Positions 1 to 64,000 of a stretch of 64,000 nt of DNA are shown here, piece after piece. The stretch is from Peribacillus frigoritolerans (GTDB taxonomy: Bacteria; Bacillota; Bacilli; Bacillales; DSM-1321). The notes beneath the pieces were generated by a model. That model did not search any database, was not told the DNA's origin, and saw only the letters and a list, made by a program, of their open reading frames with translations. Positions within the stretch are counted from its first letter, which is position 1. Every line of letters begins with the position of its first letter. The stretch spans positions 1,697,712-1,761,711 of the forward strand of contig NZ_KV440950.1 of NCBI RefSeq assembly GCF_001636405.1. The letters are read 5' to 3'. A program made the translations under genes and the position numbers.

Positions 1-1301
1 AGGAGGCCCCACTCGGTAAAGGGGTGAAGGAAGCGCTTGATTTCATGCTTCAATTAGGCGAAAAAGACGGTTTTACTGTGAAAAATGTCGATAATGTCGC
101 TGGTCATATCGAAATGGGGGAAGGCGAGGAGTTAATCGGGATTTTATGCCATGTCGACGTGGTACCTGAGGGAGATGGCTGGAGTTCGGATCCGTTTGGC
201 GCTGAAATCCGCAATGGCCGCATATACGCCCGCGGGGCAATCGATGATAAAGGGCCAACGATGGCTGCCTATCATGCGATGAAGCTGGTCCGGGAGCTAG
301 GAGAACCTTTGAACAAACGTGTGAGGATGATCATTGGAACCGATGAAGAATCGAACTGGCGCTGCGTTGACCGGTACTTTGAAGTGGAGGAAATGCCTTC
401 GATCGGCTTCGCACCAGATGCTGACTTCCCGATCATCAGTGCGGAAAAAGGAATCTGGGATTTCTCGGTTATCCATCCTGCCGATGCAGGAAATGGCACG
501 AACTCAGACGTGAATGTCATCGAGTTTTCTTCAGGTCGAAGGACGAATATGGTACCGGATTTTGCGACGGCTGTTGTGGAAGCGGACAACACTGCTGAAG
601 TGGCGGCAAACTATCAGGATTATTTGCAAAAGTACTCATTGGAGGGGCAAGCCGTTCCGCAAAAAAATCAAGTGCTGCTTGAAATGAATGGTATCTCGGC
701 ACACGCGATGGAACCGAACAACGGAAGGAATGCAGGTCTGCATTTAGCCGTATTTTTAGCTGATCTCACTCTTGATCCGCATGCGAAAGCCTACTTCACT
801 TTCATCAAGGACCGTTTGTTCGAAGATTCCCGCGGAAATAATTTAGGTGTGGCGTATTCGGATGAGCAAACAGGAGAATTGACGATAAATGCCGGCGTTT
901 TCAATTATTCTAAACAAGGCGACAGCTCAATCGGTTTCAGCATGCGTTATCCGGTCACGTTTGAGTGGGAACAGCAAAAGGCGGCGCTGGAAGAAAGGCT
1001 TGCGGCATATAATTTGAAAGTGAAGACCAATTCGCATTCAACTCCCCATTATGTGGACAGTGAAAGCTTCTTGATCAAGACGTTGCAGGAAGTGTATGAA
1101 GCGGAGACAGGTGATAAAGCCGAGCTTCTTTCGATTGGCGGCGGCACATATGCCCGTTCATTGAAAGAAGGCGTTGCATTTGGCCCGCTTTTCCCAGGCA
1201 GCGAAGATATTGCGCATCAGAAAGATGAATATATTGATATTGAGGATATGCTTAAGGCTACGTCCATTTATGCACGTGCCATTCATGAATTGGCTAAATA
1301 A
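1..1301 (+). CDS. pepV: Dipeptidase PepV (M20 family), 5' end cut by window
   Basis: Zinc-dependent M20 dipeptidase that cleaves dipeptides, including beta-Ala and D-amino-acid dipeptides, in the cytoplasm. The open frame runs from base 3 (EAPLGKGVKEALDFM...) with no start codon, so the first 30-40 residues lie outside the window; the GTG at 24 is internal. Metal-ligand motifs are visible: GILCHVDVVPEGDGW, then GAIDDKGP, then GTDEESNWR, then the H of NGISAHAMEPNNGRNAG, and the C-terminal GGGTYAR loop. About 432 visible residues fit the usual ~465. It ends 21 nt before the D-amino-acid aminotransferase gene, so both are probably co-transcribed. The pairing of a dipeptidase with D-amino-acid transamination suggests peptide or peptidoglycan turnover (inference). 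Confidence 0.93.
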   Translation, partial: EAPLGKGVKEALDFMLQLGEKDGFTVKNVDNVAGHIEMGEGEELIGILCHVDVVPEGDGWSSDPFGAEIRNGRIYARGAIDDKGPTMAAYHAMKLVRELGEPLNKRVRMIIGTDEESNWRCVDRYFEVEEMPSIGFAPDADFPIISAEKGIWDFSVIHPADAGNGTNSDVNVIEFSSGRRTNMVPDFATAVVEADNTAEVAANYQDYLQKYSLEGQAVPQKNQVLLEMNGISAHAMEPNNGRNAGLHLAVFLADLTLDPHAKAYFTFIKDRLFEDSRGNNLGVAYSDEQTGELTINAGVFNYSKQGDSSIGFSMRYPVTFEWEQQKAALEERLAAYNLKVKTNSHSTPHYVDSESFLIKTLQEVYEAETGDKAELLSIGGGTYARSLKEGVAFGPLFPGSEDIAHQKDEYIDIEDMLKATSIYARAIHELAK

Positions 1302-1322
1302 GAGGCAAAGAGGGAGAAAGAC

Positions 1323-2177
1323 ATGGGAAAAATCATTTTTAACGGCGACCTTAAAAGCAGGTCCGAAGTAAAGGTAGATATTGAAGACCGGGGATATCAA
1401 TTCGGTGATGGCGTCTATGAAGTCATTCGGGTTTATAATGGCGAATTATTTACGGAGGATATGCATCTGAACCGGCTGATGGACAGTGCGAAGTTGATTC
1501 AGATGAAAGTTCCCTTTACCATAGCGGAAATCAAAACCCGCATGAAAGAGCTGATCGCTGAAAATCAACTGAAGGACGGTATCGTCTATATGCAGCTGAC
1601 AAGAGGAGTATCTGCGCGTACACACTCTTTTCCAACTGCAGAGGTGGAACCGGTCTTTGTCGCCTATACAAAAGAAATGCCTTATACAGGCAAAATGAAG
1701 CCAGGGGTCAATGCTGTTACCACCGAAGATATACGCTGGCTGCGCTGTAATATCAAGAGTTTAAATCTACTGGGAAATATAATGGCTAAACAGCAAGCGG
1801 TGGAAGCCGGCTGTGATGAAGCGATCCAGCATCGTGATGGTACGGTGACGGAGGGAAGTTCGTCAAATGTCTCAATCGTGGTGGATGGTCAACTTAAAAC
1901 GCATCCGGCCACAAACTTGATCCTGAATGGAATTACCCGTCAGGTGATGCTGAAGCTTTGCGCTGATCATGGGATTCCCTATGTCGAAGAAGCCTTTACG
2001 GTCGTGGACATGATGGCAGCCGATGAAGTTCTTTATACAAGCACTAGCGTCGAAGTGACACCAATTATAAATATCGATGGCCAATCGATTGCAGCCGGGG
2101 AACCCGGTCCGGTAACTCAAAGACTGCAGAAACTGTTTTCCGAGGAAATCGAGAAGCAATGCGGTTCCATTAAATAG
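1323..2177 (+). CDS. dat: D-alanine aminotransferase
   Basis: Fold-type IV PLP aminotransferase that interconverts D-alanine and 2-oxoglutarate with pyruvate and D-glutamate, supplying D-amino acids for cell wall. 284 residues, full length. Visible features are the N-terminal GYQFGDGVYEVIRVYNG motif with the family tyrosine, the PLP lysine Lys145 in RCNIKSLNLLGN, the phosphate-binding EGSSSNVSIV stretch and the C-terminal TSTSVEVTPI segment. The ATG at 1323 is preceded by AGAGGGAGAAAG. It lies 21 nt after pepV and is followed by a strong terminator, so it closes that operon. A branched-chain aminotransferase is the main alternative, but the sequence is much closer to Dat. Confidence 0.93.
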   Translation: MGKIIFNGDLKSRSEVKVDIEDRGYQFGDGVYEVIRVYNGELFTEDMHLNRLMDSAKLIQMKVPFTIAEIKTRMKELIAENQLKDGIVYMQLTRGVSARTHSFPTAEVEPVFVAYTKEMPYTGKMKPGVNAVTTEDIRWLRCNIKSLNLLGNIMAKQQAVEAGCDEAIQHRDGTVTEGSSSNVSIVVDGQLKTHPATNLILNGITRQVMLKLCADHGIPYVEEAFTVVDMMAADEVLYTSTSVEVTPIINIDGQSIAAGEPGPVTQRLQKLFSEEIEKQCGSIK

Positions 2178-2183
2178 AGGAAT

Positions 2184-2217
2184 GCCCCTTTGCCACTAAT
2201 GGCAAGGGGGTTTTTTT
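2184..2217 (+). terminator. Terminator after dat
   Basis: GC-rich hairpin (cccctttgcc / ggcaagggg) followed by seven T residues, directly after the dat stop codon. Confidence 0.85.
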
Positions 2218-2295
2218 ATCTGATTAGCCGGAAGCGAGATGGCCTTCCCCGAATCCCCGATCACGTTAATTACATCGATAGGCAATCCTCCCTTT

Positions 2296-2324
2296 TTGAC
2301 ATTTTCAAGAACCAGGAATATACT
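2296..2324 (+). promoter_or_regulatory. SigA promoter of the Nramp gene, with possible operator just downstream
   Basis: TTGACA at 2296-2301, a 17-nt spacer and TATACT at 2319-2324: a near-consensus vegetative promoter 70 nt before the start codon. Just downstream (2324-2358) is an imperfect dyad whose outer arms are TTGCTAATA and TATTGCAA. By position it could be a metal-regulator (MntR-type) operator, but I cannot confirm a consensus match. Confidence 0.75.
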
Positions 2325-2392
2325 TGCTAATAACCTAAAAAGTTTACCTATTGCAACAATTTGAGTTGCGTGTAAAAGGAGTAGAAATAGAT

Positions 2393-3631
2393 ATGTCCGA
2401 CGTGTTGCATCAATCTTCTTCGAGAGGAATAAAAAAACTGCTTCCCTATCTGGGGCCTGCATTCATAGCAGCTGTTGCCTATATTGATCCAGGGAATTAT
2501 GCGACCAATATTACAGCCGGATCTAAATATGGCTATACGTTATTATGGGTTATCTTCGCTTCCAATTTAATGGCTGTGCTAATCCAATCACTATCAGCTA
2601 AATTGGGGATAGCCACTGGAAAGAACCTTCCGGAGCTATGCAGGGAAAAATTTTCGAAAAAAACATCTTTCTTATTATGGATTCAGGCTGAAGCCGTTAT
2701 AATGGCAACCGACCTAGCTGAATTCATAGGAGCCGCACTAGGGATTTATTTACTATTTGACTTACCGTTGATCACATCGGCAATCATAGCAGCGATTGGT
2801 TCCTTTGCCATTCTGGAAATCCAGCGCAGGGGTTACCGAACATTCGAAGCTTTGATCACGGTCATGATATTTGTCGTTGTGATCGCTTTTGGCGCTCAAG
2901 TTTTTTATGCAAAACCTGACACTTCAGCCGTTGTTTTAGGACTCTTCACTCCAAAATTCGAGGGAGTGGACAGCATTTTACTATCGGCCGGTATGCTTGG
3001 AGCCACCGTTATGCCACATGCGATATACCTTCATTCCTCTTTGACTCAAAGAAGGATAGTCGGAGTGAACGATTTGGAAAGAAAAAGGATTTATCGTTTT
3101 GAACTAATTGACATTGTCATCGCCATGTTGATTGCAGGTGCAATCAATGCCGCCATGGTCATAGTTTCAGCTGCCCTATTTCATAAGAATGGAGCACTGG
3201 TGGAGGATTTGGATGTTGCCTATCAACAATTCGGGGCCATGCTTGGACCATCAGTCGCGATGTTCTTCGGAATAGGATTATTATTTGCCGGTTTATCGAG
3301 CTCATCCGTTGGTGTAATGACAGGTGATGTTGTCATGCAAGGATTCATTAAAAGACATATTCCGATTTATTTAAGAAGGGTCATTACTACCTTCCCGCCC
3401 CTGCTCATAATATTATGGGGAGTGAATCCATCCAAAGCGCTTGTGATGAGCCAAGTTGTCCTCTCGTTTGGCATCGCGTTTGCCTTAGTGCCATTGATCA
3501 TGTTTACAAGCAATAAAAAAATCATGGGCAGCCTGGTCAACCATAAAATCACCTCGGTCGCCGCTTGGCTTATAGCTGTACTTATCATTGGGCTGAACTT
3601 GTTCCTGCTTTACGAAACAATGTTCAGCTAA
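2393..3631 (+). CDS. mntH: Nramp family divalent metal (Mn/Fe) transporter
   Basis: Proton-coupled importer of Mn2+ and related divalent metals in the cytoplasmic membrane. About 412 residues with ~11 hydrophobic helices. The Nramp signature DPGNYATNI in TM1 and MPHAIYLHSSL in TM6 supply the metal-binding Asp, Asn and Met. I chose ATG 2393, which has AAGGAG about 12 nt upstream; an in-frame TTG at 2351 would add 14 residues lacking family character. It is monocistronic, with its own consensus promoter upstream and a hairpin terminator after the stop. It sits where B. subtilis has no mntH, so its position in this block differs from that relative. Confidence 0.88.
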   Translation: MSDVLHQSSSRGIKKLLPYLGPAFIAAVAYIDPGNYATNITAGSKYGYTLLWVIFASNLMAVLIQSLSAKLGIATGKNLPELCREKFSKKTSFLLWIQAEAVIMATDLAEFIGAALGIYLLFDLPLITSAIIAAIGSFAILEIQRRGYRTFEALITVMIFVVVIAFGAQVFYAKPDTSAVVLGLFTPKFEGVDSILLSAGMLGATVMPHAIYLHSSLTQRRIVGVNDLERKRIYRFELIDIVIAMLIAGAINAAMVIVSAALFHKNGALVEDLDVAYQQFGAMLGPSVAMFFGIGLLFAGLSSSSVGVMTGDVVMQGFIKRHIPIYLRRVITTFPPLLIILWGVNPSKALVMSQVVLSFGIAFALVPLIMFTSNKKIMGSLVNHKITSVAAWLIAVLIIGLNLFLLYETMFS

Positions 3632-3648
3632 CATGGGAATGGCAGGGG

Positions 3649-3670
3649 AGGACCGATTGTTGGTCCTTTA
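3649..3670 (+). terminator. Hairpin terminator after mntH, first copy
   Basis: AGGACC / GGTCCT hairpin with a 7-nt loop and a short T stretch, about 20 nt after the mntH stop. An almost identical hairpin recurs at 3875 on the other side of the intergenic repeat. Confidence 0.55.
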
Positions 3671-3715
3671 GATTGAAACTCGATAATAATTGAGTCAGGT
3701 TTTTAAAATTTGACC

Positions 3716-3843
3716 GATGATTTCCCCTCCAGGCACTCGCTTTCCGCGGGCGGTCCGGGAGTCTCCTCGGTGCCTATGCACCTGCGGGGTCTCCCTTGGA
3801 CGCGCTTTCCCCGCAGGAGTCTCGAACACCCGCTCCAATCAAC
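3716..3843 (-). repeat. Dispersed intergenic repeat (GTTGATT...AATCAAC family), copy 1
   Basis: About 128-bp copy of the dispersed repeat found throughout this window. Read on the minus strand it starts GTTGATTGGAGCGG and contains GAGACTCCTGCGGGG, ACCCCGCAGG and GCGGAAAGCGAG blocks. The far end is degenerate (GATGATTT on the plus strand). It lies between two near-identical terminator hairpins. Short open frames across it are not genes. Confidence 0.85.
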
Positions 3844-3874
3844 TTTGGATAGTACTCCTTTTGCTCCAGTATTT

Positions 3875-3899
3875 AGGACCGATTTTTGGTCCTTTTTTG
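3875..3899 (+). terminator. Second copy of the mntH-type terminator hairpin
   Basis: AGGACC / GGTCCT with loop GATTTTT and six T residues. It differs from the 3649 copy mainly by one loop base. Nothing else of note is seen between here and the thpR ribosome-binding site. Confidence 0.7.
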
Positions 3900-4090
3900 C
3901 TGTTTTTTTCGTTAATCTACCCAGCCTGAAAAATACATTCCGGACCTGCGTATGATCCGTCAGGGGCTTTGATCATAGGATGGTAGATTAGGGATATTCC
4001 TGTGGAGGGAGTATTTATTAGGAAGCCCAGGAAAAGGTATAGGCAATGGGAGTTATGGTAAAATTAAAGGGAAAACAGGAAGGAATGGAA

Positions 4091-4654
4091 ATGAACATGA
4101 ATACTCATTTTTTCTTTGCTTTAGTATTGCCTGATGATATTAAGGCCTATTTAAATGCTGTTACGGAACAACTAAAGCCAGACTTTCCATTTAAGAAATG
4201 GCTGCATCCAGCCGATTATCATATTACGATGGCATTTTTGGGCAATGCTCCCGATACATTGAAAGAAGATGCTTTGGGGCGTGTGGGAAGCGAGCTTGCC
4301 AATGAGGCCTCATTCGGCTTGGAACTGGGCGATATCGGCGGTTTCGGCAAGAGTGATAGTCCAAGGATTCTATGGGCAGGCGTCAAGCAGCAAGAAAGGC
4401 TTTTTGCCATTCAAAGGAAAGTCTATAATTCCTGTATCGAAGCGGGTTTTGAACTTGATAAAAAGCCGTTTAAGCCTCATATTACACTGGCAAGAAAATT
4501 CGAGGGGGATAATCCCTTTTCGCTGGAGGGCGTTCGCCAGATGGCGAATGTGCAGGATAAGCATTTTGAAGCAGACCAGGTTGCGTTATATCAAACACAT
4601 CTTGGAGCTTCCCCTTCATACGAGAAGATTTTCACGATAAACCTCCAAAAATAG
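4091..4654 (+). CDS. thpR: RNA 2',3'-cyclic phosphodiesterase (LigT/ThpR family)
   Basis: 2H-phosphoesterase that hydrolyses 2',3'-cyclic phosphates in RNA to 2'-phosphates. Both catalytic HxTx motifs are present: HITMAFLG near residue 41 and HITLARKF about 85 residues later, the expected spacing. Length ~187 residues fits the family. Several Met codons cluster at the start (4085, 4091, 4097); ATG 4091 lies 6-7 nt after AGGAAGGA and is preferred, whereas an upstream ATG at 4046 adds a charged leader with no family match. It matches B. subtilis ytlP by position, followed by ytlQ and ytlR homologues. Confidence 0.87.
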   Translation: MNMNTHFFFALVLPDDIKAYLNAVTEQLKPDFPFKKWLHPADYHITMAFLGNAPDTLKEDALGRVGSELANEASFGLELGDIGGFGKSDSPRILWAGVKQQERLFAIQRKVYNSCIEAGFELDKKPFKPHITLARKFEGDNPFSLEGVRQMANVQDKHFEADQVALYQTHLGASPSYEKIFTINLQK

Positions 4655-4690
4655 AAAGATGGGTGGTGGTCGCATGGCACAGCTCATAAG

Positions 4691-5680
4691 ATGCAAGATT
4701 ATATTTCCCGGTATGAGCAGGATATTTATCGTTATCCTACACAATTTGCGCGGTTGAAAAAACAGCAATGGGATAAATTGGAGGCTGCTTATAATGCGGG
4801 CGAGCTAGATCGGTTGTATAGTGAACATACTGAAAGTGAAACACAGGTCAAATTTGATCCTCCTCAGGAAGATTCGAAGCGCCTGTTTAAAAAGGTGAAA
4901 GGCATATTCCTTCGGCCAGGTAAACAGGAGTCAGGGGAGGAAGAACTGCCGATGCCGAACCTGATTGAAGATCCTAATGTTTTTTCATTAAGATTTCCGT
5001 TCAGGCCGGCCAGTCTCGATGAATTAAAGCAAAATTTTTTAAATCAATTGCTTCGTTTTCAAATGAAATGGGGGAGTTCGACGCTTCGTGAAAAGTCATT
5101 TGTGGACCAATCATTCTTTTTGGATGAGAGGCTCCGCTTTTTTCTGCAGCGTTTTCCGGATACGTTTCTCGTATTATACAAACCTATCTTTCTTTTGAAA
5201 AATGCGCCTGTTGAGGTCGAAGTCATTTTATTGACCCCTGTTGATGCTTGGTGCATCACGTTTCTGGAAGCGGAAGAGGACGCTGCTTTCATCGGGTCAA
5301 GTGAACGATTCTGGGTCCGCAGGCATCATAAGCATCCTGATAAAAAGGTGCTCAATCCTTTGCTTGGTGCAAATCGGATGACGAACATCGTTTCCCAGTT
5401 ATTTGAGCTATATAGAGTGAACATGCCGATTAAAAAGGTGATTTTATCCCGGAATGGATATGTCGATTATCCCGAAGCCCCTTATGATATTACGATATTG
5501 GATAAACGGACCTTCCCGGAATGGTTCGAAAGGATGCGGGCCATATCGTCTCCGCTCAAGGCACAGCAGTTAAAAGGGGCACAGGCTTTGCTTGAATATT
5601 GCCAAACTATATCCAGGCTGCGACCTGAATGGGAAGCGGAGTATAACCAAACGGATGGAAATCAGCATGCCGCACCTTAA
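4691..5680 (+). CDS. ytlQ: YtlQ-like conserved protein, possible nuclease-related (NERD-like) domain
   Basis: 329-residue soluble protein with no signal peptide or membrane segment. It begins MQDYISRYEQDIYRYPTQFARLKK. A central region around residues 145-230 (FFLDERLRFFLQRFPDTFLVLYKP... then APVEVEVILLTPVDAW) has the Glu-x-Glu-plus-beta-strand look of NERD or other PD-(D/E)xK nuclease-like folds; that reading is inference. No convincing Shine-Dalgarno precedes ATG 4691 and there is no better in-frame start. Its end overlaps the start of the downstream lipid kinase. Function unknown. Confidence 0.75.
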   Translation: MQDYISRYEQDIYRYPTQFARLKKQQWDKLEAAYNAGELDRLYSEHTESETQVKFDPPQEDSKRLFKKVKGIFLRPGKQESGEEELPMPNLIEDPNVFSLRFPFRPASLDELKQNFLNQLLRFQMKWGSSTLREKSFVDQSFFLDERLRFFLQRFPDTFLVLYKPIFLLKNAPVEVEVILLTPVDAWCITFLEAEEDAAFIGSSERFWVRRHHKHPDKKVLNPLLGANRMTNIVSQLFELYRVNMPIKKVILSRNGYVDYPEAPYDITILDKRTFPEWFERMRAISSPLKAQQLKGAQALLEYCQTISRLRPEWEAEYNQTDGNQHAAP

Positions 5681-6623
5681 AGAAACGGTGTATTTCATTG
5701 TCAATCCAATGGCAGGAAATGGAGAGAGTTTGAAGGTTTGGAAAAAAGCCGAGAAAATACTGCAATCAAAAGCTGTTCCCCATGAGGTGTTTTTTACACG
5801 GGAAAAAGGGCATGCGCTAAGATTGACGAAGGAGATCCTATCAGGGACGAAGCAGGATACCCGGATGATCGCTGTCGGGGGAGATGGCAGGATCAATGAA
5901 ATGATAAATGGCGACATTGGTTTCCCACACGCTATCATCGGCTCCCTTGCGGCTGGATCCGGCAATGATTATGTAAGGGGCACTCAAAAAACCGAGAGTG
6001 TGGAAGAAGCACTTTCTTTATTTCAGGATAATGCCTTTAGTGCCATTGATATCGGACAGTTCGAGACGAATGGTCAGATGGGGTATTTCGTGAACTGCCT
6101 GGGAATGGGCATTGATGCTGAAATTTCCGATGAAGCGGACCGTTCCCCTCTGAAAAAATGGTTTAATTTTATCAGAGCGGGTAAATTAATTTATCTGTTC
6201 ATTTTTATAAAAAAGATAGTGACTTACAAGCCCGGCTGCATGGAATTGATCATTGATGGTGACCGGCATTTTTTGAAAAAGGTTTGGTTCATCGTTATTG
6301 CGAACCAGTCCTATTTTGGCGGTGGGATGAAAATTTCACCGATGTCGAAGCTGGATGATGGCAGGTTGAACGTGATTGCGGTCCATGATATTCCTTTGTT
6401 GAAATTATTGACCGTCTTCATCACCGTTTTATGGGGCGGTCACCTGAACATTAAAAATGTTGATTCTTTTTCCGGTAAAAAGATAAAAATGAAGAATGAA
6501 GGGGCAGTGAAAATCCAGTCTGATGGGGAAATTGTTGGTAGGAACGAAGTAGCTGCAGTGGTTCTGAAAGAGAAATTGCGCGTCATGTTACAGGCTGATA
6601 ACCGATACAAAAATATGAAATGA
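5655..6623 (+). CDS. ytlR: Diacylglycerol/lipid kinase family protein
   Basis: Member of the DAGK-catalytic-domain (NAD kinase-like fold) family that phosphorylates lipid substrates at the membrane face. Motifs seen: VYFIVNPMAGNGES at the N-terminus, the nucleotide-binding AVGGDGRINEMINGD, and GSLAAGSGNDYVRG. The glycine loop reads GGDGR where most relatives have GGDGT. Starts at ATG 5655 or 5667 are both possible; either overlaps the end of ytlQ by 14-26 nt, implying translational coupling. About 322 residues, slightly longer than typical ~300. Followed by a hairpin terminator. The substrate of YtlR-type proteins cannot be told from sequence. Confidence 0.85.
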   Translation: MEISMPHLKETVYFIVNPMAGNGESLKVWKKAEKILQSKAVPHEVFFTREKGHALRLTKEILSGTKQDTRMIAVGGDGRINEMINGDIGFPHAIIGSLAAGSGNDYVRGTQKTESVEEALSLFQDNAFSAIDIGQFETNGQMGYFVNCLGMGIDAEISDEADRSPLKKWFNFIRAGKLIYLFIFIKKIVTYKPGCMELIIDGDRHFLKKVWFIVIANQSYFGGGMKISPMSKLDDGRLNVIAVHDIPLLKLLTVFITVLWGGHLNIKNVDSFSGKKIKMKNEGAVKIQSDGEIVGRNEVAAVVLKEKLRVMLQADNRYKNMK

Positions 6624-6705
6624 TTTATTTGTTTTTGTTTTATGCGTATAATCGTTTTATAGTACTTGACGAAGAAACCGTTTTTCAACTAAAATTTAAT
6701 TTATG

Positions 6706-6738
6706 GCTATTGTTTAATTGCTCAATAGCTATTTTTTT
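6706..6738 (+). terminator. Terminator after ytlR
   Basis: GCTATTG / CAATAGC hairpin followed by a run of T. The remaining ~170 nt before ytmP show no other clear structure. Confidence 0.6.
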
Positions 6739-6906
6739 ATTTCTCTAAAATGAGGATGTTTTTAATTGCGGGTATCATCCCGATGCAAGTATATATGCAG
6801 CTTCGCCAGCAGGCGGATTTTTTATAAAACATGGACTCAAAGTAGTGGTAATACATACACTAGGTGAACGTACCCACATTTGTATGATTAAGCGAGGAAA
6901 TCGAAG

Positions 6907-7698
6907 GTGAACCAGTTGGAACATTTATTAGGTCAGGAGTGGGATATATCCCCTGCTGGAGGAGCTACGGGAGAAGCCTTTATTGCCGAGAAAGAGGGGC
7001 AGAAGCTCTTCCTTAAACGAAATTCATCGCCATTTTTAGCTGTTCTTTCAGCTGAGGGCATTGTTCCAAAGTTAATGTGGACAAAACGCCTGGAAAATGG
7101 GGATGTAATTACGGCCCAGCATTGGATGGAAGGCAGGGAGCTATCTCAGCAGGAAATGAACAATATAAGAGTCGCAAAGCTGCTTCAAAAAATTCATCAA
7201 TCCGATCCTTTGTTAAGCATGCTCAAAAGGCTTGGGAAATCCCCTTTACGACCTGAAAGTATACTTACGGACATAGAAACCGGGTTATCTTCGGATGTTA
7301 CGGACATTCCGATTATCAAACAGGCCATCCATTTTTTACAGAACAATCTCCTGTTGATTGAATGCGACGAAAAAGTCGTCTGTCATTGTGATGTGAACCA
7401 CAATAATTGGCTCATGACAGAAACGGACGGATTGTTCCTGATTGATTGGGACGGAGCGGTCATTGGCGATCCGGCCATTGACCTCGGCATACTCCTTTAT
7501 TCATATGTCCCGAGGGAAGAATGGAATCAATGGCTTGCCCGTTACGGCAAGAAGCTTGACGCAGGCCTGGAGATGAGGATGAAATGGCACACGGTTTCAC
7601 AACTTGTGCTTTCCATCCAATGGCATCATCGCAGGAAGCGGTACGAGGAAAGAAATGAATTACTGCAAAAACTGGAAGCTTTATTGATGGTCAGCTGA
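6907..7698 (+). CDS. ytmP: YtmP-like aminoglycoside/choline phosphotransferase-fold kinase
   Basis: 263-residue APH/choline-kinase-fold protein. The catalytic loop HCDVNHNNWLM (His160 to Asn167) carries the HxDxxxxN signature, and LIDWDGAVIGDPAIDLG (around 178-194) is the metal-binding DxD region. It likely phosphorylates a small hydroxylated metabolite; the substrate is unknown. GTG start at 6907, preceded by GCGAGGAAATC. It converges tail to tail with ytzH: the two stop codons abut with no gap (7698/7699). Always near trmB in Bacilli. Confidence 0.85.
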   Translation: MNQLEHLLGQEWDISPAGGATGEAFIAEKEGQKLFLKRNSSPFLAVLSAEGIVPKLMWTKRLENGDVITAQHWMEGRELSQQEMNNIRVAKLLQKIHQSDPLLSMLKRLGKSPLRPESILTDIETGLSSDVTDIPIIKQAIHFLQNNLLLIECDEKVVCHCDVNHNNWLMTETDGLFLIDWDGAVIGDPAIDLGILLYSYVPREEWNQWLARYGKKLDAGLEMRMKWHTVSQLVLSIQWHHRRKRYEERNELLQKLEALLMVS

Positions 7699-7974
7699 TC
7701 AGAATTGATCTATATCATCCACCCACTGGGACAGGTCGTTCTGGTGGGTTGAAATATGTGCATCTAAATCGGCGGTACCGATGCCCGTCTGACTGTATTC
7801 GTAAATCTCCGTCAGTATCGTTTTCACATTGCTGTCAATTTCCATATTGATCATTAAGGATTTGACGAGCCTTTCAACCTGTTCACATTCAGAAACGGAT
7901 CCGCAGCAGTCTGTTTGATGGTTGGTCAATATATCTTTCAATAGTGAAATTTGGTGTTCATGGGAAAGCGGCAT
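7699..7974 (-). CDS. ytzH: YtzH-like protein
   Basis: 91-residue small acidic protein beginning MPLSHEHQISLLKDIL. The start is set by AAAGGAGAGGC 6 nt before ATG 7974; an upstream in-frame Met exists but has no ribosome-binding site. No signal peptide, no membrane helix, two cysteines adjacent near residue 22 (CC). Predicted mostly helical. Function unknown; conserved beside ytmP and trmB in Bacillus. Confidence 0.82.
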   Translation of the reverse strand: MPLSHEHQISLLKDILTNHQTDCCGSVSECEQVERLVKSLMINMEIDSNVKTILTEIYEYSQTGIGTADLDAHISTHQNDLSQWVDDIDQF

Positions 7975-8089
7975 ATAATGCCTCTCCTTTCTTAAACATG
8001 GATTCAAGGGATTCCCAGGTGGTGCCCGCCTGCCCTTCACTTATTTATGGTGTGTTTTGCTGAAAGTTTTATACATGAAAACTACAGTG

Positions 8090-8119
8090 ACTGTCGCCTG
8101 GATGGCCGGCAGTTTTTTT
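8090..8119 (+). terminator. Hairpin plus T-run between ytmP/ytzH and trmB
   Basis: ACTGTCG...CGGCAGT stem (one G-U and one mismatch) followed by seven T. It could stop ytmP read-through that has crossed ytzH antisense, or act as a leader hairpin of trmB. Confidence 0.45.
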
Positions 8120-8216
8120 ATTTGACCAGTGGGGGTTTCCTGAAAAAATCAACTTGCAGGAATCCATACACTCGTGTTATGGTTTGAACGATTATATTAT
8201 AAATAGGGGTGTCATC

Positions 8217-8855
8217 ATGCGTTTAAGAAATAAACCTTGGGCTGAAGACCGTTTGAATGATTTTCCACAATATGTAATTCAGCAGCCAGTGAGCCATAAA
8301 GGTAAATGGCATGAAGTTTTCGGAAACGATAATCCGTTATATATTGAAGTGGGTACGGGAAAAGGCCGTTTCATCACAGAAATGGCAAAGGCCCATCCCG
8401 ATGTGAATTTCATTGGAATTGAAGTATATGGAAGCGTCATTGTCGCTGCATTGGACTTGCTGATTGAAGCGGATGTTCCAAATTTAAAGCTGTTGAATGT
8501 TGACGCAGCGAACTTAGGGGACTATTTTGCAAAAGGTGACGTGGATCGCGTCTACTTGAATTTCTCTGATCCATGGCCGAAATCACGTCATGCAAAACGC
8601 CGATTAACATATAAGACCTTCCTCGAAGTATATGAAGGCATCCTGCCAGACAAAGGCGAGATTCACTTCAAGACGGATAATCAAGGGTTATTCGAATCTT
8701 CCTTGAAAAGTATTTCAGAATACGGCATGCTCTTGAAGTTTGTAAGCCTTGATTTGCATAACAGCAGTTTTGAAGGCAACATCATGACTGAATATGAAGA
8801 AAAGTTCTCGAGTAAAGGCAATCGGATATACCGATTGGAAGCAATGTTCCAATAA
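8217..8855 (+). CDS. trmB: tRNA (guanine-N7-)-methyltransferase
   Basis: SAM-dependent enzyme making m7G46 in the tRNA variable loop. 212 residues starting [13 protein letters not shown] at ATG 8217; the frame stays open further upstream but those residues lack family similarity. The SAM loop [14 protein letters not shown] (residues ~43-56) and the TrmB signature [17 protein letters not shown] (~120-136) are intact. Followed directly by a strong terminator. Confidence 0.96.
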
Positions 8856-8866
8856 ACAACGATCAG

Positions 8867-8899
8867 AAACCAGGTGCATAGCATCTGGTTTTTTTTTTG
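8867..8899 (+). terminator. Terminator after trmB
   Basis: AACCAGGTGC / GCATCTGGTT hairpin followed by ten T residues. Confidence 0.9.
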
Positions 8900-8983
8900 T
8901 TTATGATTCACGGGGATGCCTTGATTATTATCGATTTCAATATATGGAAGCGGGTGTTAAACTAAAGGCAGAGGAGGGGTAAA

Positions 8984-9829
8984 ATGGAAACGATGCAAAT
9001 AGGGGAAATAAAATTAACATGGTTGAATGGCGGTGTGACACACTTGGATGGCGGTGCGATGTTCGGTGTTGTACCGAAACCGCTTTGGTCCAAGAAGTAT
9101 CCCGTTAACGAAAATAACCAAATCGAGTTACGTACGGATCCGATTTTGGTCCAGGCTAATGGATTGAATATGCTTATAGATTCCGGTATTGGCAATGGAA
9201 AGATGAATGACAAGCAGAAACGGAATTTTGGGGTGACGGAGGAATCCAATCTTGTCGAAGATCTTGGCAGACTTGGGATTAAGCCAAATGATATCGATTA
9301 CATTTTAATGACCCATCTACATTTCGATCATGCCTGCGGGTTGACGAAACGTGAAGGTGAAACTTGGGTGCCTGTTTTCGAGCGTGCAGAAATCATAACG
9401 ACCAAAACGGAATGGGCGGAAATGAAAAACCCGAATATTCGTTCAAAAAGTACATATTGGGCAGAAAACTGGGAGGCTGTCGCTTCTCTTGTACGTCCTT
9501 TTGAAGGGGAACGGGAAATTACGGCCGGCATTAAAATGATCCATACCGGGGGGCATAGTGATGGACATGCGATCATCATCATAGAAGATGGCGGGGATAG
9601 ATTGATCCACATGGCAGATATCATGCCGACGCACGCGCATGCGAATGTCCTCTGGGTCCTCGCTTATGATGATTATCCCATGACTTCCATCGAGGCGAAG
9701 GAAAAGTGGATGAAATCCGGACTGGAAAATGGGTCCTGGTATAGCTTTTACCATGATGCCCAATACTGTGCCATCAAATGGGATGCAACGGGTAAGGAGA
9801 TACTAGCCGAATTGAAACGGAAGCGTTAA
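8984..9829 (+). CDS. ytnP: YtnP family quorum-quenching lactonase (metallo-beta-lactamase fold)
   Basis: 281-residue metallo-beta-lactamase-fold hydrolase. The zinc motif HLHFDHACG (near residue 112) and [10 protein letters not shown] (near 188) are present, with a distal Asp (MADIMP) and His near the C-terminus. B. subtilis YtnP is reported to degrade acyl-homoserine-lactone-type signals; activity here is inferred by homology. GGAGGGG precedes ATG 8984 at good spacing. No signal peptide, so cytoplasmic. Ends at a bidirectional terminator shared with ytzB. Confidence 0.9.
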
Positions 9830-9839
9830 AAGGAAAGCA

Positions 9840-9874
9840 AAAGGAGGACGTCATCTGACGGCCCTCCTTTTTTG
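9840..9874. terminator. Bidirectional terminator between ytnP and ytzB
   Basis: AAGGAGG...CCTCCTT stem with T-rich tract on both strands, between converging genes. Confidence 0.85.
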
Positions 9875-9876
9875 TT

Positions 9877-10194
9877 TCAATCATTTTGAGCATTAAGCTC
9901 CAATATCGTTCCTGTCGAAGCATCTGCAACAAATTCGAATTGCTCGCGTTTACCTTCTGTATTTCTGGTGATCCCGCCTTTGTACACTTCATAGTCCAAA
10001 TCGTTTTTTGTATAGTTCTCCGGCTTCATCAAGATCCATGAGCCATATATATTTCCGTCCTTTTTGACTGTTTCCTTCACTTGGGCCAAGACTTTATCGG
10101 GAGAAGGTTTACTTGATTGATCCAATAATTGTTTTGCTGCATAGCCAGCAGCAAACCCGGCTGCAGTACCTAGTAAAAACGTTTTCCAATTCAT
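9877..10194 (-). CDS. ytzB: YtzB, PepSY-domain small protein
   Basis: 105-residue protein with an N-terminal hydrophobic, small-residue-rich segment (FLLGTAAGFAAGYAAKQLL), probably a membrane anchor or uncleaved signal, followed by a PepSY-like domain ending ADASTGTILELN. I chose ATG 10194 (MNWKTFLLG), which sits 7 nt after GGAGGAG; the Met 5 codons upstream overlaps that ribosome-binding site. PepSY domains are often protease-inhibitory; role here unknown. Confidence 0.82.
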   Translation of the reverse strand: MNWKTFLLGTAAGFAAGYAAKQLLDQSSKPSPDKVLAQVKETVKKDGNIYGSWILMKPENYTKNDLDYEVYKGGITRNTEGKREQFEFVADASTGTILELNAQND

Positions 10195-10370
10195 TGATTT
10201 CTCCTCCATTGCATTTTATAAAATCACTTCTTCTAGTATACAGAAGAACGCTTTATTTGACTAATAATTTGAAATTTTACCCATAAACTGATAAATTAGA
10301 ACTTTCTAGTGTAACATGATGCTAAGTTTTGTAAAATAGAAAGAAACAATACATAGTTAGGGGTAGAAAA

Positions 10371-11444
10371 ATGAATCATGAGACTTTGGAGCTTTTTAAA
10401 ACATTGACGGAATTACCGGGAGCCTCGGGAAATGAACATGCAGTTCGGAGTTTCATGAAGAGTGAGTTGCAAAAGTATTCGGACGAAATCGTCCAAGATC
10501 GCCTCGGCGGAATATTTGGCGTAAAAAGAGGCAATGAGGATGGGCCGACCGTCCTGGTTGCCGGGCACATGGATGAAGTGGGATTCATGGTCACATCCGT
10601 AACAGAAAATGGAATGATTCGCTTTCAGACCCTAGGAGGCTGGTGGAGCCAAGTGCTTTTGGCCCAAAGAGTCGAGATCATAACCGATAACGGTCCGGTC
10701 ATTGGTGTCATCGGTTCGATTCCGCCCCATTTGCTTGATGAGTCGCAACGCTCAAAACCAATGGATATCAAAAATATGCTGATTGATATTGGGGCGGATG
10801 ATAAGGAAGATGTGAAGAGAATCGGTATTAAGCCCGGTCAGCAGATTGTCCCGATTTGTCCATTCACGCCAATGGCCAATGAGAAGAAAATCCTAGCAAA
10901 AGCGTGGGATAATCGTTATGGCTGCGGACTTGCGATTGAATTGTTAAAAGATTTAAAAGGTGAAACGCTGCCGAATGTCTTATATTCCGGGGCAACCGTC
11001 CAGGAGGAAGTGGGATTACGAGGTGCGCAAACTGCAGCTCATATGATCAAACCGGATCTTTTCTTTGCTTTGGATGCAAGTCCGGCGAACGATATGTCCG
11101 GCAGTAAAAATGAATTTGGCCAGTTGGGAAAAGGGGCACTGCTCCGCATTTTTGATCGTTCGATGGTTACGCATCGCGGCATGAGGGAATTCATCCTTGA
11201 TACGGCCGAGTCGAATGAGATTCCGTATCAATATTTCGTTTCCCAGGGCGGCACGGATGCAGGGCAAGTCCATATTGCAAACGAAGGCATTCCAAGCGGG
11301 GTGATCGGCATTTGTTCCCGCTATATTCATACACATGCATCCATGATTCATATTGATGATTATGCCGCTGCCCGTGAACTGATTGGGAAATTGGTTCGTT
11401 CCTGTGATAAAACGACATTCGAGACCTTGATAAAAAACGGTTGA
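10371..11444 (+). CDS. ytoP: M42 family aminopeptidase YtoP
   Basis: 357-residue M42 metallo-aminopeptidase (older annotations call it endo-1,4-glucanase). Metal and catalytic motifs: [44 protein letters not shown] and the late H of [18 protein letters not shown] precedes ATG 10371. Cytoplasmic; probably finishes peptide degradation. Single gene, bounded by ytzB (divergent) and a long-stem terminator. Confidence 0.92.
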
Positions 11445-11450
11445 TGGAAG

Positions 11451-11505
11451 AAGCTGGAATGGAAAGGGATGCTGTCATGAATCCTTTTCCATCAGCTTTT
11501 TTTAC
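11451..11505 (+). terminator. Terminator after ytoP
   Basis: Long hairpin (AAGCTGGAATGGAAA with TTTTCCATCAGCTT) followed by T7. Confidence 0.8.
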
Positions 11506-11525
11506 ATAGAAGGAAGGTAATTATA

Positions 11526-12047
11526 TTGAAAATAGCAGTAGGCAGTAAGAATCCGGCGAAAGTAAGTGCCGTGCTTGGTGTATATGAAGATGCTGAAATC
11601 ATTTCGCTTCAAGTGGAGAGCGGGGTCCCGGAACAGCCTTTTTCAGACGAGGAAACGATGGAGGGGGCCATGACACGTGCCCGGAATTGCTTGATACACA
11701 GTGATGCCGATATGGGTATCGGACTTGAAGGCGGTGTCGTGAAAATGGGACAAGCCCTGTTTCTGTGTAATTGGGGTGCAATGGCCACGAGGGACGGTGA
11801 GGTTTTTGTAGCTGCCGGAGCGAGAATCCCGGTTCCGGGAATCGTTGCCGGGAAGGTGCTGGACGGTGAAGAGTTGGGCCCGGTGATGGACGCCTTCACA
11901 AAGCAAGAGAATATTAGCAAAAAGGAAGGGGCGATCGGCGTATTTACAAATGAGCGAATCACGAGGGGCGATATGTTCCTTCACATCATGAGGATGCTAG
12001 CCGGTCAACACGAATATAAACTGAAAATGAGAAAGCACGATTTATGA
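11526..12047 (+). CDS. DUF84 family NTPase (YjjX-like inosine/xanthosine triphosphatase)
   Basis: 173-residue member of the DUF84/YjjX family, which hydrolyses non-canonical purine triphosphates (ITP, XTP) to keep them out of nucleic acids. It starts with TTG (11526) after GAAGGAAGG. Family features: VGSKNPAKVSAV at the N-terminus, SDEETMEGAMTRARN, GIGLEGGVV, and GAIGVFTNERITRGDMF near the C-terminus. It is slightly separated from the following AraC gene, with no terminator seen between them. Confidence 0.85.
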   Translation: MKIAVGSKNPAKVSAVLGVYEDAEIISLQVESGVPEQPFSDEETMEGAMTRARNCLIHSDADMGIGLEGGVVKMGQALFLCNWGAMATRDGEVFVAAGARIPVPGIVAGKVLDGEELGPVMDAFTKQENISKKEGAIGVFTNERITRGDMFLHIMRMLAGQHEYKLKMRKHDL

Positions 12048-12162
12048 ATCACTGTCATGGAAAGGCGTCTTCGAATGGAAACGAACACTGCCAAAACTGA
12101 GCAGAATAAGACAGGGTTTTATTGAGCGGTCTTGCTACTATAGTGACAAGGGGTGAGCGGAT

Positions 12163-13032
12163 ATGGGGTGGGTTGAATCAATCCAAAAGGCCATCGACTA
12201 TATCGAGGAGCACTTATTGGAGGACCTTACGATCGAGAGCATTTCCAGGCAGGCGAATGCCTCGGCTTTTCATTTTCAACGGACCTTCACCATTTTAACG
12301 GATATATCCATTGGTGAATATATCCGGCGTCGAAGACTGACTTTAGCTGCCCAGGAGATATCATCCACAAATGGCAAGGTCATTGATTTAGCCTACAAGT
12401 ACGGCTATGACACCCCCGAGGCATTCTCAAAAGCTTTTCGAAGGCAGCATGGGGTATCTCCAAGCGAAGCGCGAAAGTATATGGGAAAGCTGAAATTCTA
12501 TGAACGCCTGATGATACAGGTCATTCTGAAAGGGGCAAAACCGGTGAAATACAATATCCTTGAAAGGGATTCCTTTCAATTGATTGGAATCAAGCAAGAG
12601 TTTTCCTTGGTTAATGAAGAGAATTTGATTGGGATTCCAAAGTTGTGGGAGAAAGTCAATTCGAATGGAACAGGAGATAGGTTAGCGAAGTTGAACAATG
12701 GCCAAATAAATGGCTTGCTTGGTGTATGTGTCGATAAGCGTAATGTGGGAAAAAGTGAAACGATGGATTATTGGATAGGTGCAGAGTATGCCGGGAAAGT
12801 GCCTGAAGAGTTTTCGACCCTTACGATACCGGCTTCCAAGTGGGTTGTATTTGAAGTTCACGGACCTATGCCTGATAGCATGCAACAAGCTTGGAAGCGG
12901 ATTTTTTCCGAATGGTTCCCTACGAGCGGTCATGAACATGCCGGAACTCCTGAATTGGAAGTATACGACAATGCGGATGCTTCAAATCCTGACTATTACT
13001 CCGAAATTTGGATTCCGATTAAAAAGGGATAA
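12163..13032 (+). CDS. AraC family regulator with GyrI-like effector domain
   Basis: 289 residues. The N-terminal ~110 residues form an AraC double helix-turn-helix (IESISRQANASAFHFQRTF, then VIDLAYKYGYDTPEAFSKAFRRQHGVSPSEARK). The C-terminal ~160 residues form a GyrI-like/AraC effector-binding domain (YNILERDSFQLIGIKQEFS ... YYSEIWIPIKK). Such proteins (Rob/SoxS-like layout) sense hydrophobic small molecules. ATG 12163 follows AAGGGGTGAGC. Its target genes are not evident from the neighbourhood. Confidence 0.88.
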   Translation: MGWVESIQKAIDYIEEHLLEDLTIESISRQANASAFHFQRTFTILTDISIGEYIRRRRLTLAAQEISSTNGKVIDLAYKYGYDTPEAFSKAFRRQHGVSPSEARKYMGKLKFYERLMIQVILKGAKPVKYNILERDSFQLIGIKQEFSLVNEENLIGIPKLWEKVNSNGTGDRLAKLNNGQINGLLGVCVDKRNVGKSETMDYWIGAEYAGKVPEEFSTLTIPASKWVVFEVHGPMPDSMQQAWKRIFSEWFPTSGHEHAGTPELEVYDNADASNPDYYSEIWIPIKKG

Positions 13033-13060
13033 TATTCAACCATCAAAATCATTCGTTATT

Positions 13061-13106
13061 CGCTTGCAGGGGTTAGGCATCTAATTTGCCCCTGCAAGCT
13101 TTTTTA
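13061..13106. terminator. Terminator between the AraC gene and ytoQ
   Basis: GCTTGCAGGGG / CCCCTGCAAGC stem, 11 bp perfect, with T6 on the plus side. Lies between converging genes. Confidence 0.88.
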
Positions 13107-13154
13107 TTTGTAAATATGAAATGATCAGCCCTTCATGGTTAAGGGCAGGGAGAT

Positions 13155-13604
13155 TTACAGCCCGTCTTCAAAAATATAGGAAAGCACCTTCATGGCTTGG
13201 TTCACGGATTCGACCGTGACACTCGCCTTTTCCGATAATTCCTTTAAGGCATGGTGATGGGTTTCCGGGCGAATCAAAATAAGCGGTTTTCCCAGGGCAA
13301 TGGCGGTGCTTGCGTCCATGGCAGTATTCCACTGCTTATATTTCTCGCCAAACAGAGCGACGACAAGATCGGCTTTTTTCATCAAAAGACCTGTCCGTAT
13401 ATTATTGATTTGGGAAGCGGCTGCATCCTTCAGGATAGGATTCGGCTGTTCCCCGAGGACATCTTCACCGATATTATCGGAGCGTTCATGATTTTCCATC
13501 GGGCCGAGGAATTCTAATGGAAGCTTCAGAGCAGCGGCCTTATCTCTCAACTCACTTCTCCAATTTGAATGGATTTCCCCAGCAAGATAAACGGTTAACT
13601 TCAT
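13155..13604 (-). CDS. ytoQ: YtoQ family protein
   Basis: 149-residue member of the YtoQ family, related in fold to nucleoside 2-deoxyribosyltransferases (inference from MKLTVYLAGEIHSNWR and the DLVVALFGEKYKQWNTAMDAS region). Start at ATG 13604 is fixed by GAGGAGGAAAAC just upstream; the longer open frame has no ribosome-binding site. Biochemical role unknown. Divergent from a lipoprotein gene across a short spacer that holds a perfect palindrome. Confidence 0.85.
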   Translation of the reverse strand: MKLTVYLAGEIHSNWRSELRDKAAALKLPLEFLGPMENHERSDNIGEDVLGEQPNPILKDAAASQINNIRTGLLMKKADLVVALFGEKYKQWNTAMDASTAIALGKPLILIRPETHHHALKELSEKASVTVESVNQAMKVLSYIFEDGL

Positions 13605-13678
13605 TGTTTTCCTCCTCGATATTAAAATTGCTTTCATTGTACCATGTTTTTTAGAAAATGGATGAATTCCATAAATAA

Positions 13679-13692
13679 GGATAATATTATCC
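13679..13692. promoter_or_regulatory. Perfect 14-bp palindrome between ytoQ and a lipoprotein gene
   Basis: GGATAATATTATCC is a perfect inverted repeat in the ~120-bp spacer between divergent genes. It is followed by a repeat of TCCATAA. It could be an operator; no regulator is identifiable. Confidence 0.4.
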
Positions 13693-13727
13693 ATAAGATA
13701 GTAAAAGAGACGGCTGGAGGAATGACG

Positions 13728-14234
13728 ATGGCTTTATCGAATAAGAATTTCCTTGTTATCCTGTTGATAAGCAGTTTGATCGTAGGCTGCTCAGGGATCG
13801 AGAGACAAACCGAAAAGGCAATGAAGGCTGCTGAAGTGGCTTTTCGTGACGATGAAAAACAGCCCAATCAAGAGGCAGGGCTAATTCAGGTCCATCTGCC
13901 CAAGGATTTTAAAGTAGTGGAAGAACATGATAATAACTTGATTTTACAAAAAGGTGATCAGATTTATATATTATTTGTCAATCCAAATGAAAAAGAAGAC
14001 AGTTCCGTGTTATATTTGGCGATTAAGGAACAAGAGGATCAATTTGAAGTGCTGCATTCTTTTCAAACTGATGATAAATTCGGCTTTATTTCAATTAAAG
14101 AAATACCGAAAGAAAAGTATGAGCTTGCAGTGGGGATCGGCGGGGTGAAACTGACAACGGAAACGGATAAAGACCAATTAAAAACCGATGCAAAACAAAT
14201 GATGGAAATCGTTTCATCCGTGCCCCAGAGATAA
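13728..14234 (+). CDS. Putative lipoprotein of unknown function
   Basis: 168 residues starting MALSNKNFLVILLISSLIVGC. Positively charged N-terminus, hydrophobic core and a lipobox ending in Cys (LIVGC), so a lipid-anchored surface protein. The mature part is charged and has alternating beta-like segments (NNLILQKGDQIYILFVNP). ATG 13728 is 7 nt after GGAGGA; the ATG at 13722 is too close. I do not recognise the family. Precedes ytpP. Confidence 0.75.
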   Translation: MALSNKNFLVILLISSLIVGCSGIERQTEKAMKAAEVAFRDDEKQPNQEAGLIQVHLPKDFKVVEEHDNNLILQKGDQIYILFVNPNEKEDSSVLYLAIKEQEDQFEVLHSFQTDDKFGFISIKEIPKEKYELAVGIGGVKLTTETDKDQLKTDAKQMMEIVSSVPQR

Positions 14235-14270
14235 GCTGAACCCTGCCTTTCAACCGATCCGTATTAATGG

Positions 14271-14296
14271 TTGATTCGGGGAGAGTCTGGTATGAT
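14271..14296 (+). promoter_or_regulatory. Possible extended -10 promoter of ytpP
   Basis: TGGTATGAT (extended -10, 14288-14296) lies ~50 nt before ytpP. The TTGATT at 14271 is only 14 nt upstream, so it is not a normally spaced -35. Confidence 0.35.
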
Positions 14297-14344
14297 GGGA
14301 TTATAAAAAATTAAGGTGTCATTTAGAGCAGGAGGAATATTCAA

Positions 14345-14656
14345 ATGGAAAAGTTACAAACCGTCGAGCAATATGATGCATTGAAAAATGAAGGCAAACA
14401 TATCTTTCTTTTTTCCGCTACATGGTGTGGAGATTGCCGTGTAATCGAACCGATAATGCCGGAGATAGAAACGAAATTTCCTGATTTTACATTCATTTAT
14501 GTGGACCGTGATGAATTCATCGATGTGTGTGCGGCTAATGATGTATTCGGTATACCAAGTTTCATCGCCTATGATAATGGTAAAGAGCTAGGCAGATTCG
14601 TGAGCAAGGATCGCAAAACGCAAGAACAAATTGAGGAATTCATTCAATCACTATAA
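14345..14656 (+). CDS. ytpP: Thioredoxin family protein YtpP
   Basis: 103-residue single-domain thioredoxin-like protein. The active site is WCGDC (in SATWCGDCRVIEP, near residue 29) rather than the WCGPC of housekeeping thioredoxin. The cis-proline loop is GIPSFIAY. GGAGGAATATTCAA precedes ATG 14345. Cytoplasmic disulfide oxidoreductase; YtpP-type proteins have been linked to bacillithiol/CoA redox chemistry, substrate unknown here. A weak hairpin separates it from ytpQ. Confidence 0.9.
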   Translation: MEKLQTVEQYDALKNEGKHIFLFSATWCGDCRVIEPIMPEIETKFPDFTFIYVDRDEFIDVCAANDVFGIPSFIAYDNGKELGRFVSKDRKTQEQIEEFIQSL

Positions 14657-14660
14657 TCAT

Positions 14661-14686
14661 AATCCCCTTCTCGCTGGGGATTTTTC
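14661..14686 (+). terminator. Weak terminator between ytpP and ytpQ
   Basis: AATCCCC / GGGGATT stem with T5. Short, so partial read-through into ytpQ is likely. Confidence 0.5.
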
Positions 14687-14706
14687 AATGAAGAGGAGGG
14701 TCAGTC

Positions 14707-15513
14707 ATGAAAATGGACAGCACTAAGCTGAAAAATATTTTGAAGGAACGTTTAAAAGATGAGAGTCGGACATTCAAATTCGATAGCAAGCAAGATACGT
14801 TACGGGTGGAAAATGTGAAGACCGGGAAAGGGATCACCATCGAGTTGCCTCCTGTACTTGCTAACTATGAAAACGTACGGGAAAAGGCCATCGATGAAAT
14901 TATTTATTACGTGGAAGAGGCCCTGAATGTGATGGGGGGAGAACACAGCATGGAAGGCAAGGAGAAATTCATTTTCCCAGTCATCCGCTCGACCTCCTTT
15001 CCAATGGAATCGGAAGACGGAAATCCGTTTTTATTCGATGAGCATACAGCTGAAACCCGGATTTTTTATGCCCTTGATTTAGGTAAAACCTACCGTCTTA
15101 TAGATGAAAAGATGATTCAACGGGAAAACTGGCAGGGTGACAGGATCCGTGAAATTGCCCTTTTTAATGCCCGTTCGCTCTCCACTGAAATGAAGTCGGA
15201 TATCGTTGCAGGTAATGCATTTTATTTTTTGAACACGAATGATGGATATGATGCCAGCAGGATCCTGAATGAATCATGGCTTCGGGAGATGAAGGACAAG
15301 GTCGAGGGAACCATGGCTGTGGCCATTCCCCATCAGGATGTCATCATCATTGCCGATGTGAAGAATGATACGGGCTATGATATTCTGGCGCAAATGGCGA
15401 TGAGCTTCTTTGCCAGCGGTCATGTTCCGATTACGGCTCTATCATTCCTTTACGAAGAAAATGAGTTGGAGCCCATCTTCATTATGGGTAAAAACAAAAA
15501 GCGTGAACAATAA
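14707..15513 (+). CDS. ytpQ: YtpQ, DUF1444 family protein
   Basis: 268 residues, soluble, no signal peptide. Matches the DUF1444/YtpQ family: [20 protein letters not shown] near residue 50 and [19 protein letters not shown] near 145. GAGGAGGGTCAGTC precedes ATG 14707. Function unknown. Bounded by a strong terminator. Confidence 0.85.
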
Positions 15514-15526
15514 TATAGGGAATCAC

Positions 15527-15563
15527 AAAAGGACCGTGCCAGCATCTGGCAGCGGTCCTTTTA
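15527..15563 (+). terminator. Terminator after ytpQ
   Basis: AAAAGGACCG ... CGGTCCTTTT hairpin with an inner GCCAG/CTGGC stem and A/T-rich ends on both sides. Confidence 0.85.
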
Positions 15564-15645
15564 AAGTTTGATAGAGTTTATAACTCTCTTGTAGTTGATA
15601 TTTATTTTTTAATCGGTGATAATATAATTGTAATATTTTGAAAAT

Positions 15646-15990
15646 ATGGATAAAACATTCGATGTTCAGTGCGAACTTACATATGTGCCCGATTATCCTC
15701 CACTATATAATGACCCTGAACTGACTGAATTCGTGAAAAATAGCCTGGAAAGCATGAATGACAAAGAGATTAAGAAGGTAGTCGAATTTCCGGTTTTATC
15801 AGGTTCAGAAGATTTTTCGTATTATGCAGAAAAGATACCAGGCTGCTTCTTTTACATTGGCTGTAAACCGAAAGGGGTGGAGAAGGCATATTTCAATCAC
15901 CATCCTAAATTCGACATTGATGAAGATGCCCTTTTGATCGCTTCCAAATCAGTGGCGCAGGTTGTTTGCCGTTTTTATGAATGGAACTAG
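15646..15990 (+). pseudogene. C-terminal fragment of an M20 family amidohydrolase/peptidase
   Basis: The 114-residue frame matches only the last third of M20D-type amidohydrolases (about 390 residues): YPPLYNDPEL, then SGSEDFSYYAEKIPGCFFYIGC, then NHHPKFDIDEDAL. The SEDFS..Y and HHPKFD motifs are classic C-terminal M20 landmarks. The N-terminal catalytic region with most metal ligands is missing and not recoverable in any upstream frame; the upstream 130 nt are AT-rich and follow the ytpQ terminator. No ribosome-binding site precedes ATG 15646. Most likely a decaying remnant. Confidence 0.8.
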
Positions 15991-16024
15991 TCCTTTGGTC
16001 TTCGTTTGCAAAAAAAACGGAGAA

Positions 16025-16067
16025 ACCCACAAAACACCGTTCGGTATTAACGAACGGTGTTTTATGG
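16025..16067. terminator. Long perfect-stem bidirectional terminator
   Basis: AAAACACCGTTCG / CGAACGGTGTTTT, 13-bp perfect stem, extendable outward to about 20 bp with near-complementary AAACCCA / TGGGTT. Confidence 0.8.
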
Positions 16068-16416
16068 GTTGCGACAGGCAATAGGATTCTGCCGGAGGTT
16101 TCATGAAGGATGATGCAATGAATTGGCCAGTCTGTTTTCAAGTCAGCATAAAAAACTTAATCTCTTTGTAAACGCGATTTAACAGCTGTGTTTTATTTAA
16201 ATAGTAGACTAGGGGCTAATGTTATTTCGTGATGATAGGTTTAAACCCATTGCAGAAGGGGTTTAATAGGGTAGGAGTTCTGCGAAATACGTTAAGGTAG
16301 CAAGAATGTGATAAAAAAGTAGATACTAATCCCAATTTAGCTTAAATTTTCTCGATATTTTTAAAATAACTGGTAGAATTAGTTACATAACTACAGATGT
16401 AGAAAGAGTGATAGTT
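16068..16416. other. Gene-free stretch upstream of sftA
   Basis: About 350 nt with no open frame of note. The second half is AT-rich and presumably carries the sftA promoter, but no consensus -35/-10 pair stands out. Confidence 0.5.
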
Positions 16417-19242
16417 TTGAAATGGCTAAATAAGATGAAAAAATGGTTCCAAGCAGAGGAAATTATTGAAATCGAAGAGATTATTATAGATGAACCGCTT
16501 GATGAAGAGACATTGAGGAAAATGGATTTTTCGAAGCTTACGAAGTCAAAGAAAGAAGAAATAAAGGTTTACAATCAAAAAGTGGAAAAAATGTCCCAGA
16601 CGCCAGACCCGGATACGAAAATCCTGTTTCAATATCCAAAAGGCCAGTTCAAGTTTCCGCTCATTCCAGACCGGGAGCAGAATAAAAGAAAACCTAGGGA
16701 AAGAAATAGGGAAGACAACGAACCCAAACAGGGGAAGAATGTGACTAAAGAAACAACGAGAAGGCCTGTAAGGGATCCTGAACCAAAACGGAGAAGCCTT
16801 GACCGGGAGGAAAATTCAAAAATAGTCCCGTCAAATACTCCATTCCGCCCAACGGAAATCCCATCACCGATTTACGGGTTCCGTCGTCCGGAAAAAAAAA
16901 TAGTCCCTTCTGAAGAAATTGTCGAATATGAATTGGAAAGCAAAATGCCCATCTTTAAAAAAGAAGAACCCGCTATCGAGATTCCGGTATCGATCCCTGA
17001 AATCTCAAAAGATGCGTCACATGAGGAAATGACGGCAAAACCCGCCATTCTTATACCGGAACAAGCGGAAAAAAAAAGGGAAGATACGGAGATACCCGCT
17101 TTCTTTCGTAGAAATTCCATTGAGTCATTGCCAGAAGAAACGGTAAGCGAGCCTAACATAATTGAGCCTGAGGTAGAAAAAGAGGCTATTGAACAGGACC
17201 AAGTCGATTTTGGACGCGAAGTCGCCGTATCCATCATGGAACAGGCGGACGACACACGGCCTGAAGCGATATCGGTTCATGCGGAGGCTGCTGTACAATC
17301 AAATCAACCATTCGTTAGTCAAGAGACAATGCCTGAAAGTGACTCATCTGAGGCAATACCTGAAGTGCAGCCTAAAAGTCCGAAAAAACATATTCCATTT
17401 AATGTGATGATGCTTAAGCAAGATCGGGAAAAAAATGGCTTCATGAATAAAATGATGCCGGAAAAAAAAAGCCTTAATCCGGAAAGGGCAGTAGTTTCAC
17501 CTGATAAACGAGCAATGGATGATGCTGCCCAAACGGAGGCAGGACAAGCGGAACCATCCGCTATTCCCGAACGGAAACCGGAGGAAGGCAGAGTTATGCC
17601 GAAAGAGGAGACTCGGGACATTACATCTGCCTTTTTGGACACCAAAACCGCCGGCGGGCCTGAAAATGCAGGTGAATCCGTTATTGGTTCCGACCCTAAG
17701 CCGCTTCTAGAACAGGAATCCCCCATTTCTGGAGATGGGTATCAAGAAGCGGTATTAACAGAAACAGCGGAAAGTGGCCAGGGCAATGCCCTTGAAGTTT
17801 TTGGTTCCGTGGAAGCGGATGATAATCCATACTATGTGTTTCCGAATATCGAATTGCTGACACCTCCCACTTATGCTGTGCATGATGATGAGTGGCTCGG
17901 GGAACAGACTGTATTACTTGATCAGACATTGAAAAATTTCAATGTCCGTGCAAAGGTCGTCAATGTCACCCAAGGACCGGCAGTCACTCGTTTCGAGGTG
18001 CATCCGGAGCCGGGAGTGAAGGTTAATAAAGTGACGAACCTGATGGATGACATCAAATTAAGCCTTGCTGCCCAGGATATGAGGATGGAAGCGCCCATTC
18101 CGGGTAAACATACAATCGGCATCGAGATTCCGAACAGGAAAAGCAAACCGGTATTTTTGCGTGAGGTTTTGGAAAGTACTGAGTTTCAAGAGCATGAATC
18201 ACCGCTTGCCGTGGCTTTAGGCCTCGATATATCCGGTCAGCCGATCATCACGGATTTGAGAAAGATGCCGCATGGTTTGATAGCCGGGCAAACGGGGTCG
18301 GGGAAAAGTGTCTGTATCAACACCATGCTGGTCAGCTTGCTGTATAAAGCGACGCCGCAGGAGCTGAAATTACTGTTGATCGATCCGAAAATGGTCGAGC
18401 TAGCCCCATATAACCGGATCCCGCATTTGGTCAGTCCAGTCATAACCGATGTAAAAGCCGCTACGGCTGCGTTAAAATGGGCTGTAGAGGAGATGGAACG
18501 GCGTTATGAATTGTTTGTACATGCCGGTGTACGTGATATCACCCGCTTTAATGAACAAGCGGAAAAAGCCGGTCAATATTCAAGCAAGCTGCCTTATATC
18601 CTGGTGATCATCGATGAGCTTGCAGATCTAATGATGATGTCCCCGGCTGATGTAGAGGAAGCGATTTGCCGGATTGCTCAAAAGGCCCGTGCCTGCGGCA
18701 TCCATTTGATTGTAGCCACTCAAAGACCTTCAGTCGATGTCATAACTGGATTGATCAAGGCAAATATCCCGACAAGGATCGCTTTTTCGGTTTCTTCTCA
18801 AGTGGACTCCCGTACAATCATCGATAGCGGCGGTGCAGAAAAACTTTTGGGAAGAGGAGATATGTTATTCGCTGAAAACGGCTCTTCAAAAACGGTGCGC
18901 CTGCAAGGGACTTTCGTGAGTGATGAAGAAATCGATCAAGTGGTCAACCATGTTAAACGGGAGCAACAGCCGAAATACCTGTTTGAACAGGAAGACTTGC
19001 TGAACAGGGCCCAGGTCACGGAAGAAGCGGATGAACTGTTTTTCGAGGCATGTGAATTTGTCGTGAGCCAGCAGGCCGCATCCGCGTCGAGCGTCCAACG
19101 GCGTTTCCGTGTCGGATATAACCGTGCATCGCGTCTAATAGAAATGATGGAGCAACAGGGGGTCGTTTCCGAATCCAGGGGCTCAAGGCCCAGGGATGTA
19201 TTGATTACGCAAGAAGAGCTGGAATTTTTACATGTTAATTAA
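16417..19242 (+). CDS. sftA: DNA translocase SftA (soluble FtsK/SpoIIIE family)
   Basis: About 941 residues. TTG 16417 (MKWLNKMKKWFQ), 7 nt after AAAGAG, fits the start of B. subtilis SftA better than GTG 16408. There are no N-terminal membrane helices, unlike SpoIIIE. Residues ~60-470 are a low-complexity acidic/Pro-rich linker. The motor follows: Walker A GQTGSGKSV near 624, Walker B LVIIDELADLMM near 728. The C-terminal winged-helix gamma domain lies near 868-935 (SASSVQRRFRVGYNRASRLIEMMEQ), which reads SRS/KOPS polarity sequences. It moves DNA away from the septum before closure. Followed by a terminator, then murC. Confidence 0.95.
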   Translation: MKWLNKMKKWFQAEEIIEIEEIIIDEPLDEETLRKMDFSKLTKSKKEEIKVYNQKVEKMSQTPDPDTKILFQYPKGQFKFPLIPDREQNKRKPRERNREDNEPKQGKNVTKETTRRPVRDPEPKRRSLDREENSKIVPSNTPFRPTEIPSPIYGFRRPEKKIVPSEEIVEYELESKMPIFKKEEPAIEIPVSIPEISKDASHEEMTAKPAILIPEQAEKKREDTEIPAFFRRNSIESLPEETVSEPNIIEPEVEKEAIEQDQVDFGREVAVSIMEQADDTRPEAISVHAEAAVQSNQPFVSQETMPESDSSEAIPEVQPKSPKKHIPFNVMMLKQDREKNGFMNKMMPEKKSLNPERAVVSPDKRAMDDAAQTEAGQAEPSAIPERKPEEGRVMPKEETRDITSAFLDTKTAGGPENAGESVIGSDPKPLLEQESPISGDGYQEAVLTETAESGQGNALEVFGSVEADDNPYYVFPNIELLTPPTYAVHDDEWLGEQTVLLDQTLKNFNVRAKVVNVTQGPAVTRFEVHPEPGVKVNKVTNLMDDIKLSLAAQDMRMEAPIPGKHTIGIEIPNRKSKPVFLREVLESTEFQEHESPLAVALGLDISGQPIITDLRKMPHGLIAGQTGSGKSVCINTMLVSLLYKATPQELKLLLIDPKMVELAPYNRIPHLVSPVITDVKAATAALKWAVEEMERRYELFVHAGVRDITRFNEQAEKAGQYSSKLPYILVIIDELADLMMMSPADVEEAICRIAQKARACGIHLIVATQRPSVDVITGLIKANIPTRIAFSVSSQVDSRTIIDSGGAEKLLGRGDMLFAENGSSKTVRLQGTFVSDEEIDQVVNHVKREQQPKYLFEQEDLLNRAQVTEEADELFFEACEFVVSQQAASASSVQRRFRVGYNRASRLIEMMEQQGVVSESRGSRPRDVLITQEELEFLHVN

Positions 19243-19274
19243 GAGAACCTAATAAAAGGAAATTGTATATAATG

Positions 19275-19297
19275 TGAAAGGGTGAAAACCCTTTTTT
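19275..19297 (+). terminator. Terminator after sftA
   Basis: AAAGGGT / ACCCTTT hairpin with a GAAA tetraloop and T6. Confidence 0.8.
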
Positions 19298-19526
19298 ATC
19301 ACCTTAATTGAGGGAAAAGCCAATGATTTGATAAATTGGCATCTGCCTGACATGGATGAATGAATAAAAAAGTGATATAATAGTTTTTTGTTGATGAATG
19401 ATTGAAAATAAAAGTTCGAAAACCTATGAAGAAATTGCGTTACTAACAAGTCTCGTAATGGAAAAACAAATAAAAGATGACGTCATATACTGTCATACAG
19501 GTAGACGATTGGTGGAGGTTCGCTTT

Positions 19527-20831
19527 ATGACTGCTTACCATTTTGTGGGAATTAAAGGGTCGGGTATGAGTGCTCTTGCACAAATACTGCATGATATGAA
19601 TATTGAAGTGCAGGGTTCCGATTACGAAAAAGAATTTTTTACACAATTGGCATTAGAAAAAGCCGGGATTAAAATCCTTCCTTTCAACGAGGAAAATATT
19701 CAACCTGGAATGACCATCATTGCAGGAAATGCGTTTCCGGATAGTCATCCGGAAATCTTGAAGGCAAAAGAACTTGATTTGCCGATTATCCGTTATCACC
19801 GTTTCCTAGGTGATTTCATGAAAAACTTCATCAGCGTGGCGGTTACGGGAGCGCATGGTAAAACATCGACGACCGGCTTACTTGCCCATGTAATGGGGGG
19901 CGCTAAACCGACATCCTTCTTGATTGGGGATGGAACGGGTAAAGGAATCGTGAATTCTGATTACTTCGTTTTCGAAGCATGTGAATATCGCCGTCATTTC
20001 CTTTCCTATTATCCGGATTATGCAATCATGACGAATATCGATTTTGATCATCCTGATTATTACGCTAATGTCGAAGACGTGTTCGAGGCTTTCCAAACGA
20101 TGGCCCTTCAAGTCAACAAAGGCATCATTGCGTGCGGGGATGATGAGCATTTACCACATATTCAGGCGAAAGTACCGGTTATTTTTTACGGATTTGCAGA
20201 AGGAAATGATTTTCAAGCGAAAAATGTTTCCGTCACTCCGGATGGCACGACTTTTGATGTGCATGTAAGGAACAATTACTATGATACATTCACTATTCCT
20301 ACTTTTGGAAAGCATAATGTGTTGAATGCACTTGGTGTCATTGCACTTTGTAAATATGAAAACTTGGATACGGAAGCTGTGAAAGCCCAATTGCGGACTT
20401 TTGGCGGAGTTAAACGCCGGTTCTCCGAAAAGGAAATCGGAAGTCAGATCATCATTGATGATTATGCACACCATCCGACCGAGATCTCTGCAACTGTTGA
20501 CTCGGCTCGTCAGAAATATCCAGAGCGTGAAGTTGTTGCTGTATTCCAGCCGCATACTTTCTCGAGAACGCAGGCATTCCTGGATGAATTCGCCGACAGC
20601 TTGAATTTGGCCGACAAAGTATACTTATGTGAAATTTTTGGATCTGCTCGTGAACATCAAGGAAAGTTATCGATTGAAGACCTTCAAGATAAGATTCCAG
20701 GTGCCGAACTGATTACGGAGAACACAACATCTATATTGCAAAACCATGATAACAGTGTCGTGTTATTTATGGGTGCGGGGGACATTCAAAAATTCCAAGC
20801 AGCCTATGAGCATTCACTGCAGGTAAAATAA
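19527..20831 (+). CDS. murC: UDP-N-acetylmuramate--L-alanine ligase
   Basis: 434 residues. First Mur ligase of peptidoglycan stem-peptide synthesis: ATP-dependent addition of L-Ala to UDP-MurNAc in the cytoplasm. Start at ATG 19527 ([19 protein letters not shown]), with GGTGGAGG upstream; the open frame extends 43 codons further upstream without family similarity. Rossmann loop [12 protein letters not shown]-loop [13 protein letters not shown], and [10 protein letters not shown] in the C-terminal domain are all intact. Single gene ended by a strong terminator. Confidence 0.97.
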
Positions 20832-20872
20832 AAAAAACGACCATCCGTTGTAGCGGATCGGTCGTTTTTTTA
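20831..20872. terminator. Bidirectional terminator between murC and ampS
   Basis: AAAACGACC..CCG / CGG..GGTCGTTTT stem flanked by A7 and T7; serves both converging genes. Confidence 0.92.
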
Positions 20873-20877
20873 TTGGG

Positions 20878-21990
20878 TTATTTTAAATTTTCCGGATTTA
20901 AATTTTCCAATTCAGGTAAAACGAAGCGTCCGTCCTTACGTATCAAGACGTCATCAAAATGGATTTCCCCGCCGCCATATTCAGGCCGCTGGATATTGAC
21001 CAGGTCCCAGTGAATGTCTGAATGGTTTCCGTTAAAGGCATCATCATAGCATTGTCCTGGAGTGAAATGAAAACTTCCATCAATTTTTTCATCAAAGAGG
21101 ATATCTTGCATCGGGTGTAGAATATAAGGATTTACACCAATTGCAAATTCACCGACATATCGTGCGCCTTCATCAGTATCAAAAATTTTGTTGATGCGTT
21201 CCGTATCATTCGCGACCGCTTCAACGATTTTTCCATCCTTGAATGTCAACTTCACGTTTTCAAAAGTAAAACCCTGATATGGGGAAGGAGTATTATACGA
21301 AATCACTCCATTGATGGAATCTTTAACTGGAGCCGTATATACTTCACCGTCAGGAATGTTCAGCTCACCCGCACATTTGATGGCTTTAATGTCTTTGATG
21401 GAGAAGGTTAGATCCGTACCGGGCCCAGTTAAGCGGACCTTATCCGTTTTATCCATCAATTCAACAAGGTTGTCCATTGCTGCACTCATTTTGCCATAGT
21501 CGAGGTTGCAGACTTCGAAATAAAAGTCTTCGAATGCTTCTGTGCTCATTTTGGCTAATTGGGCCATGGAATTTGTCGGGTAGCGAAGTACGACCCATTT
21601 TGTTTTTGGCACGCGGATATTTCTATGTACTTTACCGACTGTCTGTCCATGAATCGCCATCTTCTCTGAAGGGACATCGGATTGTTCATTGATATTATCC
21701 CCGGCACGAAGCCCGATATAAGCATCCATATGTTTCATTACGTTTGCTTCAAACTCACCCATCATCTTGTACTGTTCTTCTTTAGCACCCATCAGCAAGG
21801 CCCGATCCACTTGGTGATCCTTTAACAGGACGAATGGGTAACCACCTGCTGCATAGGCTTCATTCACAAGTGCGTTAACAAGTTCACGCTGCAATCCAAA
21901 GTTTTCGATCAAGATTTTTTCACCTTTTTGAAGCTTCACGGAATAATTGATTAAGTTTTTGGCCAATGTACCAATTCTGGGATCTTTCAT
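20878..21990 (-). CDS. ampS: M29 family aminopeptidase AmpS
   Basis: 370 residues starting MKDPRIGTLAKNLINYSVKLQ at ATG 21990, 7 nt after GGAGGT; an alternative Met five codons upstream overlaps that site. M29 landmarks: LTGPGTDLTFSI, AGELNIPDGEVYTAP (metal Glu), GEFAIGVNP (metal Glu), and HSDIHWDLV (metal His and Asp). It is shorter than B. subtilis AmpS (~410) but of normal length for Bacillus cereus-type homologues. Cytoplasmic, cobalt/zinc-dependent N-terminal peptide trimming. Confidence 0.92.
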   Translation of the reverse strand: MKDPRIGTLAKNLINYSVKLQKGEKILIENFGLQRELVNALVNEAYAAGGYPFVLLKDHQVDRALLMGAKEEQYKMMGEFEANVMKHMDAYIGLRAGDNINEQSDVPSEKMAIHGQTVGKVHRNIRVPKTKWVVLRYPTNSMAQLAKMSTEAFEDFYFEVCNLDYGKMSAAMDNLVELMDKTDKVRLTGPGTDLTFSIKDIKAIKCAGELNIPDGEVYTAPVKDSINGVISYNTPSPYQGFTFENVKLTFKDGKIVEAVANDTERINKIFDTDEGARYVGEFAIGVNPYILHPMQDILFDEKIDGSFHFTPGQCYDDAFNGNHSDIHWDLVNIQRPEYGGGEIHFDDVLIRKDGRFVLPELENLNPENLK

Positions 21991-22219
21991 AAAAAATACC
22001 TCCATTGTTTAAATTCGACTTATCTTTTCTATCATACCCGATTTCCTGCCATAAGTGTCACCCATGAATTTCACGGAGGAACTGGATTCAGACAACAATA
22101 TTTCCAGATTAGGGTTTGATAGGGTATATTGAAAAAATAAATACGTTTATAATAATAGGGAAGGGGTAATTAATATCTAACAGCTATTAAATAAGTCGAT
22201 TTTTTTCGGAGGTGTTCCA

Positions 22220-22729
22220 ATGGAGATTATTTTATACGTAAGTGCTGCTGTTGCAGCGATAGCTTTTTTGGTACTCGTTATTTTTCTAACGAAGGTACTG
22301 ACATCACTTCAAACTACCCTGGACAGTGTGGCCCGGACGCTGACAGGACTAGAGAGCCAAATGCAGGGCATAACGCTCGAAACTACTCAGTTATTACATA
22401 AAACGAATACGTTGGCTGAAGATTTGCAGCAAAAGTCAGAAAACCTGAACACGGTGGTGGATGCGGTGAAGGATGTAGGTACATCCATCTCCAGCTTTAA
22501 TTCTTCCATCCAAAAGGTTTCCCATAAAGTGCAGGCTGAGATTGATAATAATCAAGAAAGAATCTCACAAATTGTACAATGGAGTAATGTAGCCATGGAG
22601 ATCAGGGACAAATGGAAGTCCAGAAGCAAACAGGCAGCCCCGACCCCGACTGAAAGGGCAGAGTTAGAAAGGGAAGCGCTGGAAACAGATAACTTACCTA
22701 AAAAAAGGTTTTTACGTTCTAGATCATAA
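22220..22729 (+). CDS. ytxG: YtxG, DUF948 general stress membrane protein
   Basis: 169 residues. A single N-terminal membrane helix (residues ~3-27) is followed by a long amphipathic heptad-rich segment (LTSLQTTLDSVARTLTGLE ...) and a basic tail ending RFLRSRS. DUF948 family. GGAGGTGTTCCA precedes ATG 22220. First gene of the ytxGHJ stress operon, which in B. subtilis is SigB/SigH controlled. Confidence 0.9.
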   Translation: MEIILYVSAAVAAIAFLVLVIFLTKVLTSLQTTLDSVARTLTGLESQMQGITLETTQLLHKTNTLAEDLQQKSENLNTVVDAVKDVGTSISSFNSSIQKVSHKVQAEIDNNQERISQIVQWSNVAMEIRDKWKSRSKQAAPTPTERAELEREALETDNLPKKRFLRSRS

Positions 22730-22776
22730 AATCTAGTTAAATAAAAATGAACTGAAAATTGAAAGGGGAATGTATT

Positions 22777-23349
22777 ATGACTCAAAAAGAATTTCCGACA
22801 AAGGACTATCAGAAATCATATGAGGACGAACGCGACTCGATCAATTCTAAGGACTTTATGATTGGCGCCTTGATCGGCGGGATGATCGGAGCGGCTACAG
22901 CTTTGTTCATGGCTCCGAAAACAGGCAAGGAATTAAGGAATGACTTCAATGAACAAGCTAGAAACATTTCCGAGAAAACAGAAAGATTAAGACAAACGGC
23001 GATGGAAAAAGGTACAGTCCTTGCTGATACTGCAAAAGAAAAAACAAACTCCGTCACGGAAATCGTTTCCAATAAATCTTCGAATATCGTCAACAAAGTG
23101 AAGAGCCTGAAAACAGGAAAAGAAAACGGCGACGCTGCTGATGATACAACCAATTCAAGCAATAAGGATATTGATGTAACCGGAACTACCGATGCACCTA
23201 TCGTATCCGTCGAAACGAACTTTGCTAACAGCAATGATTCGGAAAATAATCCTGCAGATCCTACAAGCGGAAACAAGAATGCGGCAAAATTAAAACTTGA
23301 TGAAGCGAAAAAGGCATTTGATGAAACGGAGAGTAAACTAAAGAATTAA
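22777..23349 (+). CDS. ytxH: YtxH family general stress protein
   Basis: 190 residues. The N-terminal YtxH domain is a small-residue transmembrane helix (FMIGALIGGMIGAATALFMAPKTGKELRND); the rest is hydrophilic, helical, apolipoprotein-like, with a Ser/Asn/Asp-rich tail. Start ATG 22777 follows GAAAGGGGAA; an upstream TTG at 22759 is less likely. 47 nt after ytxG, same operon. Molecular function unknown. Confidence 0.9.
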   Translation: MTQKEFPTKDYQKSYEDERDSINSKDFMIGALIGGMIGAATALFMAPKTGKELRNDFNEQARNISEKTERLRQTAMEKGTVLADTAKEKTNSVTEIVSNKSSNIVNKVKSLKTGKENGDAADDTTNSSNKDIDVTGTTDAPIVSVETNFANSNDSENNPADPTSGNKNAAKLKLDEAKKAFDETESKLKN

Positions 23350-23477
23350 ACTCCCTGGATTCCTTTAATGGGAATGAAGAGGCATTAAGGGACGAAGAAT
23401 AAGGCGGTGAAGTGCTTCGATGGCTTCATCGCCTTTTTGATGGTAAAATTTATATGACAAGGAAAGGAGACTGCTAT

Positions 23478-23804
23478 ATGGTCATGAGCAAAATCGAAAC
23501 AGAAGAACAATTCAATGAGCTTCTAAAAGAGGATACATTCCTGCTTTTCAAGCATAGCGTAACATGCCCTGTAAGTGCTGAAGCATTTGAACAATATGAG
23601 AGGTACACCTTAGGGAACGAACAACTAAAAACGGCCTATTTGGCCGTCCAGGAAGCTCGTCCACTATCCAATTATGTGGCAGAAACCTTTGAGGTCAAAC
23701 ATCAATCACCTCAGGCCATCCTTTTTAAAGGTGGAAAGCCTGTGTGGAATGAATCTCATTGGCGGATTACATATGATTCATTGAGCAAGGCCATTACAGA
23801 ATGA
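23478..23804 (+). CDS. ytxJ: Bacillithiol system redox-active protein YtxJ
   Basis: 108 residues with a thioredoxin-like fold. The active site is TCPVS (FKHSVTCPVSAEAFEQY): a single cysteine followed by Pro, as in monothiol bacilliredoxin-type YtxJ proteins that act on bacillithiolated proteins. Start ATG 23478 follows GGAAAGGAGA; an internal ATG two codons later is possible. Last gene of ytxGHJ, closed by a long perfect-stem terminator. Confidence 0.9.
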   Translation: MVMSKIETEEQFNELLKEDTFLLFKHSVTCPVSAEAFEQYERYTLGNEQLKTAYLAVQEARPLSNYVAETFEVKHQSPQAILFKGGKPVWNESHWRITYDSLSKAITE

Positions 23805-23810
23805 ATGTGA

Positions 23811-23846
23811 AGGCCGGATCCCTTTGGTAAGGGGTCCGGCCTTTTA
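23811..23846 (+). terminator. Terminator after ytxJ
   Basis: AGGCCGGATCCC / GGGGTCCGGCCT stem with T4 following. Confidence 0.88.
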
Positions 23847-24322
23847 TTATTCCATTGATTGGCGGGCCTAAGGATGTTTATCCTGGGGAAACCTTTTCTA
23901 GAGAGGCCCTTCCGTAAAGACTCTTTAAACATTTCTCAGCTTCGGAAAAGTGGCAGAAGATTTAAACTTTTCTATGCTCTTGTGAAAAATGATCAATTAA
24001 ATGATAGCTTTCCTGTTCTATTTCCAATATAATTCCTACAACGGATCTGTTTCAATATTCTGTGTAATCGTTTTTCTGGCATGAGCCGAACCTAGTTTTA
24101 TGCATTTATAACTTTAATGCTTAAAAGCGTTTAATTATTAAAGAAAAATATAGTGACATTTATGGACACTTCATTTATAATTGATTTAATCATACATGAA
24201 ATATTCTAAATTTTTCATTGATAAAACAATCGGGGTGGATGTTCGAGGATCCGGATGGGATTTTTTTAGTTTGAATCCGCTGAACCGATTTCTATTTTAA
24301 AAAACGAAGGGATGGATTTGTA
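23847..24322. other. AT-rich 476-nt spacer upstream of aroA
   Basis: No open frame and no recognisable riboswitch or T-box. It has several TTGA..TAAT-like partial promoter matches but no clear consensus pair. Presumably holds the aroA promoter and leader. Confidence 0.5.
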
Positions 24323-25399
24323 ATGAGCAACAAAGAGCTTGATGGACTTCGTAATCAACTGGATGATGTGAACCTTCAGTTATTACATCTTATTAATCAA
24401 CGTGCTGAACTTGTACAGGAAATTGGTCGCGTTAAAGAAAAACAAGGTGTAAACCGTTACGATCCGGTCCGTGAAAGAACAATGCTGGATCTTATCGAAG
24501 CCAATAATCAAGGACCGCTTGATCTTGGTTCGATTAAACATATTTTCAAAGAAATCTTTAAATTGGGCTTGGAGCTGCAAAAGGATGATCAGAAGAAGAC
24601 GCTTCTTGTATCAAGAAAACAAAAAGCTGAAGACACGATCATCGACATCAAGGGTGAATTGGTAGGTAACGGGATCCCTAGCTTCGTTTTCGGACCATGT
24701 GCCGTTGAATCTTATGAACAGACAGCTGCGGTGGCGGAAGTCATTAAAGCTAAAGGTTTGAAATTGATGCGCGGCGGTGCCTTTAAGCCACGTACATCTC
24801 CATATGACTTCCAAGGGCTTGGTTTGGAAGGTTTACAAATACTTAAACGCGTTGCTGATGAATACGGCTTGGCTGTCATCAGTGAAATCGTGAGTGCCAA
24901 TGATATTGAAGCGGCAATCGATCATATCGATGTCATCCAAATCGGGGCGCGGAACATGCAGAACTTCGACTTGCTAAAAGCGGCAGGTGCAGTAAATAAA
25001 CCAGTTCTGTTAAAACGCGGACTGGCTGCAACGATTGAAGAGTTCATTCATGCAGCTGAATACATCATGTCGCAGGGCAATGGCAACATCATCCTTTGTG
25101 AACGCGGTATCCGCACTTACGAAAAAGCAACAAGAAATACACTTGATATCTCTGCTGTACCGATCTTAAAACAAGAAACACATTTACCGGTCATGGTTGA
25201 TGTAACGCATTCAACTGGACGTCGCGATCTATTGCTTCCTACGGCTAAAGCGGCTCTTGCAATCGGTGCTGACGGTGTTATGGCTGAAGTGCATCCGGAT
25301 CCTTCCGTTGCTCTATCGGATTCTGCACAGCAAATGGACTTCAAACAATTTGATGAATTCTACGATGAAATTAAACGTTTGAACTGGGTAACTGTTTAA
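24323..25399 (+). CDS. aroA: Bifunctional chorismate mutase / DAHP synthase
   Basis: 358 residues. Residues 1-90 are an AroQ-type chorismate mutase domain ([28 protein letters not shown]). Residues ~105-358 are 3-deoxy-D-arabino-heptulosonate 7-phosphate synthase ([52 protein letters not shown]). It catalyses the first step of the shikimate pathway; in Bacillus the fused mutase domain gives feedback inhibition by chorismate and prephenate. AAGGGATGG precedes ATG 24323. Also called aroG. Confidence 0.96.
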
Positions 25400-25429
25400 G
25401 CTAAGAATGTCTTGAATTGATCTATTTAC

Positions 25430-25461
25430 GGCCCTTACCAACTTGGCAAGGGCTTTTTTTA
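25430..25461 (+). terminator. Terminator after aroA
   Basis: GCCCTTACCA / TGGCAAGGGC hairpin and T7. Confidence 0.9.
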
Positions 25462-25779
25462 ATGGTAAAATACTAGTTTTTACAGAAAAACCTTCGAAAT
25501 AAGCACTATTGGATTGCAGGAAAGATTCGACTATCGTATGATAAATAACAAGAATGAGAACTGTTCGGAAGATTGAGTCATACATAAAGTGATATCTATG
25601 TGAATTTTATACTTGAATAGGGTATTGAATATTTGACTGAGAAGAGAGTAGGACTGTTTTTTGTTAGGCAGATCGTTCCTAAAATAATCTTCCTTATAGA
25701 GAAAAACGCATAAAAGATTTTTTTCCGAAATAATTCGGGTCTTTTATGGGGAAAATGAAAGAAATGGAGGAATGGATGA
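25462..25779. other. ccpA leader region with inverted repeat
   Basis: 318-nt gene-free spacer. A 42-nt inverted repeat lies at 25708-25749: outer arms CATAAAAGA / TCTTTTATG and an inner CCGAA / TTCGG hairpin, ending 31 nt before the ccpA start. It is not followed by a T-run, so it is not a simple terminator; it may affect leader stability or translation. Confidence 0.5.
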
Positions 25780-26784
25780 ATGAATAATATAACCATTTAT
25801 GATGTGGCACGTGAGGCGAATGTTTCCATGGCCACCGTTTCCCGCGTAGTTAACGGGAATCCAAATGTAAAGCCTGCAACAAGGAAGAAAGTTTCCGATG
25901 TGATTGAAAAGTTAGGGTACCGACCGAATGCAGTGGCAAGGGGACTTGCCTCGAAGAAAACGACTACTGTCGGGGTCATCATCCCGGATATCTCGAGCAT
26001 CTTTTTTGCCGAATTGGCACGGGGCATAGAAGATATAGCCACCATGTATAAATACAATATCATTCTAAGCAGTTCTGACGAGAATATAGATAAGGAATTC
26101 CATTTGCTGAATACGATGCTTGGAAAACAAGTGGATGGCATCGTATTCATGGGCGGCAACATTTCTGATGAGCATGTCAAAGAGTTTACGAATTCACCGG
26201 TTCCGATCGTTCTGGCAGGTTCGGTAGATGAAAGCGGGCAAGTTCCATCTGTTAATATTGATTATGAGGCGGCGGCATTTGACGCAGTGACCTTCTTTGC
26301 TAATAAAGGCCACAAGCATATCGCTTTTGTAAGCGGAAACCCTTCCGCGCTGATTAATGAAATGAAACTGACTGGATATAAACGAGGATTGAAAGAAGCT
26401 GGTCTTTCATTTGATGAAAGGTATATTGTTGAAGGTGATTATACATATGATTCAGGAATTGAATCTTTTGAAAAGTACCTGGAAGTTGAAGACAGGCCGA
26501 CGGCTTTCATCGCCGGTGCTGATGAAATGGCGCTTGGTATTGTCCATGCCGCACAGGACAAAGGGTATAATGTACCGGAAGACTTTGAAGTGATCAGCTT
26601 CGATAATACGAGATTGACATTGATGGTGCGTCCGCAAATCACGACGATCGTTCAACCTTTATATGATATTGGTGCGGTTGCGATGAGGCTTCTTACAAAG
26701 TTGATGAATAAAGAACAAGTGGAGGAAGGTCTTGAAAAGGTGATCCTGCCGCATCGGATTGAAAACCGTCAATCAACGAAATAA
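25780..26784 (+). CDS. ccpA: Catabolite control protein A
   Basis: 334-residue LacI/GalR-family regulator. The N-terminal helix-turn-helix ([26 protein letters not shown], hinge [14 protein letters not shown]) binds cre sites. The core periplasmic-binding-like domain binds HPr-Ser46-P. This is the global carbon catabolite regulator. GGAGG precedes ATG 25780. A cre site matching its consensus is present in this window over the acsA start. Ends at a hairpin terminator. Confidence 0.97.
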
Positions 26785-26791
26785 CTGGTTT

Positions 26792-26822
26792 GGAGAGTGT
26801 CCCGATGGCACTCTCTTTTTGT
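26792..26822 (+). terminator. Terminator after ccpA
   Basis: GAGAGTG / CACTCTC hairpin followed by T5. Confidence 0.85.
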
Positions 26823-26844
26823 TTCCCAAATGTTTGACCGAACA

Positions 26845-26873
26845 AAAAAAGATCGTTTTTCAACGATCTTTTG
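26845..26873 (-). terminator. Terminator after the acuABC operon
   Basis: AAAAGATCGTT / AACGATCTTTT perfect 11-bp stem with seven T on the minus strand, just after the acuC stop. Confidence 0.92.
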
Positions 26874-26874
26874 G

Positions 26875-28056
26875 TTAACTTTGTTCATTGCTTTTCGATG
26901 TTTGCTTGGAAGACCTGATGGGATAAAGGACCTTTTCAAGCGTCAGGGCATTCTTCTCGGTAATTTCAGGCTTTCTCGGAATGGGTTCGTATATATCTTC
27001 CATGTCATCCCATTCAGCCGGTAGGGGAACAGGGGACTCAGGCTGCCAGCTATCGAGCCATTCCTTTGATAGGGGACCTGAAATATCATTATCCGTCATT
27101 TCAAGCCAGACCCTCGCCCAAGCCCTCGGGACGACGCGCCATATATCATATCCGCCGCCGCCTACTGCAATCCACCGTCCTTCGCAATACTTATGGGCCA
27201 TTTCATGGGCCAACTTTGGTATTTCCCTAAAAATCTTCATGGTCGCAGATAAATGGGTGAGCGGATCGTAATAATGGGAATCGGCTCCGTTTTGCGTTAA
27301 TATGACATCCGGTTTGAAGTATTCAATGACCTCTTTAAAGGAAGCCCTATAGCATTCGAGCCAGGATTCATCTTCTGTGAACGCATCGACCGGGATGTTG
27401 AATGAATAGCCGTAGCCTTTACCCTGGCCTCGCTCGTTAATCGTGCCGGTGCCGGGAAATAAGTAGCGCCCCGTTTCATGAATGGATAAGGTGCATACAT
27501 CGGGATCATCATAAAATGACCATTGGACTCCATCACCATGATGTGCATCGGTATCGACATACAAGACACGCGCCCCATATTTCTTTTGCAGGTATTTAAT
27601 CGCGACCGAACTATCATTGTAAATGCAAAAGCCCGAAGCTTTCCCGCGGAAACCGTGATGCAGGCCACCGCCAAGATTAAGTGCGTGCAGGGACTGACCG
27701 GTCATGACGGCATCCACAGCCGTCAAGGTACCGCCTACAAGCAAGGCGCTTGCTTCGTGCATATTGGGGAAGATAGGGGTATCCTCTGTTCCCAGTCCAT
27801 AATTTACTGCCTTTTCAGGGGGGAGCTTTCCCTGGCCCGCTAATCTGACAGCGTTTACATAATGGTGATCATGGATCAGTTCCAATTCTGCATCGGTAGC
27901 CATTCTTGGCTTGATAATTTGATCATCATTGATGGCATGGTGTTTTTTTAATAAATCAAGCGTGAGTTTAAGCCGTTTTTGATTGAATGGATGATCATCG
28001 TTGAATTTGTAGGTAAGGAGTTCATCCGAATAGACGAAAAGGGATGTATCATTCAT
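26875..28056 (-). CDS. acuC: Acetoin utilization protein AcuC (class I/II histone-deacetylase-like)
   Basis: 393 residues, HDAC superfamily. AcuC removes the acetyl group from acetylated AcsA, reactivating it. Zinc/catalytic landmarks: LGGGLHHGFRGKASGFCIYND, VDTDAHHGDGVQWSFYD, LTQNGADSHYYDPLTHLSAT and GGGGYD. The start overlaps the acuB stop by 8 nt (ATGAATGA), so translation is coupled. Third gene of acuABC. Confidence 0.95.
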   Translation of the reverse strand: MNDTSLFVYSDELLTYKFNDDHPFNQKRLKLTLDLLKKHHAINDDQIIKPRMATDAELELIHDHHYVNAVRLAGQGKLPPEKAVNYGLGTEDTPIFPNMHEASALLVGGTLTAVDAVMTGQSLHALNLGGGLHHGFRGKASGFCIYNDSSVAIKYLQKKYGARVLYVDTDAHHGDGVQWSFYDDPDVCTLSIHETGRYLFPGTGTINERGQGKGYGYSFNIPVDAFTEDESWLECYRASFKEVIEYFKPDVILTQNGADSHYYDPLTHLSATMKIFREIPKLAHEMAHKYCEGRWIAVGGGGYDIWRVVPRAWARVWLEMTDNDISGPLSKEWLDSWQPESPVPLPAEWDDMEDIYEPIPRKPEITEKNALTLEKVLYPIRSSKQTSKSNEQS

Positions 28057-28699
28057 GTGAAATCCCCGGTAGACTAGGCCATAAAACGGTATAGCCTTCT
28101 TTCTTCAAATCCTCCACCACCATAAATGGATTCATCGTCTGTACACGAATTACAAGAATTTTATAATCGGTTCCATTTTTTTCAGGATAAACAAGGGTGC
28201 TCAGGATATTCGTATTGCGCCTTTTGAAAATATGGGCAATATCATGAAGGGAACCTGCCTTATCCGGGATTCTGATTTCGATTTGGGAACCGGGCTGATT
28301 GACTCCTGTCAACTCAACATATGAATGAAGTAAATCAGAACCGGTTATGATGCCCACTAACTTCCTGCCCTTTACGATTGGAAGGCAGCTGATATTGTTA
28401 TCACAAAAAACAGCCCCGATTTCTTCCACGAAATCAAGCGGGTGCCCCGTGATTATTTCCGTTTTCATGATGCTTGATAATGGTTTTTGTAAATCATTTT
28501 TGTATTCTTCGGTACGGAAAATAGAAGGGGCAGCATCCCGAATATCACGGTCGCTGACTAATCCCACAAGTTGAAAGCTTTCATCGACAATGGGTATATG
28601 GCGAATTCGTTTCTCCCTAATGATCAAGACAGCGCTATGGATGGTATCCGTTGGAGTGAGGGTGATGACATCCTCATTCATTATTGTTTCAACAATCAT
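28049..28699 (-). CDS. acuB: AcuB, CBS-CBS-ACT domain protein
   Basis: 216 residues. Two CBS motifs (residues ~5-60, MNEDVITLTPTDTI...; and ~80-135) are followed by an ACT-like domain (~140-215, IEIRIPDKAGSLHDIAHIF). Likely an adenine-nucleotide-sensing regulatory subunit of the acu system; its exact role is not established. AGGAGGAAGG precedes ATG 28699. 26 nt after acuA, 8-nt overlap with acuC. Confidence 0.93.
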   Translation of the reverse strand: MIVETIMNEDVITLTPTDTIHSAVLIIREKRIRHIPIVDESFQLVGLVSDRDIRDAAPSIFRTEEYKNDLQKPLSSIMKTEIITGHPLDFVEEIGAVFCDNNISCLPIVKGRKLVGIITGSDLLHSYVELTGVNQPGSQIEIRIPDKAGSLHDIAHIFKRRNTNILSTLVYPEKNGTDYKILVIRVQTMNPFMVVEDLKKEGYTVLWPSLPGISHE

Positions 28700-28725
28700 T
28701 TTCCTTCCTCCTCTTCCTCTCCTCT

Positions 28726-29358
28726 TTAATACATAAACCGATTCATAAAACGCAATTGGTCGAACTTCTGGATGGATTCCGGCGGGACTCTTTTGCCAAT
28801 TCGGGCCATCAGGCAGTTGGCCGGGTGGGAACTGATTTCAGGATCATCTGTTGCAAAGTAGACCAAGCCACCCGCACTCATCATTTTTTCCATGACCTTG
28901 CGATAGTCCCAAATATTCAGCCCTGTCCCTTTCAAATCCCAATGCCAATAGTATTCAGTGGTGATGATGATGAAGTCTTCAACCGAATCGTCTTCCATTG
29001 AAAGGCGGATCAGGTTCTTCCCGACCGAGGCACCCCGGTATTTAGGGATGACCTCGATTGCACCAAGCTCAATCAGGTCCTCCATCTTGATTTCCGACCA
29101 GCGCTCCAAGGGATCGGGATATAAGTAAGTTACATACCCCACGATTGTTTCATTTTCACGGGCGATGAAGATCCTGCCTTCAGGCAAGTCTGCTATCTCT
29201 ATTAACGCTTTATGCTGCAAAGCAGGGGGGCGAAAGGCGACCAAGTCTTCATGAAACTCATAAGCGGACATTTTTTCTCCGCTTAACGGTCCCTCGATGA
29301 TGAGCGTTCCGCTTAATGTCTGCAGTTCCTTAGTGTAAAAGGTCTTACTATATTCCAT
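28726..29358 (-). CDS. acuA: Protein acetyltransferase AcuA
   Basis: 210-residue GNAT-family acetyltransferase that acetylates and inactivates AcsA at its conserved C-terminal lysine. ATG 29358 (MEYSKTFYTKELQTL) follows GGGTGGTGAAAG; the frame extends upstream without a start signal. Acetyl-CoA loop around IPKYRGASVGKNLIRLS. Length equals that of B. subtilis AcuA. First gene of acuABC, divergent from its target gene acsA. Confidence 0.94.
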   Translation of the reverse strand: MEYSKTFYTKELQTLSGTLIIEGPLSGEKMSAYEFHEDLVAFRPPALQHKALIEIADLPEGRIFIARENETIVGYVTYLYPDPLERWSEIKMEDLIELGAIEVIPKYRGASVGKNLIRLSMEDDSVEDFIIITTEYYWHWDLKGTGLNIWDYRKVMEKMMSAGGLVYFATDDPEISSHPANCLMARIGKRVPPESIQKFDQLRFMNRFMY

Positions 29359-29616
29359 TCTTTCACCACCCTTGTTATATAGTAATCTTACACTCTCGCA
29401 TTCCGAAGCATCGCTTTTAAACCGAATGGAAAGCTTACATAAATTATACATGAAAACAAGGGGCATAATTCAGAAAGTTCAAGGCGCTTTTGTTACAGTG
29501 CTCCTTCTTTCCCGGCTACCATATGGATGCACCTTGACCATGACCATATACCAGTAACTTTCAACCTTCACCAAGAAGGGATTTCCCTAATATGGAAGTG
29601 CCCAATATTTTAAAAA

Positions 29617-29645
29617 TTGAGATAATTCGATTCTTATACTATAAT
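29617..29645 (+). promoter_or_regulatory. SigA promoter of acsA
   Basis: TTGAGA (29617-29622), 17-nt spacer, TATAAT (29640-29645). Transcription would start near 29652, about 30 nt before the acsA ATG. The rest of the acuA-acsA divergent spacer (29359-29616) shows no other convincing element. Confidence 0.8.
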
Positions 29646-29681
29646 AAAAATATAGAGCCGAATGAAGGGGGAGTTTGTCGT

Positions 29682-31400
29682 ATGAATGTGAAAGCGTTAC
29701 CAGTAGTGGAAGGTAATTTTAATTTAAAGAATTATGATGAAAAATACAATAAGTTTGACTGGTCTGAGACGGAAAAGGAATTCTCCTGGTCTGAAACCGG
29801 TAAAGTGAATCTTGCGTATGAAGCCATTGACCGCCATGTCGAAACATACAAAAAGAATAAAGTGGCCCTTTATTACAAAGACGATAAAAGAAATGAAAAG
29901 TATACATTCAAGGAAATGAAAGATTATACGAACCAAGCGGCCAATGTATTCAAGAACATTGCCAATGTGGAAAAAGGTGATCGTGTTTTCATTTTCATGC
30001 CTCGCTCCCCGGAGCTGTATTTTGCATTGTTGGGTGCGATTAAAACGGGAGCGGTCGTAGGGCCGTTGTTCGAAGCCTTCATGGAAGGCGCCATAAGGGA
30101 TCGTCTTGAAGATAGTGAGGCAAGTGTGATTGTGACGACACCTGAACTTTTGCCGCGCGTTCCAGTGGATGAATTACCCCATTTAAAGCATATTTTCCTG
30201 GTGGGGGAAAATATAAAAGAAGAAGGAAAGTACCATCACTTCAATAAGAAATTAAAAGAAGCCGACAAAAAATTCGACATTGAATGGGTCGATCGGAATG
30301 ACGGTCTGATTCTTCACTATACCTCCGGTTCCACAGGAAAACCAAAAGGGGTGCTTCATGTTCATAATGCGATGATCCAGCATTATCAAACGGCAAGATG
30401 GGTCCTTGATTTACAGGATGAGGATGTGTATTGGTGCACAGCGGATCCTGGTTGGGTGACAGGGACGTCTTACGGGATTTTTGGACCTTGGCTGACAGGG
30501 ACCTCGAATGTCATTGTAGGCGGGCGTTTCAAGCCTGAATCCTGGTACAAGACCTTGGAGGACTTTGGTGTCACGGTATGGTATAGTGCACCGACTGCCT
30601 TCAGGATGCTGATGGGCGCGGGTGACGAGATCGTTAAGCGGTTCGATTTAAGCACTCTCCGCCATATTTTAAGTGTCGGTGAACCGTTGAACCCGGAAGT
30701 GGTGCGCTGGGGAATGAAGGTATTCAATCACCGGATCCATGATACATGGTGGATGACGGAGACCGGGGCTCAGGTCATCTGCAATTATCCTTGCCTGGAA
30801 ATCAAACCGGGTTCGATGGGTAAACCGATTCCTGGCGTGAAAGCGGCAATAGTGGATGATCAAGGCAACGAGCTTCCGCCGCATAGAATGGGGAACCTTG
30901 CCATCAAGAAAGGCTGGCCTTCGATGATGAAGGCCGTCTGGAAGAATGAAGCGAAATATGAATCTTACTTTATGCCAGGCGATTGGTATGTTTCGGGGGA
31001 TTCCGCATACATGGATGAAGATGGTTATTTCTGGTTCCAAGGCCGTGTCGATGATGTCATCATGACTGCAGGGGAGAGGGTCGGACCTTTCGAAGTGGAA
31101 AGCAAGTTGGTCGAGCATCCAGCTGTAGCTGAAGCGGGGGTCATCGGTAAGCCGGATCCGGTTCGGGGGGAGATTATCAAAGCGTTTATCGCCCTTCGGG
31201 ACGGATACGATGCGAACGATGAGTTGATTGAGGATATTCGTACATTTGTGAAGCATGGTCTAGCAGCACATGCAGCACCTCGTGAAATTGAATTCAGGGA
31301 TAAACTTCCTAAAACAAGAAGCGGTAAAATCATGCGCCGTGTCTTGAAAGCTTGGGAACTTGATTTGCCAACCGGTGATTTATCATCGATGGAGGATTGA
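29682..31400 (+). CDS. acsA: Acetyl-coenzyme A synthetase
   Basis: 572 residues, AMP-forming. Activates acetate to acetyl-CoA, needed for growth on acetate and acetoin. ATG 29682 after AAGGGGGAG. Adenylation motifs: YTSGSTGKPKGVLH near residue 213, WWMTETGAQ, YVSGDSAYMDEDGYFWFQGRVDD. The regulatory lysine is Lys549 in PKTRSGKIMRR, the same number as the AcuA-acetylated lysine of B. subtilis AcsA. Regulation is double: transcription by CcpA through the overlapping cre site, activity by AcuA/AcuC from the divergent operon. Confidence 0.97.
   Translation: MNVKALPVVEGNFNLKNYDEKYNKFDWSETEKEFSWSETGKVNLAYEAIDRHVETYKKNKVALYYKDDKRNEKYTFKEMKDYTNQAANVFKNIANVEKGDRVFIFMPRSPELYFALLGAIKTGAVVGPLFEAFMEGAIRDRLEDSEASVIVTTPELLPRVPVDELPHLKHIFLVGENIKEEGKYHHFNKKLKEADKKFDIEWVDRNDGLILHYTSGSTGKPKGVLHVHNAMIQHYQTARWVLDLQDEDVYWCTADPGWVTGTSYGIFGPWLTGTSNVIVGGRFKPESWYKTLEDFGVTVWYSAPTAFRMLMGAGDEIVKRFDLSTLRHILSVGEPLNPEVVRWGMKVFNHRIHDTWWMTETGAQVICNYPCLEIKPGSMGKPIPGVKAAIVDDQGNELPPHRMGNLAIKKGWPSMMKAVWKNEAKYESYFMPGDWYVSGDSAYMDEDGYFWFQGRVDDVIMTAGERVGPFEVESKLVEHPAVAEAGVIGKPDPVRGEIIKAFIALRDGYDANDELIEDIRTFVKHGLAAHAAPREIEFRDKLPKTRSGKIMRRVLKAWELDLPTGDLSSMED
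29689..29702 (+). promoter_or_regulatory. cre site (CcpA operator) overlapping the acsA start
   Basis: TGAAAGCGTTACCA matches the cre consensus TGNAANCGNTNNCA at every fixed position. It covers codons 3-7 of acsA, about +38 to +51 from the predicted start site, where bound CcpA would block elongation. ccpA itself lies 3 kb away. acsA is a known CcpA target in B. subtilis. Confidence 0.85.
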
Positions 31401-31429
31401 GAAACTGAGTCATACTGATTATTGAAAAT

Positions 31430-31466
31430 GAAAAAGGCATCCATTGTCACATGGATGCCTTTTTGG
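31430..31466 (+). terminator. Terminator after acsA
   Basis: AAAAAGGCATCCA / TGGATGCCTTTTT perfect 13-bp stem with an 8-nt loop. Confidence 0.92.
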
Positions 31467-31478
31467 GAGATTATAAGG

Positions 31479-31514
31479 AAACAGGCTGTCGGGGGTTACC
31501 CGACAGCCTGTTTT
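31479..31514. terminator. Terminator of the penicillin-binding protein gene
   Basis: AACAGGCTGTCGGG / CCCGACAGCCTGTT perfect 14-bp stem, just beyond the minus-strand gene end; T-rich on the plus side only to a small extent. Confidence 0.7.
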
Positions 31515-31526
31515 AGTTCAAGAGTG

Positions 31527-34500
31527 TCATTCTTCCCCTTCTTCCGCTTTATCCGTTTCTTGCTCTTGATCATTGACTGTGCCTTGATCTTTGTCGTTCC
31601 CTTGAATTTCTTTATCTGTATTCTCTTTGTTTTGATCTTTGTCTTGAACTGGATCTTTTTCTTTATCCGTTTCCGTTTCTTTTTCTTGTTGTATATCTTT
31701 TTCCGGTTGTTTATCTGTATTTTTGTCTGGAGCGTTCTCTTCTTTTGAGTCTGTTTTTTTAACTTCGTTAACTATTTTATCTTTTCCGCGATCATCTTTA
31801 TTTTTCGTGGAATCTTCTTTGGAACTTGTCTTTTTAGCGCCGCTTTCAACATGTTGGGAAGGGGCTGATTCTTTACCGACAATGTCGACGGCCGTTACGT
31901 AATAAGATCCGCCAGATCCGACTTTGTAAACAAGATTCTCCCCAGCATTGATGCTCGACACTTTTTTGCCGTCTTTATAGACACGATAACCGACGACATC
32001 TCCTTCATGATGCAAGCCCCATGTAATCTTATCGTTGCTGATCGTTATGGATAGGGGATCTGGTGCTTTGCCATTATCATTCAATTTCGCTGTCGCCCCG
32101 ACGACATTTCCTGATTTTTCGGCTCCGGGAATCACGGATCCCGGGTCAATGACATATCTCAATCCGATATCTGCAAAGGAATCTGGATTCAACATGAACC
32201 CACCGCTTTTGAATTCGCCAGGTGTTTGCGGAAGGGCTGCGTAGCGTTTGCTGCCCACTGATACATATTGTCCATCTATGAAACTATCATCCGCCCTGGA
32301 TGGAGCATACTTGGCGATGAATAAATCCGATTTGACAAGCCCGGCCTTTTGGCATGAGCTTGAAGGCAGTAGTCCTGAAACGCCACAGAAGGAACGGCTG
32401 ACAATTCCGCCAGGCATTTCGAATCGCTTATCGGGGTCGATGAGTTTAGGGTCGACTTTATATGCTGCATTGATCAGATCTGCCCAATAATACATATTAC
32501 GTTTATTATATTCAAGACCATTATAAGTCCCTTGCAAGGATTTAGGCTTGTCATAACCGAGCCATGTCCCGAACGATACATTCGGGACATGGCTACAAAC
32601 CAGGCATCCCAATAGTTTTGTGAAGTACCGGTTTTACCTGCCCAATCGCTTGAGAAAGCAAGGCGGTTCCTGACCGAGGCCGCCGTCCCGCTGTTTACGA
32701 CATCACGCATCATATCGAGCGTCAGGTAAGCGGCTTGCGGAGAGAAAACATCCACTGGTTTCACTTTATGCTGATAGATGACTTTGCCATCTTTCGAAAC
32801 GATTTTATCGATCATATAAGCATCGATGAATTCTCCTGAATTGGCAAAAGTGCCATATGCATTGACGTTTTCTTCAACGGTTACACCTTTTTCCATCGCA
32901 CCCAATGACACGGCAAGATTGGAGTAATCCCCTTTCGTCACGGTGGAGAAGCCCATTTTTTCCAAATACGAAGCGGGGCTCAGGTTGATGATTTTCTTGT
33001 AAAAGAGCGCTGCCGGGATGTTATAGGAATTCTTCAGGGCCTCGCGGGCAGTCGATACTCCCGTATAGCTGCCGCCGCCATAGTTTCCTGGACTCCACGG
33101 TTTGCCGCCTGTTGGAATGGAGATCGGCACGTTGGCCGATACGCTGCCAGGCGAGATCTTGCCCAGCTCGATGCCTGGACCATATATCACCAGCGGCTTC
33201 ATCGTTGATCCGTTCGAGCGCAATGATGCGGTGGCGTGGTTGTACTGTTTCCGCTTAAAATCACGGCCGCCTACGAAACTGATGATTTTCCCTGTTTTAT
33301 TCTCGATAAGGATGGCCCCGGCTTCAACGGGCTCACCTGCTTTATCGTATCCGTAATTCGGATAGTTTTTCGTTACTTCCTGCATCTTGTCATAAATCTT
33401 TTTGTTGACGGTCGTATATACCTTATAGCCATTTTGCCGCAGCTTACGGTCGGCAAGTGCTAGATATTGAGCTTTTAAATCAGCATTCTTTAAATCTTTC
33501 TCTTCATATCCATCTTCTTTTGCCAGACTGACAGAGAGTATTTCGATGGAGCGTTTTTCGATTTCATCGATGAGCCATGGATATTTCTCGGATGGCATCT
33601 CCGTTTTACCGATAAAGTCTTTAGTAATGTCGTATGCGTTTGCTTTAGCATATTCTTCTTTTGTTATGTACCCGTTACTATACATCCGCTTTAAAACGGT
33701 TTTCATCCGGTTGATGCCGGGCTTTTGATTTTCCTTCAGTTTTCCTTTTTGGGTATATGGTGTATATCCGAAAGGGCTTTGCGGCAATCCAGCGATAAAG
33801 GCTGATTGGGGCAGTGTCAGATCTTTGGCCTCCACGCCAAAAATACCTTCAGCGGCGGACTCGACCCCGGCGATGTTCCGGCCTGAAGAGTTTCGTCCCA
33901 AAGTGGAGACGTTTAAGTACGTTTCCAAAATCTCTTCTTTTTCAAAGAACTTTTCGACCCGGAGCGCAAGAAGAATTTCTTTGGCTTTCCGTTCAAATGA
34001 TACTTCGTTGGTCAGGACCTGGTTTTTAATGAGCTGCTGTGTTAATGTACTTCCTCCCGATTGGACGGCTGCATTCGAAAATTCCTGGTAAATCGCACGC
34101 AGGATGGCTTTCGGAACAACCCCGTCATGTTCATAAAAATACTCATCTTCTGTAGCGATGACTGCATTTTTAAGATGCTTGGAAACTTTATCGATGGACA
34201 CTTCCTCACGCTCAAGGTCACTCTTAAGCTTGCCCAAGTATACTTCATCTGCAAAGTATACTTCAGAGGTCTCTTCATAATTGTAAATGTCTTTTTTCAA
34301 ATCTTCTTTTGAGCGTACTGGCTCATCATTGACGAGGGCAGCGAAATAGCCGGCTCCTACGCCGCCGGCGAATGAGAATCCTAGGATCCCGACAATAATG
34401 AGGATCAGTGTTAAATTCCAAATGACTTGGTATGTAACCCGCGCGTTCTTATGTGTTTTTTCACTTTGGAAAAAACGGGTCAGCTGCTTCCAGACTGTTT

Positions 34501-34528
34501 GAAATCTATCTTTTTGATTATTATTCAT
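31527..34528 (-). pseudogene. Class A penicillin-binding protein, frameshifted near 32583-32592
   Basis: Bifunctional peptidoglycan synthase split across two frames. Frame 1 (34528 down to ~32585): cytoplasmic tail, one membrane helix (residues ~34-60), GT51 transglycosylase (EDEYFYEHDGVVPKAILRA, GGSTLTQQLIKN), then transpeptidase with SxxK as STMK, SxN as SYN and KTG as GKTGTS, reaching NYWDAWFV. Frame 2 continues with PNVSFGTWLGYDKP, a FN3-like domain (ITISNDKITWGLHHEGDVVGYRV) and a ~90-residue Lys/Glu/Asp-rich tail. A single missing base joins the two. All catalytic motifs lie before the break, so a truncated product could still be partly functional. ATG 34528 follows CAGGGGG. A sequencing error is possible, but the break falls in a perfect inverted repeat. 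Confidence 0.85.
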
Positions 34529-34621
34529 CGTATCATACCCCCTGAAATCACATATATTATAGCATACAACCGGTAGGGGAAAGGGCATCTTTCTTATTTT
34601 TCTATAATCTGTAGGGTGATG

Positions 34622-34650
34622 TTGACAAGGATTCTTATGTATGATAAAAG
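34622..34650 (+). promoter_or_regulatory. Probable tyrS promoter
   Basis: TTGACA at 34622-34627. The -10 is less clear: TAAAAG lies at 17-nt spacing. Confidence 0.5.
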
Positions 34651-34654
34651 TTTA

Positions 34655-36216
<1,562 letters not shown>

Positions 36217-36221
36217 TTGTC

Positions 36222-36252
36222 CAAAGCCCGGCTGAATCCCAGCCGGGCTTTG
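36222..36252 (+). terminator. Terminator after tyrS
   Basis: CAAAGCCCGGCTG / CAGCCGGGCTTTG stem; the T-run is interrupted. Confidence 0.75.
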
Positions 36253-36279
36253 TTCTGCAATAATTTTTTTTTAAAAAAC

Positions 36280-36292
36280 GTTGATTGGAACG
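36280..36292 (+). repeat. Remnant of the GTTGATT repeat family
   Basis: GTTGATTGGAACG, preceded by AAAAAAC, equals the left end of the copies at 62486 and 62696. The rest of the repeat is lost or unrecognisable downstream. It marks the left edge of the AT-rich island. Confidence 0.55.
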
Positions 36293-36441
36293 TGGGCACT
36301 GCACCCCCTAGAGTCGCTTTACCCACAACCGTCGGGAGGATAAGCCATGATTTTAATTGGGGGAGGAGAATGGAAACCTAAGTCTAAATCTGCAGTAGTC
36401 ACATTTAAAAGGGTGCAAAAGCCAATCTTACATGGAAGGGT

Positions 36442-36636
36442 TTGACCCTGGAACTTGATGCTATCTTTGAAAAGGTACCGAAACAGCTTTGTCTAAGCTC
36501 CAATAGGCAAGAGATTTCTGCAGATAAGAAGGAGGTAATTATTACTTTCTTTGAATGGTATGCTCTATCGGATTATCATGATTTTCTGGAATCTCCATCA
36601 CGTCTACTCGAACTTGAGTCAGGATTTTTTAGCTAA
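36442..36636 (+). CDS. Small hypothetical ORF, uncertain
   Basis: A possible 64-residue protein from TTG 36442 (TLELDAIFEKVPKQLCLS...). Composition is protein-like (acidic, aromatic-rich), but the start is TTG with the nearest GGAAGG only 2 nt away. It may be the end of a truncated gene. No family recognised. Confidence 0.3.
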   Translation: MTLELDAIFEKVPKQLCLSSNRQEISADKKEVIITFFEWYALSDYHDFLESPSRLLELESGFFS

Positions 36637-36653
36637 TCAACATTTTATTATGT

Positions 36654-36836
36654 TTAGTCTTTGTTGTTTTTCCTCATAATTGATACAAAACAAAACATGG
36701 CTATCAATAATAGTATTGCTGGAAACGTATAAAAGCTTCCGTTGTATTTAATAGAGTGATCTACTTTTAAGCCATACAAATAAATAAATAGGATAAAAGA
36801 AACAGATAACGCTATAGTTCCGGCTATTAATTTCAT
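36654..36836 (-). CDS. Small two-helix membrane protein
   Basis: 60 residues beginning MKLIAGTIALSVSFILFIYLYGL and ending in a basic tail RKNNKD. Two hydrophobic segments (residues ~4-22 and ~37-54) are joined by a short polar loop (HSIKYNGS). A good ribosome-binding site (AGAGGTGAT) precedes ATG 36836. Divergent from the secreted protein gene at 36928; the two share a 91-nt AT-rich promoter region. Function unknown. Confidence 0.6.
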   Translation of the reverse strand: MKLIAGTIALSVSFILFIYLYGLKVDHSIKYNGSFYTFPAILLLIAMFCFVSIMRKNNKD

Positions 36837-36927
36837 AATATCACCTCTCTTTAGTTAATTTGTATTATATACTAAAAAGTGTATACTGTAATTATCAGAA
36901 AATTCAGAAAAATATGAGGGGTAAAAA

Positions 36928-37572
36928 ATGAGAATTAATAACCAAAAGTTTTACATTCAGCTTCTTAGTCTTTTCAGCCTGTTTATTCTATTAATAGGAT
37001 CTCTGAATTTATCAAGGGTCTCAGCAGAAGGGGGAGACGATTCCATTGTAGAAATTGAAGGAGCTAATGTGGAATTAACAGTTGATGCTCCTTACAGTTT
37101 AACAAAAGACAATGGAACCTTAGTATTTTTTGATACAGTAGAAGACTATAATGCTTATTTAGATAGCCAAATTATAAAAATTGTTCCTATATGCGCAACG
37201 TGTAATAAAACTACAACAACAACCATTACTACTAATACAGCAAAAGAAAAATGGGTAAACTATCACCCTCTTACAAACGCTTGGGCTAAAGCTAGCAGTT
37301 ATACTATTTCTCGTGGGAAATCATATACTATTTCTGGTTCTTATAGTTATGATGGATTTAATGTGGGTGTTAGCGTAGCTCATAATACCTCAGTTTCTAC
37401 AACAATCCCAGCTAATTCAAAAAAATACAGTAGATTAGGTGTTTGGTCAGACATTACTTTCAAGAGATTTAAACACATAGTAAAAAGCCCGACTGGAAAG
37501 GTTATAAATACGTATTATTCAAATACTGCATGCGGTGTTGGTGCTCCCTATATAAAAGTTAAATATAAATAA
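36928..37572 (+). CDS. Secreted protein of unknown function
   Basis: 214 residues. N-terminal signal peptide (basic start, hydrophobic 9-28) with likely cleavage after VSA at residue 33. The mature ~181 residues are rich in Thr/Ser/Lys/Tyr: a CATC motif (Cys89, Cys92), a Thr-rich stretch at 95-104, then alternating polar/hydrophobic beta-like segments (SYTISRGKSYTISGSYSYD, then NVGVSVAHNTSVSTTIP) and a third Cys202. GAGGGG precedes ATG 36928. Base composition is clearly more AT-rich than flanking tyrS and rpsD, suggesting acquisition. The beta-strand-rich, small, exported nature is compatible with a bacteriocin or surface protein; unproven. Confidence 0.75.
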   Translation: MRINNQKFYIQLLSLFSLFILLIGSLNLSRVSAEGGDDSIVEIEGANVELTVDAPYSLTKDNGTLVFFDTVEDYNAYLDSQIIKIVPICATCNKTTTTTITTNTAKEKWVNYHPLTNAWAKASSYTISRGKSYTISGSYSYDGFNVGVSVAHNTSVSTTIPANSKKYSRLGVWSDITFKRFKHIVKSPTGKVINTYYSNTACGVGAPYIKVKYK

Positions 37573-37876
37573 GAAATCAAATACAGTATCTATTTTAAAT
37601 GAATATATTATTTACAATAATTGTCTTAGCCTATTTCGTTACTGTATTTCTCCTACATTTATAATTTAAGTAATGTGGTGGTGACTTGGCTTTCGCTATA
37701 TTTTTACTTATTATACTACTTTATAAAGTATTCTTCTCTGATATTAAAAACGTCCTCCTATTTCAAGAGAACGTAAAAATAAGCAACAGTCCACAACCTA
37801 TTTTTTATTGGAGTTTTCTAAACCTCCCTAATTAAACAGGTTATCATACACCATTCTAAAAATCAGGAGAAAAAGA
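37573..37876. other. AT-rich gene-free spacer
   Basis: About 300 nt between the secreted-protein gene and the rpsD terminator. No supported gene, RNA or repeat found. Confidence 0.5.
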
Positions 37877-37919
37877 AAAAACCCTAGAAACACTGATGTA
37901 TCAATGTTTTTAGGGTTTT
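37877..37919 (-). terminator. Terminator after rpsD
   Basis: AAAACCCTAAAAACATTGA / TCAGTGTTTCTAGGGTTTT long stem (read on the minus strand), followed by T-rich sequence. Confidence 0.88.
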
Positions 37920-37947
37920 CCTAATTGCTGTTAACAAAGCGTTTTTA

Positions 37948-38550
37948 TTAACGAGAGTAGAACTCAACGATAAGAGCTTCGTTAATTTCAGCAGGCAATT
38001 CAGAACGTTCTGGTAAACGAGTGAAAGTACCTTCTAATTTCTCAGCATCGAAAGTAAGGAAATCAGGAACGAAGTTAGTTGCTTCAACTGATTCTTTGAT
38101 GATTGAGAAGTTGCGTGATTTTTCACGAACTGAGATTGTTTGTCCAAGAGACACTTTGTAAGATGGAATGTCTACGCGGCTTCCGTCTACAGTGATGTGA
38201 CCGTGGTTAACAAGTTGACGTGCTTGACGACGTGTACGAGCTAAACCAAGACGGTAAACTAGGTTGTCAAGACGTGATTCAAGAAGAATCATGAAGTTTT
38301 CACCATGTACACCTTTAAGTTTGCCAGCGCGGTCGAACATTGTGCGGAATTGACGCTCAGTGATTCCGTACATGTGACGAAGTTTTTGTTTCTCTTGTAG
38401 TTGCATTCCGTATTCAGAAATTTTTCTACGTTGGTTAGGACCATGTTGTCCTGGAGCATAAGGGCGTTTTTCTAATTCTTTACCAGTACCTGTTAGGGAA
38501 ATTCCTAAACGACGGGATAGTTTCCAGCTTGGGCCAGTATAACGAGCCAT
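37948..38550 (-). CDS. rpsD: 30S ribosomal protein S4
   Basis: 200 residues, standard length for Firmicute S4: [29 protein letters not shown] at the N-terminus, the S4 RNA-binding domain near residues 92-155 ([27 protein letters not shown]). Primary 16S rRNA binder that starts 30S assembly; in Bacillus it also represses its own leader. AAAGGAGGAG precedes ATG 38550. Monocistronic. Confidence 0.98.
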
Positions 38551-38735
38551 AGGATGACTCCTCCTTTAAATGTTTTTATTTTGGTAAAATAAAAACCGTG
38601 TGAATGTACGATCATGACCATTTTGTTTTCATGTACCTTCGCCCTAGCAGCAGAGGGTTACGAGATACACCTCTGGATTGAGGAACAAAATGAGAACATA
38701 AAGGCTATCACATAGGCTGCAATATTTTACACAAA
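38551..38735 (-). promoter_or_regulatory. rpsD leader, putative S4 autoregulatory RNA
   Basis: About 185-nt transcribed leader with a CCCTCTGCTGCTAGGGC segment and a stable GTTTTTATTTT / AAAATAAAAAC hairpin just before the ribosome-binding site. B. subtilis rpsD is autogenously repressed through its leader, so the same is inferred here. Confidence 0.6.
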
Positions 38736-38739
38736 GAGT

Positions 38740-38768
38740 ATTGTATAATATTCTGCTCAATGAGTCAA
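38740..38768 (-). promoter_or_regulatory. rpsD promoter
   Basis: On the minus strand: TTGACT (38768-38763), 17-nt spacer, TACAAT (38745-38740). Confidence 0.75.
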
Positions 38769-38962
38769 GGACAGTTGTGATAATTATAGAATAGAGAATG
38801 GCGGCAGGAAAAATACAATTTTATCATGAGATAATGAATACAACAATTATGGATGGTTTCCGGGATTACTTGGGACCCTTGCCACGGGTTTCCTTTGCAT
38901 CATTTAAAAGTGAAATGTCAAAAGGGCCGGTGAGGGAAAGGGTTTGTACCTGGGTACTGAAA

Positions 38963-38999
38963 TGAAAAAGGGAGCAGGCATGGGTTGCCGCTCCCTTTA
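38963..38999 (-). terminator. Terminator after ytsP
   Basis: AAAGGGAGC / GCTCCCTTT stem with an inner GGCA/TGCC, and T5 on the minus strand. Confidence 0.85.
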
Positions 39000-39003
39000 A
39001 CTT

Positions 39004-39483
39004 TTATAGATGATTGGAAAGGATTTCAGCGAACTTCTCCAGTCCTTGCTGATCCATTTCGTCAAAACGGTCCGTTATCGGGCTGTCGATATCGAGGACA
39101 CCAAGCAATTTGCCATCCTTCATGAGCGGGATGACAATTTCAGATCTTGATGCCGCATCGCAGGCGATATGTCCAGGGAATTGGTGGACATCCTCAATGC
39201 GCAGGGTTTTTTCAGTTGCCGCTGAAGTCCCGCATACGCCCTTGCCCATTGGAATGCGGACACAGGCCGGAAGCCCCTGGAAGGGTCCCAGTATTAATTG
39301 GTCTTCTTCATATAAATAAAAGCCAACCCAGTTAATCTCATCGAGAAACTGATTAAGTAAAGCTGCCGCATTGCTTAAATTGGCTATCCTGTTCGTTTCA
39401 TCTTCGATTAAGGCAAGTAGTTGTTTTTGGACCAGTTCATAGTTTTTTTCTTTTTTTCCTTGATACATTTCGACATTAAACAA
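39004..39483 (-). CDS. ytsP: GAF-domain free methionine-(R)-sulfoxide reductase
   Basis: 159-residue single GAF domain that reduces free Met-R-sulfoxide. The three catalytic/resolving cysteines of the fRMsr family are present in PACVRIPMGKGVCGTSA and HIACDAASRSEIV. Other family features: INWVGFYLYEEDQLILGPFQG and GVLDIDSP. Starts MFNVEMYQGKK. Divergent from refZ. Cytoplasmic oxidative-damage repair. Confidence 0.92.
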   Translation of the reverse strand: MFNVEMYQGKKEKNYELVQKQLLALIEDETNRIANLSNAAALLNQFLDEINWVGFYLYEEDQLILGPFQGLPACVRIPMGKGVCGTSAATEKTLRIEDVHQFPGHIACDAASRSEIVIPLMKDGKLLGVLDIDSPITDRFDEMDQQGLEKFAEILSNHL

Positions 39484-39637
39484 AAGCGTTCACCTGTCTT
39501 CCTCATATTTTTACAGCACTTTCTAATCATGATGCTCCATTGTTGGGAAATTGTCGAGAACTTACTAAAGGATTCAGGCTCTTTCGTGAAGAAGTAGTCC
39601 ATAAGACTTGTCTCAAAGAAAGCGAGGGATTGCCTGA

Positions 39638-40282
39638 ATGAATCGCCAGACGCCAACGAAACAAGCCATTGTGGATGCTGCATTGCATTTATTTCATTTA
39701 AAAGGCTATCATGCTACATCCATACGGGATATTGCGAATAAAGCGAAAGTGAACGCTGCCAATATTGCCTACTATTTCAAGAATAAGCAGGGGTTGCTGG
39801 AATTCTGTTTCACTTCCTATTTAGAAGAATATATCCTGGTCCTTGAGACGAACATGACGCTGCTTGAACTTAAAGGCCCGCAGCATTGCTTGATGAACCT
39901 TGTAAAGGATATCCTCGCTTTCCAGAGGGAAAACTTCCTTGCTGCAAGGTTCATTTATGGGGAATCTTCACTCGATTCCAATTTAAACCGTGAAATTCAT
40001 TCGACTTATTTTACAAAGGAAAAGTCTTATTTTCAATATATATTGGAACAAGGAATCAAGAGCAGGAGTTTCCAGCAGGTCTCCGTTCCCATGTATATGC
40101 TGCAGTTGAAGGGATTATTGACGGCCCCTGTCCTGCATACCCATTATGCGATGGATGTGCTTCATGTATTCCCGCAGGAAGCGTATTACACGAATATTTA
40201 TGCCAATGAAGTCGGGCGTTTTCTGCAAGATACCCTATTCATTGCCGAAGACCTGCAGCCGCTGTTAGCCGGCCGGGGCTGA
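39638..40282 (+). CDS. refZ: TetR-family regulator of FtsZ, RefZ
   Basis: 214 residues. N-terminal TetR helix-turn-helix (IVDAALHLFHLKGYHATSIRDIANKAKVN). The C-terminal dimer/ligand region is of the YttP type. In B. subtilis RefZ (YttP) binds chromosomal RBM sites near the origin and tunes FtsZ ring placement early in sporulation. GAGGGATTGCCTGA precedes ATG 39638. Its position between ytsP and hisJ matches B. subtilis. Confidence 0.92.
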   Translation: MNRQTPTKQAIVDAALHLFHLKGYHATSIRDIANKAKVNAANIAYYFKNKQGLLEFCFTSYLEEYILVLETNMTLLELKGPQHCLMNLVKDILAFQRENFLAARFIYGESSLDSNLNREIHSTYFTKEKSYFQYILEQGIKSRSFQQVSVPMYMLQLKGLLTAPVLHTHYAMDVLHVFPQEAYYTNIYANEVGRFLQDTLFIAEDLQPLLAGRG

Positions 40283-40296
40283 GGTGTAAACATGAG

Positions 40297-41100
40297 TTAC
40301 CCATTATACCCTGCAATCAGTGCCTGATGGCCCTGACCCAAATCTTTAGCCTGATGGGCATCGGAACCATAAATGAGCGGAATGCCGAGTTCTAAAGCAC
40401 GCTTTGCAAATCGTTCAGGAGGGTAGGGTTCACCGCATAGCGGCTTTACAAGCCCAGCTCCATTATAATCCAGTTCATACCTTTGATCCTTGATCATTTC
40501 GAGAACCTTGTAAACCCGCTCGTCAAAACTTGATGCCGGCGGATATCGATGCTGGAATTTATGGACAAGCGTAATGTGCCCGATCCGTTTTGGTTTATAA
40601 ATGCCTAAATCAGTTTCTATTGATTTTTCCAGTGTATCGTAATATTTGGCATAAACCGATTCCACTGAACCTAGTTCATTGGCAATCTCAGCAAACCCAT
40701 TTTCGCTGAAATCGATGCAATGCCAGCTGTTTTGATGCTTGATGAAGTGAACGGAAAGTATACTATCATCAAGGGATTCTCCGATTTCGTCGAGGAATTC
40801 TTTTGTTTCTTTTTCATACCCCTCTATAAAGTCAACCTCCAGACCTGTTTTGATCAGGATTTTGTCTTTATGGCGTTCTTTCAGTACGCGGAGCTCTTGA
40901 AAGTAATCGAGGAGCAGGGCAGCGTCCATCCCGCTGTCTTTTTCAGGCGTAGGATCTTGAAAATTTCGTGGCAATGGAGCATGTTCCGTAAATGTGATTT
41001 CCTTTAATCCTAGCTCGATTCCCCGCGTAATATATTCATCGAATTTATCCGTAGAGCCGTGAGGGCAAAACGGAGTGTGCACATGACCGTCAGCTTTCAT
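40297..41100 (-). CDS. hisJ: Histidinol-phosphatase HisJ (PHP family)
   Basis: 267 residues, PHP-domain phosphatase dephosphorylating L-histidinol phosphate in histidine synthesis. ATG 41100 (MKADGHVHTPFCPHGS) follows GGGAGGGAAGG. Metal ligands visible: DGHVHTPFCPHG, TFTEHAP, GLEVDFI, ILSVHFI, and IYGSDAHQ at the C-terminus. Faces refZ tail to tail with a 14-nt gap. Confidence 0.95.
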   Translation of the reverse strand: MKADGHVHTPFCPHGSTDKFDEYITRGIELGLKEITFTEHAPLPRNFQDPTPEKDSGMDAALLLDYFQELRVLKERHKDKILIKTGLEVDFIEGYEKETKEFLDEIGESLDDSILSVHFIKHQNSWHCIDFSENGFAEIANELGSVESVYAKYYDTLEKSIETDLGIYKPKRIGHITLVHKFQHRYPPASSFDERVYKVLEMIKDQRYELDYNGAGLVKPLCGEPYPPERFAKRALELGIPLIYGSDAHQAKDLGQGHQALIAGYNG

Positions 41101-41267
41101 GGTCCTTCCCTCCCAAAAAACAGGTATTTGTAGCAATTTTCTACAAAAAAATCATTTTTCTCGTCAAAAATTATTGCTAACATGGTATCATAAAAGCATT
41201 AAATTTAACATTTTTACAATTCATATATAAATAGCAAGACTGTAAGGATTAGAACAGGGGGCTTACC

Positions 41268-42962
41268 ATGGATTACATAATTGGGGTAATTGTATTAATT
41301 TTGATTTTCATCATTTGGGGTTATTTTTTCAAAAAGAGATATTTTAAAGAAATCGATCGACTGGAATCCTGGAAAATAAGCATCATGCACCGCCCCGTGC
41401 TGGAAGAGCTTTCTAAAGTCAAACAATTGAACATGACAGGTGAAACAGAGGAAATGTTCGAAAACTGGCGCATTGAATGGGACGCCATCATTACGGATCA
41501 TATGCCTGAAGTCGAAGAGCTTTTATTCGATGCCGAGGAATCCGTCGATAAATACCGTTTCAGCCGATCAAAAGAGATACAGCGCAAAATTACAGTCAAG
41601 CTGAATGAAATAGAGGAAATGATCAAAAAGATCCTATACGAACTGAATGAACTCGTAGGCAGTGAGGAAAAGAATCGATTGGAAATCGAGGATATCAAAG
41701 AATCCTACCGTCAATTGAAGAAATCCCTGCTTGCACACAGGCATAATTATGGGAAAGCGGCTGATAAGCTGGAAAGCTCCTTGGATGAAGTGTTGCAGAT
41801 CCTTCAGAAATATGAAGAAGAGACCGTGAACGGCAATTATTTGAATGCGAGGGAGCTTGTTCTCACCATTAAGGACAAATTGGCGGTTCTGTCAGTTAAA
41901 ATGGAAATGCTCCCAAAATTATTGGTTGATAGCCAATCCGAGCTGCATTCCCAGCTTAATGAATTGAAGGATGGTTATGAGGAGATGTCAGGACAGGGGT
42001 ACCTGTTGAGCCATATCCAATTCGAGCAGGAGATATCACGGCTTGAGGAAGAACTGGATCTATATAAAACACAATTGGAAAATGCCGAAACGGAAGCAGT
42101 GGAAAAAGGAATTAAAGAAATGCGCGAAAGCATCGAGGTTCTTTATGACCTTTTGGAAAAAGAAGTACTTTCAAAACAGTATATCTTGAAAAATGATGAA
42201 ATTCTCAGGAAAACCATTAGTGACCTAGAATATGAAAACGATAAACTTAAAGTTGAAACCATACATGTTCAACACACGTATCATCTGACGGAAAATGAGC
42301 TCGATGCCCAACGGAAAATGGAAAAGCAGATTGCCCAGATTTCAAAACGCCATCAATTGCTCGTCTTGAAAATGGAGGATAATGTGATGGCAAGCTCGCT
42401 TATCAGCGAAGAGATGCAGGGGCTTGCAGTACAGTTGAAGGAATTACAGGAAAATCAGAAAGACTTTACCGTTAAATTACAGGCTTTACGAAAAGATGAA
42501 ATGGATGCCAGGGATTCACTGGCAGAATTGAAGCGCAAAATGGTCGATACTGGACGTTTAATTTCAAAAAGCAATATTCCAGGTCTTCCAGAAGAGTATA
42601 AAGTGGTGCTTCAGGATGCCAAAGAAAGCATGGATGACGTTCAGGGTAAACTTGAAGAAAAGCCGCTTGAGATGGCCGCTGTTTATATTTATTTGGAAAA
42701 AGCGGTTCAACAGGTTGATAAGGTCCACGAAAAAGCCCAAGAATTGATCGAGCATATGTATTTGGCCGAAAAGGTGATCCAATTCGGAAATCGTTATCGA
42801 AGCAGCCACGATATGGTAGCCGAGAGCCTAAGGGAAGCCGAAGCGAAATTCCGAAGCTATGAATATCAAGCCGCATTGGAAACGGCAGCCACTGCCATAG
42901 AAAAGGTCGACCCAGGCAGTTTACGAAAAATCGGTGCCAACATAGAAGAAGTCCTTTCCTGA
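41268..42962 (+). CDS. ezrA: Septation ring formation regulator EzrA
   Basis: 564 residues. One N-terminal membrane helix (residues ~3-22), outside-to-inside topology, followed by a long cytoplasmic spectrin-like coiled-coil array to the C-terminus with the conserved patch QAALETAATAIEKVDPGSL. It binds FtsZ, prevents extra rings and recruits PBP1. ACAGGGGGC precedes ATG 41268. Ended by a hairpin terminator. Confidence 0.97.
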   Translation: MDYIIGVIVLILIFIIWGYFFKKRYFKEIDRLESWKISIMHRPVLEELSKVKQLNMTGETEEMFENWRIEWDAIITDHMPEVEELLFDAEESVDKYRFSRSKEIQRKITVKLNEIEEMIKKILYELNELVGSEEKNRLEIEDIKESYRQLKKSLLAHRHNYGKAADKLESSLDEVLQILQKYEEETVNGNYLNARELVLTIKDKLAVLSVKMEMLPKLLVDSQSELHSQLNELKDGYEEMSGQGYLLSHIQFEQEISRLEEELDLYKTQLENAETEAVEKGIKEMRESIEVLYDLLEKEVLSKQYILKNDEILRKTISDLEYENDKLKVETIHVQHTYHLTENELDAQRKMEKQIAQISKRHQLLVLKMEDNVMASSLISEEMQGLAVQLKELQENQKDFTVKLQALRKDEMDARDSLAELKRKMVDTGRLISKSNIPGLPEEYKVVLQDAKESMDDVQGKLEEKPLEMAAVYIYLEKAVQQVDKVHEKAQELIEHMYLAEKVIQFGNRYRSSHDMVAESLREAEAKFRSYEYQAALETAATAIEKVDPGSLRKIGANIEEVLS

Positions 42963-42963
42963 A

Positions 42964-42986
42964 AACCCGCCATTGCGGGTTTTTTT
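42964..42986 (+). terminator. Terminator after ezrA
   Basis: AACCCGC / GCGGGTT hairpin with CATT loop and T7. Confidence 0.92.
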
Positions 42987-43180
42987 CTTTTTCTAGATTA
43001 GGTGGGAAGTTAAATCATTCTCGGGAATAAAAAGAAGCAGGTATCCTATCATTCTTGGATCGGTGTTTTACATTCTCTTTCAAATTCAATTATGTTAATA
43101 TTAGAAGTTGCAACAGCAACATTGAAACTTATATTTAGAAGAGTGACCATCATAGATATAAAAACATGGAAGGTGAACCC

Positions 43181-44329
43181 ATGATTTATTTTGACAATAG
43201 TGCAACAACAAAACCATATCCCGAAGTAATCGAATCATTCATGAAGGTTACTTCGGACTATTTCGGGAACCCCTCTTCGCTTCATGGACTTGGGGTTCAA
43301 TCCGAAAAACTGCTTTCCGCTGCCAGAAAGCAGATTGCTGATTTATTAAAGGTGAAGAGTTCGGAAATATATTTCACTTCCGGCGGAACGGAAGGAAATA
43401 ATCTTGCCATTAAAGGGGCAGCCCACGCTCAGGGAAATCGCGGCAAACACATAATCACGACAGCGATTGAACATCCTTCTGTAGAAGACGCATGCCAATC
43501 ATTGACGAGAATGGGATATGAGATCACATATCTTCCCGTTAACGAATTTGGACAAATTGATGTAACCGATCTTAAGGATGCATTGAGGGAAGATACCATT
43601 TTGGTTTCCGTCATGCATGTTAATAATGAAGTTGGCTCGATACAGCCGATTGTTGAAGTGGGCAAATTGTTAAAACAATACCCAAACGTGCTCTTTCATG
43701 TCGATAATGTACAGGGAACAGGCAAGGTTTCCTTATCATTGCGTGAAGCCAATGTGGATTTATGTACAATTTCCGGCCACAAGGTTCACGGTTTGAAAGG
43801 GACGGGCATCCTGTATGTTCGTGAAGGCGTTCGGGTCGATCCGCTTTTCCATGGTGGCAATCAGGAAACGAAAATCAGGAGCGGCACCGAAAATGTTGCG
43901 GGAATCGTCGCCCTTTCGAAGGCTTTGCGTATTAGTATGAACAATCAATTGCTGTATCATGATAAGCTTCAGCAAATCAAAACTTATTTATATAAAGGTT
44001 TGAAGGAAATGGACGGGGTGTTGGTTAACAGTCCCGAAGAGGGTGCACCTCATATTGTGAATTTTTCCGTTCCGGGCCTTAAATCCGAGGTATTGCTGCA
44101 TGCACTGGAATCGGAAGGAATATATGTTTCGACGACTAGTGCCTGTTCTTCGAAAAAAAGGACGATAAGCAAAACGGTGGACGCGATGTTCCGTCATTCA
44201 GCTCGTTCCGAAAGCGTCATCCGTATCAGCACTACCTATGGCAATGAAATGGAAGAAGCAAAGCAAGTTCTGGCGGCGATACAGAAAATAGTCGCTAATT
44301 TAGAAAAAATAATGAGGGTTGCTAAATGA
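43181..44329 (+). CDS. nifZ: Cysteine desulfurase NifZ, partner of ThiI
   Basis: 382 residues, NifS/IscS-like PLP enzyme. ATG 43181 (MIYFDNSATTKPYPEV) follows GGAAGGTGA; an ATG 15 nt upstream overlaps that site. PLP lysine Lys201 in SGHKVHGLKGTG; catalytic Cys322 in TTSACSSKK. Its stop overlaps the thiI start by 4 nt (ATGA), so it is the dedicated sulfur donor to ThiI for tRNA 4-thiouridine, as shown for B. subtilis NifZ-ThiI. Confidence 0.95.
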   Translation: MIYFDNSATTKPYPEVIESFMKVTSDYFGNPSSLHGLGVQSEKLLSAARKQIADLLKVKSSEIYFTSGGTEGNNLAIKGAAHAQGNRGKHIITTAIEHPSVEDACQSLTRMGYEITYLPVNEFGQIDVTDLKDALREDTILVSVMHVNNEVGSIQPIVEVGKLLKQYPNVLFHVDNVQGTGKVSLSLREANVDLCTISGHKVHGLKGTGILYVREGVRVDPLFHGGNQETKIRSGTENVAGIVALSKALRISMNNQLLYHDKLQQIKTYLYKGLKEMDGVLVNSPEEGAPHIVNFSVPGLKSEVLLHALESEGIYVSTTSACSSKKRTISKTVDAMFRHSARSESVIRISTTYGNEMEEAKQVLAAIQKIVANLEKIMRVAK

Positions 44330-45537
44330 AATTTGATCATATAATTATCCGTTATGGAGAAATCTCCACTAAAAAAAGAAACCGTAAAGGCTTTGTAGAC
44401 AAAATGAAGGCACATATCCGCTGGAGTTTAAAAGATATAGAAGGCGTAGTGCTGACAGCCAACCGGGAGCGGATGTACGTTCTCCTGAACGGTGCTGACC
44501 ATGTGCCGGTCATTGACCGATTGAAAGGCATTTTTGGAATACAGTCATTAAGCCCTGCAATAAAAATAGAGCGTGATCTGGAAGTGATGAAAACGGCCGC
44601 ATTGTATTACCTTAATCATACCCTTGAAGAGGTAAACACGTTCAAAATCACGACAAAACGCGCCGATAAGGATTTTCCATATAATACCGATGAAATTAAC
44701 AGGGCAATCGGGGGGCATTTGCTCCGAAATACAGAAGATTTAAAAGTGGATGTAAAGAACCCAGATTTGAACCTGCTAGTGGAAGTGAGACGCGAAGCCG
44801 TGTATTTGACAGGTGAAATCATCCAGGGTGCAGGCGGTCTTCCATTCGGTTCAAGCGGGAAGGCGATGCTGATGCTTTCAGGCGGGATTGATAGCCCTGT
44901 TGCAGGATTCCTTTCGATGAAACGGGGTTTGGACGTGGAGGCGATCCATTTTTACAGCCCGCCGTTCACAAGCGAGCGTTCACGTCAAAAGGTCATTGAT
45001 TTGGCAGGCAAGCTGGCAGAAATAAATGGAAGCATGAAAGTGCATATCGTTCCATTTACGGAAATCCAATTATTGATTCAAAAACAAATCCCGGAAAACT
45101 ACTCAATGACTACAACCCGTCGTTTAATGATGCGGGTCGCCGATCGCATCCGTGAAAAGGAAGAAGCCATGGCACTGATCACCGGTGAAAGCCTTGGGCA
45201 GGTTGCAAGCCAGACGATGAGCAGCATGTTTGCCATCAATGAGGTGACGAATACACCGATCCTGCGTCCGCTGATTACCATGGATAAGACAGAAATCATC
45301 AAAATAGCAAGAGAACTCGATACTTTTGAAATATCCAATCTGCCGTACGAGGATTGCTGTACGGTCTTTACGCCGGCAAGCCCAAAAACGAAACCGAAAC
45401 GTGAAAAAGTCAATTACTATGAAAGCTTCGTCGACTTTGAATCCTTGATTGAAAAAGCGGTCTCCGAAACAGAAATATTAACGGTTAAACCGGGTCAGAC
45501 TTTCGATAAGGAAGAAGCGATGGAAGACTTATTCTAG
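44326..45537 (+). CDS. thiI: tRNA 4-thiouridine synthase ThiI
   Basis: 403 residues: N-terminal ferredoxin-like plus THUMP domains (to ~165), then a PP-loop ATPase with MLSGGIDSPVAGFL. The C-terminal rhodanese domain of E. coli ThiI is absent, which is normal in Bacillus. Uses persulfide sulfur from NifZ to make s4U8 in tRNA. A late CCTVF motif (YEDCCTVFTPASPKTKP) carries the conserved cysteine pair. Start overlaps nifZ by 4 nt. Confidence 0.97.
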   Translation: MKFDHIIIRYGEISTKKRNRKGFVDKMKAHIRWSLKDIEGVVLTANRERMYVLLNGADHVPVIDRLKGIFGIQSLSPAIKIERDLEVMKTAALYYLNHTLEEVNTFKITTKRADKDFPYNTDEINRAIGGHLLRNTEDLKVDVKNPDLNLLVEVRREAVYLTGEIIQGAGGLPFGSSGKAMLMLSGGIDSPVAGFLSMKRGLDVEAIHFYSPPFTSERSRQKVIDLAGKLAEINGSMKVHIVPFTEIQLLIQKQIPENYSMTTTRRLMMRVADRIREKEEAMALITGESLGQVASQTMSSMFAINEVTNTPILRPLITMDKTEIIKIARELDTFEISNLPYEDCCTVFTPASPKTKPKREKVNYYESFVDFESLIEKAVSETEILTVKPGQTFDKEEAMEDLF

Positions 45538-45565
45538 AATCCTTTAATTACCAATAAAAATGTGC

Positions 45566-45596
45566 GAATGAAGCCATGTGTTTTAACACACTCTAT
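45566..45596 (+). promoter_or_regulatory. Possible SigG promoter of sspA
   Basis: GAATGA followed ~18 nt later by CACTCTA, resembling the SigG pattern (TGAATA / CATACTA), 25 nt before the sspA start. sspA is a forespore gene, which supports the reading. Confidence 0.45.
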
Positions 45597-45619
45597 AATC
45601 ACAAGGAGGTGAAAAACAC

Positions 45620-45826
45620 ATGGCAAACAACAACAGCTCAAACGAATTATTGGTACCTGGAGTTGAACAAGCTCTACAACAAATGAAATATGAAATCGCT
45701 ACAGAATTCGGCGTGCAACTTGGTGCCGACACAACATCTCGCGCTAACGGTTCAGTTGGTGGAGAAATCACAAAACGCCTTGTTCAAATGGCTGAACAAC
45801 AATTAGGCGGAGGTTTCAACAGATAA
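45620..45826 (+). CDS. sspA: Small acid-soluble spore protein, alpha/beta type
   Basis: 68 residues. Signature elements: [28 protein letters not shown], where the GPR protease cuts within TEFGVQ, then [20 protein letters not shown]. Coats spore DNA, turning it to A-like form and protecting it from UV and heat; degraded at germination. AAGGAGGTG ribosome-binding site. Followed by a strong hairpin terminator. Confidence 0.97.
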
Positions 45827-45845
45827 TTTCATAAATATGGCTACA

Positions 45846-45875
45846 GAGAGCGGGTTTTAATACCCGCTCTCTTTA
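45846..45875 (+). terminator. Terminator after sspA
   Basis: AGAGAGCGGGT / ACCCGCTCTCT hairpin with T3. A diverged second copy sits at 47518, beyond the repeat array. Confidence 0.85.
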
Positions 45876-46027
45876 CGTTTGCGGAATTAATTCGTGGACG
45901 CCGATTTAATAAACTCTTAGCTTTACTACATAATTTTTTACTGTCTTATATAATATGAAACATTATTGGAATGAAGAAAAGTGCAACATTCCTGCTTGCC
46001 GAGACCCCACCGAAAGGGAGTATGTGT

Positions 46028-46121
46028 AATGACTTCCACTCCAGGCACTCGCTTTCCGCGGGCGGTCCGCCCTTGGCCACGCTTTTCCCGCAGGAGTCTC
46101 GTACCTTACGTTCCAATCAAC
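46028..46121 (-). repeat. GTTGATT repeat family, copy A (internally deleted)
   Basis: Both ends are present (GACTTCCACTCCAGGCACTCGC ... reading into ...TTCCAATCAAC), but the middle CCTCGGCG..GGGGTCTC block is missing. The right flank (CTGGAACTTCTTTTTTAAGAAA) equals that of copy C. Confidence 0.8.
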
Positions 46122-46142
46122 TGGAACTTCTTTTTTAAGAAA

Positions 46143-46361
46143 GGCTGTTTTCACATACTTTGTTGCTATTTACCAGGTAGTGAGTTGTGGTTGATTTCCA
46201 CTCCAGATGCTCGCTTTCCGCTGGGCGGGCGGTGAGCCTCCTCGGCGTAAACGCCTGTGGGGTCTCACCTGTCCCGCTGCTCCCGCAGGAGTCTCGCACT
46301 TCCGCTCCAATCAACCTTAAATAGACTCGTTTTAAAAACAACAATCTTTACGAAAAGAGCC
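46143..46361 (-). mobile_element. 219-bp MITE with 8-bp target duplication, copy B
   Basis: Ends are GGCTGTTTTC ... GAAAAGAGCC, an imperfect terminal inverted repeat (9/10 in the first ten bases, with TTGTTG shared further in). It is flanked on both sides by TTAAGAAA (46135-46142 and 46362-46369). The paralogous uninterrupted site TTTTTTAAGAAACATTG is at 46773-46790, an empty site. The core 46190-46315 is a GTTGATT-family repeat. No transposase. Five mismatches in 219 bp from the inverted copy at 57083. An 8-bp duplication and GGCT ends are compatible with ISL3-type transposases. Confidence 0.88.
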
Positions 46362-46635
46362 TTAAGAAACATTGTAGGGAAACTGCCTCTTTTTCTCCAA
46401 TTCGTCTACAGTCTGGCGGTTCCATCAATTTTCCGGCAAAAGGATTTCCGAATTGCTCTCGCCTCGAACCAAAATTTTAAAAGTAAACTAGATTATCCTT
46501 CAGTCCTTAAAGGATTGAAGAAAAGTGCGACACTCCTGACGAATAACTGGTTAGCCAAGACCCCGCAGGCGCTGCTTTGATGAGCTTGGCAGACAGTCAG
46601 TGGAAAGGGAACGGGTTTCTGAAAGTGGGTATGTG

Positions 46636-46761
46636 TAATGATTTCCACTCCAGGCACTCGCTTTCCGCGGGCGGTCCGTGAGCCTCCTCGGCGCTCGCCT
46701 GCGGGGTCTCCCTTGGCCACGCTTTTCCCGCAGGAGTCTCGTACCTTACGTTCCAATCAAC
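46636..46761 (-). repeat. GTTGATT repeat family, copy C
   Basis: Complete ~126-bp copy in minus orientation, between S1 and the second linker copy. Shares both flanks with copy A, so A and C arose by tandem duplication. Confidence 0.85.
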
Positions 46762-47517
46762 TGGAACTTCTTTTTTAAGAAACATTGTATGGAAACTGCC
46801 TCTTCTTCTCCAATTCGTCTACAGTCTGGCGGTTCCATCAATTTTCCGGCAAAAGGAGTTCCGAATTGCTCTCGCCCCGAACCAAAATTTTAAAGGTAAA
46901 CTAGATTACTCTTCATAGTTTTTATCAGTATTCCTTAAAGGGTTGAAGAGATGTGCGACACTTCTGCCAAATAACTGGTTACGCCAGGACCCCACAGGTG
47001 CTGCTTTGATGAGCTTGGCAGACAGTCAGTGGAAAGGGAACGGGTTTCTCAAATAAAACTGCAGGCTAGTCTCATCCCGAATTATGTTTAAGACTATTTA
47101 ATCCTTTAAGTTTTTTTCTGTAATCCTTAAAGGATGGAAGAGATGTGCGACACTCCTGCCGAATAACTGGCTAGCCAAGACCCCACAGGCGCTTGCGCCG
47201 AGGAGGCTTGGCAGACAGTCGGCGGAAAGGGAGCGGATCTCTGAAATCAACTGGAATGTTTTCTTGAAAAAACCGTAGGCTAGTCTCAGCTATGTTTAGA
47301 CTAGTTAATCCTTTAAGTTTTTTTCAGTAATCCTTAAAGGGTTGAAAAAAAGTGCGACACACCTGCCGAATAACTGGGTAGCCGAGACCCCACAGGCGCA
47401 TGCTTTGATGAGGCTTGGCAGACAGTCGGCGGAGAGGGAACGGGTTTCGAAAATCAGCGGAATTTTTAAAAAGAAAAACTGAAGGCAAACTCACTTTAGG
47501 AATTGTCTACAGGCTAT

Positions 47518-47550
47518 AAGGGAGCGGATTCCTACACCCGCTCTCTTTTT
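47518..47550 (+). terminator. Second, diverged copy of the sspA terminator
   Basis: GAGCGG / CCGCTC hairpin with TCTTTTTT. The context GGCTATAAGGGAGCGG...ACCCGCTCTCTTT parallels the sspA terminator GGCTACAGAGAGCGG...ACCCGCTCTCTTT. Confidence 0.65.
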
Positions 47551-47635
47551 TAATTTGTAAAAATAAATAGAAATTTTAGAGAAGTATCTTGTATAATGAG
47601 TAGGTACTAAGAGTTCATAATTGGAGGGGAAGAAT

Positions 47636-49219
47636 ATGAAGCGTGAAGACTTATTGGCTCCGGAACATTACAACTTAGTGAGTGAAATGGAACGTTATGC
47701 AAAAGATCCAGGTAAAGTTGCCGTACTTTGGGAGAACGAAACCGGAGATAAAAAACAACTTACATATGAGAATTTATTAAAAAGTGCAAATAAAATTGGA
47801 AATGCCTTCAAGAAAAAAGGACTGGGTAAAGGTGATACGGTCCTCATCATAATCCCCCGTTTGGTGGAAGCTTATCAAGTGTATTTAGCAGCATTGAAAA
47901 TTGGCATGATTGTCATCCCTTGTTCTGAAATGCTTCGTGCGAAGGACTTGCAGTACCGAGTCAACCATGGTGATGTCAAAGGAATCATCAGTTATCATGA
48001 ATATACTGACGAATTGAATGAAATAGAAGGAGCGGAAAGCCTCCTGAAGTTTTCAATCGGAAAACGAATCGAAAATTGGCTGGATTTGAATGAGCTCGCC
48101 GATGAGGAATCCGATCAGCTGACCATCGCTGACACGAAGAGTGAGGATATGGCATTCTTATCGTATACTTCCGGAACGACAGGAAATCCAAAAGGGGTCG
48201 TCCATACACATGGATGGGCTTATGCCCATTTGAAAACGTCCGCTGCAAACTGGCTCGGGATCAGCGAAACGGATGTCGTTTGGGCAACGGCAGGCCCAGG
48301 GTGGCAAAAGTGGATCTGGAGTCCTTTCCTGGCGGTTCTGGGAACAGGAGCGACAGGCCTTGCCTATCATGGAAAGTTCGAGGCGAAAAAATATCTTCAG
48401 CTGCTACAGGACTACAAAGTGAATGCATTATGCTGCACGCCCACCGAATATCGATTGATTGCAAAGGTGGATAACCTTGATGATTATGATTTATCCCATC
48501 TTCACAGTGCTGTATCGGCGGGAGAGCCTTTAAATCAAAAAGTGTTCGAGGTCTTTAAGAACCATTTCCAGATTGAAGTGCGTGATGGGTATGGACAGAC
48601 CGAAAATACCTTGTTGGTTGGTGTAACGAAAGGCATGGAAATTAAATTGGGCTCCATGGGCAAACCGACTCCGGGCAACCATGTGGAAATCATCGATGAC
48701 TCCGGTAAACCTTGTTCGCCTGGCGTAGTGGGGGATATTGCCGTACATGTCGATACACCTGCTCTCTTTAAAGAATATTTTAAAGATCCCGAGCGGACAT
48801 CGCAGCAATTCCGCGGGGACTATTATATCACCGGCGATCAAGCGAAAAAGGATGAGGATGGTTATTTCTGGTTTGAGGGTCGTTCTGATGATATCATCAT
48901 CAGTTCGGGATATACGATCGGACCGTTTGAAGTGGAAGATGCACTCGTTAAGCATCCATATGTTAAAGAGTGTGCCGTTATAGCAAGTCCTGATGAAATA
49001 AGGGGAAATGTGGTCAAGGCGTATGTCGTCTTGATGGATGATATCGATCCGAACAGCCAGGACTTGATCAAGACGCTTCAATCGCACGTGAAAGAATTGA
49101 CTGCTCCATATAAATATCCAAGGAAAATCGAATTTTTAGAAGAGCTGCCCAAAACGACATCTGGTAAAATCAAACGGGTGGATTTACGGAAAAGGGAAGA
49201 AGCACTCCTTAACAATTGA
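47636..49219 (+). CDS. mbcS: Medium/branched-chain acyl-CoA synthetase MbcS
   Basis: 527 residues, AMP-forming acyl-CoA synthetase. ATG 47636 follows GGAGGGGA (5 nt); a TTG at 47621 overlaps it. Motifs: YTSGTTGNPKGVVHTHGW near 180, DGYGQTEN, YYITGDQAKKDEDGYFWFEGRSDD, and PKTTSGKIKR with the catalytic lysine at the end. MbcS/YtcI activates branched or medium-chain acids such as isobutyrate and 2-methylbutyrate for membrane lipid synthesis. A TATAAT at 47592 may be its -10, without a clear -35. Ended by a hairpin terminator. Confidence 0.92.
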   Translation: MKREDLLAPEHYNLVSEMERYAKDPGKVAVLWENETGDKKQLTYENLLKSANKIGNAFKKKGLGKGDTVLIIIPRLVEAYQVYLAALKIGMIVIPCSEMLRAKDLQYRVNHGDVKGIISYHEYTDELNEIEGAESLLKFSIGKRIENWLDLNELADEESDQLTIADTKSEDMAFLSYTSGTTGNPKGVVHTHGWAYAHLKTSAANWLGISETDVVWATAGPGWQKWIWSPFLAVLGTGATGLAYHGKFEAKKYLQLLQDYKVNALCCTPTEYRLIAKVDNLDDYDLSHLHSAVSAGEPLNQKVFEVFKNHFQIEVRDGYGQTENTLLVGVTKGMEIKLGSMGKPTPGNHVEIIDDSGKPCSPGVVGDIAVHVDTPALFKEYFKDPERTSQQFRGDYYITGDQAKKDEDGYFWFEGRSDDIIISSGYTIGPFEVEDALVKHPYVKECAVIASPDEIRGNVVKAYVVLMDDIDPNSQDLIKTLQSHVKELTAPYKYPRKIEFLEELPKTTSGKIKRVDLRKREEALLNN

Positions 49220-49230
49220 TTGAAATGCAT

Positions 49231-49260
49231 GAACGTCAGCCTTCAAGGCTGGCGTTTTTT
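49231..49260 (+). terminator. Terminator after mbcS
   Basis: AACGTCAGCCTT / AAGGCTGGCGTT stem with T6. Confidence 0.9.
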
Positions 49261-49371
49261 ATTGACAGGGACTTGGGTAAAAGCATAAATATGGGAATTC
49301 GTGTTATGAGATGGTACACTTACTGCATATCTGCACAGTAACAATCATTTAATAAGGAGTGTAAAGCCGGA

Positions 49372-50973
49372 ATGGGAACGTTATGGTTCAATGGGTCGAT
49401 TTATACGATGATTAAAGAAAATGATCAAGTGGAGGCAGTATTCACTGATAAGGGGGTAATTGTTGATACCGGCAGCCCGGACCATTTGAAAAATGAATAT
49501 GCCGGCAATATTTCCAGGGAAATCGACTTAAAAGGACAAACGATGCTGCCGGGATTAGTGGATAGTCACCTTCATTTGGTCGGACATGGTGAAAGACTGC
49601 TTCGTCTAGACCTCTCTTTGATGGATAGCAGGGAGTCGATCATGAAATCCTTGAAGGAAAAGTGCTTAAAGACCCCGGCCGGAAAGTGGATCGTTGCCGA
49701 AGGGTGGAATGAAAATGAATGGCCGAGACCTGAATTGATATTACGGGATGAGCTTGACGCGATATCGGCAGATCATCCCATCGTATTGAAAAGGGTCTGC
49801 CGTCATGCCTTGGTGGTCAATTCCCGGGCCCTTTTGGAAGCGGATATTAAAGAAGATATAAAAGAACCTTCAGGCGGGGTGATCTGCCGTTATCCTGACG
49901 GACGTTTAAATGGATTATTTAAAGAAAGCCAGGCGCAGAACCTTATTTTAGACAGCCTTCCCGGCATTGATCAAGAGTATATCGAAAACGCGCTCACAGA
50001 GGCCATAGAAGATGCATATAAGCTAGGTTTGACTGGCGGTCATACCGAGGACCTCCATTACTACAATGGCTTCATGCCGACATATCAGGCGTTTAAATCG
50101 GTAATCGAGGGCCGGGAAATGGCCTTTCGCGCCAACTTGCTCGTCCATCACGAAGCGTTGGAAGAAATGCTGGCAGCAGGCGGCGGCTATCAGAAAGGTA
50201 CGCGATATATCAAATTCGACAGCATGAAAATCTTTACTGACGGCTCCCTAGGCGGACGCACAGCCCTGTTGAGCGAACCTTATGTAGATCAAAAGAATAC
50301 GAATGGAGTCGCGATATTCACTGAAAACGAGCTTCAGGAATGGGGGAAGAAGGCAAGGGCTGCCGGAATGCCGATTGCTGTCCATGCGATTGGCGATCTC
50401 GCTTTTGAATACGTATTGAATGCAATTGAAGCCCTCCCCCCGAAAAAGGGACAGAGGGACCGGCTCATCCATGCGCAGATTGTACGGCCGGAGCTTTTGG
50501 AGCGGGCGGCAAAGCTGCCGGTAATCTTTGATATTCAACCGGGGTTCGTTCCGTCAGATTTTCCGTGGGTGGAAGAAAAGGTGCCAGCCGATCTATTGGA
50601 ATCCTCCTATGCCTGGAGAACCTATTTGAACTTGGGCATCCTTTGTGCTGGAGGGTCGGATGCACCCATTGAACCATTAAATCCGATTTTGGGCATTCAT
50701 GCCGCTGTCACAAGGATGAAAATCAACAGTGAGGACCGTACCGTATATGGTTTGTCTGAAAGGCTTTCCGTTTTCGAGGCTTTCGCATTGTATACCAAAG
50801 GGAGTGCTGCAGCAATCGGCCAGGAAAAACGCCGCGGTGTGATCAATAAAGGGTACGATGCCGATTTTACCGTGTTTAATCTGGATGTCTTTGCTGTTGC
50901 ACCGGATGATCTCCTGAAAGCTGAGGCGGTCATGACGGTCATCGATGACAAAATCATGTATGATAAAAATTAA
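49372..50973 (+). CDS. ytcJ: Amidohydrolase family protein YtcJ
   Basis: 533 residues, amidohydrolase_3 type metal-dependent hydrolase (TIM barrel). DSHLHLVGHGERLLRLDLS is the HxH metal motif near residue 63; KIFTDGSLGG, AVHAIGDLA, LIHAQIVRPE, and LCAGGSDAPIEPLNP supply later ligands. AAGGAGTG lies 13 nt before ATG 49372, rather far. Substrate unknown; relatives act on N-substituted formamides and similar compounds. Same position as B. subtilis ytcJ. Confidence 0.88.
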   Translation: MGTLWFNGSIYTMIKENDQVEAVFTDKGVIVDTGSPDHLKNEYAGNISREIDLKGQTMLPGLVDSHLHLVGHGERLLRLDLSLMDSRESIMKSLKEKCLKTPAGKWIVAEGWNENEWPRPELILRDELDAISADHPIVLKRVCRHALVVNSRALLEADIKEDIKEPSGGVICRYPDGRLNGLFKESQAQNLILDSLPGIDQEYIENALTEAIEDAYKLGLTGGHTEDLHYYNGFMPTYQAFKSVIEGREMAFRANLLVHHEALEEMLAAGGGYQKGTRYIKFDSMKIFTDGSLGGRTALLSEPYVDQKNTNGVAIFTENELQEWGKKARAAGMPIAVHAIGDLAFEYVLNAIEALPPKKGQRDRLIHAQIVRPELLERAAKLPVIFDIQPGFVPSDFPWVEEKVPADLLESSYAWRTYLNLGILCAGGSDAPIEPLNPILGIHAAVTRMKINSEDRTVYGLSERLSVFEAFALYTKGSAAAIGQEKRRGVINKGYDADFTVFNLDVFAVAPDDLLKAEAVMTVIDDKIMYDKN

Positions 50974-51035
50974 CAGTTGCAAAAAAAGAAACGGAAATAC
51001 AAAATTGTTAGATGGAATTAGATAAGGGAATGTAA

Positions 51036-51983
51036 ATGGAAAGAAGGCTTGTTATGAAAGTGGATCAACAAAAAGAAGGGGCGATTTATGCAGCCCTTTC
51101 TTACATGATGTGGGGAGTTGTGCCGATTTACTGGAAGTTCCTTCAGGGAGTCGGTGCAATGGAGATTTTAGCTCAGAGGGTATTATGGTCTTTCGTGTTC
51201 ATGCTGGTTTTATTGATGTTCATGAAAAAATGGCAGGCGTTTCTTGATTATGTCAAAAACATACTGGGAAATCCGAAACTCTTTATGGCATTGCTAACGG
51301 CGTCCCTGCTTGTTACAGCTAATTGGGGAGTGTTCATATGGGCCGTTAACTCAGGACGGATCCTCGACACGAGCCTTGGATATTATATCAATCCGCTCGT
51401 CAGTGTACTATTGGGAGTGATAGTCTTAAAAGAAAAATTGAGCGGGGCCCAAATCATTTCATTCCTGCTTGCAGGAATCGGAGTCTTGATCCTTGGCATT
51501 CATTTCGGCACGATCCCGTGGATCTCTCTTGTTTTGGCCATGACCTTTGGATTATACGGTCTGGCAAAAAAAATGATCAAGGCCGAATCGGCAATCGGGC
51601 TGACGCTCGAAACGATGATGGTAACGCCTCTGGCCTTAGGTTACCTGATTTACTTGATAAACAGGTCGGAAATGCAATTCTTTACAGACGGGAGCACAAG
51701 CTTGCTGTTGGTGGGCGGCGGGATTGCCACGGCATTACCTCTTTTATATTTTGCAAAAGGGGCCGAGAAGATCCCGTTATCGATGCTTGGCATTTTTCAG
51801 TATATCGCTCCGACCTTATCTTTATTGATCGGGGTATTCGTCTATCATGAAAGTTTCACCAAAGCACATCTTTTAGCCTTTTTGTTCATATGGTCAGCTT
51901 TGGCTGTTTATACACTATCCATAACGAAATGGGGGCAGGCAAGTGCCCGCAGGTTCAAAGGCAAAGGGAATATTGGTGCGTGA
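51036..51983 (+). CDS. rarD: RarD-like EamA family transporter
   Basis: 315 residues with ten hydrophobic helices, two EamA halves. RarD signature at the start: AALSYMMWGVVPIYWKFLQGVGAMEILAQRVLW. Starts at 51036 (after AAGGGA) and 51054 (after AGAAGG) both have ribosome-binding sites; the longer is given. Putative export or uptake permease; substrate unknown, though RarD proteins are often annotated as chloramphenicol-sensitive. Confidence 0.88.
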   Translation: MERRLVMKVDQQKEGAIYAALSYMMWGVVPIYWKFLQGVGAMEILAQRVLWSFVFMLVLLMFMKKWQAFLDYVKNILGNPKLFMALLTASLLVTANWGVFIWAVNSGRILDTSLGYYINPLVSVLLGVIVLKEKLSGAQIISFLLAGIGVLILGIHFGTIPWISLVLAMTFGLYGLAKKMIKAESAIGLTLETMMVTPLALGYLIYLINRSEMQFFTDGSTSLLLVGGGIATALPLLYFAKGAEKIPLSMLGIFQYIAPTLSLLIGVFVYHESFTKAHLLAFLFIWSALAVYTLSITKWGQASARRFKGKGNIGA

Positions 51984-51989
51984 AAAGAA

Positions 51990-52025
51990 AAAAATGCTTG
52001 GGGAGATTCTGCCCAAGCATTTTTT
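51990..52025. terminator. Terminator between rarD and tgl
   Basis: AAAATGCTTGGG / CCCAAGCATTTT stem with A-rich left and T-rich right flanks; serves both converging genes. Confidence 0.9.
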
Positions 52026-52074
52026 ATATCGATATTCAATAAAACGGATTTATGGCATAGGCGAAATGCCAGGG

Positions 52075-52902
52075 TCATGAAAGGTATATCTTCGAACCTA
52101 TTTCAGAAACAATACAATTGGAAAGGCTGGCAGGACAGTTATCGGGCATGGCACGGGGGTTATTTAGTTGGAATTGTCTATAGAAGGAACTATCCAGGAA
52201 AATGATATGCGTTGTCAGGAATGCTGATATGGTGGCGAATGGCTTTCTATTGCTATTTAATTCATCGATGATTCCCTGTGCAGTGGTAATCCCGATCCCG
52301 TGGCCATAAAAGAGGTTTCTCCCTAATAATATGGCATTTTCACCTTGCCATTCAGGGGTTGCCAAGTCGTGATCAGGGTTTTTGAAGTAAACGCAATCAC
52401 CTGGTGAATAATCTCTTCCCTGGTGAACGATGAGAGCCATATTCCTTGGAGGGCGCCAGTCATATAAAAATAGGTCTGAAAAAAGATAGTCGAAATTCCT
52501 GGGTCCGATTAAATCCAAAATCGCCTTTAAAAAAGTAACGACTATTGCTGTCCCGCATTCGAAGGCATAAAGCCCTCCATTCATGAAAATGTCAACGAGC
52601 GCAGCATGAGGGAGAATCCCTGGCTGAAGGGTAAAGGTGCCATCCTTTGAAAGGTGCCAATAACGTTGATTGGATTGAGACTCCTCAAGTGTGGAAAATT
52701 CCGGACCGCTTTTATCCAACGCAATAGCTGCCTCTATGACTCGGTTCCTCAGCTGTATCTCGAAATTAAAATCCCCAAAGTTCCGGTATTCAAAAACATT
52801 AGAATCTTCCGCCAAGCATTGAAGAGTTTCAAGCGATTTGGCAGAGGCTGTACCTGGTTGGATTTGACTGACATCTAACCATTTGTGATTAATCTTTATC
52901 AT
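52075..52902 (-). CDS. tgl: Spore coat protein-glutamine gamma-glutamyltransferase
   Basis: 275 residues. Bacterial transglutaminase that cross-links GerQ and other spore coat proteins through epsilon-(gamma-glutamyl)lysine bonds. The catalytic cysteine is Cys116 in YAFECGTAIVV, the same position as in B. subtilis Tgl; also WQGENAILLG and FYGHGIGITTAQGII. About 30 residues longer than B. subtilis Tgl (~245), mostly at the C-terminus. AAAGGTGGAT precedes ATG 52902. Mother-cell expression in sporulation expected. Confidence 0.93.
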   Translation of the reverse strand: MIKINHKWLDVSQIQPGTASAKSLETLQCLAEDSNVFEYRNFGDFNFEIQLRNRVIEAAIALDKSGPEFSTLEESQSNQRYWHLSKDGTFTLQPGILPHAALVDIFMNGGLYAFECGTAIVVTFLKAILDLIGPRNFDYLFSDLFLYDWRPPRNMALIVHQGRDYSPGDCVYFKNPDHDLATPEWQGENAILLGRNLFYGHGIGITTAQGIIDELNSNRKPFATISAFLTTHIIFLDSSFYRQFQLNNPRAMPDNCPASLSNCIVSEIGSKIYLS

Positions 52903-53164
52903 GACATATCCACCTTTTGCTTATGAAATTAAGGGTTTAATAAAGCCAGTAAACAAAAATGTCTACACGTAATGCTCATTATATGAATGGTTGCAAAGAA
53001 ATGACTATTTGGAACGTGTCCGCCACCGTTGCAGCCAAGAATGAGCGGAATGGAAAGAGACGGAATCATTATACTTTCAATGATTTTCGTTCCAAAGGAT
53101 GTTTTGCAAGATATCCTGAAGTGCCAGGAATACCTTTCCAATTAGAGAGAAGAAGCAAATTAGT

Positions 53165-53193
53165 ATTCCTTTTTCCCTATGAATTGATATAAT
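53165..53193 (+). promoter_or_regulatory. Extended -10 promoter of the thiamine operon
   Basis: TGATATAAT (53185-53193) is a perfect extended -10; the -35 is weak. It lies ~30 nt before the TPP riboswitch. The stretch 52903-53164 carries no supported gene. Confidence 0.6.
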
Positions 53194-53224
53194 GAGAGAG
53201 AAAAGTTCATATGTGCGAGAAATG

Positions 53225-53313
53225 TAGGGGGGCCAGTACTGCTGGCTGAGATTGCATCCATTAGATGCTGACTCTTTGAACCTGATCTGGGTGATGCCAG
53301 CGGAGGGAACATA
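53225..53313 (+). promoter_or_regulatory. TPP riboswitch (THI element)
   Basis: All conserved blocks are present: GGGGGGCC, GCTGAGATTGCAT, GACTCTTTGAACCTGATCTGG, and GCCAGCGGAGGGAAC. Thiamine diphosphate binding would lead to termination at the hairpin at 53342. Confidence 0.96.
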
Positions 53314-53341
53314 TTATGACTGATTTTCTGTTTTGTATGTT

Positions 53342-53375
53342 AACGTCCGAATTCATCTTCGGGCGTTTTTTGCTT
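53342..53375 (+). terminator. Riboswitch-controlled terminator
   Basis: AACGTCCGAA / TTCGGGCGTT hairpin followed by T6, between the TPP aptamer and the first gene. Confidence 0.9.
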
Positions 53376-53458
53376 TTTTATCCAGTATTTGAATAGCCCT
53401 GGAGCCCTATCATGTTTCCGGCATATGAATCTTATAAGATGTGTAGGAGGATAATGAC

Positions 53459-54454
53459 TTGAATAAATTCTTACCACTGTTAGCTTCGTTCTTCCTTTTA
53501 GCTGGATGCGGAGCAGGCGGAACTAATGAAAAAGAAGAAGTATCTAAAAATGAAGAATTAAAGAAGGTATCGGTCGTGCTCGATTGGACACCGAATACAA
53601 ACCATACAGGATTGTATGTAGCCAAGGAAAAAGGTTATTTTAAAGAACAAGGTCTTGATGTGGAAATTATCATGCCAGGTGAAGCTGGAGCTGATAAGCT
53701 TGTCGCTTCAGGGAAATCTGAATTTGGCGTGAGCTATCAAGAGGGGATAACGCAGGCCCGCGTACAGGGTGTGCCGATTGTTTCGGTAGCTGCCGTCATC
53801 CAGCATAATACTTCGGGATTCGCTTCCCCTGAGGCTAAGGACATTACGACTCCCAAGGATTTTGAAGGGAAAACGTATGGTGGCTGGGGATCTCCGGTTG
53901 AAAAGGCCATTATTGATTCACTCATGAAAAAGGAAAATGCGGATGTAAATGAAGTGGACATAGTCAATACAGGAGACATGGATTTTTTCACTTCGGTTAA
54001 AAGGGATATAGATTTTGCCTGGATTTATTATGGTTGGACAGGCATTGAGGCTGAGTTGCGAAATGAAAAGCTTAATATGGTGTACTTAACCGAATACTCT
54101 GATAAGCTTGATTACTATACGCCTGTTTTGACTACAAATGAAAAGATGATAAAAGAAGATCCCGAGACTGTTAAAGCATTCGTTCATGCAGCTTCGAAAG
54201 GGTACCAGTTTGCGATTAAGAATCCTGATGATGCAGCAGATATGTTAATTGAGTCTGCACCGGATCTTGATCCAGAACTAGTGAAGAAAAGCCAGGAGTG
54301 GCTTGCAGCCAAGTATCAGGATGATGCTCCGCGATGGGGTGAACAAAAGCTTGAAATTTGGAAGAATTACAGTGAGTGGATGACTGAAAATAAGCTTCTT
54401 GAAGGTGATTTCGATCCTGAAAAGGCATTTACCAATGAATTTTTACCAAAATAG
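53459..54454 (+). CDS. thiY: ABC transporter substrate-binding lipoprotein for thiamine pyrimidine precursor (ThiY-like)
   Basis: 331 residues, TTG start after GTAGGAGG. Lipoprotein signal with lipobox LLAGC near residue 18. NMT1/THI5-like domain: VVLDWTPNTNHTGLYVAKEKGYF and the SGKSEFGVSYQEG loop. ThiY proteins bind N-formyl-4-amino-5-aminomethyl-2-methylpyrimidine (FAMP) or HMP for salvage. First gene under the TPP riboswitch, followed by the thiamine-binding protein, permease and ATPase. Ligand identity is inferred from family and riboswitch. Confidence 0.88.
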   Translation: MNKFLPLLASFFLLAGCGAGGTNEKEEVSKNEELKKVSVVLDWTPNTNHTGLYVAKEKGYFKEQGLDVEIIMPGEAGADKLVASGKSEFGVSYQEGITQARVQGVPIVSVAAVIQHNTSGFASPEAKDITTPKDFEGKTYGGWGSPVEKAIIDSLMKKENADVNEVDIVNTGDMDFFTSVKRDIDFAWIYYGWTGIEAELRNEKLNMVYLTEYSDKLDYYTPVLTTNEKMIKEDPETVKAFVHAASKGYQFAIKNPDDAADMLIESAPDLDPELVKKSQEWLAAKYQDDAPRWGEQKLEIWKNYSEWMTENKLLEGDFDPEKAFTNEFLPK

Positions 54455-54465
54455 GAGGAAATACA

Positions 54466-54750
54466 ATGGCCAATTCATTAATAAGTATACAAATTATTCC
54501 TAAAGGGGAAAATGTCATCCCTATGGTCGATGAAGCGATCAAGATCATTGAAGAATCAGGTGTCAAGTATGAGGTTCACCCGCTTGAAACGACAATGGAG
54601 GGGGAGCTTTCCGAGCTTTTTGCCGTGATAGAAAAAATGAATGTAAGAATGATTGAAATAGGATCGCCGAATGTCATTTCCCAAGTGAAAATATTATATC
54701 AGCCAAGCGGGATTACGATGGATACGTTAACGGAGAAATATCGGGCATGA
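54466..54750 (+). CDS. Small thiamine-binding protein (MTH1187/YkoF-like)
   Basis: 94 residues, one ferredoxin-like Thiamine_BP domain: SLISIQIIPKGENVIPMVDEAIKII then YEVHPLETTMEGELSELFAVI. Cytoplasmic, no signal. Related domains in YkoF bind thiamine or HMP, so it may be a carrier or sensor for the imported ligand. GGAGGAAATACA precedes ATG 54466. Stop overlaps the permease start by 4 nt (ATGA). Confidence 0.87.
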   Translation: MANSLISIQIIPKGENVIPMVDEAIKIIEESGVKYEVHPLETTMEGELSELFAVIEKMNVRMIEIGSPNVISQVKILYQPSGITMDTLTEKYRA

Positions 54751-55529
54751 TCGGAAGGGGAATTTGGAAGAAGGGGGCTCCCTTCTTTCTTTTATTATTG
54801 TTGCTGATAGTATGGGAGTCAGTGACAGTCTTATTGAAAGTTGAAGAATGGCTGCTTCCCGCTCCATCGGCCATTTTCATTGAAGGAATTGAGTCGTCCC
54901 GCAATCTTTACGGACACCTTATATCCACAACCGAGCTTGCGTTGTCGGGATTTTTTATTGGAAGCTGCATCGGCTTATTGATAGCGGCCATCCTACACCT
55001 ATTTCCAGGTGTGAAGGAAGCGGTTTATCCTCTGCTCATACTATCACAAAATATACCTATCATTGTTTTGGCGCCGCTTTTGGTGATCTGGTTTGGCTTT
55101 GGCATGCTGCCTAAGTTAATCGTGATTTCACTTGTATGTTTTTTTCCGGTTGCGGTCGCATCATTGGACGGTTTTCGCCAGACACCATACGAGCTTAAGC
55201 ATTATTTCAAGATGATGGGAGCGGGGAAAAACCAGTTATTTTGGAAGCTGGAACTTCCTCACTCGATCCCGTTCATTTTCTCCGGCCTGAAAATTTCGGC
55301 TACCTATAGTGTAATGGGTGCGGTTATTTCGGAATGGCTTGGGGCAAAATCGGGGATTGGTGTTTATATGACTCTCGCTTCTTCAGCGTTCAGGACAGAT
55401 CGGGTGTTTGTAGCCATTTTCATCATTATGGGAATGAGCCTGATCTTTTTTGGAATCATCACTTTCCTGGAGAAATACTTGGTTTCTTGGAAGAGAAAGG
55501 AGGGCGAAAAGGATGACGCTGGAAATTAA
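54747..55529 (+). CDS. thiX: ABC transporter permease (ThiX-like)
   Basis: 260 residues, six hydrophobic helices. The EAA-type coupling loop YELKHYFKMMGAGKNQLFWKLELPHSIPFIFSG is at ~150-182, typical of BPD_transp_1 taurine/nitrate/thiamine-precursor permeases. Overlaps the genes on both sides, so it is translationally coupled within the riboswitch operon. Confidence 0.88.
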   Translation: MIGRGIWKKGAPFFLLLLLLIVWESVTVLLKVEEWLLPAPSAIFIEGIESSRNLYGHLISTTELALSGFFIGSCIGLLIAAILHLFPGVKEAVYPLLILSQNIPIIVLAPLLVIWFGFGMLPKLIVISLVCFFPVAVASLDGFRQTPYELKHYFKMMGAGKNQLFWKLELPHSIPFIFSGLKISATYSVMGAVISEWLGAKSGIGVYMTLASSAFRTDRVFVAIFIIMGMSLIFFGIITFLEKYLVSWKRKEGEKDDAGN

Positions 55530-56256
55530 AGACGTCTCCTATTCTTTCGATGGTAAGGAGAATATATTGGAGAATATGAATTTCCATGTGAATGATGGGG
55601 AATTTGTTACGATCCTTGGGCCATCGGGAAGCGGTAAAAGTACATTGTTCCACTTGATCGGCGGGATTTTGAAGCCTGATCATGGCATCATTTCATTGGA
55701 TGGTAAAAAGATAAATGGATTAAAGGGACATATCAGCTATATGCCTCAGCAGCCTTCCCTTTTACCTTGGAGAACGGTATTGGAAAATGTTTTGCTTGGA
55801 AGTGAACTTGCTGGGACCAGAGATAAAGAAAAGGCAAATAACCTTTTGATGAAAGCTGGTTTAGAAGAATACGATAAAGCATATCCGCATGAATTATCTG
55901 GAGGCATGAAGCAAAGGGCCGCATTCATTCGGAGTATCTTAAGTCCACAGGACTTGATGTGCCTGGACGAACCCTTTTCTGCCCTGGATGAACTGACAAG
56001 ATTGCAAATGCAACAATGGCTGTTGTCGGTTTGGGAAGAAAATCGGAGGTCGGTGCTTTTTGTCACTCACAGCATAGATGAAGCGGTTTTCCTATCAGAT
56101 AGAATTTATGTGTTATCAGCAAAACCGGCTGCTGTCATCAAAGAAGTGAAAGTTCCATTTTCAAGGCCAAGAAGAGAAGAACAGCTTCTTAGTGATGAAT
56201 TTATTCATTTGAAGAGAGAATTATATGCAGCACTCAAGCCAACTTTCACTACTTAA
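55513..56256 (+). CDS. thiZ: ABC transporter ATP-binding protein (ThiZ-like)
   Basis: 247 residues. ATG 55513 (MTLEIKDVSYSFDGK) inside the permease end, with AAGGAGGG about 10 nt upstream; the frame is open further upstream but overlaps the permease. Walker A GPSGSGKST, Q-loop MPQQPSLLPWRTV, signature LSGGMKQRAAFIRS, Walker B LMCLDEPFSALD, H-loop VTHSIDEA. Powers uptake by the ThiXY components. Confidence 0.9.
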   Translation: MTLEIKDVSYSFDGKENILENMNFHVNDGEFVTILGPSGSGKSTLFHLIGGILKPDHGIISLDGKKINGLKGHISYMPQQPSLLPWRTVLENVLLGSELAGTRDKEKANNLLMKAGLEEYDKAYPHELSGGMKQRAAFIRSILSPQDLMCLDEPFSALDELTRLQMQQWLLSVWEENRRSVLFVTHSIDEAVFLSDRIYVLSAKPAAVIKEVKVPFSRPRREEQLLSDEFIHLKRELYAALKPTFTT

Positions 56257-56274
56257 GTAAGGAGGCGATACCAT

Positions 56275-57045
56275 TTGAGAATCATCGACAGCCATATCCA
56301 TTTGGATAAGTATGATATTGATAAGCGGAAGCAGATCCTGAAAGACATGGAAAAGGTTCAGTTGGAATCCTTGCTGACTGTTTCCATGAATTTGGCTTCT
56401 TCGATTAACAATTATCAACTTTCACTTAAAGATTCACGAATTAAGCCTGCCTTTGGTTTTCATCCAGAGCAGCCCCTCCCGAGTAATGAAGAAGTGAATG
56501 AATTATTGAGTTGGATGCGGGAACATCGTCACGATATGGTTGCCATAGGCGAGGTTGGGCTGCCCTATTACTTAAGGCAGGAAAACCCCAATATTGATAA
56601 CTCAGCATATATAGTGATACTGGAGAGGTTCCTGGCCTTAGCTAAAGAGATTGAAAAGCCGGTTATCCTTCATGCCGTCCATGACGATGCACCTATCGTT
56701 TGCGACCTTTTGGACAAGCATCAAATCACAAGGGCACACTTTCATTGGTTTAAAGGCGATATCCGGATAGTTGAAAGAATGGCCAAAAAGGGCTACCGCA
56801 TTTCGATTACACCTGATGTATGTTATGAGAGGGAAATACAGGAATTAGTTTCGGCCTATCCACTTAAGCTGATGATGATAGAAACGGATGGACCATGGCC
56901 GTTTGAAGGGGTTTTCAATGGGGAATGGACCCATCCCGGCATGATGCATGAAAGTGTGCGTCAAATTGCTTCGATTAAAGGATTGCCGATTGAGGATGTC
57001 TATGAAGCCCTTTATCAAAATACGAAAGATTTTTATCATATATAA
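56275..57045 (+). CDS. TatD family metal-dependent hydrolase in the thiamine operon
   Basis: 256 residues, TTG start at 56275 after AAGGAGGCGATACCA. TatD/amidohydrolase barrel with DSHIHLDKYD, FGFHPEQP, AIGEVGLPYY, LHAVHDDAP, RAHFHWFKG, and the late Asp in MIETDGPWP. Last gene of the TPP-riboswitch operon, 18 nt after the ATPase. TatD proteins are usually DNases, but operon context suggests processing of the imported pyrimidine, e.g. deformylation (inference). Confidence 0.85.
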   Translation: MRIIDSHIHLDKYDIDKRKQILKDMEKVQLESLLTVSMNLASSINNYQLSLKDSRIKPAFGFHPEQPLPSNEEVNELLSWMREHRHDMVAIGEVGLPYYLRQENPNIDNSAYIVILERFLALAKEIEKPVILHAVHDDAPIVCDLLDKHQITRAHFHWFKGDIRIVERMAKKGYRISITPDVCYEREIQELVSAYPLKLMMIETDGPWPFEGVFNGEWTHPGMMHESVRQIASIKGLPIEDVYEALYQNTKDFYHI

Positions 57046-57077
57046 AGGTACCGGTTATCATATCCGGTACCTTTTTT
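57044..57077 (+). terminator. Terminator of the thiamine operon
   Basis: AAAGGTACCGG / CCGGTACCTTT perfect 11-bp stem and T6. The downstream MITE target duplication begins in this T-run. Confidence 0.92.
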
Positions 57078-57082
57078 CGTTT

Positions 57083-57301
57083 GGCTCTTTTCGTAAAGAT
57101 TGTTGTTTTTAAAACGAAACTATTTAAGGTTGATTGGAGCGGAAGTGCGAGACTCCTGCGGGAGCAGCGGGAGAGGTGAGACCCCACAGGCGTTTACGCC
57201 GAGGAGGCTCACCGCCCGCCCCGCGGAAAGCGAGCATCTGGAGTGGAAATCAACCACAACTCACTACCTGGTAAATAGCAACAAATTATGTGAAAACAGC
57301 C
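57083..57301 (+). mobile_element. 219-bp MITE with 8-bp target duplication, copy D
   Basis: Ends GGCTCTTTTC ... GAAAACAGCC. Perfect flanking 8-bp repeats TTTCGTTT at 57075-57082 and 57302-57309. The core 57129-57254 is a GTTGATT-family repeat that can fold by GCGAGACTCCTGC / GCAGG-type pairings. About 98% identical to the inverted copy at 46143-46361. Inserted between the thiamine-operon terminator and the end of nadK; the right target repeat overlaps the last two bases of the nadK stop codon, leaving the gene intact. Confidence 0.92.
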
Positions 57302-57307
57302 TTTCGT

Positions 57308-58111
57308 TTAAAGAAAGGTCCTTTTAACCTTTTCCCAAAAGGAATTGTCTTTTAGCTTAACGGTCTTGATGACCTTACCGCTTAACCGGACCTTTACCTT
57401 TTCGACATGATTGATGCTTAACGCTTCATTGTCCATTCCGACGATCGGATAGCTTGGTCCGTTTTGTTCAAGGTGGACGGTCAACGTCTTAGCACCGCTT
57501 AAGATGAATGAGGAGCCTAGGGTCCGATAGGTATTATTATTGACGGAAGCAAGCTCGCTCACTTGGAAGCAAGGGAGAAGGGGATCGACAACGGCCCCAT
57601 TGACCGATTTATTATAGGCGGTGCTTCCGGTCGGAGTCGCAATGATGATCCCGTCCCCGCGAAAAGTTTCAAAATGGAGTTGATCAATGAAAATATCCAT
57701 GATGAACGTTTTGGTGATCGAAGAGCGGATACTGAGTTCATTAAGGGCATAGAAGGAGGGCTGATCGTCCAATTGGATAGAGATGGTTGGATATTTGCGC
57801 ACCTCGATTTGCTCCCTTGTCATGGCATCAATCATTTTATCACTGTCTTCCAAGTGGAAATCGCAATACATATTCAAGTTACCTGTCGTGGAAATGCCCG
57901 CATATAAACAGTCATCCCTGAACCCGGTTTTACGGGCTGCCTGCAGGAATGTGCCGTCATCACCGATGCTTACGATGATGTTCGCTTTTGTGAAATCCTG
58001 GATGACTTCATACGAATGTTGCTTCGCCAAGTCTGATAAGTATTCAACCTTGCTGAGCATCTCTGCATTCGGTGCATGGAAAAAATAAATATTCCTTCGA
58101 TTGTTCATCAT
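57308..58111 (-). CDS. ppnKB: NAD kinase (NadK2/YtdI)
   Basis: 267 residues, same length as B. subtilis YtdI. Makes NADP from NAD and ATP. SIGDDGTFLQAAR is the GxDG catalytic loop (Asp-Asp-Gly here rather than the usual Gly-Asp-Gly), then GISTTGNLNMYCDF, NELSIRSS and ATPTGSTAYNKS. Starts MMNNRRN; either Met is usable, with AGGGGGG upstream. The stop codon abuts the MITE target duplication. Confidence 0.92.
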   Translation of the reverse strand: MMNNRRNIYFFHAPNAEMLSKVEYLSDLAKQHSYEVIQDFTKANIIVSIGDDGTFLQAARKTGFRDDCLYAGISTTGNLNMYCDFHLEDSDKMIDAMTREQIEVRKYPTISIQLDDQPSFYALNELSIRSSITKTFIMDIFIDQLHFETFRGDGIIIATPTGSTAYNKSVNGAVVDPLLPCFQVSELASVNNNTYRTLGSSFILSGAKTLTVHLEQNGPSYPIVGMDNEALSINHVEKVKVRLSGKVIKTVKLKDNSFWEKVKRTFL

Positions 58112-58314
58112 GTTCCCCCCTAGTATGTATGGTAATGAAAGGGCTTTCTATATCCTGGTGACGATAAATGCAATTTGTGCAAAGTGGACCAATTCATTTC
58201 CAATTTGAGGATTCTTTGCTACAATTTTATATGTCTTAGTTTATCATGGAATGAAACATTTTTGTTATTAGTTCGTATGGTAAGAAGGATACATATATTT
58301 AAGGGGGAAAACAG

Positions 58315-59316
58315 ATGAATGGAAAGCGTTGGGCTGCACTTGGAATCGCAGCCGTTTTATTTTTTGTTTCTATTGCTGTAGGGGCGGCCACTACTCTATT
58401 TACAGCGGATACGGAAAATATCATTGATGAATTATTTGCTTCCGAAAGTGCATTTTACGAGGAAGTCATAGAAGGCGAGGATTACTCTAATGTTATTGCC
58501 GTATTTGATGTAGAGGGCACGATTCAAGATACAGGGGAAGCCTCATTACTTAGTTCAACAACATATAATCACCGTGCCTTCATGGATAAGCTGAAGATGG
58601 CAGAGGAAAATGATGATATCAAAGGAATCATCCTTCGGGTGAATTCTCCAGGCGGCGGTGTCGTCGAAAGTGCAGAGATTCATGAAAAGATCCTTGATAT
58701 CAAGAAAGTGAAAAAACCTGTTTATGTATCAATGGGGTCTATGGCTGCTTCAGGCGGATATTATATTTCTGCACCAGCCGATAAGATTTATGCCAGCCCA
58801 GAAACGATGACCGGTTCACTTGGAGTCATCATGCAGGGTTATAATTACGAGAAATTGGCCAAGAAGTATGGTGTTGAGTTCCAAACCATTAAAAGCGGAC
58901 CACACAAAGATATTATGAGTCCAACCCGGGAAATGACTGGTGAAGAACGTGAAATACTCCAAGACATGATCGATAATTCTTATGATCAATTTGTGAAAAT
59001 CATTGCAGACGGCCGCGGTATGACTGAGAAGGAAGTAAGGGAAATTGCCGATGGACGCATTTATGATGGACGCCAGGCTAAAGAAAACCATCTTATCGAT
59101 GATTTCGGCCATTTGGATGATGTAATTGCCGCTATGAAAACGGATATCGGTAAAAAGGATGCTCAAGTTATCCGTTATACAGATGAAGCAGGTTTCGGTT
59201 CATTATTCAGTATGGGTGCGCAAAAAATGTTGGGAAATGATGTGGAAACGGCAGTCTTGACAAAAATCCTTTCCTCTTCAAATTCTCCACGCTTAATGTA
59301 TTTGTATGCGGAATAG
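58315..59316 (+). CDS. sppA: Signal peptide peptidase SppA
   Basis: 333 residues, S49 serine peptidase anchored by an N-terminal helix (residues ~7-29) with the catalytic domain outside. Catalytic Ser146 in GSMAASGGYYIS and Lys198 in KSGPHKD, matching the Ser/Lys dyad of B. subtilis SppA. Degrades leftover signal peptides and is linked to resistance to antimicrobial peptides. AAGGGGG precedes ATG 58315. 12 nt before yteJ, same operon. Confidence 0.95.
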   Translation: MNGKRWAALGIAAVLFFVSIAVGAATTLFTADTENIIDELFASESAFYEEVIEGEDYSNVIAVFDVEGTIQDTGEASLLSSTTYNHRAFMDKLKMAEENDDIKGIILRVNSPGGGVVESAEIHEKILDIKKVKKPVYVSMGSMAASGGYYISAPADKIYASPETMTGSLGVIMQGYNYEKLAKKYGVEFQTIKSGPHKDIMSPTREMTGEEREILQDMIDNSYDQFVKIIADGRGMTEKEVREIADGRIYDGRQAKENHLIDDFGHLDDVIAAMKTDIGKKDAQVIRYTDEAGFGSLFSMGAQKMLGNDVETAVLTKILSSSNSPRLMYLYAE

Positions 59317-59328
59317 GGGGGCTGAAGG

Positions 59329-59868
59329 ATGACGGAACGAAATGAAAACAATGAACAAATCGCTTCATCCAATCTAATGGCAGATCAAGAGGTTCCCGTT
59401 CAGCAGGAATTTACACCAGCCAAAAAGGTCGTGGATGATGACGAAGTCAAGAAAGTGCATTTTGCTGGTTTTTGGATGAGGTTTTGGGCCTATTTAGCGG
59501 ATCTATTGGTTATTGGAAGCTTGAACCGGATTTTGATTCATCCCATCTTTAAATTTTATGAAGGGACAGATGACCTTTGGTTCTCCGCAGAGGGCTTCTT
59601 AACGGGGGTCGTATTCTTCCTATACTTTGTTTTGATGACCAAATTCTGGAATCAAACCCTAGGAAAGATGATTTTTGGACTGAAAGTCGTTGCCTTGAAG
59701 GAAGGGAAAAAAACCATTTCATGGGGTACGATATTGTTCAGGGAGCTGATTGGCCGCTATATTTCAAAAGTAACCTGGATTGGCTATCTCTTGGCAGGCC
59801 TATTACCGAAGAAACAGGCTTTGCATGATGTCTTTGCAGACACGGGCGTTGTGTTGATCAGAAGATGA
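59329..59868 (+). CDS. yteJ: RDD family membrane protein YteJ
   Basis: 179 residues: ~45-residue charged N-terminus, then an RDD domain with three to four hydrophobic segments (FAGFWMRFWAYLADLLVIGSLN carries the Arg and Asp landmarks). In B. subtilis YteJ inhibits SppA, which fits the 12-nt spacing and shared operon. Ends in LHDVFADTGVVLIRR, the usual RDD end. Start ATG 59329 with GGGGGGCTGAAGG. Confidence 0.9.
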   Translation: MTERNENNEQIASSNLMADQEVPVQQEFTPAKKVVDDDEVKKVHFAGFWMRFWAYLADLLVIGSLNRILIHPIFKFYEGTDDLWFSAEGFLTGVVFFLYFVLMTKFWNQTLGKMIFGLKVVALKEGKKTISWGTILFRELIGRYISKVTWIGYLLAGLLPKKQALHDVFADTGVVLIRR

Positions 59869-59886
59869 TTTTTTCCATTCATAAAT

Positions 59887-59929
59887 CTGTAAGAGCGTGA
59901 ATTTCGCTTTTGCAGGTTTATTTTTTTTG
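59887..59929 (+). terminator. Terminator after sppA-yteJ
   Basis: CTGTAAGAGCG / CGCTTTTGCAG 11-bp stem (two G-U pairs) followed by a T-rich tract of about 12. Confidence 0.75.
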
Positions 59930-59967
59930 CATATGCCGATAATGATAGGCTGAAGGGGTGTGGGTGC

Positions 59968-60660
59968 ATGAAGTGGCTTTTGTTGATTATAGGTATCCTC
60001 ATTTTGGTGCTGCTTATTGTTGTTTTCACTAAAGTAAAACTGTCCATCGACTACAAACGTGTCCAGACGAATGACTTAATACATATTAAATTATCAGCTT
60101 GGTACGGGCTTTTTCACTATACATTCAAGGTTCCGGTCATGAAATTGGAAGATGACTTGGTAACCGTAGCAGTAAAGGAAGAGCAAGAAATGAACGGAAA
60201 AATAAATAAGGAAGAAAAGAAAAAAATCACGGCCGAAGATTTGCGTGACGGATTCGCAGACATACTGGAAATGCTTCAGCATATAATCGGATTCCATAAG
60301 ATCGTCCGTCAATTCGCTGGGAAAGTCCAAGTCAAAAAATTCACCTGGCATAGTGAGGTCGGTACTAAAAACGCTGCACACACCGGTGTTTTAACTGGTG
60401 CATGCTGGGCACTTAAAGGTTCAATCATCGGTTTGCTGACAACCTATTTCAACTTTCGGATCATGCCCTCCTATTCCATTTCACCCGACTTTCAGAGATG
60501 GCAGGCAAACACGTCGATTTCCTGCATATTACAATTCAGAATCGGGCAGGCTATGGTGACTGGAATAAAACTGCTTCGTTATTGGAAAGGCGGAAAGCCG
60601 CATTTCAAGTCGAGGAAATTAGCGAAGCTATCAGGTGATTCCAATAAACAATCGTTCTAG
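59968..60660 (+). CDS. ytfI: YtfI, DUF2953 protein
   Basis: 230 residues. One N-terminal membrane helix (residues ~2-20) and a DUF2953 domain (SAWYGLFHYTFKVP; the conserved WHSEVGTKNAAHTGVLTGACWALKG region near 128-152). Function unknown; in Bacillus it precedes ytfJ and is expressed in the forespore. AAGGGGTG precedes ATG 59968. 16 nt before ytfJ. Confidence 0.9.
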   Translation: MKWLLLIIGILILVLLIVVFTKVKLSIDYKRVQTNDLIHIKLSAWYGLFHYTFKVPVMKLEDDLVTVAVKEEQEMNGKINKEEKKKITAEDLRDGFADILEMLQHIIGFHKIVRQFAGKVQVKKFTWHSEVGTKNAAHTGVLTGACWALKGSIIGLLTTYFNFRIMPSYSISPDFQRWQANTSISCILQFRIGQAMVTGIKLLRYWKGGKPHFKSRKLAKLSGDSNKQSF

Positions 60661-60676
60661 AGTGGAGGGAATTTAA

Positions 60677-61177
60677 ATGTCAGATCATCCGATTCAAGGT
60701 TTAATGAAAGAAGCGATGGAAAATCTTAAAGAAATGGTCGATGTGAACACGATCATTGGGGATCCGGTAGAAACACCGGATGGAAGTGTCATTTTAACTG
60801 TATCCAAAGTGGGGTTTGGTTTTGCAGCCGGTGGCAGCGAATTTGTGATGGATGGAAACCATCAAGGACAGCAAGGCGGTTCCAAGCAGCCTTTTGGCGG
60901 CGGTAGCGGCGGTGGAGTCTCCATAACGCCAATTGCATTTTTGATTGTCGGTTCCCATGGAGTGAAAATGATTCATCTCGATGAAGGGACGCACCTTCTA
61001 GAAAAAATGATGGATTTAGCTCCTCAAGTCGTCGATAAGATTCAGTCCATGCTATCCAAGAAAGACAATAATCAAAAGCAAGGCAATAATCAAAACCAAG
61101 GAAATAATCAATACCAAGGCAGCAGTCAACCATCTGGAAACAGGTACCAAGAACCTAAACAGGATATAGACTTCTAA
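60677..61177 (+). CDS. ytfJ: GerW family sporulation protein YtfJ
   Basis: 166 residues. GerW/YtfJ core: HPIQGLMKEAMENLKEMVDVNTIIGDPVETPDG, VSKVGFGFAAGGSEF, GGGSGGGVSITPIAFLI. The C-terminal ~40 residues are an Asn/Gln-rich tail of near-repeats (NNQKQGNNQNQGNNQYQG). Spore protein involved in germination. GGAGGGAA precedes ATG 60677. Confidence 0.93.
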   Translation: MSDHPIQGLMKEAMENLKEMVDVNTIIGDPVETPDGSVILTVSKVGFGFAAGGSEFVMDGNHQGQQGGSKQPFGGGSGGGVSITPIAFLIVGSHGVKMIHLDEGTHLLEKMMDLAPQVVDKIQSMLSKKDNNQKQGNNQNQGNNQYQGSSQPSGNRYQEPKQDIDF

Positions 61178-61182
61178 TTGCG

Positions 61183-61210
61183 ACTCGGCATCCGCCGAGT
61201 TTTTCTTTTT
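61183..61210 (+). terminator. Terminator after ytfIJ
   Basis: ACTCGGC / GCCGAGT hairpin with ATCC loop and T-rich tail. Confidence 0.9.
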
Positions 61211-61356
61211 GCTGCATTCTTCCACTACACAAAAAAAGCTCGGATGCAGAACTTGTACAAGCACCATTCACATTTCCTGATTCAATTAATTGCAAAATTC
61301 CGGCAAAACAAATATTATTATGCTTGTACATATAGCAGAAAAGGGAGGAATTATTA

Positions 61357-61857
61357 ATGGCTTCAGTTACATTTAAAAACAACCCGATCACTTTAGTGGG
61401 ACAAGAACTAAAAGTTGGGGACAAAGCACCTGATTTTACAGTATTGGCTAATGACTTATCACCGGTTACTTTAAGCGACTCCAAAGGTTCTGTCCGCATT
61501 ATCAGCGTTGTTCCATCCGTGGATACAGGCGTATGTGATGCACAGACACGTAAATTCAATGAAGAAGCGGCAAAATTGGATAATGTGAAAGTACTGACGA
61601 TCAGTAACGACCTTCCTTTCGCGCAAAAACGCTGGTGTGCTGCCAGCGGCTTGGACAATGTTCAAGTTCTTTCCGATCACCGTGACCTTTCATTCGGTGA
61701 AGCATATGGTGTCGTCATGCAAGAACTTCGTCTATTGGCTCGCTCTGTATTCGTTGTGAACAGCTCTGATGAAATCACATATGTGGAATATGTGAGTGAA
61801 GGTACCAACCATCCAAATTACGAAGGTGCAATCGAAGCGGCGAAAGCGGCAAAATAA
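61357..61857 (+). CDS. tpx: Thiol peroxidase
   Basis: 166 residues, atypical 2-Cys peroxiredoxin. Peroxidatic Cys60 in [13 protein letters not shown] and resolving Cys94 in [12 protein letters not shown], the standard numbering. Reduces hydroperoxides with thioredoxin in the cytoplasm. AAGGGAGGAATT precedes ATG 61357. Monocistronic, with a strong terminator. Confidence 0.97.
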
Positions 61858-61870
61858 GATGCGAATTTAA

Positions 61871-61900
61871 GAAACCGGGCGCAATATGCCCGGTTTTTTG
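61871..61900 (+). terminator. Terminator after tpx
   Basis: AAACCGGGC / GCCCGGTTT hairpin with T6. Confidence 0.92.
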
Positions 61901-62041
61901 TTTAAATGTTGATTTTCTTGTTGGTAAACACATGACGTTGAAGTGGACAGGTCCTTTTTAGGATTTAATGTTCATTGGAAAGTTGTCGATCGATACATTT
62001 CATTTCAATTGAAGGGTATCATTTATTATATCTGGATTCAG

Positions 62042-62353
62042 TTAAGGCTCGAAAGTCGGACCATTTTGTGGTAAAACAACCTTGCCAGACCATTCCTGAC
62101 CATTAGGTGTTCCAACTCTTATGTCAATTTCATTAGGCCACGATGGCACTTGTCTTGGTCCTGGGAAAAACCCCGCTTGTTGCCCTGCTCGAAATCCTTC
62201 TCGATATCCTTGTCGATACCCTTGACGAAATCCTTGACGAAAACCTTGTTGAAACCCCTGCTGTTGCCTGTTAAATTCATCTGCTGACTGAATATCATGT
62301 TGCTGATTTATCGGATTAACCTGCCCATGATAGTTTTGATATTGATTATCCAT
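62042..62353 (-). CDS. Gln/Gly/Arg-repeat small protein of unknown function
   Basis: 103 residues: Gln/Asn-rich N-terminus, then a run of four-residue repeats at ~34-61 (QGFQ, QGFR, QGFR, QGYR, QGYR, EGFR, AGQQ, AGFF), then a Pro/Trp/Gly region with PSWPNEIDIRVGTPNG. Good ribosome-binding site (GAGGTGGTGATC) before ATG 62353. No signal peptide. The repeat period is exactly 12 nt at DNA level, so slippage may vary its length. Family not recognised; a spore-coat-type protein is possible. Confidence 0.7.
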   Translation of the reverse strand: MDNQYQNYHGQVNPINQQHDIQSADEFNRQQQGFQQGFRQGFRQGYRQGYREGFRAGQQAGFFPGPRQVPSWPNEIDIRVGTPNGQEWSGKVVLPQNGPTFEP

Positions 62354-62446
62354 ATATGATCACCACCTCATGCATCGTATTCTGTTTGGGCCTTCATTGA
62401 GCCTATCCAAGTAATAAAAAAATGCAGGGCAACAAAACAACCCGTT

Positions 62447-62866
62447 TTAGACAAAAGGTTTTCTATCTAAATTTCAAAAAACAAAGTTGATTGGAACGTA
62501 AGGTACGAGACTCCTGCTGGGAAAAGCGTGTCCAGGGGAGACCCCGCAGGCGCAAGCCGAGGGCAGGCCGTCCGCGGAAAGCGAGTGCCTGAAGCGGAAA
62601 TCAACTCCCCCAAGAATAATACATGGATCGGGGTGTGGCCGGGCCTAGCCACTTTCTTAGACAAAAGGGTTTCTATCTAAATTTCAAAAAACAACGTTGA
62701 TTGGAACGTAAGGTACGAGCCTCCTGCGGGAAAAGCGTGTCTAGGGGAGACCCCGCAGGCGTAAGCCGAGGAGGCTTCCCGACCGCCCGCGGAAAGCGAG
62801 TGCCTGAAGTGGAAATCAACGTCCCAATGGTTAAAATTTTGAAATGGGAGTGGGCGCGAGAGTTTC
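62447..62866 (+). repeat. Tandem 210-bp duplication carrying GTTGATT copies E and F
   Basis: Two direct units begin TTAGACAAAAGG (62447 and 62657) and continue TTTCTATCTAAATTTCAAAAAACAA into a GTTGATT core: copy E 62486-62605 and copy F 62696-62820. The right flanks of the cores have diverged. Copy F is the cleaner and shows CCTGCGGG / CCCGCAGG and AGCCTCC / GGAGGCT stem pairs. The tracts 62354-62446 and 62867-62984 hold no gene. Confidence 0.85.
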
Positions 62867-62984
62867 TTATCAAACGGAAAACGGTACGTTAAATAATCGA
62901 AGAATGATGAGCAGGACGTACGGCTTGTATCTCTTTCTTCTTACCTTTAAAATAGGGACAGAAGCAAACAGGAGGAATTAATAA

Positions 62985-63971
62985 GTGAAGTCTACCCCAG
63001 TTGAACAATTATTTTATGAATTTGATGAAACAGCTCAAATATTGCAAAGTGAACTATCATGTACGTATCTGGACGCCTTGGGCGAAACGGGCGAGAATTT
63101 CTTCCAAGGGAAAGTCCTGCAGGATGAAATCAGTGAAGTATCGAAGAAAAGGTTAGCGAAGCATTATGCAGATTTTTCACCAGAGAAATATGAGAAGGAA
63201 GCAATCCGTAAAGCGTATCAGCTTGCCATTTTAAAAGGCATGCAGCAGAGCGTTCAGCCGAATCATCATATGACTCCTGATGCAGTCGGCATGTTCGTCA
63301 GTTATTTAGTCGGTAAATTCACCAAGGACCAAAAAGAGATAGTCATGCTCGATCCAGCCATTGGGACGGGGAACTTACTATTTGCGATCATGAATCAACT
63401 TACTGATAAAAACATCGCTTCATATGGTGTCGAGATTGATGAAACCTTGATCAGGCTTGCTTATGCCGGTGCCAACCTGCAAGAACATCCGCTGGAATTT
63501 TTCAATCAGGACAGCTTGGAGCCACTTTTCATCGATCCTTCAGATGTTGTGGTCAGTGATTTGCCGATTGGTTATTACCCGAATGATGTGCGTGCAGCTG
63601 AATATGAATTGAAGGCCGACAAGGGGCATTCGTATGCACATCATTTGTTTATTGAACAAGGTGTTAAACACGCGAAGGATGGCGGACACCTATTCTTCAT
63701 TGTCCCGAATAACCTGTTCGTCTCGGAGGAAGCTCCGAAACTCAATGATTTCCTGAAGAAGCATACACATATCCAAGGGATGGTGCAACTGCCGCTTTCC
63801 ATGTTCAAGAATGAATCGGCTGCCAAAAGCATCCTGATCCTTCAAAAGAAAAAAGAGGGTATCGAAGCTCCGAAGAAGGCATTGCTTGTACAACTTCCGA
63901 AGTTGTCGGATTTCGAAGCGACAAGGTCTGTCATGCAACAGATGGATGATTGGTTTAAAGAGGAAAAATAA
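62985..63971 (+). CDS. ytxK: Class I SAM-dependent methyltransferase YtxK
   Basis: 328 residues, GTG start 8 nt after GGAGGAAT. N-terminal helical region, then an N6-adenine-methylase-like Rossmann domain: SAM loop MLDPAIGTGNLLFAIM near 124, and VVSDLPIGYYPND where DNA methylases have (N/D)PPY. The changed catalytic motif (DLPI) leaves the methyl acceptor uncertain. In B. subtilis ytxK lies between tpx and ackA, as the order here suggests. Complete; the last 29 nt of the window show no further gene. Confidence 0.9.
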   Translation: MKSTPVEQLFYEFDETAQILQSELSCTYLDALGETGENFFQGKVLQDEISEVSKKRLAKHYADFSPEKYEKEAIRKAYQLAILKGMQQSVQPNHHMTPDAVGMFVSYLVGKFTKDQKEIVMLDPAIGTGNLLFAIMNQLTDKNIASYGVEIDETLIRLAYAGANLQEHPLEFFNQDSLEPLFIDPSDVVVSDLPIGYYPNDVRAAEYELKADKGHSYAHHLFIEQGVKHAKDGGHLFFIVPNNLFVSEEAPKLNDFLKKHTHIQGMVQLPLSMFKNESAAKSILILQKKKEGIEAPKKALLVQLPKLSDFEATRSVMQQMDDWFKEEK

Positions 63972-64000
63972 TCAATGAAAGCTGATGCCGCAGGCATTGG

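What the first reader, a model, noticed from the sequence alone, without database searches (positions are those of the whole stretch)
46143..46361. 219-bp MITE with perfect 8-bp target duplication and a visible empty site
The element has ends GGCTGTTTTC...GAAAAGAGCC and is flanked by TTAAGAAA on both sides. The same locus without the insert exists 0.4 kb downstream (TTTTTTAAGAAACATTG at 46773-46790), because the host region was tandemly duplicated. This gives insertion, target duplication and empty site in one window. The core is the widespread GTTGATT...AATCAAC intergenic repeat, suggesting that at least one subfamily of that repeat spreads by transposition. The 8-bp duplication and GGCT ends point to an ISL3-like transposase in trans (inference).
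Basis: partly seen in the sequence, partly recalled or inferred. Interest (0 to 1): 0.72.

Follow-up and report, generated by a model that had tools for sequence, protein, structure and literature searches.

The report
IS1595-type MITE carrying shared hairpin
A 219-base mobile DNA element, present in 35 full-length copies in this bacterial genome, has the ends of a known transposon family (IS1595) and carries a conserved hairpin that also sits inside other, unrelated transposons of related bacteria.

Summary
46143-46361 is a MITE. The own genome has 35 full-length copies (92-100% identical); 27 of 35 have exact 8-bp A/T-rich target duplications, the other 8 have 1-2 mismatches, and re-paired flanks give about 0.9 exact matches. 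The in-window empty site is real. The second window copy (57083-57301) is absent from the orthologous site in 20 of 20 relatives examined.

The ISL3 inference is not supported. No ISL3 transposase was found in this genome, and the ISL3 elements I could delimit have other ends. Matching autonomous elements are IS1595-family, with GGCTSTTTTC...TTGTTG ends and 8-bp duplications; end type follows the transposase clade (10 B, 13 A, one branch, 100/100). No such transposase was found in this genome, so mobilisation in trans is inferred.

Beyond the finding: (1) the core occurs with at least three kinds of ends (IS1595 B, IS1595 A, IS1182-type) and folds into a hairpin with compensatory changes; (2) 17 of 35 copies lie beside a strong hairpin, against 11.6% of control sites. 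The MITE is a known kind; the shared core is unusual.

The parts
46143..46361 (+). 219-bp MITE (the finding)
46143..46188 (+). left end of the MITE, IS1595 type B (GGCTGTTTTC...TTTGTTGC) with subterminal sequence
46189..46316 (+). core: conserved GC-rich hairpin GGTTGATT...AATCAACC, shared with other transposon types
46317..46361 (-). right end of the MITE, IS1595 type B (GGCTCTTTTCGTAAAGATTGTTG when read inwards)
   Evidence: consensus right end 27 of 28 identical to an autonomous IS1595 end, L175
46135..46142 (.). target site duplication TTAAGAAA, left copy
46362..46369 (.). target site duplication TTAAGAAA, right copy
46775..46782 (.). paralogous empty site, single TTAAGAAA
46404..46415 (-). 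IS1182-type end motif CAGACTGTAGAC in the host region
   Evidence: same motif as in most of L207-L216 and, within 2 mismatches, in 25 of 40 non-MITE core loci of the own genome
46817..46828 (-). same IS1182-type end motif in the second unit of the host duplication
57083..57301 (-). second copy of the MITE in the window, target duplication TTTCGTTT at 57075-57082 and 57302-57309
   Evidence: orthologous site empty in 20 of 20 genomes examined
57044..57077 (+). terminator-like hairpin (AAAGGTACCGG...CCGGTACCTTTTTT) at whose T tract the second copy inserted
   Evidence: copy L011

Best explanation
The element is a non-autonomous derivative (MITE) of an IS1595-family transposon of one transposase clade, here called type B. 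The clade's transposase recognises the two GGCTSTTTTC-N7-TTGTTG ends and inserts the element into A/T-rich sites, duplicating 8 bp. The sites are often the T tract or A tract beside a terminator-like hairpin. Between the ends the MITE has no gene; it carries a 128-bp GC-rich hairpin core. The same core is found inside other elements of the order: MITEs with the ends of a second IS1595 clade (type A), and elements with IS1182-type ends. So the core looks like a passenger module exchanged between unrelated transposons. Shown: ends, duplications, empty sites, copy number, match of end type to transposase clade, three kinds of carrier, conserved fold. Inferred: that a type-B transposase moved these copies in trans, that it has since been lost from this genome, and that the core moved between carriers by recombination.
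For: Ends and 8-bp duplications in the own genome. Autonomous element in Niallia (L137): 1765 bp, B ends, exact TTTAAAAA duplication, IS1595 transposase (NF033547, 206.6 bits against a cut-off of 75) plus a DinB-type passenger gene. Of 60 IS1595 loci examined (some overlap each other), 30 elements could be delimited with a duplication of at most one mismatch: 14 with B ends, 16 with A ends, none with one of each; in two of them (L149, L183) one end fitted neither rule. The 23 with a transposase frame of 250 codons or more fall on the two sides of one branch by end type, 100/100. MITE ends are closer to B ends (mean best 23.5 of 28 over 28 ends) than to A ends (17.2 of 28 over 32 ends) (type B was itself named by part of this motif). 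A same-genus genome with the MITE (G030, 15 matches) has two open transposases (345-codon frames, 65% identical to P0001), each with a B end without mismatch about 80 bp before the gene. Polymorphic insertion: the second window copy is absent in 20 of 20 relatives examined. The end motif is found in 149 of 397 genomes of the order; the reversed control pattern hit 4.
Against: No IS1595 transposase was found in the own genome: 0 for PF12762 at E 1e-3 and 0 for P0001 at E 1e-10. Some end-rich genomes, such as G167 (117 end matches) and G391 (114), are not among the genomes with a match either. Trans mobilisation is therefore not shown in any one genome. For the two G030 transposases I could not establish the far end or a duplication. 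The G033 element (L165) has an interrupted transposase. Only 6 of 29 end-motif loci from other genomes showed a partner end with a duplication of at most one mismatch. For the core, 27 of 45 distinct loci had none of the three kinds of ends at the strictness used.
Confidence: 0.9

Rival explanations
1. The MITE is mobilised by an ISL3-family transposase in trans.
For: ISL3 elements of the same genus also make 8-bp, mostly A/T-rich duplications and begin GGCTCT, with TTTGTTG further in.
Against: No PF01610 match in the own genome. 11 of 36 genus genomes have one, but none of G003, G005, G024, G030, G031, G033, which carry the MITE with best identities of 95-97%. 22 of 30 end-rich genomes have none. 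Delimited ISL3 ends differ after the first six bases.
Confidence: 0.04
2. The 219-bp unit is a fixed repeat copied by recombination or gene conversion between intergenic repeats, not by transposition.
For: Core sequences recur in local tandem duplications, as in the window itself.
Against: 27 of 35 copies have exact 8-bp duplications that differ from copy to copy, with orthologous empty sites in 20 of 20 relatives for one copy and a paralogous empty site for the other.
Confidence: 0.02
3. The core itself is the mobile unit (a REP-like element) and the IS1595 ends are only where it happens to sit.
For: Core in 101 of 150 genomes; 177 core-pattern matches against 35 MITE copies in the own genome; many cores without recognised ends.
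Against: In the 219-bp copies homology and duplications stop at the IS1595 ends, not at the core. 25 of 40 non-MITE cores of the own genome have an IS1182-type end motif nearby. I did not look for a core-specific mobility protein.
Confidence: 0.08

Closest known systems
IS1595 family (PF12762, NF033547; Siguier, Gagnevin and Chandler 2009, seen here only in reference lists; family features from passages of PMC8101967)
   Same: 8-bp duplications, ends beginning GG, transposase with DDE_Tnp_IS1595 domain and N-terminal zinc-binding domain in the autonomous relatives
   Different: the 219-bp element encodes no transposase and carries a hairpin core; ISfinder subgroup not assigned here
ISApl4 (IS1016 subgroup of IS1595; PMC12561309, passages seen)
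   Same: 8-bp, preferably A/T-rich direct repeats
   Different: autonomous 712-bp IS with GGGGCTGTACTAGA ends
IS1182 family (NF033551)
   Same: IS1182-type elements of the genus contain the same core ahead of the transposase gene (L326, L327; start of the gene also in several of L207-L216)
   Different: different ends (CAGACTGTAGAC) and another transposase; only the core is shared
bcr1 and the Bhal-1/Bhal-2 stem-loop repeat families of Bacillus (PMC2267715, passages seen)
   Same: multicopy stem-loop repeats of Bacillus
   Different: not compared at sequence level here; no link to IS1595 in the passages seen

Membership tests
MITE (non-autonomous inverted-repeat element) | short, multicopy, sharp terminal inverted repeats | tested here: met
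   35 full-length copies of about 219 bp; consensus ends share 20 of the first 28 positions
MITE (non-autonomous inverted-repeat element) | target site duplications and empty sites | tested here: met
   27 of 35 exact 8 bp; empty sites
MITE (non-autonomous inverted-repeat element) | no transposase gene inside | tested here: met
   219 bp; frames of 80 codons or more only run across its borders
IS1595-derived, type B | terminal sequences match autonomous IS1595 elements | tested here: met
IS1595-derived, type B | 8-bp target duplication | tested here: met
   also in the 14 delimited type-B elements, by the rule used to delimit them
IS1595-derived, type B | IS1595 transposase with matching ends exists in the genus or order | tested here: met
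   L137, 12 of L175-L195, near G030 genes, and a broken one in G033
IS1595-derived, type B | source transposase present in the same genome | tested here: not met
   0 matches in G000
IS1595-derived, type B | transposition in trans by that transposase | not testable with these tools
   needs an assay
IS1595 family | assignment to one of the named ISfinder subgroups | not tested
   ISfinder is not available here
ISL3-derived | terminal sequences match autonomous ISL3 elements | tested here: not met
ISL3-derived | ISL3 transposase in the genome | tested here: not met
Known Rfam RNA family (core) | match to a curated covariance model | tested here: not met
   window 45500-47650: two weak matches below gathering score, neither over the core

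The most novel reading that the evidence does not exclude
The core is a selected, structured hairpin module (active as RNA or as single-stranded DNA) that has been taken up independently by at least three transposon systems with different ends. It has spread through these bacteria because it helps the elements, for example by shielding them from read-through transcription or by making insertions at terminators tolerable to the host.
Probability: 0.3. Interest if true: 0.75.

Novelty: new variant of a known kind. Interest (0 to 1): 0.55.

Why it matters
It names the transposon family behind one subfamily of a very common intergenic repeat and corrects the guess of ISL3. It gives clean insertion and empty-site pairs for dating. 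It also poses a testable question: why is one folded core carried by two IS1595 end types and by IS1182-type elements, and why do these elements land beside terminators? Genome annotators could treat GGCTSTTTTC-ended repeats as IS1595 MITEs.

Tried and rejected
ISL3 source: rejected. In one search a second candidate pair (L123, another kind of ends) was not followed. Search for an autonomous partner by ORFs beside lone ends in other genomes: no clear result; the plasmid search gave it. Rfam for the core: nothing. Literature: 10 searches. No title or abstract start in the listings told of an IS1595 MITE of Bacillus; the string GAGACTCCTGCGGGA gave 0 papers, and IS1595 with Peribacillus gave 0. 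Only passages were seen of PMC2267715, PMC10969869 (0 occurrences of IS1595 and of Bacillus), PMC12561309, PMC8101967, PMC9208149 and PMC3281130; most subscription papers are not held. Strand preference of the core fold: the reverse strand is more stable in 27 of 29, and G-U against A-C cells are 14 to 3 (p 0.013), but by pairs only 9 to 3 (p 0.15), so I do not claim an RNA. An origin of the core's GTTGATT from the type-A inverted repeat (same register in L217, L218, L224, L245) is an idea only; not tested.

Full report
What is there. Window 46143-46361 is a 219-bp element flanked by TTAAGAAA on both sides. The host region is tandemly duplicated: 46070-46142 equals 46710-46782 (100%), and 46362-46502 matches 46775-46915 (95%).

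It is a MITE. The own genome (G000, 5.46 Mb) has 35 full-length matches at 92-100% identity, mean pairwise identity 95%. I fetched these and three damaged copies with 200-bp flanks. Of the 35, 27 have exact 8-bp duplications, 5 have one mismatch and 3 have two; shuffled partners gave 0.9 exact on average and 5 at most in 2000 shuffles. The three damaged copies were left out of that count (5, 4 and 1 mismatches at the boundaries). No duplication is exact over 9 bp. Duplications are 91% A/T, with T-rich bases before and A-rich bases after. Shortened copies exist: 134 bp end to end at G000:C1:3808459-3808592 (L088) and 162 bp (L047).

Insertion is polymorphic. The second window copy, 57083-57301 (minus strand), has duplication TTTCGTTT. 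Its left flank matches 30 of 36 genus genomes, own included. I aligned both flanks in the 20 other genomes with the best matches; 9 weaker ones were not examined. All 20 lack the insert. G024, with 96% identical flank, shows a single TTTCGTTT.

The transposase is not ISL3. PF01610 has no match in G000, is in 11 of 36 genus genomes, and in 8 of 30 end-rich genomes. Of 30 ISL3 loci I examined 15; 11 could be delimited and have GGCTCTAT and GGTTCTCC ends. Of 18 loci one clear case (L121) has the same kind of ends.

It is IS1595. The end pattern GGCTNTTTTCN7TTGTTG, with one further base chosen so that the 76 ends read would not match, occurs in 149 of 397 genomes and 58 of 135 genera of the order; the reversed control hit 4 genomes. 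Among 29 such loci, 6 had a partner end and a duplication of at most one mismatch, giving short elements of 163-473 bp. A plasmid search with a 30-base end led to Niallia NZ_CP095746.1: a 1765-bp element with both ends, exact duplication TTTAAAAA, a DinB-type gene and an IS1595 transposase. With that protein (P0001) as query, 142 of 397 genomes match. Of 60 IS1595 loci examined, some overlapping, 30 elements could be delimited: 14 with these (type B) ends, 16 with GGCTNTGTTAAA...TGTTGAT (type A) ends, none with one of each; L149 and L183 have one end that fits neither rule. A tree of the 23 with a transposase frame of 250 codons or more splits by end type at one branch, support 100/100. The consensus right end of the MITE is identical in 27 of 28 positions to an autonomous end (L175). 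Of the 23, 18 have a further frame of 80 codons or more inside the element. Of ten such frames scanned, five matched well-known folds (ankyrin, HAD, alpha/beta hydrolase, 2'-5' RNA ligase, GNAT), one DUF6176 and four nothing.

Weak point. No IS1595 transposase was found in G000 by family or by P0001. In the genus, G030 has both the MITE and two open transposases with a B end without mismatch before each, but their far ends and duplications were not established. G033 has a delimited type-B element with an interrupted transposase. So movement in trans, followed by loss of the source, is an inference.

Where it lands. Of 35 copies, 17 have a hairpin of -10 kcal/mol or better in the 40 bases on one side, against 11.6% of 1497 A/T-rich intergenic 8-mers of the window and 11 of 105 stretches 60-140 bases away from the same copies. 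Reading the flanks, many of these look like terminators, with the MITE in the T tract or A tract. The control sites overlap each other and come from one 64-kb window.

The core has several carriers. The 128-bp core matches 101 of 150 genomes and 56 of 83 genera. In G000 an 18-base core pattern matches 177 times, control 0, against 35 MITE copies. I examined 45 distinct core loci (50 listed, 5 repeated): 20 that I picked, largely matches to the core only, and the 30 loci returned. Of the 45, 4 have type-B ends on both sides (at most 2 mismatches), 5 have type-A ends on both sides (at most 4; exact duplications TATGCAAA in L218 and ATTGTATA in L224), and 9 have an IS1182-type end CAGACTGTAGAC about 60-75 bp ahead; the other 27 had no such set at this strictness. 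The IS1182 reading rests on the transposase start in L326 (211 residues, 215.7 bits to NF033551, below its whole-protein cut-off of 270; DUF772 in Pfam). Of 40 non-MITE core loci of G000, 25 have CAGACTGTAGAC within two mismatches nearby; the 64-kb window has 3 such matches, 2 of them beside this finding.

The core is folded. On 29 cores, chosen as best hits of different genomes, 99.2% of cells in a 34-pair structure are paired. Nine pairs show changes on both sides (shuffles 2.5, none of 500 as high), and slid controls give 0 or 1. The structure was derived from the same alignment, and palindrome correction between the arms could also make such changes, so this shows a kept hairpin, not its function. 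Within G000 the core is also more conserved (98.0%) than the ends (93.8% and 96.3%).

How it works, most likely. A type-B IS1595 transposase binds the two ends, and cuts and joins them at A/T-rich sites, often beside terminators, with 8-bp stagger. Steps shown: ends, stagger, sites, empty sites, matching autonomous family. Steps inferred: the protein acting in trans, its loss here, and the route by which the core passed between carriers.

Novelty. An IS1595 MITE is a known kind. The sharing of one folded core by two IS1595 end types and IS1182-type elements, and the terminator sites, were not met in the listings and passages seen (10 searches listed under Tried and rejected); that is a limited search.

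Noticed in passing
L287, L291, L311, L312, L314, L315, L321-L324, L220 (own genome): IS1182-type core elements start (CAGACTGTAGAC) directly after the stem of a host terminator-like hairpin: 14 of 18 distinct starts have an upstream 40-base fold of -7 kcal/mol or better (29.5% of 2400 control stretches), and in 13 of 18 the stem ends within 6 bases of the start (22.5% of controls). In several copies the end itself is a hairpin followed by a T run, as if one terminator replaced another.
   Followed up: partly
L137, L176, L178, L186, L196, L150 and others: IS1595 elements of these bacteria often carry a different passenger gene beside the transposase (DinB-type, HAD, alpha/beta hydrolase, 2'-5' RNA ligase, GNAT, ankyrin).
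   Followed up: partly
46493-47400: Four diverged copies of another repeat unit (CCTTAAAGG...GTGCGACACTCCTG...) lie just downstream of the MITE; origin not traced.
   Followed up: no
L217, L218, L224, L245: In type-A MITEs the core's first GTTGATT lies in the same register as the TGTTGATT of the autonomous type-A inverted repeat, which hints that the core may have begun as a type-A MITE.
   Followed up: no
G000:C1:1888518, 2049479, 3278540 and the window copy: Four MITE copies lie within about 250 bp of another core copy.
   Followed up: no
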